A DNA stretch of 64,000 bases from Arctopsyche grandis. Its lineage: Eukaryota; Arthropoda; Insecta; Trichoptera; Hydropsychidae. Shown here one piece after another: positions 1-64,000 of this stretch (positions within the stretch are counted from its first letter, which is position 1; each line of letters opens with the position of its first letter). The DNA lies in contig NC_135361.1 of NCBI RefSeq assembly GCF_051622035.1, forward strand, positions 26,529,205 to 26,593,204, written 5' to 3'. The notes under the pieces are model-generated. The model did not search any database. It saw only the letters and a program-made list of their open reading frames with translations, and was not told the DNA's origin. The translations under genes and the position numbers were made by a program.

Positions 1-138
1 CGTAGAATCCGTGACGTTATCGAAAAAATCATTTTTTTTATGAAGACGATATCGATATCGATTTCGATTTCTTTTTCAGTTCCGGATCCGGATTATTTTT
101 TCAGTTCCCGTTCCCGATTCCTGTGTAAAAACCACTAG
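1..138 (+). mobile_element. Helitron-like repeat, 3' part, cut by window edge
   Basis: The opening CGTAGAATCCGTGACGTTA matches, inverted, 3880-3900. A degenerate GATTTC/CAGTTCC minisatellite follows, like 49060-49400. The copy ends AACCACTAG before a T. Confidence 0.45.
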
Positions 139-1009
139 TAGTAATATAAAATAATAATCACACCAAATATGATATACACACATGTAAGCGTATAATATTT
201 ATAATACTTACAAAAATGATATATGCGAAACGAACCCTTTAAATGTTTTCAGCATCATTTTTGAATAGACAACAGATCCAGTTAAATCATTGTAATTAAA
301 ACTAAAAAACAAAATGATAAAGCTGGAATAAAAGAAAAACCACAAACGTTAACACAATGTCATTGTTTCTATTAAGCGTAAAATAACATCCAATGACAAA
401 AGTGTCGACTATAAAAAAGTATCATATTGAGATTTTATTATCAATACTACATACATATGTAAATACATAGTTGCATATTTTAATTATTGCAGTATTCAAC
501 GAAACATATTAATTTAACGAAGTTTAAAAACGTCTATCGGTTGAACAGCCCTGATTTATATATTTTTTGAAAAATTTGGATCATTCGGTTCGTATCGGTG
601 GTGGGGAGGGAGCGACAGGGCCGCTTCTAGCGCCACCAAGCTAACTTTATCTCACAAGGAATCACATTATAATATTATAACGAAATTACAAAATTAAATA
701 TTTTCAAACCAATTTTGAAAATCAGCGCGAAAGCTATTTTGAATTGCGTCGCTCACATAAATGGCGCGTCAATGAACGCAATTAAGATCGACCATACAAT
801 AAATTGCGACTAATACGACCATACGTATATACATGCCAATGTATTACATACATTTGAATTTTTTTTATTGTCTTTCTTTTGTTTTAGCTTGAACTTAAGC
901 GTTATCAATGAATGATACATAGATGCATATGTATGTAAATCGCAATGTAATAATATATGTATCATAATTACAATGTGATCATAATAGTTTATGAATTACT
1001 TTAAGTCTT
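139..1009. other. intergenic, no gene seen
   Basis: AT-rich DNA with a short GC-richer patch at 595-650. No conserved frame or structured RNA was recognised. Confidence 0.6.
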
Positions 1010-1215
1010 AAATATATTGTAAATAGGTTTTTGAGCTCTTTTTCCTATTATGCTGTACATTAACATTATAATAATATAATACTATGATTACTAACAAAAT
1101 TAAATTAAAATTGTGAAATAGAAAATGATCAGCAGATCAGTAGCTATTAAAATAGATATAAGATGTATTGTGAACATAATTTAGTGATAATAAAAAGCAT
1201 TTAAAAATCAAAAAT
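1010..1215 (+). mobile_element. LINE family B, 3' end
   Basis: It starts at TTGTAAATAGGTTTTTGAGC and ends in AATAATAAAAAGC-type tail. It is nearly identical to 6580-6780 and 26345-26555, including the ATGATCAGTAGATCAGTAGC block. Only the 3' UTR is present. Confidence 0.7.
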
Positions 1216-1235
1216 CAAGTCTTAAATATATTATA

Positions 1236-1430
1236 CTAGTGGTTTTACCCGGCTTCGCTCGGTATTTGTAATATAAACCGCTTAAACATGGCTAATCTAA
1301 TAGTACACATTTTATTAAATTTATTTGAATATTCATTTGTTTTTTTTTTTATTCAATTTAACATCATGGATTCTACCACCCAAACCTTACATATTTACAT
1401 ACAAAATCTCTTTCGAAATTATATATTAGA
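1236..1430 (-). mobile_element. Helitron-like element, 195 bp, full length
   Basis: On the minus strand it begins TCTAATATATAATTTCG after an A and ends with the hairpin-forming ACCGAGCGAAGCCGGGT, then AAAACCACTAG before a T. TC start, 3' hairpin, CTAG end and A/T insertion are the Helitron signature. It is non-autonomous. Confidence 0.65.
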
Positions 1431-2730
1431 TTATATATATGTAGAATATCGCTCCTGACAATTACGTCCCTGTGCTGCACAGTTAGAAAAAAAGGCAAAC
1501 AAAAAAAGCGAACTAAAGAAGGAAGTGCGGCAACAGTTACTTCAACGTTGAACCGTCGTCATTTTGGAGTTTTACGTTGTTTTCGACGAGCGGTTAACGT
1601 TCACTTCGGAAAACGTGGTCGTCAACTGTTATATTTTCAGCATTTTTAGAATACAGCGAAGCGTTTCGCGTTGATTGTTTTGATCACTTTTACGTGTTTC
1701 ATTTTAATTAATGCCATAAATCTTATTTGCTATGATATTTGATACATTATTTTATCTCAATGGCTTTGAATTATTTTTAAAATTTTCAGATTGGTTGACA
1801 CGCTGTAGACGTCGTGTTTTAGCCCCTCTCCTATCTGCCTTATATTATAACGTACACCCTTGCATTATTTTTTATGAATACGCGCAGAAGCCATAAAAGC
1901 TGCTGTAGTGAAACATATTACGAACGGCTAGAGGGGGATGGTGTGGTATTTTGCAGAATGGAAAAATATTTTCTCGCAATAAGCGACATTTGTAAATAAA
2001 AAAGCTTTCAAAATATATTGAATATGTTTTATTGAATGGAAATAAATATGTCTGTTATAATTAATGTGATTATTTGGAAAATATTAATCAATATCGGTTT
2101 AATAACTAACATAAATCAAATAGCGCGGTTAGATGAAAGAATTAGGATATGTTACAAATTAATGAAATCAATACTTATGCTATCAGAACAAATAATATCA
2201 AAATAAGGAACAAAACGAATAGATAAACTTTGAAATTTCCAGCTAGCGTTATCTGTGTAAATTTCCATTAGTGTGGTGTTTACATTGAATTTTAAAACTG
2301 GATATTTTTGTAATATTCATACTTACTATTAATATACACTCTATTTTAATTGTTTATAATATTTCAGACAGTAAACAAATGATCAGAATTTTGATAATGA
2401 ATACTTTTCAGACTCTGCTGAAACAAATAACAATGCATAAACAAACACATCGATTTTTACTTTATCTACATACATACATATATGAAGTATCTATAGATAA
2501 ATTTGACCGATAGTAGCGTTATATTTTCTTCTAAATATCAAGCTAAATTGAATGAAGTACAAAATATTACTGAACATTGTTTGCATAACTTCACTCAATT
2601 AACGTACGTATTATTTTAAAAGGACTTGTAATGATTTCATACATTGGTAATATCATTGAATCAATTAGTTTTGATTACAATATGTAGTGTTTATAATTTT
2701 TTTATTATTTGAATTTTATATTTTAAAATC
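1431..2730. other. intergenic, no gene seen
   Basis: A moderately GC patch at about 1500-1640 and 1800-1960 breaks AT-rich sequence. No frame of note. Confidence 0.6.
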
Positions 2731-3113
2731 GGGTTTGGTGCAAACGATCGAAAAGCGCCAGACAGATTGAACCACAGATTAACTGGATGGCTGCTTTAAA
2801 CGCAATTCTCGACTTCACGAATGAAAAATTGCACATCAGATGACGAGTAACCTTTCGATGTGCACAGATGCAATTATTAAAATGGTAATTATTAAAATTG
2901 AGTTGGATCTTTCTGGCGAGTTTTTAATAATTTAATAAGGAAAAATTCGGAACTTAAGTATCAGAAGCACAGAACGTATACAGGGTAGGCATGTCGGGAC
3001 TTCGGGTAGATTTCGCTTAGTGTAAGTGCGAGCATTGCGCACGCATAAGGTACACGTGTCGTTAATCTGTGGTTCAGTCTGTCTGGCGCTTTTCGATCGT
3101 TTGCACCGCATCG
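2731..3113. mobile_element. MULE-like TIR element, family 2, 383 bp
   Basis: The element is flanked by TTTAAAATC at 2722-2730 and 3114-3122. Its arms carry AACGATCGAAAAGCGCCAGA and ACCACAGATTAAC inverted at the right end. It shares GCACATCAGATGACGAGTAA and TTTCTGGCGAGTTT with 46088-46481. The 9-bp duplication and long arms indicate a non-autonomous Mutator-like element. Confidence 0.78.
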
Positions 3114-3732
3114 TTTAAAATCAAATATACCTATCACTGATCGGGCGGATGAAATTTGAAAAATAAATTAAAAAACGGATTGTAGTCTTCCATCTAAATT
3201 ATGGTACCATGATACAGTACACCAAGTTTTGTGGTTATAAATTAAAAATTGTAGATTTGCATAGCGGATAAACAAAAAAATAATGAAATATTTGCCTTTA
3301 TATCCATAGTAGAAGAAGATTAGACAACTATTATTGCGTAGCTTATTATGCAAATAATAACCGTAGAGATAAAAAAAATATACTAATTTGGTTTAGGCAT
3401 ACACCATCGATGTGATTCATAATTGCACATGATTGGTCGGTACGAAGTCGACGGTTTCGAACCCCTCTGCTAGTTTTTCATTCGTTCGGATAGAAATCTG
3501 GCAACAGTGTTTTTTGAGTCTCGCCGAGCAAAATCAATAATCTAAAAATTTGGTTTATTTTAATTTTAGTGACGTCATCGCCGGCAGACACTCGCGCTCC
3601 TCGCCGCACTTCTTTTATTTGATCGCCTTTTTTTCATTTTACAAATTTCAGTTTTTTTTCTGTTTCGGTTTGCGGTTTTTGCTTGCAGAACTATTTTCGC
3701 CATTCGATAGCGACGTTTTAAAATATAATACA

Positions 3733-3920
3733 CTAGTGGTTTTACCCGGCTTCGCTCGGTATTTGTAATATAAACCGCTTAAACATGGCTAATCTAATAG
3801 TAAACATTTTATTAAATTTATTTAAATAATTTTATTTAATTTAAATCTATTTGAATATTCATTTGTTTTTTATATTAAATCTAACGTCACGGATTCTACG
3901 AACCAAAACTTACATATATA
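3733..3920 (-). mobile_element. Helitron-like element, 5' end decayed
   Basis: It has the same 3' end as 1236-1430 (CCGAGCGAAGCCGGGTAAAA, CTAG, then T) and the AATCTAATAGTAAACATTTT body. The 5' part runs into AT-rich repeats near 3920. Confidence 0.6.
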
Positions 3921-5002
3921 TTATTATATTATTATAATACATATATATTATTATAATACATGTGTACGTTCGATTGTTGGCATTTGTCTTCTATGGAAAT
4001 TAAAAAAAAAAAAAAAATGGCGGTAGCATGATCGCACGAAAGACCTTTCTATGGCATTGAATTGAGAACAAAGAAATGAAATTTTATCTCCTTTGTTGGA
4101 TATATATGTAAATATTTTACACGAAAGATTCTGAAATAACAATGAAAGATACACGACATATTTAAAAAAAAATCATATACTATTACAGCAGAACCTCTAT
4201 TATCTTGACTATAGAAAACAAATAATTTTAATAGAATTTGTTAGCTAAAATCTGAACACGTCTAATGTTTACAGAGGTCTTAAAACCTTTCAAATTACGT
4301 CAAAGATTGCATTGAAGATTCAAAAAGATCATCCAATTATCAGTCCAATACTTATTTTTCTCCTGTCGATTATCCGGAATATCTTTTACGATCTAATTCT
4401 CACTTAATCAAAACTATAACACAAAAGGGAACAAATCATATGCATTTAATTTTTAAATTCATAACAACTTTTACGAGCGACTAACTGTAGACAATTTTAT
4501 ACCATGAGCCATTGATTGGTTTGTGTAGTATACCATTTATTCATTTATATTGAATGTCTGCTGACTAATGAATACACATTGGATGATACATAGAAGTTCC
4601 CCTTACAGTATTGCTCATGGTAGGGGACGAAAAGTACAAATACTTATATACCAAAAGCAAACAAGCAAATTTTCATTATAACAATATTTGTTTGGGTCTA
4701 TCGTCGTTTCAAAGCTGAATCCGCAAACTGCCAAACAAGCTCAAATCGACAGATATATGTACATATGTACTTAACTACAGAATTATCTGTTTCTGTCATG
4801 CGACAAACATTTCAAGAATTTTCACGATATATTTTCTTATTTATGTCAATTGAAGATACGTATATATGTATATAGGTAATTCATTTGCCACGTTGTATTT
4901 CACGTCTTTGTTTTTGAACAGATGCCTGGATATGCCTTTAAAATAATTTTCTGTAATTCTAATCAACGAACTTCTAAATTCTAAATTTTCTGTAATTCTA
5001 AT
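3921..5002. other. intergenic, no gene seen
   Basis: AT-rich sequence with TACATA/TATGTA simple motifs. Short frames here have no recognisable product. Confidence 0.6.
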
Positions 5003-5336
5003 CAGTGGTTAGCATACATATTATATGCTTTAGAACATAGTGGTCACGGGTTGGAGTCCCACTGATTGCTGCTGGCCAGACCTTGGTTTATGATTCCAGG
5101 TCGATCGTTTCCTCATCAAAGTTCGCCGATTTATCCGATTTTAATTGAAACGGTTCAAACAAATTGGCAACCTTTACGAATTTTGCTGATTTGCATAAAG
5201 ATGCTACAAATTTGTCCATAAATGTCTCGCAAATTTTCAAGTTCTTCAGCATCCCCAAATTATTCTAAAAATTGAGTATCGATGTTAACAATTGGCCAGG
5301 AAGGCGCATTGGGGTGTACCTGTTAGGCCTTCCTGG
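5003..5336 (+). mobile_element. tRNA-derived SINE
   Basis: A tRNA-like head (AGTGGTTAGCAT, then GGGTTGGAGTCCC in B-box position) is followed by the shared body GGCCAGACCTTGG, CCAGGTCGATCGTTTC, GCCGATTTATC and AAACGGTTC. It ends in the GGCCTTCCTGGTAT tail common to the family. Confidence 0.72.
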
Positions 5337-5574
5337 TATGTATATGTACATACGTATGTATGTAAAGGTTTTATTTATCAGGTATATCAATAGTATATCA
5401 GGTATATCAATATTATGTTTAATTGAGGTGTGTGTGCATTCGCACTGCACATTTCAGGTATTATTTCCTAACGCATGCGCGCTTTATGTGTTCATGCGTT
5501 GTTGTTTATTTTGTACTTGGTTATGTACAGTGTGGTTTTTTTTATTAGAACAGTGATGTCTAATAAAAATTCAT

Positions 5575-5700
5575 GAACAACCGTCTCGTTCTCCGACGAA
5601 AGGGTCTCTTAGACTGTATTCGTTGGGGGGGGGGGAGGGGGTTGGTGGCCTCATGTTGAGGGCTTTAAGGGTCAAATTCCTTGACCTTTAAAGCGGGCTT
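5575..5700 (+). repeat. dispersed repeat, copy 1
   Basis: The blocks TCTCGTTCTCCGACGAAA, AGACTGTATTCGTTGG, a G run and GGCCTCATGTTGAGGGCTTT recur inverted at 33775-33880. Class unknown. Confidence 0.65.
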
Positions 5701-7588
5701 AGAATCAATAGTAAACTTGACTGTGTAATAATTGCTTAAAAACTAATTTAAAATGGGAAACAAATTATAAGAAGTATTAAAACTGGGTTTTCGTGTTAAG
5801 AAATTGCCAATATGTATAACTGTACAAAGATAATGCTAAAAAAGATAGTCCGGAAATGACACGCATTCACTATAAATATAGACAGCGACGTTTATTTGAT
5901 ATGTTGTCAAAATCGATTTGATTTTATAGTGTTGTATTTATAATATATATTGAAAATTTGTCATACGTACATATTATAATTTACATTTCGCCAGTTTCAT
6001 CATTCGACGATCAAAAACCGAAATTGAACTACGTTTTTTGAAGGGAAAAAAAATGCGCGTACAATGAACTCTGTAAAATAGTTAGGGGCATCCTTTTTTG
6101 TAAGCAGCACGTGCGGTATACGTTTTGGTCTCGGATTTTGTATTTCTATTTCAGAAATCGTCAACTAAATATAGTCGCTAAAGACGGCATCTTCAGAATC
6201 TTTCCCTATCATATTTATGAGAGAATTGTGTTTACCAACGATATCGCTTTAGAGTAGGTACGAGTATACGAAGCGCGTTTCTATTTAATTTTGTTCCAAG
6301 ATTCTCAAATATATCGTTCCATATATAGAAAATTGTTTTCATTTTCAATTTAGATCTTGGTAAAGATTAAATACACAGGGGAAATGCTACAATTGTAAGT
6401 CAGTGTATAGTTGTTGGCCATTTAAACTGAAACAATACATTATACATTGGTGTTTACAACAAAATGTCTATACCCTTCAGGTATAAACACAGATTACCTA
6501 AACACAATCTGCTTTAGGTCATCGACTTTAGAGAGTCTTTATTATGTTATAATGTATTAGATGTATTATGAGCATTTATAAGGATTGTAAATAGGTTTTT
6601 GAGCTCTTTTTCCTATTAAGCTGTACATTAACATTATAATAATATAATACTATAACTACTAACTAAATTAAATTAAATTGTAAAATAGCAAATGATCAGT
6701 AGATCAGTAGCTATTAAAATAGATATAAGATGTATTGTGAACAGAATTTCGTAATAATAAAAAGCATTTCAAAATCAAATATTGCATACTATAGAATTAT
6801 TATGTTTTAATTCCTCTGATCCGAATTAGATTGAAATAAAATAGTCAAAATTCAGAATTCATCTTTAAAAACATATGCGTGAAATGTATTTAATGGGTTT
6901 TTGTTGTCGTATGGTTTGTCTCCAAATAAGGAAAATATGACATAATATATAATCAGATCTACGTAACTACATATGTGTGAAATTAATTTGGTATTGGTAC
7001 TTTAAGTTTTATATTTGCATCATAATTATTATCCAATATTAGATAGCATTATTACATTAAAATGTGAAGGTCAATTTGAGAAAAATTTTAGCACTCCACG
7101 TTCATGAGACCCAAAAATACGCAAAACAAAAATAAAATTAAAAAAATATCGTCAAGAAAAAATCTAAAACTGACCTTGATTTTACAACCAACAACATTCA
7201 CATCTATTGATTTGCCTAAAATGCAAACTTTCTATTTTTTTTTATTTGTTTTTTCGAGTGGGGCAAAATTTTATTTATTTTTTTAATATTTTACTTCGTC
7301 TCATTCGATCATTACCGCTTTGAAGTAGAAATAATAATATATATAAAACGATTTCGGTTATTAATATATGTATTATATTATTTGAATACAAACAAAAATA
7401 CATAAAATAAATTCACATTTACATGAAAATATTATAATTGAGTATTAAAAACTACACTTAAAAATGAAATACATCTACATACATACATATTTACTAGCAA
7501 TATTATTGATATTTTAATTTATTGACTCAATATTATTGCTTTTTGAAATTAAAGCACTCTTCTTCATTCCCCCCAAAATTTTGGTACT
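5701..7588. other. intergenic apart from a LINE tail
   Basis: Apart from the LINE B tail at 6447-6780, the stretch is AT-rich with no supported gene. The poly-T and poly-A runs at 7120-7290 give a meaningless short frame. Confidence 0.6.
6447..6780 (+). mobile_element. LINE family B, 3' end
   Basis: It shares with 26226-26555 the end of the coding part (TGTCTATACCCTTCAGGTAT, TCGACTTTAGAGAGTCTTT) and the 3' UTR and tail. It is more complete than the 1010 copy. Confidence 0.72.
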
Positions 7589-7597
7589 TTTTATTTA

Positions 7598-8128
7598 GGT
7601 TGTGACTATTTGCAGGTACTATATCCGCAAATTATTGGCTATTTTCAGGTACTATATCTGCGAATTATTGGCTATTTGCAGGTACTATATCTGCGAAAGG
7701 CGCAAAGCCTTCTGCGCATGCGCGTGAACTGTCACTGTCAGCGTGTTTACTGTTAAAATTTTTGTTTTAAACCTCTTAAAATTTAGTTCGAACTCGTAAA
7801 GTGACGTAAAGTAAAAAATATAATCCAAATTAGTTAATATTATTAATTGTTAGAAAATTATTATCATATACAACGTATAATACCTACATACAAGTACAAG
7901 CCGCGAACTAGCTAAATGATATAAATCTATTATAATAACGTGCGAAATGTATTTGCCTCATGTATAATGAACGATTGATTAAACAAGTCTAGCATACATT
8001 AAATGTAAGAAATTATAATCGGATTATAAGTTCACGTGCATGCGCAGAAGGCTTTGCCCCTGTCGCAGATATAGTACCTGCAAATAGCCAATAATTCGCA
8101 GATATAGTAGCTGCAAATAGCCCTAACC
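7598..8128. mobile_element. MULE-like TIR element, family 3, 531 bp
   Basis: The ends GGTTGTGACTATTTGCAG and its inverse flank a non-coding core. The 9-bp duplication is perfect, TTTTATTTA (7589-7597, 8129-8137). Each arm holds tandem copies of a motif of about 34 bases (AGGTACTATATCTGCGAATT) and a palindromic TTCTGCGCATGCGCGTGAAC. Confidence 0.8.
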
Positions 8129-8390
8129 TTTTATTTAACCAACTTTAACATTACCTTTGTAAAAGACTTTAATTCGGTATACAGGCGGACCTCAACTTTC
8201 GCACATTCGACTTTCGCACAATTCGCTATTTCGCACATTTTTCAAAAATCGTTTTTTTTTTTTTTTTTGGTGCTAATGCAAAAATGTTTGTTTGCGTGCA
8301 ATTGTTTCCCTCTCCTCCATTCCCTGTCGCACTATGAAATGCGTATGAACGAGCCCGTACTGTGAAAAGTGTTACATCCTGCACGGCATA

Positions 8391-9746
8391 ATGATGGATG
8401 AAATGGAGAAATCTTTGTCTTATTGGATAAGTGACCAAAATCAAAAAACTTCAATAATTCAAGCTAGAGCTCTTAGTTTGCATAAAGATTGGAAGGATAG
8501 ACTAAAAGAAGATTCTAACACGGTGTTTCATGCAAGTCACGGCCGGTTTTCAAATTTTAAAACAAGATATTCTTTACACAATATTAAATTCACTGGAGAA
8601 TCAGCTGATGCGGATGAAGATGCTGCAAAAGACTTTTTTTGTTCATTGTCCAAAATTATTGAAGATGGTGAATATTCCTCTAGTCAAATATTTAATGTAG
8701 ATGAGACTGGTTTATTTTGGAAGCAGATGCCTAATCCTACATTCTTATCAAAGGAAGAATCAGTTGCCCCTGGTCATAAACCTTCTAAAAACCGATTGCT
8801 TCTTGGTGGAAATTTAGCTGGTGATTTAAAATTGATGCCAATGTTAATTTATCAAGCAGAAAATCCTAGAGCATTGAAAGGGAAAGATAAAAAATTGTTT
8901 CCAGTCATTTGGAAATCAAATAAAAAAGCCTGGGTTACTGCTTTAATATTTAAAGATTGGTTCACTTAACATTTCGTACCAGCAGTAAAGCAATATTGTG
9001 AAGTTAATAATTTACCATTTCAAATATTATTAATCTTAGATAATGCTACAGGACACCCAAAATCTCTACAAAATTTATATCCAGAAATCAATGTTGTGTT
9101 TCTTCCCCCCAATACTACGTGTCTCATACAACCCATGGACCAAACAGTGATAGCTACGTTTAAACGATATTATATGAGGTCGATAATGAATCAGGCCATC
9201 AAGACAACTGACATGGAAGGTGGGCCCACATTAAAAGATTTCTGGAGGAATTATAACATATGGAACGCAATAAACAATATTGGAGACGCGTGGGCTGAAA
9301 TAAAAGAGTCAACAATGAAAGGTTCATGGAGAAAACTATGCCCACAAATGATGGGTGATATAAATTTTGATGAAACTCCAGAAACTATCACACTTGAAAT
9401 AGTCCTCTTAATGAACGAACTTAACCTAAATGTTAACATTGAAGATATTAATGAGATGATTGAATCTCATTCTGAACCCATGAACAATGAATTTCTAATG
9501 GACCGGCAAGAGAACGAGAATGATATACATATTGAAAGTGAGGAAGAAGAACCAGAAGAAATCATTAATACCTTAACTATAAAAAATATGAACGAAGCTT
9601 TTACGCGTCTCGAAAAGTTTTTGAACATTATGGAAGACTGTGATCCCAATGGAGAACGAATATCTCAAGTACGTAGGGCTATTCATAAGAGTACTGTCTG
9701 TTACAGAACTCTCTATGAAGAAAAAAAAAATGTCATATTCAACTAA
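8391..9746 (+). pseudogene. Tigger transposase with one in-frame stop
   Basis: A single frame of 452 codons carries one internal TAA at 8967-8969 (after KDWFT). The part before it has a CENP-B-type helix-turn-helix (LHKDWKD, ASHGRFSNFKTRYSLHN) and the first catalytic Asp in FNVDETGLFWK. The part after has the second Asp in LLILDNATGHP and the third in LIQPMDQTV, 32 residues later, followed by an acidic C-terminal region. The N-terminal psq-type HTH normally preceding the CENP-B motif is absent; the ATG is only 209 bases from the element edge, so an internal deletion is likely. The rest is undamaged, which suggests recent inactivation. Confidence 0.85.
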
Positions 9747-9759
9747 CTCTTGACAAGTT

Positions 9760-10150
9760 CATTACGAGATTATAATTTGCCGTGCCTGAATGCGATCTTT
9801 TCCACCTAAGTGAGTGTAGATTATCGGATGTTATTTTAACATATGTATCTGGCAGCCTGCGCTCATCATTATTCTCTTAATTTGAATGTGATGTATGTAT
9901 GGAATCTTAATCTACTCTCTTCCATTTGGGCGTCGCTGTGATATATTTTTTACTATTTTTCTTTTGCAGAATGTAAAACTAAGAATAGGATTTGAGTATT
10001 TTATTTACGTATTATTTTTCTTTTGTTTTTATTTTTTATTTTATCGTGTTTTTCTGCTTTTGCTTTTTTGCTTTTTATTTTATGTATTTACTTTACTTTT
10101 TAATGTACATATATAAATAATTTTTATTTAATACATACATTTTTTGCTTT
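9760..10150 (+). mobile_element. LINE family A, 3' end, nested in Tigger
   Basis: The sequence from CCTGAATGCGATC through the run of T-rich 3' UTR matches the reverse complement of 12900-13095 at roughly 85% by eye, with the shared landmarks TTATCGGATATTAT, CCTGCGCTCATCATTA and CTACTCTCTTCCATTTG. Only the end of the reverse transcriptase frame (PECDIFHL equivalent) and the 3' UTR remain. Confidence 0.7.
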
Positions 10151-10313
10151 TTTTTTTACATCCCTCAACTTTCGAACATTTAACTTTCGCACACATTTTC
10201 AGGAACCAATTGTGTGCGAAAGTTGAGGTCCGCCTGTATATAATTTCAATCTACACACATCAACCAAATTTGGTATGCATATTACAACAACTACACGTGA
10301 CAACATAAATAAA

Positions 10314-11555
10314 TTACATACACGGATTATATTTGGGAGTCATGTTTATGTGACTGCAACTAATTTTAGCCATTTGCCCCGATGGTATTGGCAATCTGAA
10401 AAGTTTCCCTTGGGGCATGCATACGCATATTTTAAATTGCCCTTTAGCATCATTGTACAAATTTCCAGCATCATCGTGGGACTTTGCAAGCGGAATGTTT
10501 TTAATATCAATGAAAACTCCCTCTTTGCCGCTGAGAACTATAGATCCATTCACCGATTTGAGGAATATGTCCTGATCGGCAGACCACACCATCTCTTTAC
10601 TGTCCATGTGGGTACCTTCGGTGCCTCTTATATTGGCGATCATGTCGGAACGGAGAGTCAAGTTTTGATCAATGGGAGCTGCTATCCGATTGGTGTGAGC
10701 CATCTGAAATGATTACAAAATTGTATGGAAATATTAAAATATATAAATATAATTGATTTTTTGTTGTTGTTTACTTTGACTGATAAGCTTTTGCTTGGCT
10801 TCGGCATGTTGTATGCTGGAGATGATGTTGAAAATACCATTTTTTCAGTCGTTGGATGTGATACTGTAAACGATGTAATACCATCGAATGAAATTCCAGA
10901 GGGTGATACAGATAAGACTTGGTGTGGAGCGGTGCGTGGGCCTCGGTTTGCCAACGTCACCCGTACACTACCCCCGGCATCGGTTTCCAAAGAAACTGGA
11001 ATATCGCGGAAGCCTCTCAATTTACCAGCTCTTTGGTAGACGTGTTCTAGTTCTACATTACCAGAAAGGCGGATTATTGAGGCGTCTGGTACTAGTTCGA
11101 TGCTTTCCATACCTGATGAAAAGCTAAATTGTAAATACAATATATAAGTATGTAAAATCAAATGCATTTTTAATTTGACTACCTTGACCAAGATGTAATA
11201 CGCTGAGTATAGTGATTGTAAGTAATAGATTTCCAGCTGCTAGTATTAGAAGCAGTCCGACTAGAGTCCAGAATGCGAATGTTTTACGGCCTCTCAAGCC
11301 CGCTTTGGGCAGGTCATCATCAGGACTCTTCCCTATTCCTGTATATCCTACAAAAATCACATTATATTGTGGAGTTTCGATAGTGAGTTGTATTGGGATG
11401 TCTTCGTGTCAACCTGCAGAGCTATTGATGAAGCCGTGCACTCTTCCGGGTGGACTTTTAGATATCATTGCTTTTTCGTTACGGGATAAATCATCCGAAT
11501 GGAGCTGTTCACACTCCAAAAGAGGAGCAGCAGCTCGTACATTTGCCAACATCAT
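10314..11555 (-). CDS. Scgbeta: Beta-sarcoglycan, four exons, complete
   Basis: Subunit of the sarcoglycan complex, which sits in the plasma membrane with dystrophin and dystroglycan. Exons: 11414-11555, 11183-11347, 10775-11112 and 10314-10703; phases 1, 1 and 0 match, giving 344 residues. The start chosen is the first of two adjacent ATGs (11553-11555), just after an in-frame TGA. The cytoplasmic part ends KAGLRGRK, as in vertebrate beta-sarcoglycan; one membrane span follows at about residues 72-98 (FAFWTLVGLLLILAAGNLLL). The extracellular part has SIELVPDASIIRLSG, two sequons (NGS, NMT), and the C-terminal ICVCMPQGKLFRL, SCSHIN and NPCM cysteine cluster. GLRGRK and the C-terminal pattern favour beta over gamma/delta. 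It converges with nothing; a Tigger element lies 77 bases beyond its stop. Confidence 0.93.
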
Positions 11556-12149
11556 TCAAACTGCTGATATTTGTTTATATAAAAATGTAAACACAAAATA
11601 TATTTATAGGTTATGTTCTACTAATCAATTTTCCTATTCAACGCTTATAATCAGATATGAGTTATAGAAACGGAATATATTACGATTTAAGAGATTTTAT
11701 TATCGTAGTGGAAGCTTTTGGGATGTTATTCAATATTGGGCGATGCCTGTAGTAATAGTAGAGCTTTCACTGGGAAAACTGATGGTGCGACGCCATTGGT
11801 GGAAATTCTGGAAAATAGGCCAATCGTGAAAACGCGTCTGTGACCGTCAATGTTAGCTTTTCCAGTGAGTATTACCAACGTATAAAAGATATCGGACATT
11901 TTATCCGTGATTTTGTATTATAAAGGGACGGCATGTAGGGAAAACTCTAATTGTTAAGCAGTGTCTTGTTATTAGCTGGGAAAATAGTACCCAAGTCACA
12001 ATATTTTTATTTTTTAGCTTTAAAATCTATGTGGTTAGTATATAGTTGTGTAGTGTTTCCAATAGATCAATAAAATTTAAAAAAAATGAGAGACATACAA
12101 TTTATAGTAGCCTCATTTCCATACACTTCGCTTTCAATATCTTTATATA
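11556..12149. promoter_or_regulatory. upstream region of beta-sarcoglycan
   Basis: It should contain the 5' UTR and promoter of the minus-strand gene, by position only. No TATA box or other element could be assigned. The foldback element at 12150 marks its far edge. Confidence 0.3.
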
Positions 12150-12535
12150 CGGTCTCCGTGACGAGCCAGAATGTTAAATTACAGAAAACGCAAATATCGA
12201 AAATCGAAAGATCTTAAGTCGAAAAATCAAAAAAAAAAAAAAATGGTGCATGGTAAACGGTACATACTCACTTAATTTGCGCGAGCAGGATACAACAGGA
12301 ACAAGAGGAACAGGCTTTTCCTCCCGTATTCTGCGCACGCACATTAATACGGGAGGAAAAGCCTGTTCCTCTTGTTCCTGTTGTATCCTGCTCGCGCAAA
12401 TTAAGTGAGTATGTACCGTTTACCATGCACCCTTTTTTTTTTGATCTTTCGACTTAAGATCTTTCAATTTTCGATCTTTGCCTTCCGATATTTGTGTTTT
12501 CTGTAATTTAACATTCTGGCTCGTCACGTAGACCC
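12150..12535. mobile_element. MULE-like foldback element, family 1, 386 bp
   Basis: The element is a near-perfect palindrome flanked by CTTTATATA on both sides (12141-12149, 12536-12544). The ends are CGGTCTCCGTGACGAG and, inverted, GGGTCTACGTGACGAG. Arms include GGTACATACTCACTTAATTT and GAACAAGAGGAACAGGC. There is no coding sequence. It lies upstream of beta-sarcoglycan. Confidence 0.85.
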
Positions 12536-12589
12536 CTTTATATAATACCCAGTACTATTGAAGAGCTTTCTTGCAGATTTATTATTATT

Positions 12590-13240
12590 TATTATTTATT
12601 AATACTTTTGGACCCTTGTGGCATTACAGGAAGAACTTAATGCGCCACAATGGCCTACATTTGATAAAGATATAAAAACAAGTAAAATATAAAACAAAGG
12701 AAAAAAGCAAAAGCAGAAAACATGGTAAAATAAAATAATAAAAAAATTAACAAAAGGAAAATAATACATCAGAAAAAAAATGAACAAAAGTGTAAAAATC
12801 AAAAATAAAATCTATAAATCCCATTCTTTTTTTACATTGAACAAAATTAAAATAGTAAAATAGTAATAAAAATGTACAAAGGAGAAAGAAAAAGTAAAAC
12901 AAAATATGAATAAAAAAATAAAATCACAGCGAGGTTCAAATGGAAGAGAGTAGATTAAGATTCCACTCATACATCACATTCAAATTAAGAAAGTAATGAT
13001 GAGCGCAGGTTACCAGATAAATATTTTAAAATAATATCCGATAATCTACGCTCACCGAGGTGGAAAATATCGCATTCAGGGACGGCAGCAACGATTTCAT
13101 TGAGAAGTCGCATAGCTCTTGGTATAGGAGCCATTCGAAAAAGAACTGTGCGAGCAGGAGGTACAACCATCAAATGATGATATCTACCACGCACATAATT
13201 ATTAGGTACGCCCATGACGTATTACCACGCAGTATTATGT
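12590..13240 (-). mobile_element. LINE family A, 3' end with reverse transcriptase C-terminus
   Basis: The minus strand at 12985-13215 encodes ARTVLFRMAPIPRAMRLLNE and AAVPECDIFHLGERRLSDII, the C-terminal tail typical of insect non-LTR retrotransposon polymerases. An A/T-rich 3' UTR follows, and the copy ends near TGGACCCTTGTGGCATTACA. The copy is 5'-truncated. Related copies are at 9760-10150, 37330-37650 and 63630-64000. Confidence 0.75.
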
Positions 13241-14685
13241 TCTATGATCTGTAAGTTATGAATATAAAAATTATCCAAAGGTAATTTTTTGTCAAAGTCT
13301 GTCTTTTGGCAATGTTAAAATAAAATGTTTAATATTTTCTTAAATGAAAATTGTATTCTATGTGAATTGAATATAATGTTAGGTTTACATGGTACATTTA
13401 TAAATAAAAAATCAGGGAAAAAAGGGGATAAATAAAACCATAGATATTAAATATACCAGATATTTTTTTAATTTTCTGGATACACACATGACAATATAAT
13501 GTCTATGTTCAAATCTCTTAATATAAATATATTATTCTTTTTCAAGTATATAAATATAACATTGCTACAAAAATGTAAAACAATTTAGGTACAGTTCCTA
13601 CAATTATATAAATAAAGTAAATAATGCGTTCTTTAATTGAAAATTAAAAAATAAAAAAGATCTGATAATAATACAATTGTAATGTGTGTGAAACCCTGAG
13701 TATTTCATACGTTTATTTAAATCAAAGGAAAACTCGTCCGTTTCATTTTGAGGTATAAGAGTTATGTATTAATTTTATAACAAGGAATTAGGTATTTACT
13801 TATGCCTAAAGGTGAATTTAATATGGACAATGGTGTAAAATGTAATATGATTTGGAAAGTTATCGAAGAAATTAGAGTTATCGGAAACCATACGGAAATA
13901 TTGGATGTAAAAAAGCAACAAATACAATTAAAAAAACGGTTTAAATAAGTAATTTATAGTATTTAATATGTGGGATTAGATTTTATGTGTCTGTTTTTTT
14001 TTTCAATTATTACAAAGAAGTGATATTGTAAAACTGGACAGGTTCGCAGATTTTTATTATAGTATACGCAAGTATAACTGTATAAGAAAACGTTTATAGA
14101 TTATCATTGGGCAAGAAATATCCAAATTACAAATTTTGGAGTTGTTTATAGGTTAGCTTTGATAAATATCGTACAGAATTGTTATAAATAGAGAGAAAAT
14201 CTTAACAAGATATTTTGGCAAGTCGGTCCCTAAAAATTAAGTTTAAATAATCAATTAAAAATAAAACTATGTAAAGTTAAATAACAAATACCGAATACAT
14301 TTTTGAAACAATTTAAAAGGCAATGAAAATGATCACAGAGAGTATATTCATACATATTTATAGATTTTACACGATTGAGACAGATTAATATGTAATACAT
14401 TTTACCTTCCTGATAATAATTCCGCTTACTTATTATAGTTGCTTTTATATAATAAAAGTGATTTAGTCGTTGTCATGGATATTGGTTACTGAATGTCTGT
14501 TTAAATATTGTCTCCTTAGAATGCAACTTCAAGCATAACGAAATTAGCACATTTCTTAAGCGAATATCGGATGAAAGCAAAATTAAATAAAAAAAATCAG
14601 TTCTATATACTCTCATGAAAAAAAAACGATAATGTACATACATTGATAAGATGGTAATGAATCAGTTTTCAAACCACCGATAATC
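13241..14685. other. intergenic, no gene seen
   Basis: Very AT-rich sequence between the LINE A copy and a TTAA MITE. Nothing coding was recognised. Confidence 0.6.
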
Positions 14686-14689
14686 TTAA

Positions 14690-15167
14690 CCATTTGCCCG
14701 CGGCCGTCTTCTATGGAAGCTTTGGGCGACAAGTCTGTAGCGCGGCTGTCTTCCATAGAATTTCTGAACTTTGCACGGGATTTTGAGGCTTATATGCGCC
14801 TATTTCAACTGTTTTAAGGTTCAAAATTGGTTGAATATATTACTGAGAGTTGAATGCCATCTATTCAATTTGCTTAAAATGAATATATACCAGTCGAAAA
14901 TTAGATTTTTGTGGAACCATACTCAAACCTCGTTTATGTGACGTCACATCTTCATACAATTATGAAGAATGATTATTTGACAATTAATCCAAAACTACGA
15001 GATATATTATGTATTTTATTGTTTAAAATAATACTTTATGTGTTAATTAACATATCTGGTTACTTGAGTAAATATTAAAATCTGTATTTAAGGTCGAAAA
15101 TTCGATTGCCAAATTTGCGAAAAAGGTGCCGGGCTTGTTCGCTATATTTATTGCCGCTGGCAAAGGG
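14690..15167. mobile_element. piggyBac-like MITE, 478 bp
   Basis: It is flanked by TTAA (14686-14689, 15168-15171). The ends are CCATTTGCCCGCGGC and, inverted, CCCTTTGCCAGCGGC. The core is non-coding. Confidence 0.65.
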
Positions 15168-15171
15168 TTAA

Positions 15172-16362
15172 TAGAGACTCATCCTTGTACCATTGTTGTC
15201 ATTCCTGCAAACAATTTAAAACTGCACATATACTCTATAGAAACAACATTTTCCAAAGTGCAAAAACATGTGTGATATATAATTACAACAATAGTGTAGT
15301 ATATTCTAAAGTGATTTTTCACAATGAAAGTATGAGACGACGTGACATTAGGTGACATATTTATTTATTTATATGTGAAAATCGATGGCTGAAAATGACG
15401 CGTGAAATGATAATGATAATAGTGACACAATATAAAACTTATCATACAATAATTATATTTTAAGAATTACAATTTGTAATACATATATAAAGATATAATT
15501 GTGGCTTTGCGACCAACTGCGACACTACCGACCTTACAGAGAATATAAATACGTATCTGTTATTATCCTAATAATTTTATATTATATTATTATAAAGCAT
15601 ACATGTATAACATATTTAATTTTTACATACAATGCGAAAATTTCAAATCATTTTGTTACATTTTTGAAGTCCGTACTGAATTTTAAATCACACTTTCAAA
15701 AACGTCACCAAAATGACTAACTCATTTTCACCACTTTATCTGATAATACTGTAAAAATACACTGAATTTACACTTATATATTATTCCCTATTTATTTATA
15801 ATATAACAATTATTATTTCAAATAAAATAAATAAATGCATTTATTCATGTTTACAAACATATTAGAACATTCTTCTATCTTGTTCTTCGCACAAACATTG
15901 ATACGTGCTTACATATAAATGTTCGCATATCAAATCTAATTTAAGAAATGAATCATATTCTTTACATCTTTTTGCAATATGGAAAAATAAGAACATTAAA
16001 AAATTAGCAATGATATGCGTACAATATATAAAATATATATACACGCTAACAGTTACAACAATAATTATAAATACTTCATATTTATTTAGCTTTGTTATTT
16101 TTTTGGTGTTTATATTAATTAATTACAATTCGGCCATTAAATTTATATTATACACTTTCGTATGAAATAAATAAACCTTTTTCAACATTATAAAAATATT
16201 TATCATTTGCAACGCAATGAAACAAAAGGAATGTATGAATTCAGTAATAAATAATAGAACATAATGTAAAGGATTTGTAACGTAATGTCACCGAATGTTA
16301 AGGTGCATATTTGAGACGCCGTTACGTTTGATTGTCACCGTTGAATTGTGCCACATTGATTA
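15172..16362. other. 3' flank of slit and its extension
   Basis: AT-rich sequence that probably holds the 3' UTR of the transcript ending at 16363, including the AATAAA at 16081-16086. Short frames on both strands are not supported. Confidence 0.5.
16081..16086 (-). terminator. candidate polyadenylation signal AATAAA
   Basis: AATAAA on the minus strand lies about 280 bases beyond the 16363 stop, in an AT-rich stretch. It is the first one past the long extension and could end the transcript that contains it. Such hexamers are frequent in this base composition, including inside the extension, so the call is tentative. Confidence 0.35.
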
Positions 16363-18990
16363 TCATTGCATACCTTCGAATCTGAACTCCATGGAGTATC
16401 CAGTGTAAATGGCAAGAGCGAACATGGACAAAACAGACAATAGAAAGACTTTCGTGATGTCTATTCTGCGGTTGCCAGAATTAGTTTCAAAGTTCATGTT
16501 ATTCTTTACGTCGAACTTCGTCAGGAACGAGTCCTGATCTGGTTTATCTTGACCTGATGATTTTTCAGAAAACGCATTCGAATCTTTCGGTCGGCTGCCA
16601 ACGTCGACTTTCTCTAATATGGTATGTCGTGTGTCCACGACTGGGATAATCCTCACGCCGGATTCTTCAGCGAAGTCTTCTTCGCCGACGGCCCAGAGGT
16701 CGTCCAACTCCTTACCTGTCTTTTGTTTCCAATCTTCATTGGAATTAGAGCGCTCTGTTAAAACCCCACTGGGCCCCTTGCTATGGAATGGAATCTGCTT
16801 TTCTAGTCTGTCATCTACGTTGCCTTCCGATCGATGTAAGATCGGTATACTCTCTTTAGATTCAGTGCTCTTATCGAATATAGTCTTATTATCATCGTTA
16901 TATTGTTTATTGTTTGCTCGTCTGCTTGATTTGTCTTCTTTCTTTACATCATTCAATAGTTGAATTACATCTTTTGAATCGGGACCGAGAATATCTAAAA
17001 TGTTCATGTACACATTTTTCACATGATTTTTTCCATAATCTGTAGAGAATGTATTTCGATTTCGATTGATATCAATAGTGCTGTTTTCGATTTTCATCGT
17101 TTGATTCCAATTGAAATTTTTCCTTTCACTCTCAATAAAACTTTTATTCATGCTCTTATCAAAGCGATCAGGAATTTTGATAACATTTTCAGTTACTTGT
17201 GTAGTTTCTTCTCGATTTATATTTATAACTTCGGGATGCAATTTACTGTCTGGAAAGCTTTCTGTAATTGGAATTACAGTAGTTGTAGTTGGAACTTCTT
17301 GTAGTTTAACAGTAGTTGTAGACAATTTGCCAAATTCATCTGGAATAAATTCGTCTTCATTGTCATAATAATCATCGTCATATGGCAAATCGTCAATTTT
17401 CGACTTTGAAAACTTGTCGATGGGTGATTTGACCATTCCTTTAGTGGTCCATACATTCGGTGCAACAGGTTGTGAAATGGTTTTATCAACTTCTTGTTTA
17501 GGATTAGAGCTAGGTATGGGATTAAATGAAACAGGAACTTCAGTTTTAGTTGCTCCACCTCTGTTTGAATACCATTTAGGATTGGATTTAGCATTTTTCT
17601 CAAAGCTGTCGTTATCTTGGGATTCTTTATTTTTGGATTTCACTAACAGTGCAATTTTACCATCTGATGTCATAACGGCTGAAACTTTATTCTTCTCTGA
17701 TTCTTGATAGAAATTGTTAGTATTTTTATGTTCCGCTTTAGCGGCGAATTTGTCGTTATGGGTGGATTTGATTTTATTTGTAACACTTTCATTATCATCA
17801 ACTTGAAACAGAATTTTAACTCTACCACTCGGGGTATCAAATGTTTTGATCGCTTTATCTAAATTTTTGTTCTTATTATCATGAGTTGTTTCTTGTTTCA
17901 AGTCTGCCTTACCTTCTTCAACGCTTGCATCATCTGCCCACATATATATCGTATAATCAGTATTATTCAAATTCTCCGTTTGTATAGAACCTTCTATCAA
18001 TTTATAGATATCATCATGGTTATCAATCACACTATGGATTTGCTCTACCTCATCATTCTCATAAATCTGATCATTTTGAAGGTAACTATTGTCAGTATTA
18101 TCTTCAACTATATCGAAATTATCATCAATATGATCCCTGCTGTCTACTAAATGCTTCAAATATTTTTTAAATTGAATCTTTGATTCGTTTCCTTTCTGAT
18201 CTATCTTTGAAACAAGCTCTTCAAAGTCGCTCTTTTTGAAATCGAAAGTAACGTTAGCTTTGAGTTGTGATTTTTTCTCAAAATCTCTTTTGATTAACTG
18301 AAATAGATTTTCCAATATAGAGTCATCGTTGGAATTTGGGAAAAGATCAGAGGCGAATTGTGGCAATTGTTTTAAAAACGCATTTTTCTCAGATTTTGAA
18401 ATATTTGCAATTATGATTTCAGGATCAATTTCAGATCTGTCATGCGAATTTGTATCCTCAAATATAACCCTCACTGAATCGAGCGCTGAAATGTTTATTT
18501 CGGTACTCGTTCCTTCAGTAATAGGATACAATAACTTCTCATCGTTGTCTATATAAGACTCGTCACCTTCTAGGTATGAAATAACTTCATCGTCATCGAT
18601 TTTATCTTCAACTTCTATAACACCCGGTACGATGACAAGTTTTTCATCTTCTGCCTTCTTCACATCATTAACAACGGCGTCGTAACTATTAGCACTCAAC
18701 ATATAACGAAAATCATTGTTGTTATTAAAATTAGATAAATCATGGCCTGAACTATTATTAATGTTAACGTCTTCATTGCTCGTATAATCTGAATGATTTT
18801 TTACATTATAATTGTGGCTATTAATACTATAATTATGAAAACTAATATTATCACTATTATCACTAGCGTTAAGGATAGGGTCATTATTACTAATCTTAAC
18901 TAGGGGTAAGTCCTCTGATACTGCAATTATTTGCAATAAGCTGGTGGTAGGCTGGTCGGTATTGAAGTCGCGGTTGGCCGCCGTGCCCAG
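16363..18990 (-). CDS. 875-codon open frame directly after the slit stop, with C-terminal membrane segment
   Basis: The frame of slit stays open past its TGA (context AAC TGA CTG) for 875 codons, to a TGA at 16363-16365. The first in-frame ATG is 96 codons in, so this is not a simple separate ORF. The product starts Asn/Asp/Ser-rich (NNSSGHD, NFNNNNDF), continues with acidic and lysine-rich low-complexity sequence, and ends with a hydrophobic segment (VFLLSVLSMFALAIYTGY) and a short tail, EFRFEGMQ. No known domain is recognised. It may be a readthrough or alternatively spliced extension of Slit, or the last exon of an overlapping gene: possible acceptors end at 18952 (phase 0, matching the end of exon 28) and 18921 (phase 1). 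Several N-x-S/T sequons are present. That it is coding is strongly supported; how it is expressed is not. Confidence 0.8.
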   Translation of the reverse strand: MGTAANRDFNTDQPTTSLLQIIAVSEDLPLVKISNNDPILNASDNSDNISFHNYSINSHNYNVKNHSDYTSNEDVNINNSSGHDLSNFNNNNDFRYMLSANSYDAVVNDVKKAEDEKLVIVPGVIEVEDKIDDDEVISYLEGDESYIDNDEKLLYPITEGTSTEINISALDSVRVIFEDTNSHDRSEIDPEIIIANISKSEKNAFLKQLPQFASDLFPNSNDDSILENLFQLIKRDFEKKSQLKANVTFDFKKSDFEELVSKIDQKGNESKIQFKKYLKHLVDSRDHIDDNFDIVEDNTDNSYLQNDQIYENDEVEQIHSVIDNHDDIYKLIEGSIQTENLNNTDYTIYMWADDASVEEGKADLKQETTHDNKNKNLDKAIKTFDTPSGRVKILFQVDDNESVTNKIKSTHNDKFAAKAEHKNTNNFYQESEKNKVSAVMTSDGKIALLVKSKNKESQDNDSFEKNAKSNPKWYSNRGGATKTEVPVSFNPIPSSNPKQEVDKTISQPVAPNVWTTKGMVKSPIDKFSKSKIDDLPYDDDYYDNEDEFIPDEFGKLSTTTVKLQEVPTTTTVIPITESFPDSKLHPEVININREETTQVTENVIKIPDRFDKSMNKSFIESERKNFNWNQTMKIENSTIDINRNRNTFSTDYGKNHVKNVYMNILDILGPDSKDVIQLLNDVKKEDKSSRRANNKQYNDDNKTIFDKSTESKESIPILHRSEGNVDDRLEKQIPFHSKGPSGVLTERSNSNEDWKQKTGKELDDLWAVGEEDFAEESGVRIIPVVDTRHTILEKVDVGSRPKDSNAFSEKSSGQDKPDQDSFLTKFDVKNNMNFETNSGNRRIDITKVFLLSVLSMFALAIYTGYSMEFRFEGMQ

Positions 18991-19360
18991 TCAGTTGGAG
19001 CCGTGGCCACTTCTAGAGCATTTTCTAGAACAGGCGCACTTGCGCACGACGTCCACGTCTTTGGTGTATCTGGTGCCGTCACTGCACACCAATCTCACCT
19101 GAAACAAATTGACATTATTAGAATACAAATGTCCAGAAGAGTGTATTCAATTTGGCATTGATTGTAGAGTACTTTTCTGCGTTTGGTGTTGCGCGGTGTG
19201 CAACAAGCGTGTGCCCCGCACGCCGTAGACGGTTTACACCGGGCTGTCCTCAATGGACGACGGCTTTTACAAGAGCCTTCGCTGTAAAATTCTCTGGTGG
19301 CTTCTTTCCGGCAGGCAACTCCAACTGTCGATGGACTTCCATTGCCAGGACGATTTCCTC
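18991..19360 (-). CDS. sli: slit exons 28-29: C-terminal cystine knot and stop
   Basis: Exon 19173-19360 encodes a Gly/Ser-rich lead ([20 protein letters not shown]) and the first half of the knot ([27 protein letters not shown]). Exon 18991-19098 completes it: [20 protein letters not shown], then [15 protein letters not shown] and TGA. The spacing of Cys residues and the CxCxxxC end match the Slit CTCK domain, and the stop lies a few residues past the point where other Slits end. Both exons are GC-rich against an AT-rich background. What follows the TGA is described in the next entry. Confidence 0.95.
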
Positions 19361-22300
19361 CTTTAATTATACATATTTTTGATTTTTAAATGCTTTTAAT
19401 TATTACTAAATTATGTGCACAATGCATCTGTAGGAATAATGTCCATCATACTAACGAGAACTCTAGTGCCAAATATTCCGTAATCGCGATTTTAATGTCA
19501 AAAATTGTCTCTTATCCAATTACCTTTTTTACACTTCTTTATATCCTTTCTCAGATTACTATCTTCTATCAAGAGGGTGTCTGGTTCACAGCATCAAAAG
19601 TCGAAAGATCGAAAAGTAAATATAGGAAAGCAAAGATCGAAAAGAATGTATGCATGGTAAACGGTACCATGTATATATAATATATACCAGTGGTGTGAAA
19701 TTCTCTCTCTTTTTGTCAAAAATAGAGAGAATTCCTGCGCGGGCAGGATATGGGAGGAAAAGCCTGTAGGAATATAGCACGACTTGTGCTATTACGAATC
19801 AAAACCAGTGATCTCATCATCGATCCTGTATAAACATGCATAACTCAAGGGCAACGTCCCCTTCGACCATTCCAGAAGAAAGAGTTCATCGCTCGATCGT
19901 AAAACGAACGAAACCCAACAGTGATGTCATCAGGAAACTGTAACACGTGTCCTAAAAAGTCGTTTACGCGTGTCACATGCCCGCATTTTTAAATGAACGA
20001 CGTCCTGGCGCTGACCCCATAGCAATAAACCACACGTGTACAGAAGATACGTGCCTCGAAAACAGGTCAATACGTGTTCCTAACACACGTGTCCTGGAAA
20101 CGAAGAAGAAGCATCTGCACGCGGCACGCTTCAAGCCAGAACGTATATAAAGTGATGCAACAGCTCCCAACACCAGAGTGAACCTCTGGAGTTCAACCAG
20201 TTCACTTCTCCGAAGCTCAACCTCTTCGTACATACAATAACCATTGTAACAATTGAACAAAAATAAACGATCCTCTTACAAACTACACAACATGTGTTTC
20301 ATTAGGCCGGGATACGGTCAACATACCTTTCCTGCCTTACACATCTTATATCTATTTTAATAGCCACTGATCTACTGATCATTTTCTATTTTACAATTTT
20401 ATTTAGTAATTATAGTATTATATTCAGAGAAATATTATTTAGGCGTTATATCTTTGTCAAGTGACGATTGTCCATAGATATTCCTAAATAATTTTAGCAT
20501 CAGTCGTATTTGATGCTTGATGCTTGACACATGTCTGGTAAAAACTTCTCTGTTTGTTTATATTACTCGCAAGATGGGCAAGCATCGTTAAAAATTGCAC
20601 AATGCATTCAAAAACACACAATAAACAACATGGGATACACTTTTATAAGTAAATTGATCTGATTGTATTCCGTGCGTTGTAGCGTAGTTATGGAGACTTA
20701 CCGTGTAATATTGACACAATTTATTTATTCGTAAGGGCCCTTCTATTATTATAACATTTCTCTGATTATATTATTCTAATGTTAATGTACAGCATAATAG
20801 GAAAAAGAGCTCAAAAGCCTATAATTACACATATGGATATTATTATGTTTATTTGAATGCACTATAATGTGGTACAGAATGAATACATTTCCGAATGCAG
20901 TGTGTGACTTTCTAAACGCAATTTTCATTAATATATTATAACTAGTGCTATGCCCGTTGAAAAATCATCGCCTGAGTGTTGGCATATTAAGTTATTATAT
21001 AAAAAAGAATTAAAAGAAATATGTCGGTGCTGTGTTCGATCCGCACGGGGTCGAATTTTTTTAAAATACCTTTAAAATAAATATAATTTAATAGTTTGAT
21101 ATGAAAAAAAAATGGTAAAACCTACCTACATATAAATAATATAAAACACCAATAGAAAAAATAATTAATTATATAAATTTTCAATAGATGGCGCTAAATG
21201 CTCAGAGACACAGATACACATAATAGTGATATTATATATATGAATATAAATAGTATAATATACCTTGTCCTGTGCCTGTCGATGAATCACCGGAACCATG
21301 TTGTTTCGGTTTAAAACCATTATTTTTGTTATGTCCTAATGCTGTAGAACCACCTAAATAATACAAAAAATCCATAATTAAAAATTAACATACGAAATTT
21401 AATAATTAAATTCAAAAATAAGCCAACCAATGGATGCCAAAAGTTCGCATTGTGGACCCCGAGTGCCAGGCTTGCACCGGCACGTATAATCACTTTTGGA
21501 ATCGCCTTCTTGTACACACTTTCCACCCCTCTTACACGGATTCGGAATACATGCTTCCTAAAATACAAAAACGATTTAATTAAAATCGTTAAAGCTTTAT
21601 ATTTCATTATTAAAAGTAGGAAAAAGTATGCCTTTAAAGTGACCTGTGTGTCTCGGGGGTCGCCTTGCATTCCGGCTGTGGATGGAGGTGGTTCAACTTC
21701 CATTTCTTCGAGAAGGGCACATCCTGGAGTAACACGAACTTGCCTTGCTGCATTTGTAAAGTCAACTGGTTTATGGTTGATCCACACTTCTTTGAAGCAT
21801 CCTTTGAAAAGTATTATATAATTTAGTTATATGGTGTTTTAAGTACATTTTTGATGTGGGCTCTTTAGGCATACCTCTGAAGCTTGTCAGATTTCTGAGA
21901 TGCCATTTATTAAAAGCATCCTTTCCAGCATCATCTGGTAGTCCTCCAAGGTATAGAGGTTTAGAAAGTCGCAAGAACTCTTTAGGACCTTCATTTACTA
22001 TCGATCTTGCAGGGCCACCGTCGACTCGAAGTGTGAAATTCTTTTTAATTGCCAATAATTCAGCTTTGTGATAGGTACTATCTGATACCATTTCAAAGCT
22101 TGAAATAATATAAACACATTATTTTAAATGTTTATTTAATACGAGAAAAGATGTAGCAAAAATGATTTTTCTTTAAAAATACCTGTACATTGTAGAAACT
22201 GGATGATTACCAACATCATAACTAACTCGAATCCGTCCGTTGAACAGTTCAACTGCCAAATGATCTTGTGCTCCAAAATACATTAGAACTCCATTTTGTT

Positions 22301-25300
22301 GGGAAGAGCTAAATATCATTGTGACATTGGCTTCCGGCCTTGTCCTCAATGGTTCCATTTCAACGTATGAATTGTTATGTACAAATGTCAACGATGTGAG
22401 ATATTCGCACAGTTTACCTGAAATGTTTAGAAATTAATGACATTTTACATGCATATTGATATGAATTTTTATAATGATTATACAATTAATTTACCGGAAT
22501 ACCCTGGTGCACATTTGCACAAATAATCATTCGAAGAAGACGATTCAGGAGTTGTCTGTGGGGTGTAGCAAACTCCATGGACGCATTCATGATGAGCGCA
22601 TGGTGAAGTTTGAGGATATAAAGCAGGGCCTGCCCGAGGTCCAACTTCGCAGAATTTGCCAGAGAATCCATCGGGACAAGTGCATGTATAGTCGTTGAGG
22701 CCGTCAGTACAACTAGCACCATTCTATAATTTTAAAGTAAAAATTTCAATAACGAGAAGGCATCGAAAAAGGAGAATGTCAGTAAGAATAAAAACTCACT
22801 TGACACATATGATTGGCGCAATCGTCTACATTAGTGGTGCAATTATCACCAGTGAATCCCGGAGAGCATTCACAAGTATAATGAGTGAAGTGATCAACGC
22901 AACGTCCGCCCGAGCCACATGGATTGAATTCAGCTGCACAAAATGGAATCTTAGATTCACAACGATCACCTATAAACAAACCTTACAATGAATACAATAA
23001 ATAACATTGAGTATATTTGATATATAAAAATTAAAACACTGAATACCCATGTATCCGGGTTGACATTGGCATCTATAAGAATTAAGCTGGTCGACACAAG
23101 TTGCATTATTTTGACACGTGTGACCAGTGCAATCGTCTATGTTGGTTTCGCATCTCATGCCCGTGAATCCCAATACACATTCACAGCTGAAACATTCAAT
23201 TTCAAAATATTGATCTGTTTGCTTCATGCCTATCTAGAATATTACATATACTTAAGTACCTATGCATATTACATACCTAAATCTTCCCTCTTCTAAAACT
23301 GTACACGTGGCATTATTAGCACAGGGACTACCGTAGCAAGCGTCAATCATATGTTGACATTTTTCTCCGTGATAACCAGGTCGACAGGTACAAGTAAATC
23401 CACCATCCGATGATGCAGAACAAGCTCCGTTGTTCAAACAAGGAAGTGTGTAGCAAGCATCACATTTGCTCAATATTTCATTAGAAACTTTGCCTATAAT
23501 GTTACGTTTATTATTTACAACCATCTTAAAACTAAACTATATGTATATATATGACATACGAGATGAACAACTTCCTGACCTTTGCATTGGAAAGCCGTAG
23601 CGGCAGTGCTCAACAAGAGTTTGTCTTTCATATAGAAGGGTTCGGCACAGCGAGCTATTCCAGGCTCAACATAGTCAACTTTAACCCACTCTGCAAGCCA
23701 CTTCAACGAGCAATCGCAATAAAGTGGATTAGAACCCAAAGCACTGAAATGTTAAGGTCAAAATAAAAATTGGAACTACTATCTTAGTTTACAATATGTT
23801 TAAGGAATTTTATAGTACATGTGTGTGATCGATTGAAGATCTTCAAACAGTCCATCAGGAAGAGTCGACAGTTGATTTCCGTGAAGAGATAATACTCTTA
23901 AAGATGTAAGACCTTTGAGGGCTTCCTTTTGAACGCATCTTAATCGATTATATCCGACAATCAGCGTTGAAAGTTTGGATAGTCCACTGAAGGTGTTATT
24001 AGCTAGTACTGCAATTCGGTTGTTGCTCAGATCCAGTCGTGCAAGGGAACGTAGATGTTTCAATTGATCACGATTTATTGAGGATATATTGTTGGATTCC
24101 AAATATCTGAAAAATAAATCATTTTATGTACCGTACTTTGATTTTTTTATTTGAAAAATTGTATTATACTTACAGTTCAGTAGTTTCAGGTGGAATGTTT
24201 GTGGGGATTGATGTTAATGATGATCTTGAGCATCGAACAACAGTTCCGGCACATTTGCAAGGAGCTGGACAGTAGCCGCCAACCAAACACCCTTCTTCAG
24301 AATCGCCTGAAAAGAAATAATATGAAAATTTTACAAATAAAGTACAAACAAGCAGTATTGAGAGTAGTGAAAATAAGAATCGTGTGAATTTTGTCTGATG
24401 AGTTATTCAGTTTCAATTCCCAGATACGTTTTAGATGAAAACGTATAAAATTTATGAACCAAACTTACTAGTACATTTATATTCATGATGTGGCAAATCT
24501 CTCAGCAAAGATCCTCTCAGCTTTTGAGGTTCTTTACAAGTGGCACCGCTTGCCAAGCCGCTCGTTCTTAGCCAAGAGCCCAGCCATGCAAGATGACAAT
24601 TGCAATTGAAAGGATTTCCATCCAAAGACCTTGAAATGATAATAAGAAAATGTATTTTACATTCAATACATAACAAAAAGTTTATATTCAATATTGAAAC
24701 AATTTTCTTACAATGTATGAAGAGCAGTCAGGTGATCAAATGATCCTGGCATTACACAAGTAATCTCATTTTCATTTAGGGATCTGTAAAATACACAATT
24801 ACAGTATTAAAATCTGCCGAATTGCATACATATTGTTCAATCATAATGTACTTACAGTACACGGAGACTATGCAGACCCAAGAACATTTTATTCGTAACT
24901 GACGTAATCGAATTATCATCCAATAGTAATTCTTGCAATTTCGAAGCACCTTCAAATGCATTCTCTTCGATATTTTTGACTCCGGCTCTTCTGAGATCTA
25001 ATCGAGTCAAAGCCGGAAGACGACCCATTAGACCATCAGATTTTATAGTACCCAAACGATTGTCATTCAATATCCTAAAATTATAATAGACTGTATAGAA
25101 TTGTTCTATTCAACTGAAAAAACTAGGAATTTGTTTATATTTACAATTGCGTGGTATGAATTGGTATGTCTCTCGGAATTTCATTGAGTCCTAAGGTGGC
25201 ACAGTTGACGACAGATCCTCGACATGAGCAGGCAGCTGGGCAGGGTGCTTCAGTTGGGCATCCATCACCGAGAGCCAACTCTTCTCCACCTGTTTTCAAA

Positions 25301-28300
25301 TATACAATCTGAATATATTTCAATGTTTCAATTTAAAATATAGTCACATACAAAAAATTTATACCTTTACATTTGAGTATATCTTCTCGGAGCGCTTCGA
25401 GCCTCCGTCGATGCATCCTTTTAGGGCCATCGCAGCGAGCTCCAGAAGTTTCGATTGGATGCTTTTGTAAGTATTCTGATACCCAGCGCAAGCGACAATC
25501 ACATACAAATGGGTTTCGAGCAAGGTGTCTATAATAATACAATTGCAATGATTAGAAACGAGGAGTCAACTTTGATATGTTATGATTCGTTTTACGTACA
25601 AAGTTTGAATGCTGCTTAGAGCGTCGAACGTTCCGTTTGCTAGTGTCTGTATGTTATTATCATAAAGTGATCTGGAACAGAAAATTGATTAAATATTTGG
25701 TGTTGATTGAATGTTTGAATTTACGAAGAGAAATTAACTCACAATAAATTGAGACTATGCAAGTCTTTGAAGCTGTCTTTCCTGATGCAAGATATTTCGT
25801 TAGAGTTCAAAAGCCTGAAATTAAATATGTATAATGAAATTTATTTGCGATATTTCAATATATACATACATAAATAGATATATTTTATAAAATAAATTTG
25901 ATTTGAAGTAGTCTAGAACTTTCGAAAATCAAACCGAATAAACTAATAAATTGATTAATTACCCAAAATATTAACCGACTAACAATGGTTATGTGAAAAA
26001 TTTGCGATAATTTCAATGATAAAACCTGAGGTTTAATAAAATACAATGTGAATTTGTGTTTCTCTTGGTTTTTGAAGAAAAACTGTTAAAGTCATGGTTT
26101 CAAAGGCTGACTTACTATTTAAATATGTTCAACTTGTTACAGACATTACTAACAAACTAACCCGTAGATTCTATGACAGAATCACTAATAACCATATTAA
26201 CACACTTGTGAAGAGTCTCGGTGATTACAACAAATGTCTATACCCTTCAGGTATGAACACAGAATACCTAAACACAATCTGCTTTAGGTCATCGACTTTA
26301 GTGAGTCTTTAATTAATATTATGTATTAGATGTATTATGAGCATTTATAAGGATTGTAAATAGGTTTTTGAGCTCTTTTTCCTATTATGCTGAAGATTAA
26401 CATCAGAATAATATAATACTATGATTACTAACCAAATAAAATTAAATTGTAAAATAGAAAATGATCAGTAGATTAGTAGCTATTAAAATAGATATAAGAT
26501 GTATTGTGAACATAATTTCGTAATAATAAAAAGCATTTAAAAAATCAAAAATATGTTCAACTTAGATAATAGGCTTCCTGTATACACAGTTGAACAGTTT
26601 TGTCCAAGTGATGCAGCCCAAAATATAATCTGAACAATGATTTGAACTAAATATATGTAGGTAGTCCAGAATTTGATTAAAATAGTAAAATACAACTTAC
26701 AGTAATTGCAATGAAGCTAATCCATGAAATATTCCAGATGGCAGATCTTTAATTTTGTTTCCATACAGCACTCTGATACATAAATAAAACATAAATCAAC
26801 ACATCATCTCAAATGCAATATTCAATATAAAATATTATAATATTTTTACAATGATGTAAGACTTCTGAGTCCGGTAAAAGCATCTGCAGCAATTTTAACA
26901 ATTTTATTATTACTCAAATCAATCCTTCTCAATTTTTTATACGATGTGAAAGCTTTCGGAGGAATTTCAGTCAACATGTTCTGTTCCAGACGGCTGCAGA
27001 ATACATATAAAAAAATTAATACCACATTTAAAAATTCATATTATATTAAAAAACGCATTGAAAAATACTTACAGTTCTGTAGAATGATCCGGGAGTGCAA
27101 GAGGCAATCGTTCCAAAGCACGTTCCCTGCAATCGATTGATCCATCGGAACACCGACATGGTGCCGGGCATTGTATTTCCATCGCGCACTCCTGAACTGC
27201 CGGCACAGAGTGTCCTAAAAATACAAACTCTCCTCAGTACGTTGAGCTTTGTGAGACAAATGTGTTATTATAAGGCGGATGACAAACCATCGCAGTTGAG
27301 ATGGTGGGAAGGTAGACGTTGAAGTGGCACTCCGGCTAAGGAACTGGGTGTGCGACAGCGAGCACCGGCCCCGGCTAAACGTGAAGCACCCCGCAACCCA
27401 GTCACAAGACGAGCTATACCACATCCACAATGGATCGGATTGTCGCCTAGTCTCAAAGTGCGCAGTTTGGCAATTCCAGAACTGCCCAAACCTTCCAGAT
27501 GCAACGTCGTGAAGTTGTTGTTGTTCAACGTCCTGATGATGATCAAAAATCACGTTATTATCGGATTTGAAAGAAATATATTGTATTTATTGTTTATTGA
27601 GTACTCACAATATTTCCAAGTCTTTGAAAGTTTTCAGCAGTTGATCGTCTAAGCAGGTTAGCCTGTTGTTGTCTAATTGGATGTTCCTGAGTGACGAAAG
27701 TCCGCGGAGAGTTTTCTTTCCTATGACGCTCAGTTGGTTATGACTAAGGTCTCTAAAAAGATTGTATGTTTTTATGAAATTTTTGGTATGAACATGTGTT
27801 AAAATTGTATCTCATAGTTGTAGAAGACGGTTTAAAAATTTAATGTGAAGGTTCACGATACAATAGATATTTAATAAAAGTTAATTTGATTCATCTACTT
27901 TAATCTTTCAAATAAAATCTTTTAGGAAACATCTTTTAATACATTGTTTGAGTAATAATATGCTAATTTTATCGATATTATTCAATAGAAAATGAATTTT
28001 CAATATGATAATCAGGCATATATAAATACATCTCCTATTAAACGGTACAATTATAACCATTAGCATTTTAATTTATTACAAAACATTTCCTGTTTCGTGT
28101 TTTATTAGTGGTTCTTAGTATTATATTGTGTAAAAAGCAAAAGTGTGTTTTCTTAAAACTAAGCAAAAGTTGATCATTAGAGGGATTGTTGAATTTCAAG
28201 CAAAAAGCACATGCAAACTGCAATTATGGTTGAAAATATTAGTGCAATATGTATGCATATGAGCTGTTGATTTGAAAAGTGGCGAATAGTACTAGATATT

Positions 28301-31300
28301 CATCCGAAAACCTGATACATACATAATATTATTAGCATCAAGTTGAAGGAGTTAATACAGATGATTCAAAACTATGAAGCGTATGGTTATATAGTTGAAT
28401 CGGATATATAATATACATAGGTTGTGGCTATTTGCAGATACTTTGTCTGCGAATTATTAGCTATTTGCAGGTACCATATCTGCGAATTATTGGCTATTTG
28501 CAGGTACTATATCTGCGACAGGCGCAAAGCCTTCTGCGCATGCGCGTGAACTTACAATCCGATTATAATTTCCTACATTTAATGTATGCTAGACTTGTTT
28601 AATCAATCGTTCATTATTTTCATCTTATATGTTTAATCAATCGTTCATACTACGTCACTTTACGAGTTCGAACTAAATTTTAAGAGGTTTAAAACAAAAT
28701 TTTATCATAAACACGCTGACAGTGACAGTTCACGCGCATGCGCAGAAGGCTTTGCGCCTGTCGCAGATATAGTACCTGCAAATAGCCAATCATTTGCAGA
28801 TATAGTACCTGCAAATAGCCACAACCTATAATATATGTAAATCTACCATTATATCTAGAACACCATCAAATATTGGAAATAAGCATTTCTTTCATCCAAC
28901 TATGTATGGCAACCATAGAAGTAGAATGCATAGAATCGCTCTCAGCCTCCAAAAATGTTGCTACAAATACTCTGCGCGGCAGAGTTTGTTCATTGTTTGC
29001 TAAACTTCGTCTCTCCCTCTCTCTTGTCTCTCTTCTGACTTTCCGTCTTTCTCTTCGATGGCTCGCTTTTAGATACGATACCTTTGTTAACAATGACCAT
29101 TATATGCATTCTACTTCTATGATGGCGATACTTCATTAAAACTCTACTTCAAATAACTATCATATGAATACGCTCAATAGTTTTGAAACATTTGGAATTT
29201 TTAAAGAAATATACCAGTTTGTTAAAATGGAGCTACATACACTGAACACCCCATATATAGAAACGTTAATGTTAATTAGATTATATGTGTCTAATGATCA
29301 CATTTGAAAACGCCTTGGAAATAGTAGTGCTTAGGTAAATAATAAGTTAGTGCATAGATAGGCAAGCGTTCAAGAGCTCCAAAAGTAGTTTTCAATATTC
29401 GACGGGGATCAAATCGAGAGTGTCGTCCGAGATAAGACGAGGTCCCGAGGAGTTGCGGAGGCAATTATTCGACACGGGATTAGGTATTATGTATACATGT
29501 AACGACCGATTTGCCCCCATCGAGGAAGGAGGCAGCGAGCATCGGACGAGGCTCTCCAAGTCCCACCGTCTGGGATAAGGGCCGATCAGGTCTAGACAAT
29601 TCAGTGTGCTCCGAAGGGAGAGAGATATCTACTACGGTAACGTAGTGGATCTGGACCACAAAAGGGCCACACTGAATTAGTTTCAGCGGACGGATAAGCG
29701 AGAGTGCGAGCTCGATACCGCCCCCGTGTGCTCGTCGATTGTGCTCTGGAACAAAAGGGGAGCACGGCCGGCTTAATAAGGCAACAAAGACCCACTAAGT
29801 CTGAGGCAATTAGTCCTTTGTACAGCTTTAAACTGTTTCCAGCGGCCAACTTTGCCGAGGCGTAGTCGCTCAATTGTACCTCAAACTCCCCTCATTCCCG
29901 TTTCTCACCCATTTTTACTACCCACCCTCGGACGACTTTAATTAATTGGCATTCCTTGTAAAACTATTTCTAATCTAAAGAGTAAATCTCTTATTAGAAC
30001 ATTAATCAATTTGCTTGAATGTCTTGCGAGTGTTTGGGCATTGGGCGTATACTTTTTTGCTATAATACTAGCACGTGATCGTTGAGGCTACTGTTACCAA
30101 AGGAAGTTTTTAGTTGCATCTTAAGAGGGCTGTACACCCGAAACCTTAATTTTGTTGCCTTTCCTTTCTTCGATATATATATTGAGTGAATGCGACAATA
30201 TATGTATATCAATATATATATTGAGTGAATGCGACAGTTTCGCTTCGACCAGATAAAACGTATTTTAAATTGACAAAATCGAGGTTTCGTATTCTCCTAT
30301 TTTCTCCTCCAAAACTGGACCAATTTTTAAAAAAAATTCATCATCAGTATGAGAAAGATACTTTCTGTGCATCTATCAACGTATTTTTTTTTAAATCGAC
30401 CGTTAAATAAGCACGCTGGATTCATTTCGTGGGTATAAAAAAGAGGCGATTTTATAGATGTTTGGCGGCTCCTAGCTCCTATAAAAAATAATTAATCAAA
30501 AAAAATAAAACGATAGATGCACCCCAATGGTGGATATCCATAGCATATTAAAACATAATTTCTCTAATACCATAATTGAGGAAGGGAGAAGTATAGTACG
30601 TTTGTATGGACAAGGCGCTGCTGTCCAGCCCTCTTAAGAGGGCTGTACACCCGAAACCTTAATTTTGTTGCCTTTCCTTTCTTCGATATATATATATTGA
30701 GTGAATGCGACAATATATGTATATCAATATATATATTTAGTGAATGCGAAAGTTGCGCTTCGACCAGATAATACGTATTTTAAATCGACAAAATCGAGGT
30801 TTCGTATTCTCCTATTTTCTCCTCCAAAACTGGACCAATTTAAAAAAAAAATCATCATCGGTATGAGAAAGATATTTTCTGTGCAATTATGCGCGTATTT
30901 TTTTTAAATCGACCGTTAAATAAGCACGCTGGACTCTTTTCGTGGGTGTAAAAAAGAGGCGATTTTATAGATGTTTGGCGGCTCCTAGCTCCTATAAAAA
31001 ATAACTAATCAAAAAAATAAAACGATAGATGCATCCCAATGGTGGATATCCATAGCATATTAAAAAATAATTTCTCTAGTGCCATAATTGAGGAAGGGAG
31101 AAGTCTAATACGTTTGTATGGACAAGGCGCTGGTGTCCAGCCCTCTTAAAGGTCTGACCGCATTATACGACAACCGAACGATCCGACACTTCAAAACAGT
31201 ACGCGACCAAATATTGTTTGTATGAAATTTGACGCAAGGTGTCGTTTGCGACGTGACGCAAGTGTCGTTGAGTGGGGATTGCCTTGCGATAATTATTCTG

Positions 31301-34300
31301 CTTCATATCGTGACTTTGAAATAGCATGCAGCCATAATCTTTTGGTTTTTCTCGATTGTTCTTCTTCCTCGCATATCAAAGATACTATAATAGTGCCCGT
31401 TTCGTCCATCTTGCTACGAGATACTGAACGAATGCTTGACATAATTTACTGCGTAGTGTCGCATCGCTGTCGTTCAAGTGCGGTTTACCTAATATTGTCG
31501 CATACTGTTGTAAAGTGTCGGATCGTTCGTTTGACGCATAGTGCGGTCAGGCCTTAAGTACGGTTAAATAAAAACGTCGCAATTGCAATGATTACCAAGG
31601 AGACAAACTAGAAGAGCTGTCAGCAGGGCCGCGCTTAGGAGTTCGTGTGCAAACTTACATACATTGACCGCTCTTTAATTTTATCAGCATTTGTATAAAT
31701 CATATTAATAAAAAAAATGAAGTGCATGCGAGTAGTGCAAAAATCTTAGCTTGTGATAAATATAGTGATGGAAATTTTAATCACAATAAAAATCAACCAG
31801 GAAAACACAAAAAACCAAAACGTTTAGTTCTGAACACGACCAGATGACGAGAGAGACTGAAGGTTTTCAAGTCCGTTCATGAAAGTATAGTATTTTTATA
31901 CCCCAATCCTACATATAGGATATTGTTCTTTCGATGACCAACCGACACTCAACATCCTTGAAGAAATACGTCTGGAAGTCGTAAAGATAATATAACATAA
32001 AAGACCTAGCTTCATGCGGACTAAAGCTATACCTGCTATCCCGTTATTTCCCCGAATTATATTTCAGGTGTGTTACTAGTTGTAACTTGCAACGGCAATC
32101 CACAAGTATACTACAAGACAATCTAAATACATTTTAAAAAGTGCGGTGTCTTATTTCATAATTTTAAGGAATATATTTTTTTCAACTCTCATTTCTTTCG
32201 GCCGCCTGTGTGCGTTGCAAACATTTGTAAATATGGTAGGCGAGGCCCTGGCAGTCAGATTAAATCATATTATATATGAAGCTGTAGGGGCTCTACAACA
32301 TGGTGGAGTTCGTTCGTGTTGGTGGCTACTACTTTACTTCCTTTCCCTCAGTTGTATTAAACAGTCGTGGTTACAATAATACCAACATTCCATTCCGTTC
32401 ACCCTGATAAAGTTATTGGTCCAAAATATATACCATAATCTACATACATACAGTCATTCAAAATCCACTGCTTGATGAAGTCTTCTCCAACAAGCTTCCA
32501 ATCGTCTCTGTTTTGTGCAACTCTCATCTATCTCACCCCACACATTTTACTAATTTCGTCTACCTATCTTCCCTGCGGTCTTCCTTTAACCCTTTTGCAT
32601 TCTCTCGGGTACCATTCTAGGACTTCTGTGTCCACCTTTCGTCCATTCTTCTAGCCATGTGGCTCGTCCATTGCTGTTTCAATCTCTTCACATAAATACA
32701 TTTTGTAATTGGACAACTTCAAACGTCCTCGGATACCATATATGTATGTATCTACATATATAAAATGATAATCAGTTTACGGATTGAGTAAACCATCTTT
32801 GCTATAATCGCAATCATGATGGCCTTGATTTAAATGTTGTTTATTGGTTATGGCCAAATATTGCTTATGACCGACGTATGTATTTATTTTGGCCAAAATG
32901 GGACTATTCTGCTAGAATATATCATTGCTAGGCTACTCATTGTTATTACTCATATTGGATGTGTCGTTTTTATAACATTGTTTATATCGATATCATATCA
33001 AATGTACAGTTGAAGTGTTTTGATTTAAGACACTGAAATATGGCGGGCTTTGAGAGCTTTATTATGTTTTATGAAGAGGTCTATTTTTTACTCTTTAAGA
33101 CGTATTTATTTAGAGGCTTTACATGTGTTTCATATGAAGTAGGCCACCCCCTGCAAGTGAGCCTTTATAAACGTAAGGGCTGAAAATAATTTAAATGTAT
33201 GTGTGTGTGTGGAGGGGAGGGGGGGGCGTAAATCACACTACACGTAGAGGATTACAAGGGGCGGTGTGCGAATAATAAAAGCGATTTTTGTTATTGTGCG
33301 AATTTCGCCACTTTGTCGAAAAGTGGCGCCACCTACACTCTCCCTTTGATGCGTAGAATAACAAAAGGCGCTTTGATTTCTTCCCGCGAAGAAAGCGAAC
33401 GGTGGGGGGAAAAAAAAGAAAGGAGACGAAGACGACGACGACGACAGCAGCAGCGGAGGACTGTGAGACCCGGCGGAAAATTGCGGGAACAAAGAAAACA
33501 GATGGAAAAGCGATTTTCCCTTCCGACGATTGTGTTTTGTGAGAAAATATGTTTTCAGCGTGTAAAGGATGTGATTCGGAAACCTTTGAAACAATACGCC
33601 GCCACGACGACTGCTAACAGCTGTTTATTCGCGACAGTGATATTTAACCGGTTCAGCGAGTAGCACATTTTCACAACAAAAAGTTGTGTAACGTATATTC
33701 AATATTCCTATTGGGATTTGAAATACACCCTATTCAATCTAATTTTATAAATGTAGTTCATTTTAAAGGTCAACGTCAAAGTCGGCCAATAAAGCCCTCA
33801 ACATGAGGCCACCCCCCCCCCCAATGAATACAGTCTGAGAGACTTTTTATTTCGTCGAGAACGAGATCAATGTATTGCCTTTTTATGTTCTATCTACATA
33901 CATATGTACATGTAAGGCAATAAAAAAATAATTCAGGAATACTTTTATAAATGCTGTAATTCATCAGAAAATGATTGATTTAACACAAAACGCTCCACTA
34001 GAAAGCGACATTCAAGCGTCATTTGCAGACTATATATGATGTTTGTGCAATGGTTTAAAGAAAACATTTTTAAATTTTATTCTGGAATTTTTAAAATTTA
34101 TCATACTTTTAATATTTAATTTAAAATTAAAAATTACATATTCTAATATGATGCCATTACGGGTTGCCCCTGAGCGACATATATGGTATTGAACTTGTAT
34201 TTACATATATTTAAATTTTTAATTTATAAATTTGAAATTGTATTCAAATAGTGGTAACAAATAGTAGATAGGATTTTTTTTTGCCAATTTGATGAGGAAT

Positions 34301-37300
34301 CGTTTCATCAGTGAAATCAGATAAATTGGCGAACTCTGATAGGAAACGATCGACTTGGAGTAATAAATATCCAAGTCTGACCAGCAGTACTGCAGAAATA
34401 CTCGGAATAAATTCTCTTCAATCAAGGTCAACCCAGGGCTCGAACCCGGCCACCCCTCAGTGGTTAATATTAACGTAACCAATGTGCTATATTACATACA
34501 TATGTATTATACATATATGACTTTTTTATAATAAAAAAAAAACATTTTTATAACACAAACAGTTAAAAGAAAAATACACATAAATTTTAGGTGCAGTGTA
34601 GCGTGGAGGAAACAAGAAGAATCTGAACACATTATGGCAAACAACATTATGACAAAAACACAAAGTTTGATCTTCAGTCTTGGCCTAATTTGTTTTAATC
34701 TTGTGAACAGCTCATTCATTATCCGAAAACATGTACCAACACTTTTTTTATCGAATATATTAAAAATCATATAAAGTATCTACCTATAGTATAAAATAAA
34801 TGATCTCAAGCATGTCATAATCTCTATAATTTCTAAAGAGACTATGCATGTAACTATTGTTGGATCGTAGAAAAACAAATTAATATCCAAATAAATTTAA
34901 ATAAAATAAAACTATTCAAATAAATTTAATAAAATGTTTACTATTAGATTGGCCATGTTTAAGCGGCTTACATTACAAATACCGAGCGAAGCCGGGTAAA
35001 AACACTAGTATTTTATATTTGTTAGATTTTTTAAAGACGACCAATTGTTTTTCTTGTGTGGCAACTTCATTTCTTAACATCGATAGGAAGAGCGAATTTT
35101 TTGCTTCGAAGTTATACAAAATTTAGGTATTATTTTCAACAAAATATATATATCTGCAATATATAATATGTGTCTATGTTGTATAATATATGGTCAGAAT
35201 TTGTCGGAATGAAGGAATTCGCAGGATGCGAGACTAATTTAGATAGGTAAAGTTGAGATTCGATAGCCGTAGCATAAAATGTTTGCAAAATTTAACCTCG
35301 AGTCGTTAAGGGCCGGTTTCCCAAACTGCCGAATTGCTCGTTAGCAATACGGCGAAACATTTTACGAGTTGGGACTGTTGAATGTTGAACAGGAATGTAA
35401 CAAATCAAATTACAGGGTTCGTAGGTAACCGCAAAGAGGTAAGGACTGAGCATAATTGATTCGTGGCCGGTCGCGTGGTCATAATCAGATAGGTATATCC
35501 GTTTTTCAATTTGATTAAGGGAAACGTGGGTACAATTCAAAACAGATTAAGGGTCAACGTTTCAGATTAATTCGCCCTGGACAAACAACGCGTACGTGAA
35601 AAAAATTCGTCGTTGTATAATTGTTTCAAATCTGAAACTCGTTGCACGATACGCGCCGACGAAATTGAATTTTACGATCGGAAAATAAGATAAATGTCCT
35701 ACATACATATATACTAGGCGAACTGATGAAAAATTACTTTTGACGTATGACGGGTCAAGGGAAAAAAATCTCCTCCATACGTCAATTAAGGTGATGTGGA
35801 AGTTTACGAAGTGCGATAGGCAGTGGGTGATTTTTTTCAAATTTTCTTCGGGTTGTGGAAAATGTTGGGTGTGGCTGCGAAGGGTCCTTCAGGAATCCCG
35901 GCAGTAGTACTGAAACTGAAGGCTTTGAGTTTATTAGAAATTCGATAAGGACCATTCTGCCGTGATGTATCCTCGTGCCGTATCGAGCGCTTGATGCGGC
36001 TTGGATATTACAGAATGAACAATCCTTCTGTTTGTTGAGCTTTTCTGTGTGATATTTGTATTATAATATAAAGTGACGGATAATATTTTCAGCACGACAT
36101 AACATGTCTTTAACTCGACAGGTAATAAAATTTAGAAAAAATCGTTTTGACAGGGAAAAGGAATGTCCGAGCTGAAAATATATTACATGACAGGAAAATA
36201 CTGTACATAAATATAAACGTACATACATATATTGCGAGCCAGAATAACATAAATAGATATTCGTTACAAAGTCAGCAAAATTTATAATTTTCGTCTAAAT
36301 ATGTACATATGTATATATATATATATATATATTTTAAGATTAGTTTAAGTTGTATACATATTATTTATATATTTATCAGAAAGGCCTAAAAGGTAAACCC
36401 CAATTGGCTTTCCTGGCCAATTACAAACAATTATTTATTTATGTAATTACTTTAGATTAGATTGGGTTGCTTTATAATTGCATCAAACCGTTGAAACTGT
36501 CTGTTTATTAATTTTCTAGTTGATAAATAATTATACAATGTATCTATTTGCTTTTACTAACATCATAACATCATATAGCACATTGTTTTCTTTGTACTCG
36601 TCTTTCACAATTCAACTCCAATACAAATACAGATCTTAGATGAAATCATTAAATATTGGACTCACATCATCAGCGGATTGCTTACAGGTTTTGATTTTTG
36701 ACAAGATACTCGTTCTTTCATTTCAAACTTCGTTTAATAGACCATCAGCTAGAAGTGATTAGAATCTGATTTGTCATGTGATTTATTAATTTTAAGTTCC
36801 AGCAACAGATTTATATATTATGTATCCCGATATGTAAACAATATGTTTATTTTTCTATTGTCAATTGGATGAAATATTGTTTTGTTTGTATTCATCTTTC
36901 ACAATTCAACTCCAATAAAAACCCCGATCTTGTGTAGATTAAAACTTATCAAAGATTGTATTCAAACCATCAGTGATTATTGACAAGATACACTTTCTTT
37001 CACTCCAAACGTCGTTTGATAGACAATTGGCTATAGTTTGAGTCTGATTTGAAATGTATTTTATAAACTCAAAGCCCGAGAAGCAGATTTTAATTTGTTG
37101 TCAATGTTAGTTTGATTTTTTTTAAATATACAATATATCTGGAATACACAATAAAAACAATAACGACAAAAGTTTAAATAATATTAGAAGTAGTCACAAA
37201 AAATATAATAATAGTAAAATTTAAGGAGAAAAATTGGGAATGCCTTGCATCAACAGTCAACACAAATGTATGTTCATTGTATGTACATATGTAAAAGAAC

Positions 37301-40300
37301 TTGCTGTGAATATAAAACATCCCCGTGAGACCCAAATAAAAGAGAGAAGATCAAAATCCACTCATACATCACATCCGATTATGAAAATAATAATGAGCGC
37401 AGGCTATCAGACAAATAGGTTAAAATAATCTCTGATAATCTACGCTCACCGAGAGGGAAAATATTACAGGCACTGAAGCAACGATTTCATTAAGAAGATG
37501 GATAGCTCTTTGGAATATGAGCCATCCAATAAAGAACTGTGCGGGCACTAGGTACAACCATCAAATGATGATGTCTACCTTGCACATAATTATAAGCGAC
37601 ATAAAGTCTCAGCCGTTTCAGCAACAACGAACATGACATATTACCACGTATACCTAAGCTGGAGAATAAAACTCATTTATGAGAAGTTTATCAGAAGTTC
37701 AAGGGAATTATATCCAAACATGCACAAAAGGAAAGGAGTAAGGTAGAGATATGGGTAATATCCATACTCTTTCCTATATAACACACAGGAAACAATGAAA
37801 TTCTTTTTGCATTTTCTCAATCGATTTGATAGTAATTTGCTTAATGCGGACTTCACTCAATAGCATTATACTGTAGCATATGCTAATTGGTTTTTGAGGA
37901 TTATCTCCACGCTTAAGTGCAGTCGGCTAACAATGGAGACCCCCGAATTGACTTAGTGGTCGGTAACGGCATTCGGTCACTTCCCACTGGAGTTATCAAA
38001 ACTGACAGCGCAAAAGCGTGCGACTGCATTCCAAGACAGTGGAACTGCGTATCTGGTACGTGACTATAACAATAGGCAAACAAACGCGCTGAGGAAGATG
38101 TAGTGAGCGACCTTCTCTTTATAAGCAGGTACTTATGAAAGCATTATGAAAGCATTCTGGACGGAGTACTGGCAGTGCGTGGATCTCCTTAATCACCCAA
38201 TAAATGCTGTGAAGCGACTTTAGCTTTTTATTTGGATACTCCACCCACCCCTACGCAAAAATACTCGAGCTTACTTCTCACAAGCGAGTTTAAATATGTA
38301 TATCGACTAATAACATATTACTGGGATAGAATGGCTTAATTTAAAAAACTTTAAAGAAGCTTTATTTATTATACCTATATGTCTATAAAGTTCTTGAAGT
38401 TCGTTTTTTTTTAATTAAATTAAAAATGAAGTATCATAATATAAACTTGAAAGTTTGAATTGTTTAGGTCATCAATACGGTCAATTGACTTTAGCGATGC
38501 ATTTTCAAGTGCATTTTTGTGTCGAGCGAATGCATCAAATGCTCTTTTCGTCGAACCACGCAATTATAACAACCGTAGGGGGCTTGAATTCTTACCAAGC
38601 TCCCCTATTTCTTCATCAACTATTCAATGCAGGGACTCTAAAGTGGGCTATCGTGATACATTTTTAGTATATTCATATTGTAACTCCCACAAGGCAGCTT
38701 GGCGGTTTGAGACACTTCAGACCTTTCTAAATATTTAAAACCTTACAGGTGTTTTCATCCCCTGCCACATTTTTAGCAATCGTTTCTGCACGTTACAAAC
38801 AGAGTTGTTTGGATATATCATCATTGAGTTCCAAGGACGCCATGTGTATATATGTACATATGTATATAGTACTCTTCGAAATGGAGGATACGAGGATAGA
38901 TCCATTCCAGGGTGTGTGTATACCTATAGTAAAACGAATGGATTAATTTAGGATCTCTACATATGTATATCCGGAATGAAGTGTCGAAATCAAATGTCGA
39001 TTTGGCCGTAAGGCCCTTGGAAGACGAGCATGCACAATTAAAGTCGGGTACGCGGTCCTTGCTTTCGGCATCCCTGACACGATAGAAAGGTCTACAATTG
39101 AATTATTGAAGCTTCTACGGTCGCCCTAATGCTTATTACAAAAGCCCTACGGCTGAAGAAGGGACACCGAACCTACGGCACGCGAAACTCTGCACTTAAA
39201 ACGAGATATTACTTGGGTAATTCACTTACTTAGACAAACTTTCTTATGTCGCATCGAGTACATTTTTTTACGCCAATTTATTTAGATTATTGTTTTTGCG
39301 AAGGGGACGATTTAAATTGTGTTAAAATATACATACGTATGGATATGGCGACAATCATCATCCTAGAATATTAGGGTTGTTCTAATTTTTTAATATTATG
39401 TATACATTTGATATGCAGGGTTGATTAGAGGGTTGGGGAGAGTGGAAAAATTATCAACGCCCTTTCTTTTTCTTCTTACTTCGCTTTCGATTTTTTCGTC
39501 GGATTTCGTCTGACGAAATATGGGTTCTTATCCGATCGTGTTCAAACTTTGCATTTTGCTCGGTTTTTTTTAAAGGGATTCCGGAAAAAATCATAACACG
39601 AACAAATTAATAAAATACCGCAAATACATAACTAATCTACGCTCTTTGGGTATACATATACCACATTTAAATACATATTAACACAAATCATGTTGTTGAG
39701 TTACCGGAGTGGAGACTAAATAAATTTCGGATTAAATTTGACTCATTGAATTTGAATATGATAATTATTTTTGCTGGTTTATGACGTACATATGACCGTC
39801 TAAATTTTTCCAGTTTTTTAGTTTTTGCAGTCTTTAAATCAAAATATAGTATTGCTGTGATAAAATTGAGTATTGAAATTAATAGTTGGACGTTTTTTCT
39901 AATGATTGTGATTTTTTATTGCTTTAAAATACTTATAATTAATACTCTTGCAAATTTTAAAAGTAAAAAATGTGCATATATTTTTTCCCTAGCTATTATA
40001 CATTTATTTGGCCAGTTTTATACTTCACTACGTGTATAAGGATTGGTTTTTTTATCTCAATTTTTTAATTTAATTCAAATGTATTAAAGTAGGTATATTA
40101 TATAAATAATGACTTTTTAAGCATTGATTGCAATAACTATCTACGTTTATCACCGAACACCATTGTAAATATTCGAGGCATTTCCAACGTCACAAATGAT
40201 ATGTTAATTGACGGTGGCACTATGAAGACGTCAATAAATGTAAAAAAAAAGGTATCAACATCGAAAGGGCAACGTCGATTAAGGGACGACATTGAATTGG

Positions 40301-43300
40301 GGGGGTGAGAGGAAGGGACGAACGAAGGGGAGGGCAGGGGTGTAGGAACAGGGTCGATCCTCGTACAATGGGCGGGTTTTGTGTAGTTCGACGGTGAAAG
40401 AGAGCCGGTTAGACCAGGTCCCATTGTGACCCAGTGTCCCCTCGGTCGGTCATTGTTGTCAGAAATAAAGAACGGTTTACACCGGGGCACGCACGCCGCC
40501 ACGTGTAGCACCCCTGTCTCGCACAATACGCTCCACTAATACAATTTGTGTCGCTTCATTAAACTATTTCCTGCAATTTGGACTACTGGTAGTGCACACC
40601 CTCCCTTTCTCTCCGTCTCTTCTTACATCACCTAGACACGTCCTACCTATTAAAAAAGGATAACAATCAAAATGCAATAAGAAAACAGGCGATAGATCAT
40701 GTCTGTTGACGTGCGACAAATGCAAATTGTGCAACCTTTCAATTTCAATATGTACATATGTTTCAATGTCTCCCAACTACATACCAAATTGATACATATC
40801 TTCATACCTTGGATTTTTTCAATCTAAATTATGCTGATCTGGTTGAGAGATTGTTTAATTTGAGATCGTATCGTGTTCTATTATTGTATTTGTTTTATAT
40901 TTATGCTGCTTTTGTTTTTTATTAATATGTTTTATTTTATTTTCTTTTAAATTTATATATTTTTTGTTAAGCTATAGTGACCACTTGGAACTAATCTGTA
41001 ATGTCACTATTATATGGAAAAATTGTAATACATAAATATAAACCATACGAGCTTCTTATTAGAATGACATATATTATTATAGTAGGTTTTTTAAATATTG
41101 ATCCTTCACCAAACGTCTTCATTGTTTATTTTGAAAAAATATATGTATGTACATATGTATTCTACGCTGGGTAAGTCATATAGTCTGATATGTAATTCTT
41201 TAGAATTTGAGTCATAAGACTTCAGAGTTATAACTAGAGGTAGGACCGGAAGCGTGCCGTCCATTGTTCGATTGTTGTAAATGCTTTCTAAAAAAGGTTC
41301 GGCAAACCTTTAACAATGCATTTACAACATTTGAACAATGGACGGACGAATGAATGAATTTGTACTCAGTATTTAAATAACAAGCATCTCATTTGCCTTT
41401 GTTTACATATTATGTCAATTATAATCCTCAAGAAATTGAATTTCATTGAGATTATATATGTATGTATATTTTTACAAGCCTCTTCTAAGCTTGCCTTCGC
41501 TCGTTCGTCTGACAACATTTAGATTTGATATCTTATATTCTTCTGATCGCTTTGAAACTTTGCCATTTTGCGCGGTTTGGTCAACAATATATATACAAAT
41601 GAAATCCGCCAGTACAATAGTGAAAACTAATCGTAATAGACAAGTTTAAAAACTGCCACAATTTTGACCATTTTGAGGTCTAATGGTAAACTACCGTATT
41701 TATGTGCATTTCTGCCACTCTCTCACTTTGTCAGGTTTTAATTATTTAAACGTCTATAACTTAATCTTTTTCACACAATATCTTATAAAATTTGCATTAT
41801 AGGCTCTCATTATCTCTCATATATGTTTTTACTTCAATCATAGGTTATACAATTATATTATTATAATACAATATTTTGAAACAAACTCTAGCAATAAAAA
41901 AAATCATACATTAAAAAAGGGACAAAAGTCATCACACAGGTTAAAACGTAGCATCAATAATCAATACGGCAACCATCATTCACATTTAATTCATTACATT
42001 GAAATTCAAAGTAAAACAAATATAATGAACCAAGCTACTTGATTGACAGCCGCTATATCAACTTTTACATATTTTGAAAGTACATAAATAAATCCACGCC
42101 TAAAGCTTCGAAGGGGGTTAGCGCACAACACTTGAAAGGAAGAAACCCAACACCAAAAATAATATTAAAAAATTGAGTAGCAGGGGGTGGCTGGGGGGGG
42201 GGGGTAGGTTTTTTTATAAAAGCGAATGCCGTTTTTTCTTGTTAATGCGATCGGATTTCACATATGCGGTTTTAAGTAAGGTGGGGGTGGGGGGGTTTAG
42301 TTATTATACCACAACCGGAATTTTCAGGCTTGCAAGTTTGGGGTGAGGCACAGAGGGGGTGGGGGGTTGGTTGGGTTCTGGGTTTTGGTTTTTGCGGGTT
42401 CTCGTAATACTCACAGTCGGATGAGACTTGCCAGCGCGGAAAACGTCCCGTCCTGAATATGCGTCAACCGGTTTAAATTTAATCGTCTGGAAAACATTTT
42501 GATTAATCGCAACAGTTTTCAGTGGCGGCGCCACACTAAATTCTAATGGGTTTTATTCGAGTTCGGGCACGGGGTACCCGAAACCCGGGTGAGGGGGGGG
42601 GGGGTTTGGGGGTTCCTGAAATCCTGGCGAATGGGAGACGAGATGGGGTTTGAGGACTTTGGTGTTCTCAGACTCCTGCCGTGGCTTTGTGTGTCGATTG
42701 CGTGTCTGAGCAACAACCGCAATCCATCTCACAGACACGACACAATGGACCCTTATTATTTTTGGGACGATTCCCGAAAAATTTTACTCCACGTCGTCGA
42801 GTGGGTGTGACGTACTGTTGCGCGGTTGAATTATATTGTAACGTTTATGGTGGTAATACTATAGCGTGCGCTCTACGTAACGTAACATTGTCAGTTTAAC
42901 AGATCGAATATTCTAAAATGAAAAAAAATTGGTCTATTTTCATCAAAGAAACAATGAAAGGACTATGTATATGTATGTACATATATACCACTCGATATAT
43001 TGCACAGTATCTCTAATATATAATTTCGAAAGAGATTTTGTATGTTAGTTTGTTTGGTTCGGACGTGTCTATTGTTTGTCCTAAATATAAATAACTAGTT
43101 GCTTTAATCGGCTTCGCTTAGTACTTGTAATGGGTCTACGTGACGAGACAGAATGTTAAATGACAGAAAACACAAATATCGGAAGGTAAAGATCGAAAAT
43201 CGAAAGATCTTAAGTCGAAAAATCAAAAAAAAAAAAATGGTGCATGGTAAACGGTACATACTCACGTACATACTCACTTAATTTGCGCGAGCATGATACA

Positions 43301-46300
43301 ACAGGAACAAGAGGAACATGCTTTTCCTCCCGTATTCTGCGCGCGCACATTAATACGGGAGGAAAAACCTGTTCCTCTTGTTCCTGTTGTATCCTGCTCG
43401 CGCAAATTAAGTGAGTATGTACCGTTTACCATGCACCATTTTTTTTGATCTTTCGACTTAAGATCTTTCGATTTTCGATCTTTGCCTTCCGATATTTGCG
43501 TTTTCTGTAATTTAACATTCTGTCTCGTCACGGAGACCGACTTGTAATATAAACAGCTTAAACATGGCGAATCTAATAGTAAATATTCATTTTGTTTTTT
43601 TATTAAATTTATTTGAATCGAAAAAATATATACATATATCGAATCATCATAGAAACTGTTTTGTTTACGAAGTTCCCTCCCGGCGAATGCCCCCGACACC
43701 CCCCTTTCCCCTTCCCAAAGTTTTCATGGAAATTTTGACGTGTTTTCGAAGTTCTCAACCAACAATACTTGCAAAGTCTCTTTCAAAATTACTTTTACTA
43801 TTTTATCATCTATGTAAATACATACATACATACTTATAATCTATAAATTTAGATATTTTTTATTTTATTAAGATATATACCAGGAAGGCCTAACAGGTAG
43901 ACCCCAATGCCCCTTCCTAGATAATTAATTACAAACATTGCAGAGTTTTTATTACATAAATTGCTGTATTTTCAGAGGCTGAAGAATACGAAATTAACTA
44001 TTAATTAATTATTGAATTAATCCATAGATATGTCTATGGATTTAGACTTTTTTTTGTGACATGGCGGGTAAGATGATATATGCATGTATTTTTATTTTAT
44101 TTATTTATTGAAAACCAGGCCTCAGAAGTAGAAATTCATAAAAATGAAGAATAAATATAATTATATAATATATAATATTGAATATAATATATAATATTGA
44201 ATATAATATATAATATTGAATATAATATATAATATTGAATACCATAGGTGTCGCTCAGGAGCAACCCGTAATGGAAAATATAAATCTAATATAAAAAAAA
44301 AAAACTACATACATGAAATTTTGAATATGTATGTATTTTGAAAAAAGGAAATTTTTAATAGTACTGAAGGCACTTTGTAAGATAGTAAGTCGAAATTTTT
44401 CAATTAAATCATTTATTATTTGCATTAAAAATGCTTTAAAAGCATATAAAATGCTTTGGGAACGCAATAAAAGTAAAAGTGTTGCCAAAGTCATATTTAC
44501 ATATATATTTGAAAAGTTTTAATAAAATGAAATATTTTTAGCTTTGAAACGGTATAATTTTTTTAATCCGATAATCTGACGACTGCAAGATATACACCCA
44601 AGTAGAGCACACGCTATAATGGCACCTTTATGTTCGATCGCGACAATCGTCGTGAAACGTAACTCAAAAAAATAGACTATAATTCCACAGTTCGATCGTA
44701 TTAACGCTAATGTCAAAATTATATAGGTTGGTTCGAAATTTTTGGGTTTTTGGCGCTAATTTCGCGCAATCGGCCGCCGTCTGAATCTTAATGCGATCAC
44801 ATTAAGCGGCACGCCACGAATAAAAGTTACCTAGGGAGATTTATTTCGTTTGCGAGCGCTAAAATGCGACACGAAACCGCTATTTCAACGTTCAAGATAA
44901 AATGAAATAATAATGAGAACACACACAAAAAAAAGCTCTTCGTATCTGTGAGATATATTGCGACTCCTGTATACATTTATCATTCAGAGTGTGTACCTGA
45001 ATATCATACGCAGCGTGATTAAAAAGTGAAATCAAAATAAAAAGCGAAAATTTTGTTTGAAATGTACATACAGATGAGACGAGATGATACAAATTGACAG
45101 TTTTTTTCCATACAAATAACGGTGTGATTAGTTTTTCGTTTGAACTCACGGTTTCGTGGGCGGCACTCTGGCCTCCTGACGCAACACCCTTGCTGATCTG
45201 ACAGCTCTAAGCTTCGGTACTTGGTTTTGTATTGTGTAAAAAGTATGATAAAAGGGTCGGTATGTAAAAAGCGTATTTGAATTGAAGCAGTTTCTCTAAT
45301 ATAATGTGTATACATTTATACAAATTGCACTTGAATAAATTTTGTATTTTTTTTTTTTTTTTTTGGTCTTTTGTCGAGTGCAGATCAAGTGGTCGTATGC
45401 AAATCGAGGTTAGTCGAGGGCTTTAGAATTATGCGGGAACATACAAACGAGATTGTGCTCGTCGTTTCTAAATATTAATAAGTAAGTGTATGTGGTATAT
45501 AATTTGAATACAAATGACAAGATTTGACAAGTTTTTAATGGTTATTTTATTGTAATAGTGGCGATTGTTTAGATCCGGTAGCCACGATAGTATTTAATTA
45601 ATAAATAATCAAATTTTATTATTATATACTGTGTAATATTTTGATTATTAGATTTGTTATGTATGTACTCGGATATGTATAATTTATTATTAAATTAATT
45701 TGGAGCCGTAAAAAGGTGTGTATCAAAGTTAATCGTTTATGTAGTAATTACATGCGTCTGTGCGCGGCTTTATGTGTTGATTAAAATATTAAGCTGCGTA
45801 CAGACTAATGTATTATATTCAGAATCAGAGATGGCGAATTTATGTTAATCAAGTCAAGTTATGTACATTTATGAAATGAGAAATATATATGTATATACAC
45901 ACATATGTATACAGTACATATAGGGAACTTTAGGGAAATATTTAATTTTAATTATGTTTATGGCAATTAAACCGGAAAATGTTTTTCATCTCTGTTATAT
46001 CATCATCTCGGCACTGCAAGCGCTGCAGCACCCCTAGAAATAATTACGAAAAAATTGCATATAACAATGCAATTCGATATTTGACATGGGTTTGGTGCAT
46101 CCGCTCTAAAATCGCCAGATTGACAGAACGGCAGCTTTAAACGTAATTCTCGTTTTCTCGAATGATAGATTGCACATCAGATGACGAGTAACCTTTCGAT
46201 GTGCACAGATGCAATTATTAAAATTGAGTTGGATCTTTCTGGCGAGTTTAATAAGGCAAGATTCGGAACTTATCGAATCTTGCCTTATTAAACTCGCCTG

Positions 46301-49300
46301 TAAGATCCAAATCCATTTTAATAATTACCATTTTAATAATTGCATCTGCGCACATCGAAAGGTTACCCGTCATCTGATGTGCAATCTATCATTCGAGAAG
46401 ATGAGAATTGCATTTAAAGCAGCCGTCCGTTAATCTGTCGTTCAATTTGTCTGGCGATTTTAGAGCGGATGCACCGCATCCATTTGACATACTCATTAAT
46501 AATAAGTATGTTAAATATCTACTATATTTTTATTTTCATTACATATATTCAAAATATATAAATGCATACAATTGAAATTTTTTCATATTTTTTTCTGGGG
46601 GTGCTGCAGCGCCTGCAGTGCCAAGATGATGATGATATACAAGAGATGATATAAGAGAGAGTGCCTCAGTTCGAATTTATGAAAATAGGCAGTATATGAA
46701 AACTAGGCGGGGGCCCCTAAAAAACTTTAGCAATACTTTAAATATCTTCGAATGCCTGAAAAATATGGCATTTTTTGTTTAGGAGGAGGAGGAGAGGGGT
46801 CTCCAAAATCAAATTGCGCCTAGAGCTACCGATCAACTTGATCAACCACTGTTCATATATATTATTAATGAATTATTATATATTATTATTGTAACGTAGA
46901 AATTAGGTGATTGATGTTCGTCGACCACTGGTTTAACGCGCGTTCGCGCCAAAAAGGCCTCGACGTATGAATAAGCTGTATATCGTATGTATGTATGTAT
47001 GTAACAGCCAATAAGGTTTCGCGACCCATCGACCAATAATCTCTTCGTGCTGAGAGTATAAATATTAATGTTTCATTCGGAGCTGGCTAGTTGACCGATC
47101 AACAACAAAAAACTACCTCTACCACTATTCGCTGCGTCTTTCACTCCGAACTCGGAAGGCTTTTTCACGTCTACGCTAAATTACAAATATTATAATTATT
47201 ATTATTATATTTATTTTATTATTATTTAGGGATTGTATTATTCTTCCTATCGTCTGGATTAAAATTATTATTATTATTATAAATATGATATTATATGCAA
47301 TAAACCATTAAAAAGAAAAAAATATTTGACCTTGATATTTGAAAATACTTACTACATTGACAAGTTAAATAAAATGAATAAATGAAAAAGAAAATGAAAT
47401 TGTGTAATGCAATATTGTAAGTAAATCGAGGAAAGCAATAAAAGCGTATAAATAGAATTAATAAAAAGGAAATCTAAATAATAAAGAGGAGAGAAAAATA
47501 GCAAGCGTCGAATTCAATTCAACAACGATATTATTTGATGTAAATAGAAGACGATTTGAATGAAAAATTTCAATATCGGTAGGTATATATGTAGGTGGGT
47601 ATGTAGGTAGAAAAAAATTAAGAAGATCTAATATATAATTTCGAAAGAGACTTTGTATGTTTGTATCTTTGTTTGGGAACTTCGAAAACAAAACAAAGTT
47701 TCTATGACAATTCAATTGGTTGAATATTATATTTTTTTTGATTCAAATAAATTTAATAAATAGAAGAAGAATATTAACTATTAGATTCGCCATGTTAAAG
47801 CTGTTTATATTACAAATACTGAGCGAAGCCGGGTAAAACAACTAGTACATAATAATAAATAAATAAATCAAACGAACAAATGGCATTCAAATATGGATAA
47901 AATCACAAAAGACATTGAAATATTTGCCATTAAGTATATACGAATAAAGCGTTTAGGCATTAAACATTGTGAACACAATGAAGCATTAATTTTCAAAAAT
48001 AAATACGTTCAATTGTGCCAGGTTGAATTACGAACGATTTGGGCCAAAAGAGTACAATTTTTCCCGTCGACCATAAAGTTGATTAATTCAACGGCCATTA
48101 ACGAGCCTCGATTTCTCTACGAATAAAAATAAACGCACAAAACACAAATATACGAACGCGAATTGAATGCCATTTATTTATTTATTCATTCATTTTTTTC
48201 CCCCATCAAATGGCTAAGCCGTGCAGATTCACGGACTAGGTATTGTGACCGTTCCAATGACTCTTACATTATTATACACGGAGATTTTACGATACTGTCA
48301 TAATAATTCGAATAATAATGGCGAATAAACCGGCCGACCATTTGAGAATATTTCTTGACCAATAATGTCGGGGCCGAGCCTTATTGTATTGTAAAAAACG
48401 GATCGTGGAATTGTGAGGTTTATTTTTTCGATTTTCGTGTGGATAAAAAAAAAACATATAATGCTGGAAAAAAACGGTCAATTTGAAGCATCGGCTTGAT
48501 TGCGCTGCGATAAAAATCTGATCGGATGCTGGGTGTGCAAAAAAAAATGCGATTGCGCAATCGCGTGACGAAAATCACTATAATACGTAAAAACACGTGC
48601 TGTAATAGCTATAGGTATACTTACAGTCTTTCGAGGGAGACCAGGTCTTGAAATGCATCCCTCTCTATCGTGTGTATCTGGTTGTCAGTCAGTTGCCTGA
48701 AATCACAAAGAGAAATAAAAACATTACTGAGTTAATGGAGGTAAAAAATGAGTAGGTACATAATTGTATTTTTTTTGGCATCAAGATTATTTTATAATGT
48801 TCACGGTTGCTATTAGAGCAGTGTTTATCAAACTGTGTGTTGCTATGTGTATGCGTACTATATATACATATATAGCAAATGCATCTAAACTAGCGATCAG
48901 AAGTGTGGAATTATTTCTCAAGAAAAGAAAATAATTCTCCCGTAGCTGTATATATGTATGTACTAGTGTTTCACCCGTTGATATTTCAACGGGTGGTTTC
49001 GGAAATAGAATTGATACATGCATTAAAATAAAGTTATACGTATAATAATAATTACAAGTGAAAATTGTCGGAATCGCAATTGATATAGAAGTCGGGAATC
49101 GGAATTGGAATAGGAATTGAAATAGGAATCGGGAATCGGAACTGAAATCGAGATCGAGAATCGGATTTGAGAATCGAAACTGGGAACCGGAACTGAAAAA
49201 GTAATCGGGATCAGAACTGGAAATAGGGAATTAGAACTGAAATCGGGATCGAGAATTGGAACTGAAATTGAATTTGAGAATTGGAACCGGGACCCGGAAC

Positions 49301-50339
49301 TGAAAGAGTAATCGGGAATCAGAACTGAAACGGAAATCGGGAATCGGAACTGAAATCGGGATCGAGAATCGGAACTGAAATCGCAATCAAGAATTGGCAC
49401 TGCTAAAACGCCAAAACGAAACTATTATGAAGTATTTTTTGAAATTAAATATAAGATAATATATTTTACCAATTTCATATTCGATAATCGAATAATTGAT
49501 TTTAAAAATAGTTGGGACCCTTAATCAAGCATTTATATAACAAGATAAGCCAAGTGGAATTGATGACAATTCAAGTCAAGTCATCTACATATGTACATAT
49601 GTACTTGCGAGCAAATCACCACGGAAGTGACGTATGAACTTAGACTTTCAATTTCACATAGCAACTTTCACTTTAAGCTTGACGTTTTTACTTGAAACGT
49701 GTGTAAACTATATAAGATTTCTTTAAATAACTATTCTGAAGAAAAGTATGTTCGGTGAGCAGAATTATTTGGGAAATGCCGTATCAAAGGAACTACTTAT
49801 GTATGTGTGTGTGTGTGTGTGATATTACGTATGCGGTTGCCGGATATGAAAATGTGTTTGGAATTAACCGGCTGTCAGCATCAATACCGGACCAAAGTTA
49901 TGAAGATCCCTTCGTCGCCTTCCATAAATTTAATTTCCTCCTACGCACGTCATCGTGAAGACTTATGGCGAAGAGTGATCGCTTTTTGTTTTCAGTGTGA
50001 CCATTGGTCGCCAACACACTGCTAACGAGCGCCCCTAATGTGCTTTCGCCCCGCAACAGAAATATGACCATTTCGCGGCAACTTAATGCTTTCGTACTGG
50101 CGAAAACATATTTAACACACTAAGTATACCCTACAGGTGAGCCCTTTCACTACACTTTATTGCTTACATACATATATACATATTTATACAATTTCGTGCT
50201 TTTGGCACGGAAAATGTCATTTACTACGTCATGCTGTGTATCGATTTCATGGTACGGCGAACAATCGATTATCACGCTTTATTTTTGACTACCAAATCAA
50301 AAAAGTCTCCTCAAACAAATACATTACTATTTATGTACG

Positions 50340-50372
<33 letters not shown>

Positions 50373-53300
50373 GCTTTTATTCCAGACGATGAGGAGAATA
50401 GTGCAATCCCCAACGCCCATATAAATAATATATAGATAATAAAAAAAAAGTATTGAAAAATAGTAAACAAAAAATAAATAAATAAATACATAAGTAAATA
50501 TATAAATATTACTGATAATAAATAATAATAATAATAAATAATAATAATAATAATTATAATAAATAAATAATAATAAATAAGTCTAATAATAATAAATAAT
50601 AATATATACCAGCAGTATGGCTTAATGGTAGCGTGTATGTTTAGCACCAAGTGATCAGTGGGTTCGATCCACCAAACTGCTGGTTAGATTTGGGGGTATT
50701 TGTGACTCCAAATCGATCGTTTCTTATCAGAATTTGCCAATTTTATCTGATCATTGTTGAAACGGTTCTTCAAAATTTTCAAAAAATCATCTTTCCTGTT
50801 GTCACAAATCTTCTGTATACATACATATATTGTGTGTATAATGTGTAAAAATTATGTACAAAATCTAAAATCTGTCGCAATGGATTAATTCTGTAATTAA
50901 TTAATTAATTAATTAATTGTTATTTCGTGTTCTTCAACTTCTGGAAATACAGTGATTTATGTAATAATAAAATGCTGGAAGGCGCACTCTTCCTATCGAG
51001 CCTTCCTGGTATATATCTATGTAAAAAAAATAAAATACAATAGTGAGAGATTATCATATAGCATTTTAATAAATGTACATACATACCTACATATGTACGT
51101 TTCTTTGTCTCTACTTTTTTGTCATGAATTTAGCTATAATGGTTTATAAATAGGGCCCAGAAGAAATTTTTATTGCCAAAATGATTAAAGGCATAAAGCC
51201 ATAGATGTACATAGTGTTTAATGTAAATATATAATTAATAATTCTTAATATGTATAGCACAGCACAGTCATCGCATTGTATCAATCTGTGAAGACAAGTG
51301 TGAATGATTGATTGAATAAAAATAAAATAATTAACAGTGATCATCTTTATCCATGGCTATTTTAATAGATGGCTTTGCGATTGCTTAAAAAATCTTTGAC
51401 ATTGTTGCACAAGCGTAATTTTAAGTTGTCCCACTCGGTCAACCGAATCGGGCAACCAAACGACCAAGAATCTGCTTATTAATACATCTAAGTTTTTAAT
51501 AGGTGACGATAGTCGCCGGCAACTAATTACACCTCAATACAACGCTTTACATGTTTAGAGATCACTTTACATTTTACACGCCGGAAACCAACCTGATTAG
51601 TCGGGTGACTTGGGCAAATGGTGAGTTGCCCATTGTGGAATTTTCCATATAACTGCATACATTTGATCTGGTCGCGCAACAAAGTCACCCACCAAGTTGC
51701 TCGCAAGTCACCCGATGTGACTTTTGGCTTTCCGCTACTTTTTTGCTTGCCTTTACGCGATATATTATCACTGTGTTGACAGAAAGATGACCGTGTGAGT
51801 CATACATAAGTGTCATATTTGCATGTACACAAGCACTTTGAGCAATTCGACCCGGTCGACCACCCGTGATAATTGCATAGGGGAATTCGTTGATGTCGTC
51901 GACGCATCTAGCTTTGTCTGTTTGTGTCTTAAGATAGAGGTAGGACCGGAAGCGTGCTTTTTCTAGGAAATAGGGCGTTTTGGGTCTATTTTCCAGGAAA
52001 CAGGGCAAACTACAAAGCTAGACAGCATAAAAAAAAGCGTGCTTTTTCTAGGAAATAGGGCGTTTTGGGTCTATTTTCCAGGAAACAGGGCAAACTACAA
52101 AGCTAGACAGCATAAAAAAAAGGTTCATCATAAAAATGAACAAAACAAGGTGAACAAATGAACGTTTTCTAGAATGCTCTTATAAAATTCTACTCAAGAA
52201 TGGTTAAAACTATATTTAGTGATAAGCAAATATTTTAAAGTTTCAAAATTTAGTGGCGTTTTATCACTAGACCACATATTGTTCATTAAAGAAAATTAGA
52301 TCAGCATATGTATGTCCCTGGTAAACAGAGATAATATTAAACTATAATAATTTGCCAATATTTTTTAGGAGACATCGTTATCACTGAAGGCTTTGAATAT
52401 TTTAATTCTTTTATTTTATAAAAAAGTTTTATTACATAAAATTTACTGGTTTTATTTCAGGGCTTACCAGGACAGATACCCAAAAAACAAGTACTGTACT
52501 GGTAAAACCAGTACGAATAGTCACTTTACATTAATGGGTCATTCAGAAGGTTGTATAAAGTTTAAGGTTCAAAAACAGATGGTAGGACTTGTGTTAAGAA
52601 AGACGGAGAAGATAATCGGACATTTTCCAAACTTTCAGTGCGTATAAAAGCCTCATAAAAACAATAAACGAAAAAAAAAAACACGTGATCAATTACAACA
52701 ACGCAATTCTCATTGTTCCGGAAGGGTAAGTGTTAGCCATCACGCAAACTTGGACCCAAAGTAAAAAGTTCAAAAGCCGATTGATCGATCGAACGTACGG
52801 AAGATTAGCACTCGGGTCGGTTTTCCGCAACTTTTCTATATTACATTACAACGCCATTAGTAGCGCGAAACGCAATTACGCCATAGCCGAACTTTGCTCG
52901 CGAATCGAGAGGTATTTCACGGTGTTTGCAGTAAAATCTCACTAGTAAAATAAGTCAATTAATTATGCTTAAGTGGTCCATTAGACGAGCGCTTCATACA
53001 TATATTCAAACACGTGTGTAGTTTCTGAAAGCTGAAATGCTCGTGGAAATTGTGCATTAAACTTGACGACGTTATAGTGAAGCTTTTTAGTGCTTCACCA
53101 TTCCGTAATTAACCGCGTATCTCCGATAATGCGAATCTGGATGATGGTGCTCGAAACCGGGACATTTTCTCGTTCGACAACCCTTTGGCTGCTGCTGCTT
53201 TTGACGTGTCGAGTGCCGTGTCGTTGGATGAAAGGACAAATAAAACGCAAACAACCTGTGCGATATTAAAACCGGATATACCGAAGACTCATAGTCGTGC

Positions 53301-55669
53301 GAGACCACCTTTGAACGCTAAAACTCTGTTCGAGTGGGGTTTTCTGCGAATGAATATAATATTTCGTTCAAAATTAAATTATTCACTCTACTGTTAGGCT
53401 GAGGGTGTCACGTGTTTGTGTTATATGCAGAATGGTCTGAAGTTGGGCTACAATATGTTATTCTGTAGAAAGTCAAGCGAAATTACTCATATATGTATGG
53501 ATGTAGGTACATTTGCTTAATTACTTTCAGCACTCAACTAAGGATGTAGCTTATTTGAGTGAGTGAGCTTTCTGAATGGTCATATTTTAATGTTGTGATA
53601 TTTAGAGATCGCTTTATTTCAGAACTGAAAGATTTTCAAGAATGATTAACTTTTTATATGATATTATGAACTTTTAAGGTCATTTATTATTGATAGAGAT
53701 AGGCGGTTGAGTTGCCGCCATAAAATAACAATAGACCCCTCCACTATCCGAGAAAGCAGGAGAGCAAAAAAATGGTTTACAATAGATATTGACAACAGCG
53801 AACCATCTTTTTTTAGTCGTCGAGCAACCTGACCACCGTCCCTTAGTTATTTACAAAGATTACTTTTTGTAAAAAAAATCACTATGGTTTAATATTGTCA
53901 ATTGCTATTTGTGAACCATGCTTTTTTGCTCTCTTGCATTGTTAAATAATGGATTGTTATTTAACCCTTTGAGGGCTGACGTCTTTTCTGTTGAAAGCTC
54001 GCCACGCTGAAAATTTCACCAACATTTCCAACTAGAATTATTTAGAAATCCAATAGAAAGCAATTGTGGCTAATGCAAACAAACCCTAAATCACTACCGC
54101 CGAGGGTTTCAAATTTTGTATAGGTGCGTTTAGACTCTCTATTATATCTTGCAACAATATAAAGTAAACAAAAGAAGTCTAATAATGAATGTATTTTTCC
54201 AAAACTAATTCTATCTTCTTCGTTGTTGTTAAAATGTAATGCTTACAATCTAAATGCCAAGCCACAATCTAAAATACTCAGCAGTTAGGGATTTCCATCG
54301 GGTAATTCTGCTATGGTTATACATTCAGAAATTCCGGTGTAAACGAGTCTTTATAAACGTTGACAATATATAAATGACACGGATTATACACCCATGTTCA
54401 ATGCATTTTTTTTCAATGCTACCTGGAAAGGTTTAGCGGGTAGTATTCTTGACATTGTACATGCTCAAAATACAACGCCTATTGGCATATTTCAGGCCCA
54501 TGGACTTGTTGGCAAAACGCCGATCGGCGTTGGTCAGCATTCAAAGGGTTAAAGAGCACTAAGACAACGCCAAAGTCTATGTAGTTATTAAAACTGCGAG
54601 CTTTCACAATGGTTGTATTTTAATACAGCGAAATTTAGAGATTGTCTGCTTTTATTTATTTTATTGTGAGCTATCAAAGTGATCATATACGATTACAGGC
54701 TTCTAGATAATCTGCTTTCATAACTAAAGACTTTCGCTATTGCCACACATTTCAAGATTGTGTGATGTCATGATTGTATTATGAAGCTTGATTTTATTAA
54801 TGCTTTTCATCTTTTAAGATTGACTTTCGTGATTGGAAGATTAAGAACGACAGATTTTAGAACTGCGATCTTTCAAGATTGAGGTGAATATTTTGAACAT
54901 TCTTAATCATGACCGTTTAAATTTTTTTCAAGATGCAATAAAATGATTTAACCAGCAGCATAGCTAGGTCGTTAAGCTTCAGCGTAACACCGAGAGGCGC
55001 CGGGTTCGATCCCATGAGCTGACCTCGATTAAAAATAATTTTTCTGAGTATAACTGTAGTGCTGCTGGTCATACCCGGATGTTTGTGACTCCAGGTTGAT
55101 CGTTTCCAATCAGAGTAGCATTAGTACTGCCAATTTATCTGATTTCATTGTTGAAACGGTTCCCGATTAAATTGGCTATAAACCTTCCTAAATATTATTT
55201 CACCACTATTTGAGTATGATTAATATACAATAAAATTTATGTGCAATTCATAGATGTCTCGTTAATTTGCGAGTTTCAGTGTGTCGTAATTCAGCGACTT
55301 GTGTAATAAAAATGCTGCATTGTTTGTTATTGCCCAGGAAGGTCTTCCTGGTATAAAATGTAATAATAAAAAAAAATTAAAAAATTAACATAAGTATAGA
55401 TTCATTAAGAAAAGCGTCTCAAAATATAAAGATTTTATCATAGATCTAGAATAACCTAGATATGGCATTACATACAAATTTCGTTGGAGATCTTTTCGCC
55501 ACTAACTGAGGGGTGCGGGGGGTTTAACTAGCGGGGGGAAGTTGGGGAAAAAAAAGGTTTTTTCATCTATGGATTTTATACAAAAAGTTGCACTTACAGA
55601 GTTTTGAGGTTAGTCAAACCGCGGAAATCACTCTCAGTGATGATGCTGATGTTGTTGCCTTGCAGATCT
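18991..55669 (-). CDS. sli: Slit guidance protein, 29 exons, 5' end incomplete
   Basis: Slit is a secreted extracellular ligand of Robo receptors that repels growing axons and migrating cells at the midline. Exons, in transcript order: 55598-55669, 48625-48696, 42415-42486, 27609-27752, 27288-27532, 27073-27214, 26850-26993, 26701-26772, 25743-25814, 25600-25671, 25365-25528, 25145-25289, 24856-25074, 24712-24783, 24469-24629, 24174-24306, 23819-24106, 23580-23743, 23277-23493, 23047-23186, 22800-22969, 22495-22723, 22183-22417, 21875-22098, 21644-21801, 21428-21557, 21264-21353, 19173-19360, 18991-19098. Every junction is GT-AG and every phase matches, giving 4,342 coding bases (about 1,446 residues) and a TGA stop at 18991-18993. 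Domain order (four LRR blocks, six EGFs, LamG, EGF, cystine knot) is diagnostic of Slit. The signal peptide and first LRRNT are missing and were not found up to 64000. Confidence 0.96.
19590..19765. mobile_element. diverged MULE-like foldback fragment, family 1
   Basis: The blocks AAAAGTCGAAAGATCGAAAA, GCATGGTAAACGGTAC and GGGAGGAAAAGCCTG match one arm of 12150-12535. The other arm is missing and the LTR-like sequence starts right after. A microsatellite-like insertion (TATATAATATATACC) sits in the middle. Confidence 0.5.
19766..20320 (+). mobile_element. probable solo LTR in a slit intron
   Basis: It starts TGTAGGAATATAGCACGACT and contains a TATA box (GTATATAAAG near 20144), a CA-rich start region and a polyadenylation signal (AATAAA near 20263). 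It ends near GGATACGGTCAACA. A target duplication could not be assigned, and no internal retroelement region is attached. It lies antisense to slit between exons 21264-21353 and 19173-19360. Confidence 0.5.
20340..20826 (-). mobile_element. LINE family B, 3' end, split by a hAT-like MITE
   Basis: The reverse complement of the family B 3' UTR is seen at 20340-20424 (CATCTTATATCTATTTTAAT) and resumes at 20765-20826 (CAGCATAATAGGAAAAAGAG). A 340-bp element with an 8-bp duplication fills the gap. Confidence 0.72.
20425..20764. mobile_element. hAT-like MITE, 340 bp, 8-bp duplication
   Basis: The element is flanked by ATTATATT on both sides (20417-20424 and 20765-20772). Its termini are CAGAGAAAT and its inverse, and it interrupts LINE family B. 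An 8-bp duplication with CAGxG-type ends is the hAT signature. No coding sequence is present. Confidence 0.72.
21264..21353 (-). CDS. sli: slit exon 27: 90-nt linker exon, possible cassette
   Basis: The exon lies between a tatttag acceptor and a GTATAT donor, and encodes a low-complexity Gly/Asn/Ser/Lys linker ([20 protein letters not shown], then [10 protein letters not shown]). It is phase 1 at both ends and a multiple of three, so inclusion or skipping keeps the frame. The segment has no fold and lies between EGF7 and the cystine knot, where Slit proteins vary in length. Splice borders and phase fit well; whether it is constitutive is not visible. Confidence 0.8.
21428..21557 (-). CDS. sli: slit exon 26: EGF repeat 7
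   Basis: A 130-nt exon encodes [14 protein letters not shown] and [14 protein letters not shown], a complete EGF repeat after LamG. It starts in phase 0 and ends in phase 1. The only usable donor before an in-frame stop is GTTGGC, a weak match to consensus. It can join either the 90-nt exon 21264-21353 or directly the cystine-knot exon 19173-19360 without a frame change. Confidence 0.93.
21644..22417 (-). CDS. sli: slit exons 23-25: laminin-G (ALPS) domain
   Basis: Exons 22183-22417, 21875-22098 and 21644-21801 encode one laminin-G domain. Recognisable parts are [32 protein letters not shown], the KPLYLGGLP turn, and the closing [14 protein letters not shown] before VTPGC. Phases run 1 to 2, 2 to 1, and 1 to 0. 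After the domain comes an acidic, proline-rich spacer ([20 protein letters not shown]) leading to the last EGF. Confidence 0.95.
22495..23493 (-). CDS. sli: slit exons 19-22: EGF repeats 1-6
   Basis: Four exons (23277-23493, 23047-23186, 22800-22969, 22495-22723) encode six EGF-like repeats. Repeat 3 ([16 protein letters not shown]) and repeat 5 ([16 protein letters not shown]) carry the calcium-binding N-[ID]-D signature. Repeat 6 ([13 protein letters not shown]) follows a linker, [15 protein letters not shown], equivalent in position to the region where other Slits are cleaved into N- and C-terminal halves; cleavage here is inference. The exon borders fall inside repeats, as is usual for Slit. 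Confidence 0.95.
23580..24306 (-). CDS. sli: slit exons 16-18: LRR block 4
   Basis: Exon 24174-24306 is the LRRNT ([14 protein letters not shown], then [12 protein letters not shown]). Exon 23819-24106 (288 nt) encodes four repeats without an intron, starting [30 protein letters not shown] and [10 protein letters not shown]. Exon 23580-23743 is the LRRCT ([20 protein letters not shown] to FQCKG). Block 4 is the dimerisation and heparan-sulphate-binding block in characterised Slits. Confidence 0.96.
24469..25289 (-). CDS. sli: slit exons 12-15: LRR block 3
   Basis: Exon 25145-25289 carries an acidic linker and the LRRNT ([20 protein letters not shown]). Exon 24856-25074 carries three repeats, starting [20 protein letters not shown] and [10 protein letters not shown]. 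Exon 24712-24783 is a single repeat, [15 protein letters not shown]. Exon 24469-24629 is the LRRCT ([19 protein letters not shown], later ATCKEP and EYKCTS). Introns here are short (about 70-180 bases). Confidence 0.96.
25365..27214 (-). CDS. sli: slit exons 6-11: LRR block 2 (Robo-binding domain)
   Basis: Six exons: 27073-27214 ([19 protein letters not shown]), 26850-26993 ([15 protein letters not shown] and [10 protein letters not shown]), 26701-26772 ([17 protein letters not shown]), 25743-25814 ([15 protein letters not shown]), 25600-25671 ([15 protein letters not shown]) and 25365-25528 ([20 protein letters not shown], then [17 protein letters not shown] and a final KCKG). This is the block that contacts the Ig1 domain of Robo in characterised Slits, and it is the best conserved part here. 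The intron at 25815-26700 carries a sense-to-plus LINE tail (26092-26555). Confidence 0.97.
26092..26555 (+). mobile_element. LINE family B, 3' end with coding remnant, in a slit intron
   Basis: A plus-strand frame at 26094-26312 encodes a reverse-transcriptase C-terminal tail ([20 protein letters not shown], then [17 protein letters not shown]), followed by the family B 3' UTR and an A-rich end. It lies antisense to slit in the intron between exons 26701-26772 and 25743-25814. Confidence 0.72.
27288..27752 (-). CDS. sli: slit exons 4-5: end of LRR block 1 and LRRCT cap
   Basis: Exon 27609-27752 (144 nt) encodes two LRRs beginning [13 protein letters not shown] and [12 protein letters not shown]. 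Exon 27288-27532 (245 nt) encodes a last repeat starting [10 protein letters not shown] and then the cysteine-rich C-cap: [11 protein letters not shown], a distal RCRTPSSL and a final HLNCDG. The cap is more divergent than the other three: the usual aromatic C-D-C pair is HCGC here. The donor of 27288-27532 is GTTTGT. Block 1 contributes to dimerisation and structure in Slit proteins; block 2 binds Robo. Confidence 0.93.
28420..28826. mobile_element. MULE-like TIR element, family 3, 407 bp
   Basis: It has the same TIRs as 7598-8128 (GGTTGTGGCTATTTGCAG), with shared core blocks (TTCGAACTAAATTTTAAGAG) in the opposite orientation. A TATAATATA duplication fits if four extra bases (28416-28419) are allowed on the left. 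It lies in a slit intron. Confidence 0.75.
30125..30633. mobile_element. piggyBac-like MITE, 509 bp, first of a shared-TTAA row
   Basis: It is flanked by TTAA at 30121-30124 and 30634-30637. The ends are GAGGGCTGTACACCC and, inverted, GAGGGCTGGACAGCA. It contains two tandem TATATATTGAGTGAATGCGA motifs. It is about 90% identical by eye to the next element. Confidence 0.72.
30638..31145. mobile_element. piggyBac-like MITE, 508 bp, second of the row
   Basis: A second copy of the preceding element in the same orientation, sharing the TTAA at 30634-30637 and ending at the TTAA of 31146-31149. No spacer separates the two. Confidence 0.72.
31150..31553. mobile_element. piggyBac-like MITE of another family, 404 bp, third of the row
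   Basis: It starts at the shared TTAA 31146-31149 and ends at the TTAA of 31554-31557. The ends are AGGTCTGACCGCATTAT and, inverted, GGCCTGACCGCACTAT, with CGAACGATCCGACAC further in on both sides. The 111-codon frame at 31222-31557 has no recognisable product. Confidence 0.7.
32455..32695 (-). pseudogene. RTE-like LINE polymerase C-terminus, decayed
   Basis: The minus strand reads [12 protein letters not shown], then in a shifted frame [30 protein letters not shown] and [20 protein letters not shown], with three stops or frameshifts. The pattern RMD.RWT..VLEW.PR..KR..GRP and AQ.R..W is the tail of RTE/CR1-like insect LINEs. It lies in a slit intron. Confidence 0.7.
33775..33880 (-). repeat. 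dispersed repeat, copy 2
   Basis: It is the inverse of 5575-5700, with the same G (here C) run and GCCCTCAACATGAGGCCACC. It lies in a slit intron. Confidence 0.65.
34225..34495 (-). mobile_element. tRNA-derived SINE
   Basis: On the minus strand a B-box-like CCGGGTTCGAGCC precedes the family body (CTGCTGGTCAGACTTGG, AAGTCGATCGTTTCCTATC, GTTCGCCAATTTATCTG). The 3' tail block is missing. Confidence 0.65.
34862..35008 (+). mobile_element. Helitron-like element, 5'-truncated
   Basis: It ends ACCGAGCGAAGCCGGGTAAA, AACACTAG before T. Body blocks AATTTAATAAAATGTTTACT and TTAGATTGGCCATGTTTAAG match the other copies. Confidence 0.6.
36372..36425 (-). mobile_element. SINE tail fragment
   Basis: The block AAAGGCCTAAAAGGTA and CCCCAATTGGCTTTCCTGG matches, inverted, the end of the SINE at 5287-5336. 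Head and body are absent. Confidence 0.5.
36577..37095. repeat. diverged tandem pair of about 300 bp
   Basis: Two consecutive segments share CTTTCACAATTCAACTCCAA, TGACAAGATAC, CTTTCA and AATCTGATTTG-type blocks in the same order (about 36590-36830 and 36890-37095). No coding sequence is seen. Confidence 0.6.
37330..37650 (-). mobile_element. LINE family A, 3' end
   Basis: The region shares with the 12590-13240 copy the blocks ATGAGCGCAGGCTATCAGAC, TGATAATCTACGCTCACCGAG and ACAACCATCAAATGATGATG. It is decayed, with no usable frame. It lies inside a slit intron in the same orientation as slit. Confidence 0.65.
42415..42486 (-). CDS. sli: slit exon: leucine-rich repeat 3 of block 1
   Basis: A 72-nt exon reads [20 protein letters not shown] followed by LIRL, with a ttccag acceptor and a GTGAGT donor. 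It has the same phase as its neighbours and sits in a G-rich, low-complexity stretch. It supplies the repeat expected between [12 protein letters not shown] and DLSHNQ. No open reading frame of useful length flags it; it is found by LRR spacing and splice phase. Confidence 0.9.
43095..43800 (-). mobile_element. Helitron-like element interrupted by a foldback element
   Basis: The 3' end is at 43095 (CTAG before T on the minus strand) with a mutated hairpin (CTAAGCGAAGCCG). The body resumes at 43549 with ATAAACAGCTTAAACATGGC and runs to a 5' end near 43800 (AAAGTCTCTTTCAAAATTAC inverted). The interruption is 43132-43539. Confidence 0.6.
43132..43539. mobile_element. MULE-like foldback element, family 1, 408 bp, nested in a Helitron-like repeat
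   Basis: Same family as 12150-12535, with the same two end types. The 9-bp duplication is ACTTGTAAT (43123-43131, 43540-43548). The duplicated target is the TTTGTAATATAAAC block of the Helitron-like family, so the interrupted copy is visible on both sides. Confidence 0.85.
43875..43935 (-). mobile_element. SINE tail fragment
   Basis: ATATACCAGGAAGGCCTAAC and AGGTAGACCCCAATGCCCC match, inverted, the tail at 5287-5336. It lies just past the 5' end of a Helitron-like copy. Confidence 0.5.
44162..44237. repeat. 19-bp tandem repeat, four copies
   Basis: The unit AATATAATATATAATATTG is repeated exactly four times (the first copy differs at its start). Confidence 0.9.
45990..46650. repeat. outer inverted repeat around the foldback element
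   Basis: The left arm (about 45990-46041) has ATCATCATCTCGGCACTGCA and GCGCTGCAGCACCCC. These recur inverted in the right arm at about 46585-46650. Inside lies the family 2 foldback element with its own duplication, so an older inverted-repeat element was hit by a younger one. Confidence 0.6.
46088..46481. mobile_element. MULE-like foldback element, family 2, 394 bp
   Basis: It is flanked by a perfect 9-bp duplication ATTTGACAT (46079-46087, 46482-46490). It is almost a complete palindrome of two arms of roughly 190 bases, meeting at AAGATTCGGAACTTATCGAAT. It carries no genes; an apparent frame at 46209-46433 is a by-product of the palindrome. Confidence 0.85.
46899..47370 (+). mobile_element. 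possible solo LTR
   Basis: The region begins TGTAACGTAGAAATTAGG and has a TATA-like GAGTATAAATATT, a GC-richer transcript-start region and AATAAACC near 47302, followed by a possible CTACA end. Flanking duplications do not match, so the call is weak. Confidence 0.3.
47627..47845 (+). mobile_element. Helitron-like element, 219 bp, full length
   Basis: It starts TCTAATATATAATTTCG after an A at 47626 and ends GAGCGAAGCCGGGTAAAACA, ACTAG before a T at 47846. It has the same two ends as 1236-1430, on the other strand, in a slit intron. Confidence 0.68.
48625..48696 (-). CDS. sli: slit exon: leucine-rich repeat 2 of block 1
   Basis: A 72-nt single-LRR exon reading [20 protein letters not shown] followed by [16 protein letters not shown] is nearly invariant in Slit proteins from flies to vertebrates. 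The acceptor is tttcag and the donor GTAAGT. It is isolated, with 6.1 kb of intron on its 3' side and 6.9 kb on its 5' side. Confidence 0.95.
48962..49400 (-). mobile_element. second Helitron-like family with internal minisatellite
   Basis: On the minus strand the end reads CACCCGTTGAAATATCAACG, GGTG, AAACACTAG before a T: a strong 10-12 base hairpin then CTAG. The preceding part is the degenerate repeat at 49060-49400. Related ends occur at 20943 and 60674. Confidence 0.5.
49060..49400. repeat. degenerate minisatellite GAATCGGAACTGAAATCGGG
   Basis: Irregular tandem copies of a unit of about 24-36 bases built from AATCGGGAATCGGAACTG, AAATCGGGATCGAG and variants. The long reading frame on the minus strand is a by-product of the repeat period. 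A few related units occur at 50-125. Confidence 0.75.
50343..50371. repeat. (AAT)n microsatellite
   Basis: About nine uninterrupted AAT units, followed by a long AAT/AATA-rich stretch to about 50605. Confidence 0.95.
50605..51010 (+). mobile_element. tRNA-derived SINE
   Basis: A clear A box (TGGCTTAATGGTAGCGTG) and B box (GGTTCGATCC, 50661-50670) head the element, followed by the family body (TGTGACTCCAAATCGATCG, TTGAAACGGTTC) and the CCTTCCTGGTATATA tail. It lies in a slit intron on the opposite strand. Confidence 0.78.
51951..52120. repeat. 85-bp perfect tandem duplication
   Basis: Two apparently identical units begin AGCGTGCTTTTTCTAGGAAA and end in an A run. The 23 bases before the first unit (GAGGTAGGACCGGAAGCGTGC) also occur at about 41237-41260, so the unit belongs to a dispersed repeat. 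Confidence 0.88.
53965..54548. mobile_element. piggyBac-like MITE, 584 bp
   Basis: It is flanked by TTAA (53961-53964, 54549-54552). The ends are CCCTTTGAGGGCTGAC and, inverted, CCCTTTGAATGCTGACC. The core is non-coding. It lies in a slit intron. Confidence 0.68.
54950..55357 (+). mobile_element. tRNA-derived SINE
   Basis: The head is CAGCATAGCTAGGTCGTTAA, with the B box GGTTCGATCC at 55003-55012. The body has GTGACTCCAGGTTGATCG and ATTGTTGAAACGGTTCCCG, and the tail is GGAAGGTCTTCCTGGTAT. Its length of about 400 bp suggests the full family unit. Confidence 0.78.
55439..55571. mobile_element. hAT-like MITE, 133 bp, 18 bases from a slit donor
   Basis: A related copy of 56695-56804 in the opposite orientation, sharing ACTGAGGGGTGCGGGGGGTT. 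Its 8-bp duplication is perfect: GATTTTAT at 55431-55438 and 55572-55579. It lies within the first bases of the intron after slit exon 55598-55669. Confidence 0.75.
55598..55669 (-). CDS. sli: slit exon: first visible leucine-rich repeat of block 1
   Basis: A 72-nt exon encodes one LRR of 24 residues ([15 protein letters not shown], then RGLTNLKTL). It is bounded by a ccag acceptor and a GTAAGT donor. It starts with the third base of a codon and ends two bases into one, the same phase as the other single-LRR exons, so it joins 48625-48696 in frame. The DLQGNN start matches the first LRR of block 1 in known Slit proteins, so only the signal peptide and LRRNT cap should lie upstream. A hAT-like MITE sits 18 bases past the donor. 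Confidence 0.93.
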
Positions 55670-56607
55670 CTGGAAAAAAAAGTACAAAAATTAATTCAAA
55701 CTTGCTAAGTAAGTAAGTGGCGATTTACGCGCCGAATGTATAATATATAAGTAAATAATAAATAAATTTGAAGCAGTGAAATGGCGACAGGTTTGATCGT
55801 TCTCAGTGGGCGATTAAAGAAATCCCCGAACGTGACGTTTCGTCGAAAGAGAGGATTTGTTCTGGGCGCGGTGGGAGGATGGGGAGGACGATGTTTGTCA
55901 AAGTGTGGTTCGCGTCCGATATCGCCATGTCGTTGCAATAATAAATCAGAGCAACAAATTCGCTTTCATCGGTACTAAAAAAAGAACCAAGCAAAAGCCG
56001 ATACAATGCAACGTACCACTGTGTTAGTTGCGTTGCGTAGAGTTGTTCAATACTGATGGACAGTTTTTAAAATTAGTTTTCGTGTCAAATTTTACTTTAT
56101 TTTTTTCAGCTCGACGTCAATTTTTATCCGTCAACAGTCAAATTGGACGTCGCTCTCTAAAAATCACACAATATATATTTTTATAAAATAGTTTAACGCC
56201 ACTCTTTCAACGGGAACGAACCCGACGTTGATTGCCACAGTTCCAAATTTTCTCGTTCGAATTTCATCACGAAAATATGACGACTCAAATAAGCATCAGA
56301 AAATACGTATATATGTAATATAAACCGTTTTAAAGAATTATTTTATCCCGATAAAAATTCTCATTAAAATTTAATATACATATGTATGTGTGTATATATA
56401 ATTTTTTATTTATGCCAATGCGCCTCCCTGTCTAGAAACATTGCACATTTGATACAAGTATTATTATACAAAGTAAATATATACCAATTACATCCATAGA
56501 GACATCTATGGTCAAATATGTAAATTTGCAGCATTTTTTAAGCAATGCAGTGAAATTTAGTAAATACATATAAATTAACATTCACATTTTTGTATCAGAA
56601 TAAACAG

Positions 56608-57130
56608 CGGCGTGGACTACTAGTTAGCATATTATGCTTTCGAGCAGAGTGGTCACGGATTCGAGTCCCACTAGAGTCCCGCTGCTGGCCAGACCATAGA
56701 TGTAGTAACCGCTAGTTAAACCCCCCGCACCCCTCAGTTAGTGGCGATAAAATCTCCAACGCAATTTGTATGTAATGGCATATCTAGGTTATTCTACATC
56801 TATGGGCCAGACCTTGGTTTGTGACTCCAGGTCGATCGTTTCTCATCATAGTTTGCCAATTTTTCTGATTTTCATTGCAACGGTTCCTGTCAAAATTGGC
56901 ATCACCTTTCCTATCTCTCTTGCTAATCTCAAGTTATTCAACGTCTTGAAGCTCGCAAATTTGATTATAAAATGCTGCAAAAATATCTCCATAAATCACT
57001 GTGGATGTTTGTATGAATTCGCATTGTATAAAATGCGTATGTATATTGTTGTATTGTATCTGTTTAAGTGCACTCGTCGGTTTGGAGCGATTTGTAAAGG
57101 CGAGTGTTTATATTCTATGAAATGAAAATA
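56608..57130 (+). mobile_element. tRNA-derived SINE, interrupted by a MITE
   Basis: The head is CTACTAGTTAGCATATTATG with ATTCGAGTCCC in B-box position. The body resumes after the 56695-56804 insertion with CCAGACCTTGGTTTGTGACT and GCAACGGTTCC. The 3' part runs to an AATAAAATATA end. Confidence 0.72.
56695..56804. mobile_element. hAT-like MITE, 110 bp, inserted in a SINE
   Basis: The ends are CATAGATGTAG and its inverse, with the 8-bp duplication GGCCAGAC at 56687-56694 and 56805-56812. It breaks the SINE at the conserved GGCCAGACCTTGG block, so the empty site can be read from the other SINE copies. Confidence 0.75.
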
Positions 57131-58359
57131 AAATATATAATATGAGCTTTTGATTTTGAATCTACATATAATACATACATACATACATACATATGTTAGA
57201 ACTTTAACTGATATTGTCAGCTAACTACGAATGCTTTTATAAAGGATGTGAGAAGGAAAATTCCATTCAAATAACGGGAATTCTAATCTACACAAAACGA
57301 GTAAGTTGAGCAGTACTTATAAAAGAGTACACACAAAGAAGGCAATAAAAACTCCAAGACTTTTATTTCAAAGCCGTAAATAAGCGAATTGAACTTAAAT
57401 TTCAAACGAATGTACATATGAGTAGCTCACGTTTGAAATTCCCATTTTTTTAATTTTGCAGACAAATACAAATTGAATATATGTACATATATACATAGGA
57501 ATACATATTCTAAAAATATGAAGCATTGAAATATTATACTTCCATGTTCTGGATTTGGATTGAAAGCCTTTAAGTGATCAATTTTTGCATAAAGATTTAT
57601 TTATTGTAATGAATCCCGAATACTACACATATTGAACCAAAATAAGAACAAAAAATAAATTATCAACAGCAGATAAGACCTACCAAAAAGTGCTGTCAAA
57701 TCTGCAGATTTGGTAGTGCTAATCCACGGACGACGCAGAAAGAACGTCAGCGGTTTGGCTTTTTTTACGACTTATCTGCCGTCACTCGGGGCCTAATGGA
57801 GCCGAGCTCCAGGCCCCCAGGGGCCTTCTAGCAAACACATTCTGAAGATCTGGTGGCTGCTGATCTTCGTGAGAAAGCGCCGAGTGTCCCAAACCAAACC
57901 TACCCTAATCCAAACGGCCGCGGGGCCACTTAAACCATCAACAATGTCGACCCGTGACACGAGACGTCGCTGAAAGCAATATTTTTTATTTTGGGATAGG
58001 TAGATTAAATCACAAAAATCTATTTATAATGTATCAACGTATATATGTATATTGTATTAGGCGTTGGAATGACGTGGTTTGATGCAACGGTATCTGGGCA
58101 TTCACTTCCAGAGATATGTGCGTGGAGTTCTTCAGATTCCAATAGTATGATATATGGTGTCTGTTTTTCAATGCGCTTCCCGTTTGAAACTTTTGTGTAT
58201 GATTGATATTCCGATTTATTTTCAGACGAGTGTTTTCGATACTTATACATACATGCTTATTGTATTACATATATTTCTATCATAGGTGCCATGGCAGGAA
58301 TTACCCTATGGTCAGATTACAATCAGTACATAAGTACTAATAATTTCAAACATTACTTA

Positions 58360-59040
58360 AATGACACTGGTTCAGGGGGGGGGGGAGGAGAATACCGATT
58401 TATTGGATCATCATTTATTGGACCATTACGTTATTTATATTGATCGTATTGAAGCTATTCAAAAATGTTTTCTTAGGTATCTATCATTAAACTTTAATAC
58501 AAAAGAAAAAAATTACGAATCCCGATGTTGTAGGCTTCATATCCTTCCCTTGTATTATCAACGCAACGTAGCTGATATAACTTTACTTTCACGGATACTA
58601 CGAGGTGACATCGACTGCTCTGCTATCCTAAGTAAGTTTTTTTTTATGTTCCAAATCGGTGCCTACGAAAATGGCCCCTTTTGCGTGCTTCCATTGCCTC
58701 CACTTATTATCGTCAAAACTCTTATATCGTCAGAGTGTGCAATTTTTACAATGGCTAAGAAGAGAATATTGACCTATTTTATGACAGTTTAATTACTATT
58801 AGGAACTTATTTGCAAGATTGTTTTTTTTAACCCATTCTTTTTTGTTTTTTACTTTAATCCTTTTCGCTTAAATTTCTACTGTTACTCATCATAATCTAC
58901 TATTACTTTCTACTATTATTTACAAATTTTTCATTATGTTTCTTTTCGTATTATAGTTAAACATAATTTAACTATTTATTTCATTATCTTTATTTTAGCT
59001 GTAAGTTTCTCTCTGTATATTAAATAAAATAAATAAAATA
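58360..59040 (+). mobile_element. LINE family C, truncated copy 1
   Basis: A frame at about 58385-58792 reads IDRIEAIQKCFLRYL, YESRCCRLHILPLYYQR and LLSRILRGDIDC, the C-terminal tail of a non-LTR reverse transcriptase. It ends in a pyrimidine-rich 3' UTR and an AATAAAATAAA tail. It lies antisense to slit. Confidence 0.75.
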
Positions 59041-59045
59041 AAATC

Positions 59046-59745
59046 AAATCATAAATGGTTTCCTTGATTGTTCTGATTTACTGAATAAGGTTAATTTCAG
59101 AATCCCAGTTCGATACCCTAGACGCGTTGCACTCTTTTCACTTGATCCTTTCAATACTAATTCCCAAAAATATTCTTATCTGCAGCGCGTTTATCGTATG
59201 TTTAACGGAGAGCTGAATAAGGTTGATCTATTTGGTATTTCCCTACATCAATTCAGGTCTAACATCAAGAGAATCTTGACCGATTGATTAATTTCTTCTC
59301 CTATTCTATTTTTCCAATATTTCCAATATTTTTATACTTTGGTTTAGTTACGTAATGAGCTATTTAATCATATTATAGCTTTCATTCTTTTCCTTTTCAT
59401 TTGTTTATTTTGTATTTACATTTTTCATTTGTTTTATATTTGTAAATTTCAATTTCTTCTTATATTCTATTTTATAACCTTTTCCCAATATTTTAATACC
59501 ATAGTTTAATTATGCAATGTTCTACATATTTTATCATGCCTTTATTCTTTACTTTTTAATTTGTTTTCCTTATATTTATCTTTTTCATTTTTGTAAAAAT
59601 CTGTTATTGGACTCGGATGTTACATATATTATTTATTTACTATTTGTTTTTTTTATATATCTATGTACATCCTGTCTGTTGATTTTTCAATTAATAAAAT
59701 AAAAAAATAAAAAATAATAAATAACATAAAAAAAAATAAATCACA
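59046..59745 (+). mobile_element. LINE family C, truncated copy 2
   Basis: It starts mid-frame with NGFLDCSDLLNKVNFRIPVR and continues YLQRVYRMFN and LHQFRSNIKRIL to a stop near 59286, then a 3' UTR and A/T tail. It abuts copy 1 head to tail, so it is either a second insertion or a tandem. Confidence 0.7.
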
Positions 59746-59935
59746 AATTGTCATAACAATTAAGATAGATAAATCGGCAAATTCTAGCAGGAGACGGTCA
59801 ATCTGTGTTTTAATAACCACCAAGATCTCGTACTTACATACGTACACCAGCAACGTACATATTTGGCCAGGACTTGAACGCACGACTTTTCAACTGGTAT
59901 ACAATAGATATACCAGTGAGCCACGCTTAGGCTTT
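59745..59935 (-). mobile_element. tRNA-derived SINE, partial
   Basis: On the minus strand, GTGGCTCACTGGTATATC and GCGTTCAAGTCCTGG are an A- and B-box pair, followed by the family body (GACCGTCTCCTGCTAGAATT, TGCCGATTTATC). It is truncated. Confidence 0.6.
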
Positions 59936-60481
59936 TGATGTAAATAAGTGTGTATGAAACAATAGTCATATATTGATATCGTTCTAATAATATAATTTTA
60001 TAATTTCAATACATAAATGGTTTCCAAACGGTACAGTCGTTCATCACGTGATCAATTCAGCCCGAAACGAGCTGAATTGATCACGTGAGCATCTAAATTT
60101 CACCAGCGAGCATCTAAAATCCAATGCCATCACGTCTATTTACACATTAGATAACACGAGCGTGTGACAAGTGGGCGCGTGCCTTCGAAAATATCGCAAG
60201 TTGAAAGTCGTTGATTCATAATGTTGTTTGGTACTTGTCAGCACAAAGCGACCGGGGGAAAATTCAGGGAAAACTCCCAAGGCTGGTCCCGGATGAAAAT
60301 AACGACGTCTACAAAGCGAGTCTCGTAGCATGGGACCATTGTCGACCCCGTTATGTAAATAATGTACGTTTATGTCGTTCGCCACACTAAAAACGAGGAT
60401 TTTTCTCACCCCGGGACCTCTCTGTCGCACTCTTTAAATCTCGCGCCAGAGCGTTTTCCTCGTATTTTCGCAATTTTTTTT

Positions 60482-60498
60482 GCGCGCGCGCGCGCGCG
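60482..60498. repeat. (GC)n microsatellite
   Basis: A pure GC/CG dinucleotide run, rare in this AT-rich sequence and capable of Z-DNA formation. Confidence 0.95.
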
Positions 60499-60673
60499 TG
60501 ATGAGAATCTCGTCTCGTAAATGCAATAGTAAAAATGTAAATATTATTAATACAGTGTCGAGGAGTTGTGTTGTTTGAGTCTGTTTCGGAGACACTCCTG
60601 TGCCGGGTGCAGATTTGAATAAAAAATAAACCCTGTTTGGGTGTGTTTTTAGTATATGTACATACATACAGTC

Positions 60674-61150
60674 TAGTGTTTTGCCCGTTGATAATAATAA
60701 GCAACAAAAAAATAGTAGAGCGGAAACTTATCAATCTAAGTTTGACCCATTGAATTTGAATGTGACAATGATTTTTGTTGGTTTGATCTCGTTGGTGAGA
60801 TATGAACGTGTAAAAAATGCGAAATTTTAACAGTTTTTTTAGCTTTAAATCGTATTTATTTTTGACGTGCTTGTCGCGAATATGTATGCCTATATTCGTC
60901 AACTAAATTTAAAATCATGTACGTAAAATATTGAGATAGAAAATCAATTCTTATAAGCATGGTGACAATAAACACTGGCCGGATAAACTTATAATATATT
61001 TATGACTTTTAAACACGGGAAAAAAATTATTTTTGACACAGCAATACAAAATTTTGAGTTGGAATCTAAACAAGTCTCATAAACCAGAGTAAGCCAATAA
61101 AAATCATTGTCATATTCGAATTCAGTGGGTCAGACCTAACAAAGTTTCTG
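60674..61150. repeat. inverted pair of a dispersed repeat
   Basis: The left arm (TTGAATTTGAATGTGACAAT near 60748) recurs inverted near 61090-61135 (ATTGTCATATTCGAATTCAG). A further copy is at about 39735-39850. The left end has CTAGTGTTTTGCCCGTTGA, as in the second Helitron-like family. Confidence 0.5.
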
Positions 61151-61729
61151 TTCCGGTAACTCCAACTGTTTTATTTCGCCAAATATACTGCATATTAAAT
61201 TTATTATTCAAGTCTTCATACTATACGTATGTATTCCTCATCAAATTCGGATTTTGCCATTTCGAAATAAAAATATTGATCAATATCAGCAGAAAAAATT
61301 ATTTTCACGGGAAGCCCCGTGTACACGTGCCTCACAGATGGGGAGGGGGAATTCAGTACGCGCCGTGCTCAGCGGTCAGTGTGAAAATGATATCCGCCTT
61401 GGAATGGCAGCTCTGCTTCAGCCATCATTTTTTTTATTTCTTGCACTTATTTTATATTATTCAACGTTTAATACTGGATAAAATGATTTTTATAGCCAAT
61501 TACAATAATGAACCTCAGATTTTGCATCAATTTAAATTAAAACACAAATTTAAAGCTGGATGTTTGGAGTCCAGCACAGTGGTTATCGGATTTTTTTAGC
61601 ACACTTTAAATAGACATTTGCCTATTTATCAGTTATACAGTTATTTTCATATATTTACTCAACTGAATTAGTAAAAATACATTTTCGTGAAATGAAAGCA
61701 CTATGTACACATGTTTGTATTATAAATTC

Positions 61730-62155
61730 TAGCTGAACCCGGCATGCGTTGCAATGCCACAATAACGTAAGCAATTCCCGTTCCTGTTTCTCGATAAGTG
61801 AATGCTTCAGTTTCAAATTAATACTTAATAATCAAATTAAATTACAGTTATGATAATTTGTCGGAAAAACGCAGGCAGCGAACACATTTGAAATTATTCA
61901 ATTGTTTGTTTATTTTACCCTAACAACCCTGACAGCGACGCGAACACATTTGAAATTATTGCGTTGCAATGCCACTCATTCCCGTTTTTCCCGTTTCCGT
62001 TCCAGTTTTTGGGCGACTTTTTTAACAGAAACCATCGCGGGCATATACACAATAACTCCTGTAAGTTTCATCGCAATCGGTTGAATGGTATAGGAACGCA
62101 TACGTGACAGACAAACAGACGGACATTTATTTTTATATATATATATAGACTAGTA
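61730..62155 (+). repeat. unclassified interspersed repeat
   Basis: It begins CTAGCTGAACCCGGCATGCG and ends ACAGACAAACAGACGGACAT followed by T and TA runs. This layout is common to short LINE- or SINE-like repeats in many arthropods. Class not assigned. Confidence 0.5.
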
Positions 62156-63629
62156 CATGTACATATGTACAATATTATTATTATTATAATTTTCATCTGT
62201 GAAGAGTTTTGTTTGATAGTTGTGTGATGATGGTTTGAATTTTGTTATACAATTGTGGGGAAAAGCGATGTAATTATATTTTATATATGTAAATTTTGGA
62301 TCGTTTGTATACGTGGCACGGAATGGGATTATTTTAATTTAAACTTTACGTGTTTCTACTTGGGAAATATTATATTTTGGTTCAAATTATTATTATAGTT
62401 TTATGCGTGTAATACTCCGAGTAATTAAAATGAGGTTTTAATAAAGAGAAAAGTGAATTATAAAATATTTTAATCAATGACAACTTTGATGGAGTTTTTG
62501 GATTAAATAATCATTTGGATGTTCACATTGGTTAAATCCTCATGTACATACATAAATAAGAAATCGTACCGATTTATTTATATAATGCAGTTAATTTTAG
62601 AGTGATGGTAAATATTTAGTAATTGTCGAAGTAAATCATAGCGTATAGTGAACAAACAGAATGGCATCCCTAAATCAAACACGTAACCCGATTCAGACAT
62701 TTACAGAAGACATAAATTGCACAAAAATTCAGTGCAAATGACAAGCCATCCGTCACGCAGTGGCGCTAGTTACGCCTCTACAAGCAAATACCACATTTCT
62801 GCAATTTGGCATTAATAGTGTATACGTTCTGGATACATCCCTCGTTAAATTGACGACCTTTAAGCCTGAACCTGACATTTAGGAACAAAAAAAAAATCCA
62901 GGTGATAATTTTTACATTGCCGACGAGATAATAGCCGCTTCAAAGTAATGTGTCATTTTTATGGCATTTTCGCACTAGGGTGACATTTATTTCGACGTCG
63001 AATTTCGTACCCTCTCGTTGACGTCAATGAATTTCGACATTGCGCTGAGCGGAATCGATCCGTGCCTTATGAATTAGGGCTATCATTAATCCTTGTTACA
63101 AAATTCATCGTGAATATTCGAATGAATAATTTAACATTCAAATTTATGCGATTTTCAGCCGCTTTATAGAGTATTGTTTCTTATCTCTACGGGTTTGTAA
63201 GGATTGTGTCGATCGACTTATGTAATTCAATCTTCGCTCTGATAGTATCCGATAATGGACTTTTGTTAGGCCAAACAATCGCGTGTTTTAAAATTGAAAG
63301 TCAACTTAAATCAACGCTCTTATCTTGATAGATATGTATAGGTATAATAAGAAACAGGGTGTACAAAAATTGAATAAAACAATCTTAATTAAATATTGAC
63401 CAACTTAAACACGGGCCGAGATTGGAATTAAAAATATATTCGAGATTTAAATTGTTATAAAATTCCAAATGTTTATACGATTCCATACAAATACTGCCTT
63501 TGCTGCATTTTTGCCATAATGCAGTTGTTTGCATCACATAATCTGCCTTGAATAATTTTGAAAATATATTTTTTTAGATGTTTAATGAATGCAAGTGTCT
63601 TTTCGGGTTTAGATATTTTAAGTTTAAGT

Positions 63630-64000
63630 TTGGACCATTGTGGCATTACAGGAGTCCCCAGTAATATAAATACACAGACAAAAAATACATAATCTTAAAA
63701 AACAATAGTATTATAATAAGAGCAGATAAAGTAAAAATATCAAATAATAAAATACAAAGTAGTGAATGTCTTGCACTTATAGCCAGCACCAATATATGTA
63801 TAAGAAGCAGTCGTAAATACAAAATATCCCTGCGAGCTCATATGGAAGAGAAATTAGATCAAAATTTCACTCAAATATTACATTAAATTATAAAAATAAT
63901 GATGAGCGCAGGCTACCAGACAAATAGGTTAAAATGATCTCCGATAACCTACGTTCACCGAGGTGGAAAATATCACATTGAGGCCCAGCAGCAACGAATT
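63630..64000 (-). mobile_element. LINE family A, 3' end, cut by window edge
   Basis: The copy begins at TTGGACCATTGTGGCATTAC (compare 12608) and shows ATGATGAGCGCAGGCTACCA and ACGTTCACCGAGGTGGAAAA near the right edge. The polymerase part continues past 64000. Confidence 0.65.

Follow-up and report, generated by a model that had tools for sequence, protein, structure and literature searches.

Headcase and kelch of Drosophila are classic readthrough genes, in which a long functional extension lies behind the stop codon, and both encode intracellular proteins that are not known to gain a membrane anchor, unlike the slit product proposed here. Jungreis et al. (2011) are said to have described genes with conserved stop-codon readthrough in Drosophila and Anopheles.

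According to the accessible part of PMC4528330, FlyBase holds 328 readthrough genes with extensions of 4 to more than 1000 residues. As far as the available portions of that paper and of PMC5100048 describe them, the Drosophila and Anopheles genes resemble slit of the caddisfly in having a conserved in-frame second ORF, a leaky-type stop context, and a long, disordered, low-complexity extension. The caddisfly gene differs from those in the same portion of PMC5100048 in that a membrane anchor would be added to a secreted guidance cue. Eight readthrough extensions of the fly that contain transmembrane segments (e.g., Nplp2) appear in Table 2 of Dunn et al. 2013 (PMC3840789, accessible part), and slit is not among them; in these genes, too, readthrough adds a transmembrane segment, but the extensions are short by their coordinates. 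Artificially tethered Drosophila alleles, slit-CD8 and slit-GPI, have been used for studying short-range Slit action; slit-CD8 retains some repulsive activity, and the authors favor the explanation that tethering enhances Slit processing (PMC7648596, accessible part). These alleles and the proposed caddisfly product have a C-terminal membrane anchor in common, which is engineered in the former, where the paper itself calls the tethering artificial, and predicted to be natural in the latter. No link between slit and readthrough was found in a literature search of titles and abstract openings. Neither slit nor sli is named in the main texts of PMC5100048, PMC3840789, PMC8417969, PMC4528330, PMC4999894, and PMC13170385, and the only mention in the accessible part of PMC9380857 is of FlyBase "Slit isoform C."

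Slit and the open frame behind its stop codon

The stretch of DNA analyzed here (the window) is 64,000 nucleotides from the caddisfly Arctopsyche grandis. NCBI slit protein P0005 maps exactly onto it, in 29 blocks that hold 1445 of its 1515 residues, and ends at the TGA at 18993-18991 on the minus strand. This exact map and the Pfam accessions of P0005, which we take to be LRR, EGF, and laminin G, identify a Slit protein with the usual domains. The 3' end of the gene is arranged as follows.

19173..19360, minus strand: penultimate slit coding exon (exact P0005 residues 1419-1481, splice sites resolved), presumably the start of the C-terminal cystine-knot region
18994..19098, minus strand: last annotated slit coding exon (exact P0005 residues 1482-1515; acceptor TTTGTTTCAG before 19098)
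18991..18993, minus strand: slit stop codon TGA in the context UGA-CUG-G, the proposed readthrough site, from the sequence and the end of P0005
16366..18990, minus strand: 875-codon extension, known from translation, an AlphaFold2 model, homologues, and one match in the genome search
16363..16365, minus strand: second TGA, which closes the extension, with an in-frame TAA next

The codons around the slit stop read GGC TCC AAC TGA CTG GGC ACG; UGA-CUAG is a human readthrough motif, as cited in the accessible part of PMC5100048. RNA folding 3' of the stop is ordinary (z of -1.24, with 25 of 200 shuffles folding equally well), and the 35 aa of the last slit exon matched nothing in the PDB at E 1. 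Decoding of the UGA as selenocysteine was rejected: an Rfam scan of 14000-19500 gave two matches up to E 5, neither of them to a SECIS family.

A preliminary description had claimed 875 stop-free codons in frame after the slit TGA, 96 of them before the first ATG, and both counts hold in the sequence. No frame in the 64 kb is longer than the stop-to-stop ORF (16363..18990, minus strand, 875 aa); the next longest listed has 258 aa. The first in-frame ATG of the ORF is codon 97. This second ORF is open in frame from the stop, as in readthrough genes. Among 1502 open runs in the slit introns, used as a control, the longest has 149 codons, 26 reach 78, and 342 reach 24. An open run of 875 codons is far outside chance. 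The preliminary description held that, given a splice acceptor or a separate gene, the frame match across the first 18-24 codons would be partly chance, and a chance match across just 24 codons would indeed be unremarkable. When codons 79-875 of this tail are used to train a codon model, codons 25-78, which precede the first ATG, score positive in frame 0 only (+19.2 bits versus -28.5 and -98.0), and codons 1-24 are uninformative (+1.4 versus -12.4 and -12.7). Protein similarity to the relative P0001 begins at codon 79 (18756), also upstream of the first ATG; P0001 itself begins at its first ATG, which leaves caddisfly codons 1-78 without a comparator. Third-position GC changes sharply at about codon 17-18, from 0.88 to 0.23, which might be the trace of an exon junction. 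The tail is genuinely protein-coding.

The predicted extension is acidic and rich in Asn, Ser, and Lys, with no cysteine and 17 N-glycosylation sequons. A Pfam scan of the window tail gave no families at E 1, and a single match (E 0.072) in 1 of 19 relatives scanned was not used. The earlier claim that the frame ends in a membrane segment agrees with a hydrophobic C-terminal stretch at residues about 843-866.

16393..16464, minus strand: C-terminal hydrophobic, transmembrane-like segment, with nine residues after it (best 19-mer hydropathy, 2.03)

AlphaFold2, run on an input of five sequences, places a low-confidence helix at residues 845-873 and gives the extension a mean pLDDT of 32.1, with 797 of 875 residues below 50, and the model suggests a mostly disordered-like extension. 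A helical stretch at residues ~203-285 reaches a pLDDT of about 60-70, and therefore the stalk is perhaps not disordered throughout.

Relatives of the tail and their position

We gathered 100 relatives of the tail (4 first and then 96 new ones, P0092-P0187), 94 of which have a C-terminal hydrophobic segment and none of which has a signal-like N-terminus. Bacterial/archaeal and viral contig collections gave no relative. Conservation at the protein level indicates that this second ORF evolves as protein-coding sequence, and four places in the tail can be aligned or are conserved.

18973..18990, minus strand: first six codons after the stop, LGTAAN, at the aligned place of the L[KQ]DA[AT]T block of dipteran-like ORFs
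17800..17850, minus strand: motif A, IKTFDTPSGRVKILFQV (dipteran IKIISTPxGKVGIVYQ), from the comparison of profiles A1 and A3
17635..17694, minus strand: motif B, KNKVSAVMTSDGKIALLVKS (dipteran KITPVLTPDGKVALLYRG), from the same comparison
16954..16998, minus strand: motif LDILGPDSKDVIQLL, the same in all five A1 tails apart from K/R at the ninth place

Profiles A1 and A3 match with a probability of 96.1% and an E value of 3.3e-9 over 71 columns spanning motifs A and B, and strands are predicted at residues 436-450, in motif B, of the low-confidence model. The similarity between LGTAAN and L[KQ]DA[AT]T is weak, with L and A at fixed places. Judged by these profiles, the trichopteran and dipteran tails are homologous. 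For the beetle tail of P0090 the match to the dipteran profile (probability of 13.4%, E 0.0021) is only suggestive.

In Diptera, a homologous tail lies directly behind slit, and by sequence comparison the tail is an old protein-coding region adjoining the 3' side of slit in Diptera and Trichoptera. In Glossina fuscipes, Rhagoletis zephyria, Phlebotomus argentipes, and Sergentomyia squamirostris, slit and the tail come from contigs of equal length and so are probably on one contig. Seven of 87 slit-search matches (P0044, P0053, P0066, P0068, P0071, P0073, and P0090) are gene models that join slit to such a tail. A long Drosophila melanogaster slit record was not among these 87 matches, though one could hide inside a cluster. 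In FlyBase, sli is presumably listed under the new identifier CG43758, perhaps with a long isoform of ~2150 residues, in which case the extension would already have been predicted for the fly.

The 96 new proteins include six ORFs, of three sequence types, that we call dipteran by sequence likeness (P0106, P0109, P0114, P0153, P0160, and P0161). These read slit ...KKCY-W-L[KQ]DA[AT]T-tail in a single frame, with one W at the stop position, L[KQ]DA[AT]T conserved right after it, and divergence beyond. This W is most likely a TGA decoded as Trp. The "partial" Anopheles funestus model P0092 starts with LQDATT and has no start codon, and so conservation from the first post-stop codon extends to this model as well as to the six ORFs. 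In the Anopheles christyi model P0044, slit KCH is joined to ATTHEPPP. Compared across species with A. gambiae slit (P0036) and P0092, this model would omit only ~9-10 codons spanning the stop, which is too short for an ordinary intron. Comparison with related insects, which the preliminary description had recommended, found the frame kept behind slit and, in the six dipteran-like ORFs and P0092, conserved from the first post-stop residue. At the place of the expected TGA-C, the six ORFs show W followed by Leu at the protein level, while UGA-CUG is read from DNA in the caddisfly.

Readthrough and competing explanations

We favor conserved programmed stop-codon readthrough of slit as the likely explanation. 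Conservation from the first post-stop codon favors readthrough over splicing or a separate gene. We infer that one mRNA carries slit and the tail and that its UGA is read. The readthrough reading of the preliminary description has gained strong comparative support (Diptera and Trichoptera, with six in-frame dipteran-like ORFs) and its rivals are weakened, but it falls short of proof, and the equation of W with TGA in relatives is drawn from proteins rather than DNA. Against it also stand the end of P0005 at the stop, the separate tail proteins annotated in several flies (P0095, P0107, P0149, and P0150), the absence of slit from Table 2 of Dunn et al. 2013, the lack of a comparator for caddisfly codons 1-78, the start MMQND common to four mosquito models (P0093, P0094, P0096, and P0122), the composition break, the ordinary post-stop RNA structure, and the existence of phase-compatible splice routes.

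Through such routes, a slit isoform would skip the TGA and acquire the same membrane tether without readthrough, which we consider unlikely. In one route, a phase-1 donor (e.g., that of exon 27) would be joined to 18914 or 18746 and the knot exons would be lost; in the other, a cryptic donor at 19039 would be joined to an acceptor at 18817.

18914..18920, minus strand: candidate acceptors with first exon base 18920 (score, 1.4) and 18914 (5.4), both at offset 1, from splice scoring
19038..19039, minus strand: candidate donor caa|GTGCGC inside the last slit exon, first intron base 19039 (3.8), frame-compatible with 18817 (4.7)

On the splice matrix, which is in-sample, the 27 true slit acceptors score 4.1 to 13.9 and the true donors 2.0-10.7, so that acceptors 18914, 18746 (7.3), and 18817 and donors 19039 and 19270 (4.5) are within the true ranges. 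The acceptors at 18920 and 18914 require a phase-1 donor, for example that of exon 27 (21263) or a weak internal donor (19270). The acceptor at 18951 that had been suggested to join exon 28 is phase-compatible, but its score is -3.1, and the phase-0 acceptors that the donor of exon 28 itself needs score ≤0.9 across the scanned 18990-18600. The composition break near codon 17-18 fits splicing, as do the joins in the seven fused gene models of other insects, several of which exit slit within the last exon. However, these models are predictions forced to avoid a stop, their joins differ from one another, and L[KQ]DA[AT]T begins upstream of any possible acceptor in the dipteran-like ORFs. Splicing keeps some probability in the caddisfly because phase-compatible routes exist and codons 1-78 are without a comparator.

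It is more doubtful still that the tail has a start of its own, either as a separate downstream gene or as a second cistron of the slit mRNA, and that the 5' frame match arose by chance. The separate fly annotations and the shared MMQND start fit such a gene, as does the frequency of 24-codon open runs (342 of 1502), but starts differ in other groups, and in P0092 and P0044 MMQND lies inside the protein. In favor of such a gene, a cytosolic tail-anchored protein would need no signal peptide; against it, no relative has a signal-like N-terminus although 94 of 100 have a membrane-like C-terminus. Coding signal and homology are seen upstream of the first ATG in the caddisfly, and six dipteran-like ORFs of three sequence types are in frame with slit. 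The final exon that had been proposed to start near 18920 has a poor acceptor there, though the neighboring 18914 is moderate. Searching the window with P0001-P0004 by tblastn for upstream exons of an independent tail gene gave only matches of E 0.56 or worse outside the tail. A search of the genome with the tail found a single match; with P0003 it gave the tail locus only, in two pieces (residues 754-1264, E 1.1e-48, and residues 522-623, E 0.027), and residues 1-521 had no match at E 1 or better, with three candidates scored. A-to-I editing of UGA to UGG (Trp), which would extend the protein by mRNA recoding and not by leaky termination, is very improbable. The W at the stop position of the six ORFs would also fit an edited transcript, but P0153 shows this W and has intron-like residues before the slit exon, and therefore this sequence looks genomic.

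Proposed product of slit readthrough

If readthrough is correct, most ribosomes would stop at the slit UGA and yield ordinary secreted Slit, while a fraction would insert an amino acid at the UGA (UGA-CUG-G) and translate a further 875 codons. The extended product would keep all Slit modules and add a long stalk, acidic, cysteine-free, and mostly disordered, with two short conserved beta-type motifs, followed by a C-terminal membrane-spanning helix and a very short cytoplasmic end, which would make it a type I membrane-tethered Slit. Cleavage between Slit-N and Slit-C would leave Slit-C and the tail on the membrane. Such a product may provide a short-range, cell-bound pool of Slit.

More tentatively, and with slightly less than even confidence, we suggest that this is an ancient insect switch, in which readthrough of the slit UGA has persisted at least from the divergence of Trichoptera and Diptera, and perhaps of beetles, as a source of natural tethered Slit. 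One mRNA would then set the ratio of diffusible to cell-bound cue, with the six conserved post-stop codons acting in cis as the signal, and proteolytic release may be under the control of the stalk. If true, there would be a natural, conserved route to a tethered form of Slit, the textbook secreted repellent, and its short-range action would become directly testable. It would also be a case in which a very long readthrough extension alters the topology of a protein, rather than adding a short tail.

An open reading frame behind slit

The slit part of the window has as its top match P0005, the annotated "slit guidance ligand [Arctopsyche grandis]," from a caddisfly (Trichoptera). Of the 1515 residues in P0005, 1445 map exactly to 29 minus-strand blocks. 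P0005 ends (...SGHGSN) at the slit TGA, and therefore the extension (the tail) is outside slit in the NCBI annotation. The DNA at the close of the final annotated slit exon reads ...GGC CAC GGC TCC AAC TGA and continues CTG GGC ACG.

18993-18991, minus strand: slit TGA
18990-16366, minus strand: tail, 875 stop-free codons, closed by the in-frame stop at 16365-16363
18990-18757, minus strand: abrupt drop in third-position GC, from 0.88 (codons 1 to 17) to 0.23 (codons 18 to 78)
8349-9746, plus strand: two neighboring ORFs (206 and 258 codons) that share a reading frame, with a single stop between them

As the preliminary description had stated, the slit TGA is followed by 875 open in-frame codons, compared with a maximum of 149 among 1502 open runs in slit intron sequence, and 96 codons precede the first in-frame ATG (codon 97). 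The tail frame is the longest of the window (258 codons for the next longest among the frames listed), and a search of the window's own 475-Mb genome returned one match to the tail. With a codon model trained on codons 79 to 875 of the same tail, codons 25 to 78, which lie before the first ATG, are coding-like in frame 0 only (+19.2 bits versus -28.5 and -98.0), while codons 1 to 24 are uninformative (+1.4 versus about -12 in the other frames). Only these first two dozen codons could match the slit frame by chance. The composition drop after codon 17 may record an old junction.

Relatives of the tail and their position beside slit

A search with the tail alone found four proteins, all without slit sequence: P0001 (775 aa, 60% identity within the alignment) and P0002 to P0004 (1248 to 1280 aa, 31 to 32% identity). 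The search with slit plus tail gave 87 matches, seven of which are slit models fused to a tail that carries a hydrophobic segment at its C terminus, from mosquitoes (Anopheles christyi P0044, A. coluzzii P0053, and A. epiroticus P0068), flies (Drosophila gunungcola P0066, D. busckii P0071, and Glossina pallidipes P0073), and a beetle (Diabrotica balteata P0090). These were picked up via their slit part, not via likeness to the caddisfly tail. Most dipteran fused models carry the caddisfly-tail motifs (dipteran IKIISTPxGKVGIVYQ versus caddisfly IKTFDTPSGRVKILFQV, and dipteran KITPVLTPDGKVALLYRG versus caddisfly KVSAVMTSDGKIALLVKS); P0073 has the second only. When caddisfly and fused-model tails were aligned together and used as a third query, 97 proteins, 96 of them new, emerged from 7987 candidates scored, and those named to organism are all from Diptera. 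The profile of five caddisfly-type tails matched that of 19 of these proteins with a probability of 96.1% (E 3.3e-9 over 71 columns), a comparison not wholly independent, the latter set having been gathered with the mixed query. These comparisons mark the tail as genuine coding sequence of old origin. The P0090 tail against the dipteran profile (probability 13.4%, E 0.0021) is only suggestive. This beetle tail is short and has a hydrophobic C-terminal segment and a ...KQR...MQWW ending that resembles the dipteran end ...FKQRILDQIRLMHW.

For four named tail proteins, the contig is exactly as long as that carrying the same species' slit (Glossina fuscipes, 59,948,022; Rhagoletis zephyria, 222,701; Phlebotomus argentipes, 13,537,201; Sergentomyia squamirostris, 115,307), and from these equal sizes we infer that slit and tail share one contig in each. 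The tail adjoins slit in Diptera; as far as these sequences indicate, it is at the same genomic place, behind slit, in other insects.

The junction and routes of translation

Six ORFs cross the slit end into the tail (P0106, P0109, P0114, P0153, P0160, and P0161; 6 of the 96 proteins P0092 to P0187, of three sequence types and dipteran by likeness). They begin inside or before the last slit exon, run to the C-terminal hydrophobic end, and at the junction read ...DIVRKCGCTKKCY-W-, then LKDATT, LKDAAT, or LQDAAT. Because the unfused dipteran slits inspected terminate at or very near KKCY, and because HW-W-EMVGVRYW ends look like TGA read as Trp, this W would be the slit UGA decoded as Trp. The latter ends occur in P0141, P0143, P0145, P0147, P0148, and P0151 (6 of 96), in which the typical ...HW terminus is extended to HW-W-EMVGVRYWVG[LF]SRRGG; P0155, P0180, and P0184 have a similar C terminus without the extra W. 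If that W is again TGA, it may mark another leaky stop that has been conserved.

The L[KQ]DA[AT]T block is conserved from the codon immediately behind the stop, with divergent sequence beyond, which would fit a readthrough signal, a translated junction, or both; since the block begins there, no splice acceptor could deliver it. The caddisfly counterpart, LGTAAN, is weakly similar. The Anopheles funestus model P0092, labeled "partial" by NCBI, opens with LQDATTHKPPP and lacks a start codon. In P0044, slit ...RKCH is joined to ATTHEPPP, and about nine to ten stop-holding codons are missing relative to the slit of A. gambiae (P0036) and to P0092; this gap looks like an annotation workaround.

Readthrough is the best explanation of the tail, and a probable one. 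We consider it less likely that in the caddisfly a slit isoform avoids the TGA via an alternative last exon or cryptic donor. Acceptors in 18990-18600 were scored on a matrix built, in-sample, from 27 of 28 slit introns, on which true slit acceptors score 4.1 to 13.9 and donors 2.0 to 10.7.

18951, minus strand: acceptor, -3.1
18920, minus strand: acceptor, 1.4, needing a phase-1 donor
18914 and 18746, minus strand: acceptors, 5.4 and 7.3, both needing a phase-1 donor
18817, minus strand: acceptor, 4.7, compatible with cryptic donor 19039 (3.8)
19098, minus strand: acceptor TTTGTTTCAG, opening the last slit exon, with GTGAGA, a good donor sequence (6.7), immediately after it

The acceptors at 18914, 18746, and 18817 favor such an isoform; the first two, like 18920, could take a phase-1 donor from exon 27's end or from 19270, which is weaker. 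No phase-0 acceptor in the scanned interval exceeds 0.9, so the donor of exon 28 itself is unlikely to be spliced into the tail. Both previously proposed acceptors, 18951 (bypassing the TGA from exon 28) and 18920 (opening a separate gene's final exon), score under the true range. We take the acceptor-then-donor arrangement at 19098 to resemble recursive splice sites.

A separate gene or cistron encoding the tail is more doubtful still. Met starts 14 of the 15 named tail models examined, and MMQND is the start common to four mosquito models; however, start positions are unlike between groups, the other named models starting elsewhere and MMQND being internal in P0092 and P0044. Coding sequence also precedes the first ATG, and a signal-like N-terminal segment (a 12-residue window of hydropathy at least 2.2 within the first 45 residues) is found in 0 of 100 tail relatives. 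Selenocysteine is disfavored, with no SECIS match found in 14000-19500, and recoding of the UGA to UGG by editing, though conceivable, has no support of its own.

Predicted product and known readthrough

The tail is a conserved, slit-linked, membrane-ended coding region. A C-terminal 19-residue window reaches a hydropathy of at least 1.6 in 94 of 100 relatives, P0001 (1.54) and P0004 (1.58) fall just under this cutoff, and P0117, P0134, P0146, and P0182 have other kinds of C terminus. The window's tail has zero cysteines and 17 N-glycosylation sequons. An AlphaFold2 model, weak evidence built from five sequences, gives pLDDT below 50 for 797 of 875 residues and a low-confidence C-terminal helix (residues 845 to 873). 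A helical stretch around residues 203 to 285 reaches a pLDDT of about 60 to 70. Because slit is a secreted protein, a tail read on from it would be an extracellular stalk with the C-terminal helix as membrane anchor.

Conserved readthrough is plentiful in insects, with 328 FlyBase genes and extensions of 4 to >1000 residues according to PMC4528330. The established human motif, as cited in PMC5100048, is UGA-CUAG, whereas the slit context is UGA-CUGG. In a search of paper titles, abstract openings and several main texts, no paper linked slit to stop-codon readthrough. A long sli isoform may already be present in FlyBase. The slit extension would be a new case of conserved insect-type stop-codon readthrough, and we infer both decoding of the slit UGA and a function for the extended product. 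Tethered-Slit studies (PMC7648596) used engineered anchors, and the authors favor tethering enhancing Slit cleavage; the anchor of the slit tail, in contrast, would be natural. A natural Slit tether, if true, would bear directly on these engineered-anchor studies.
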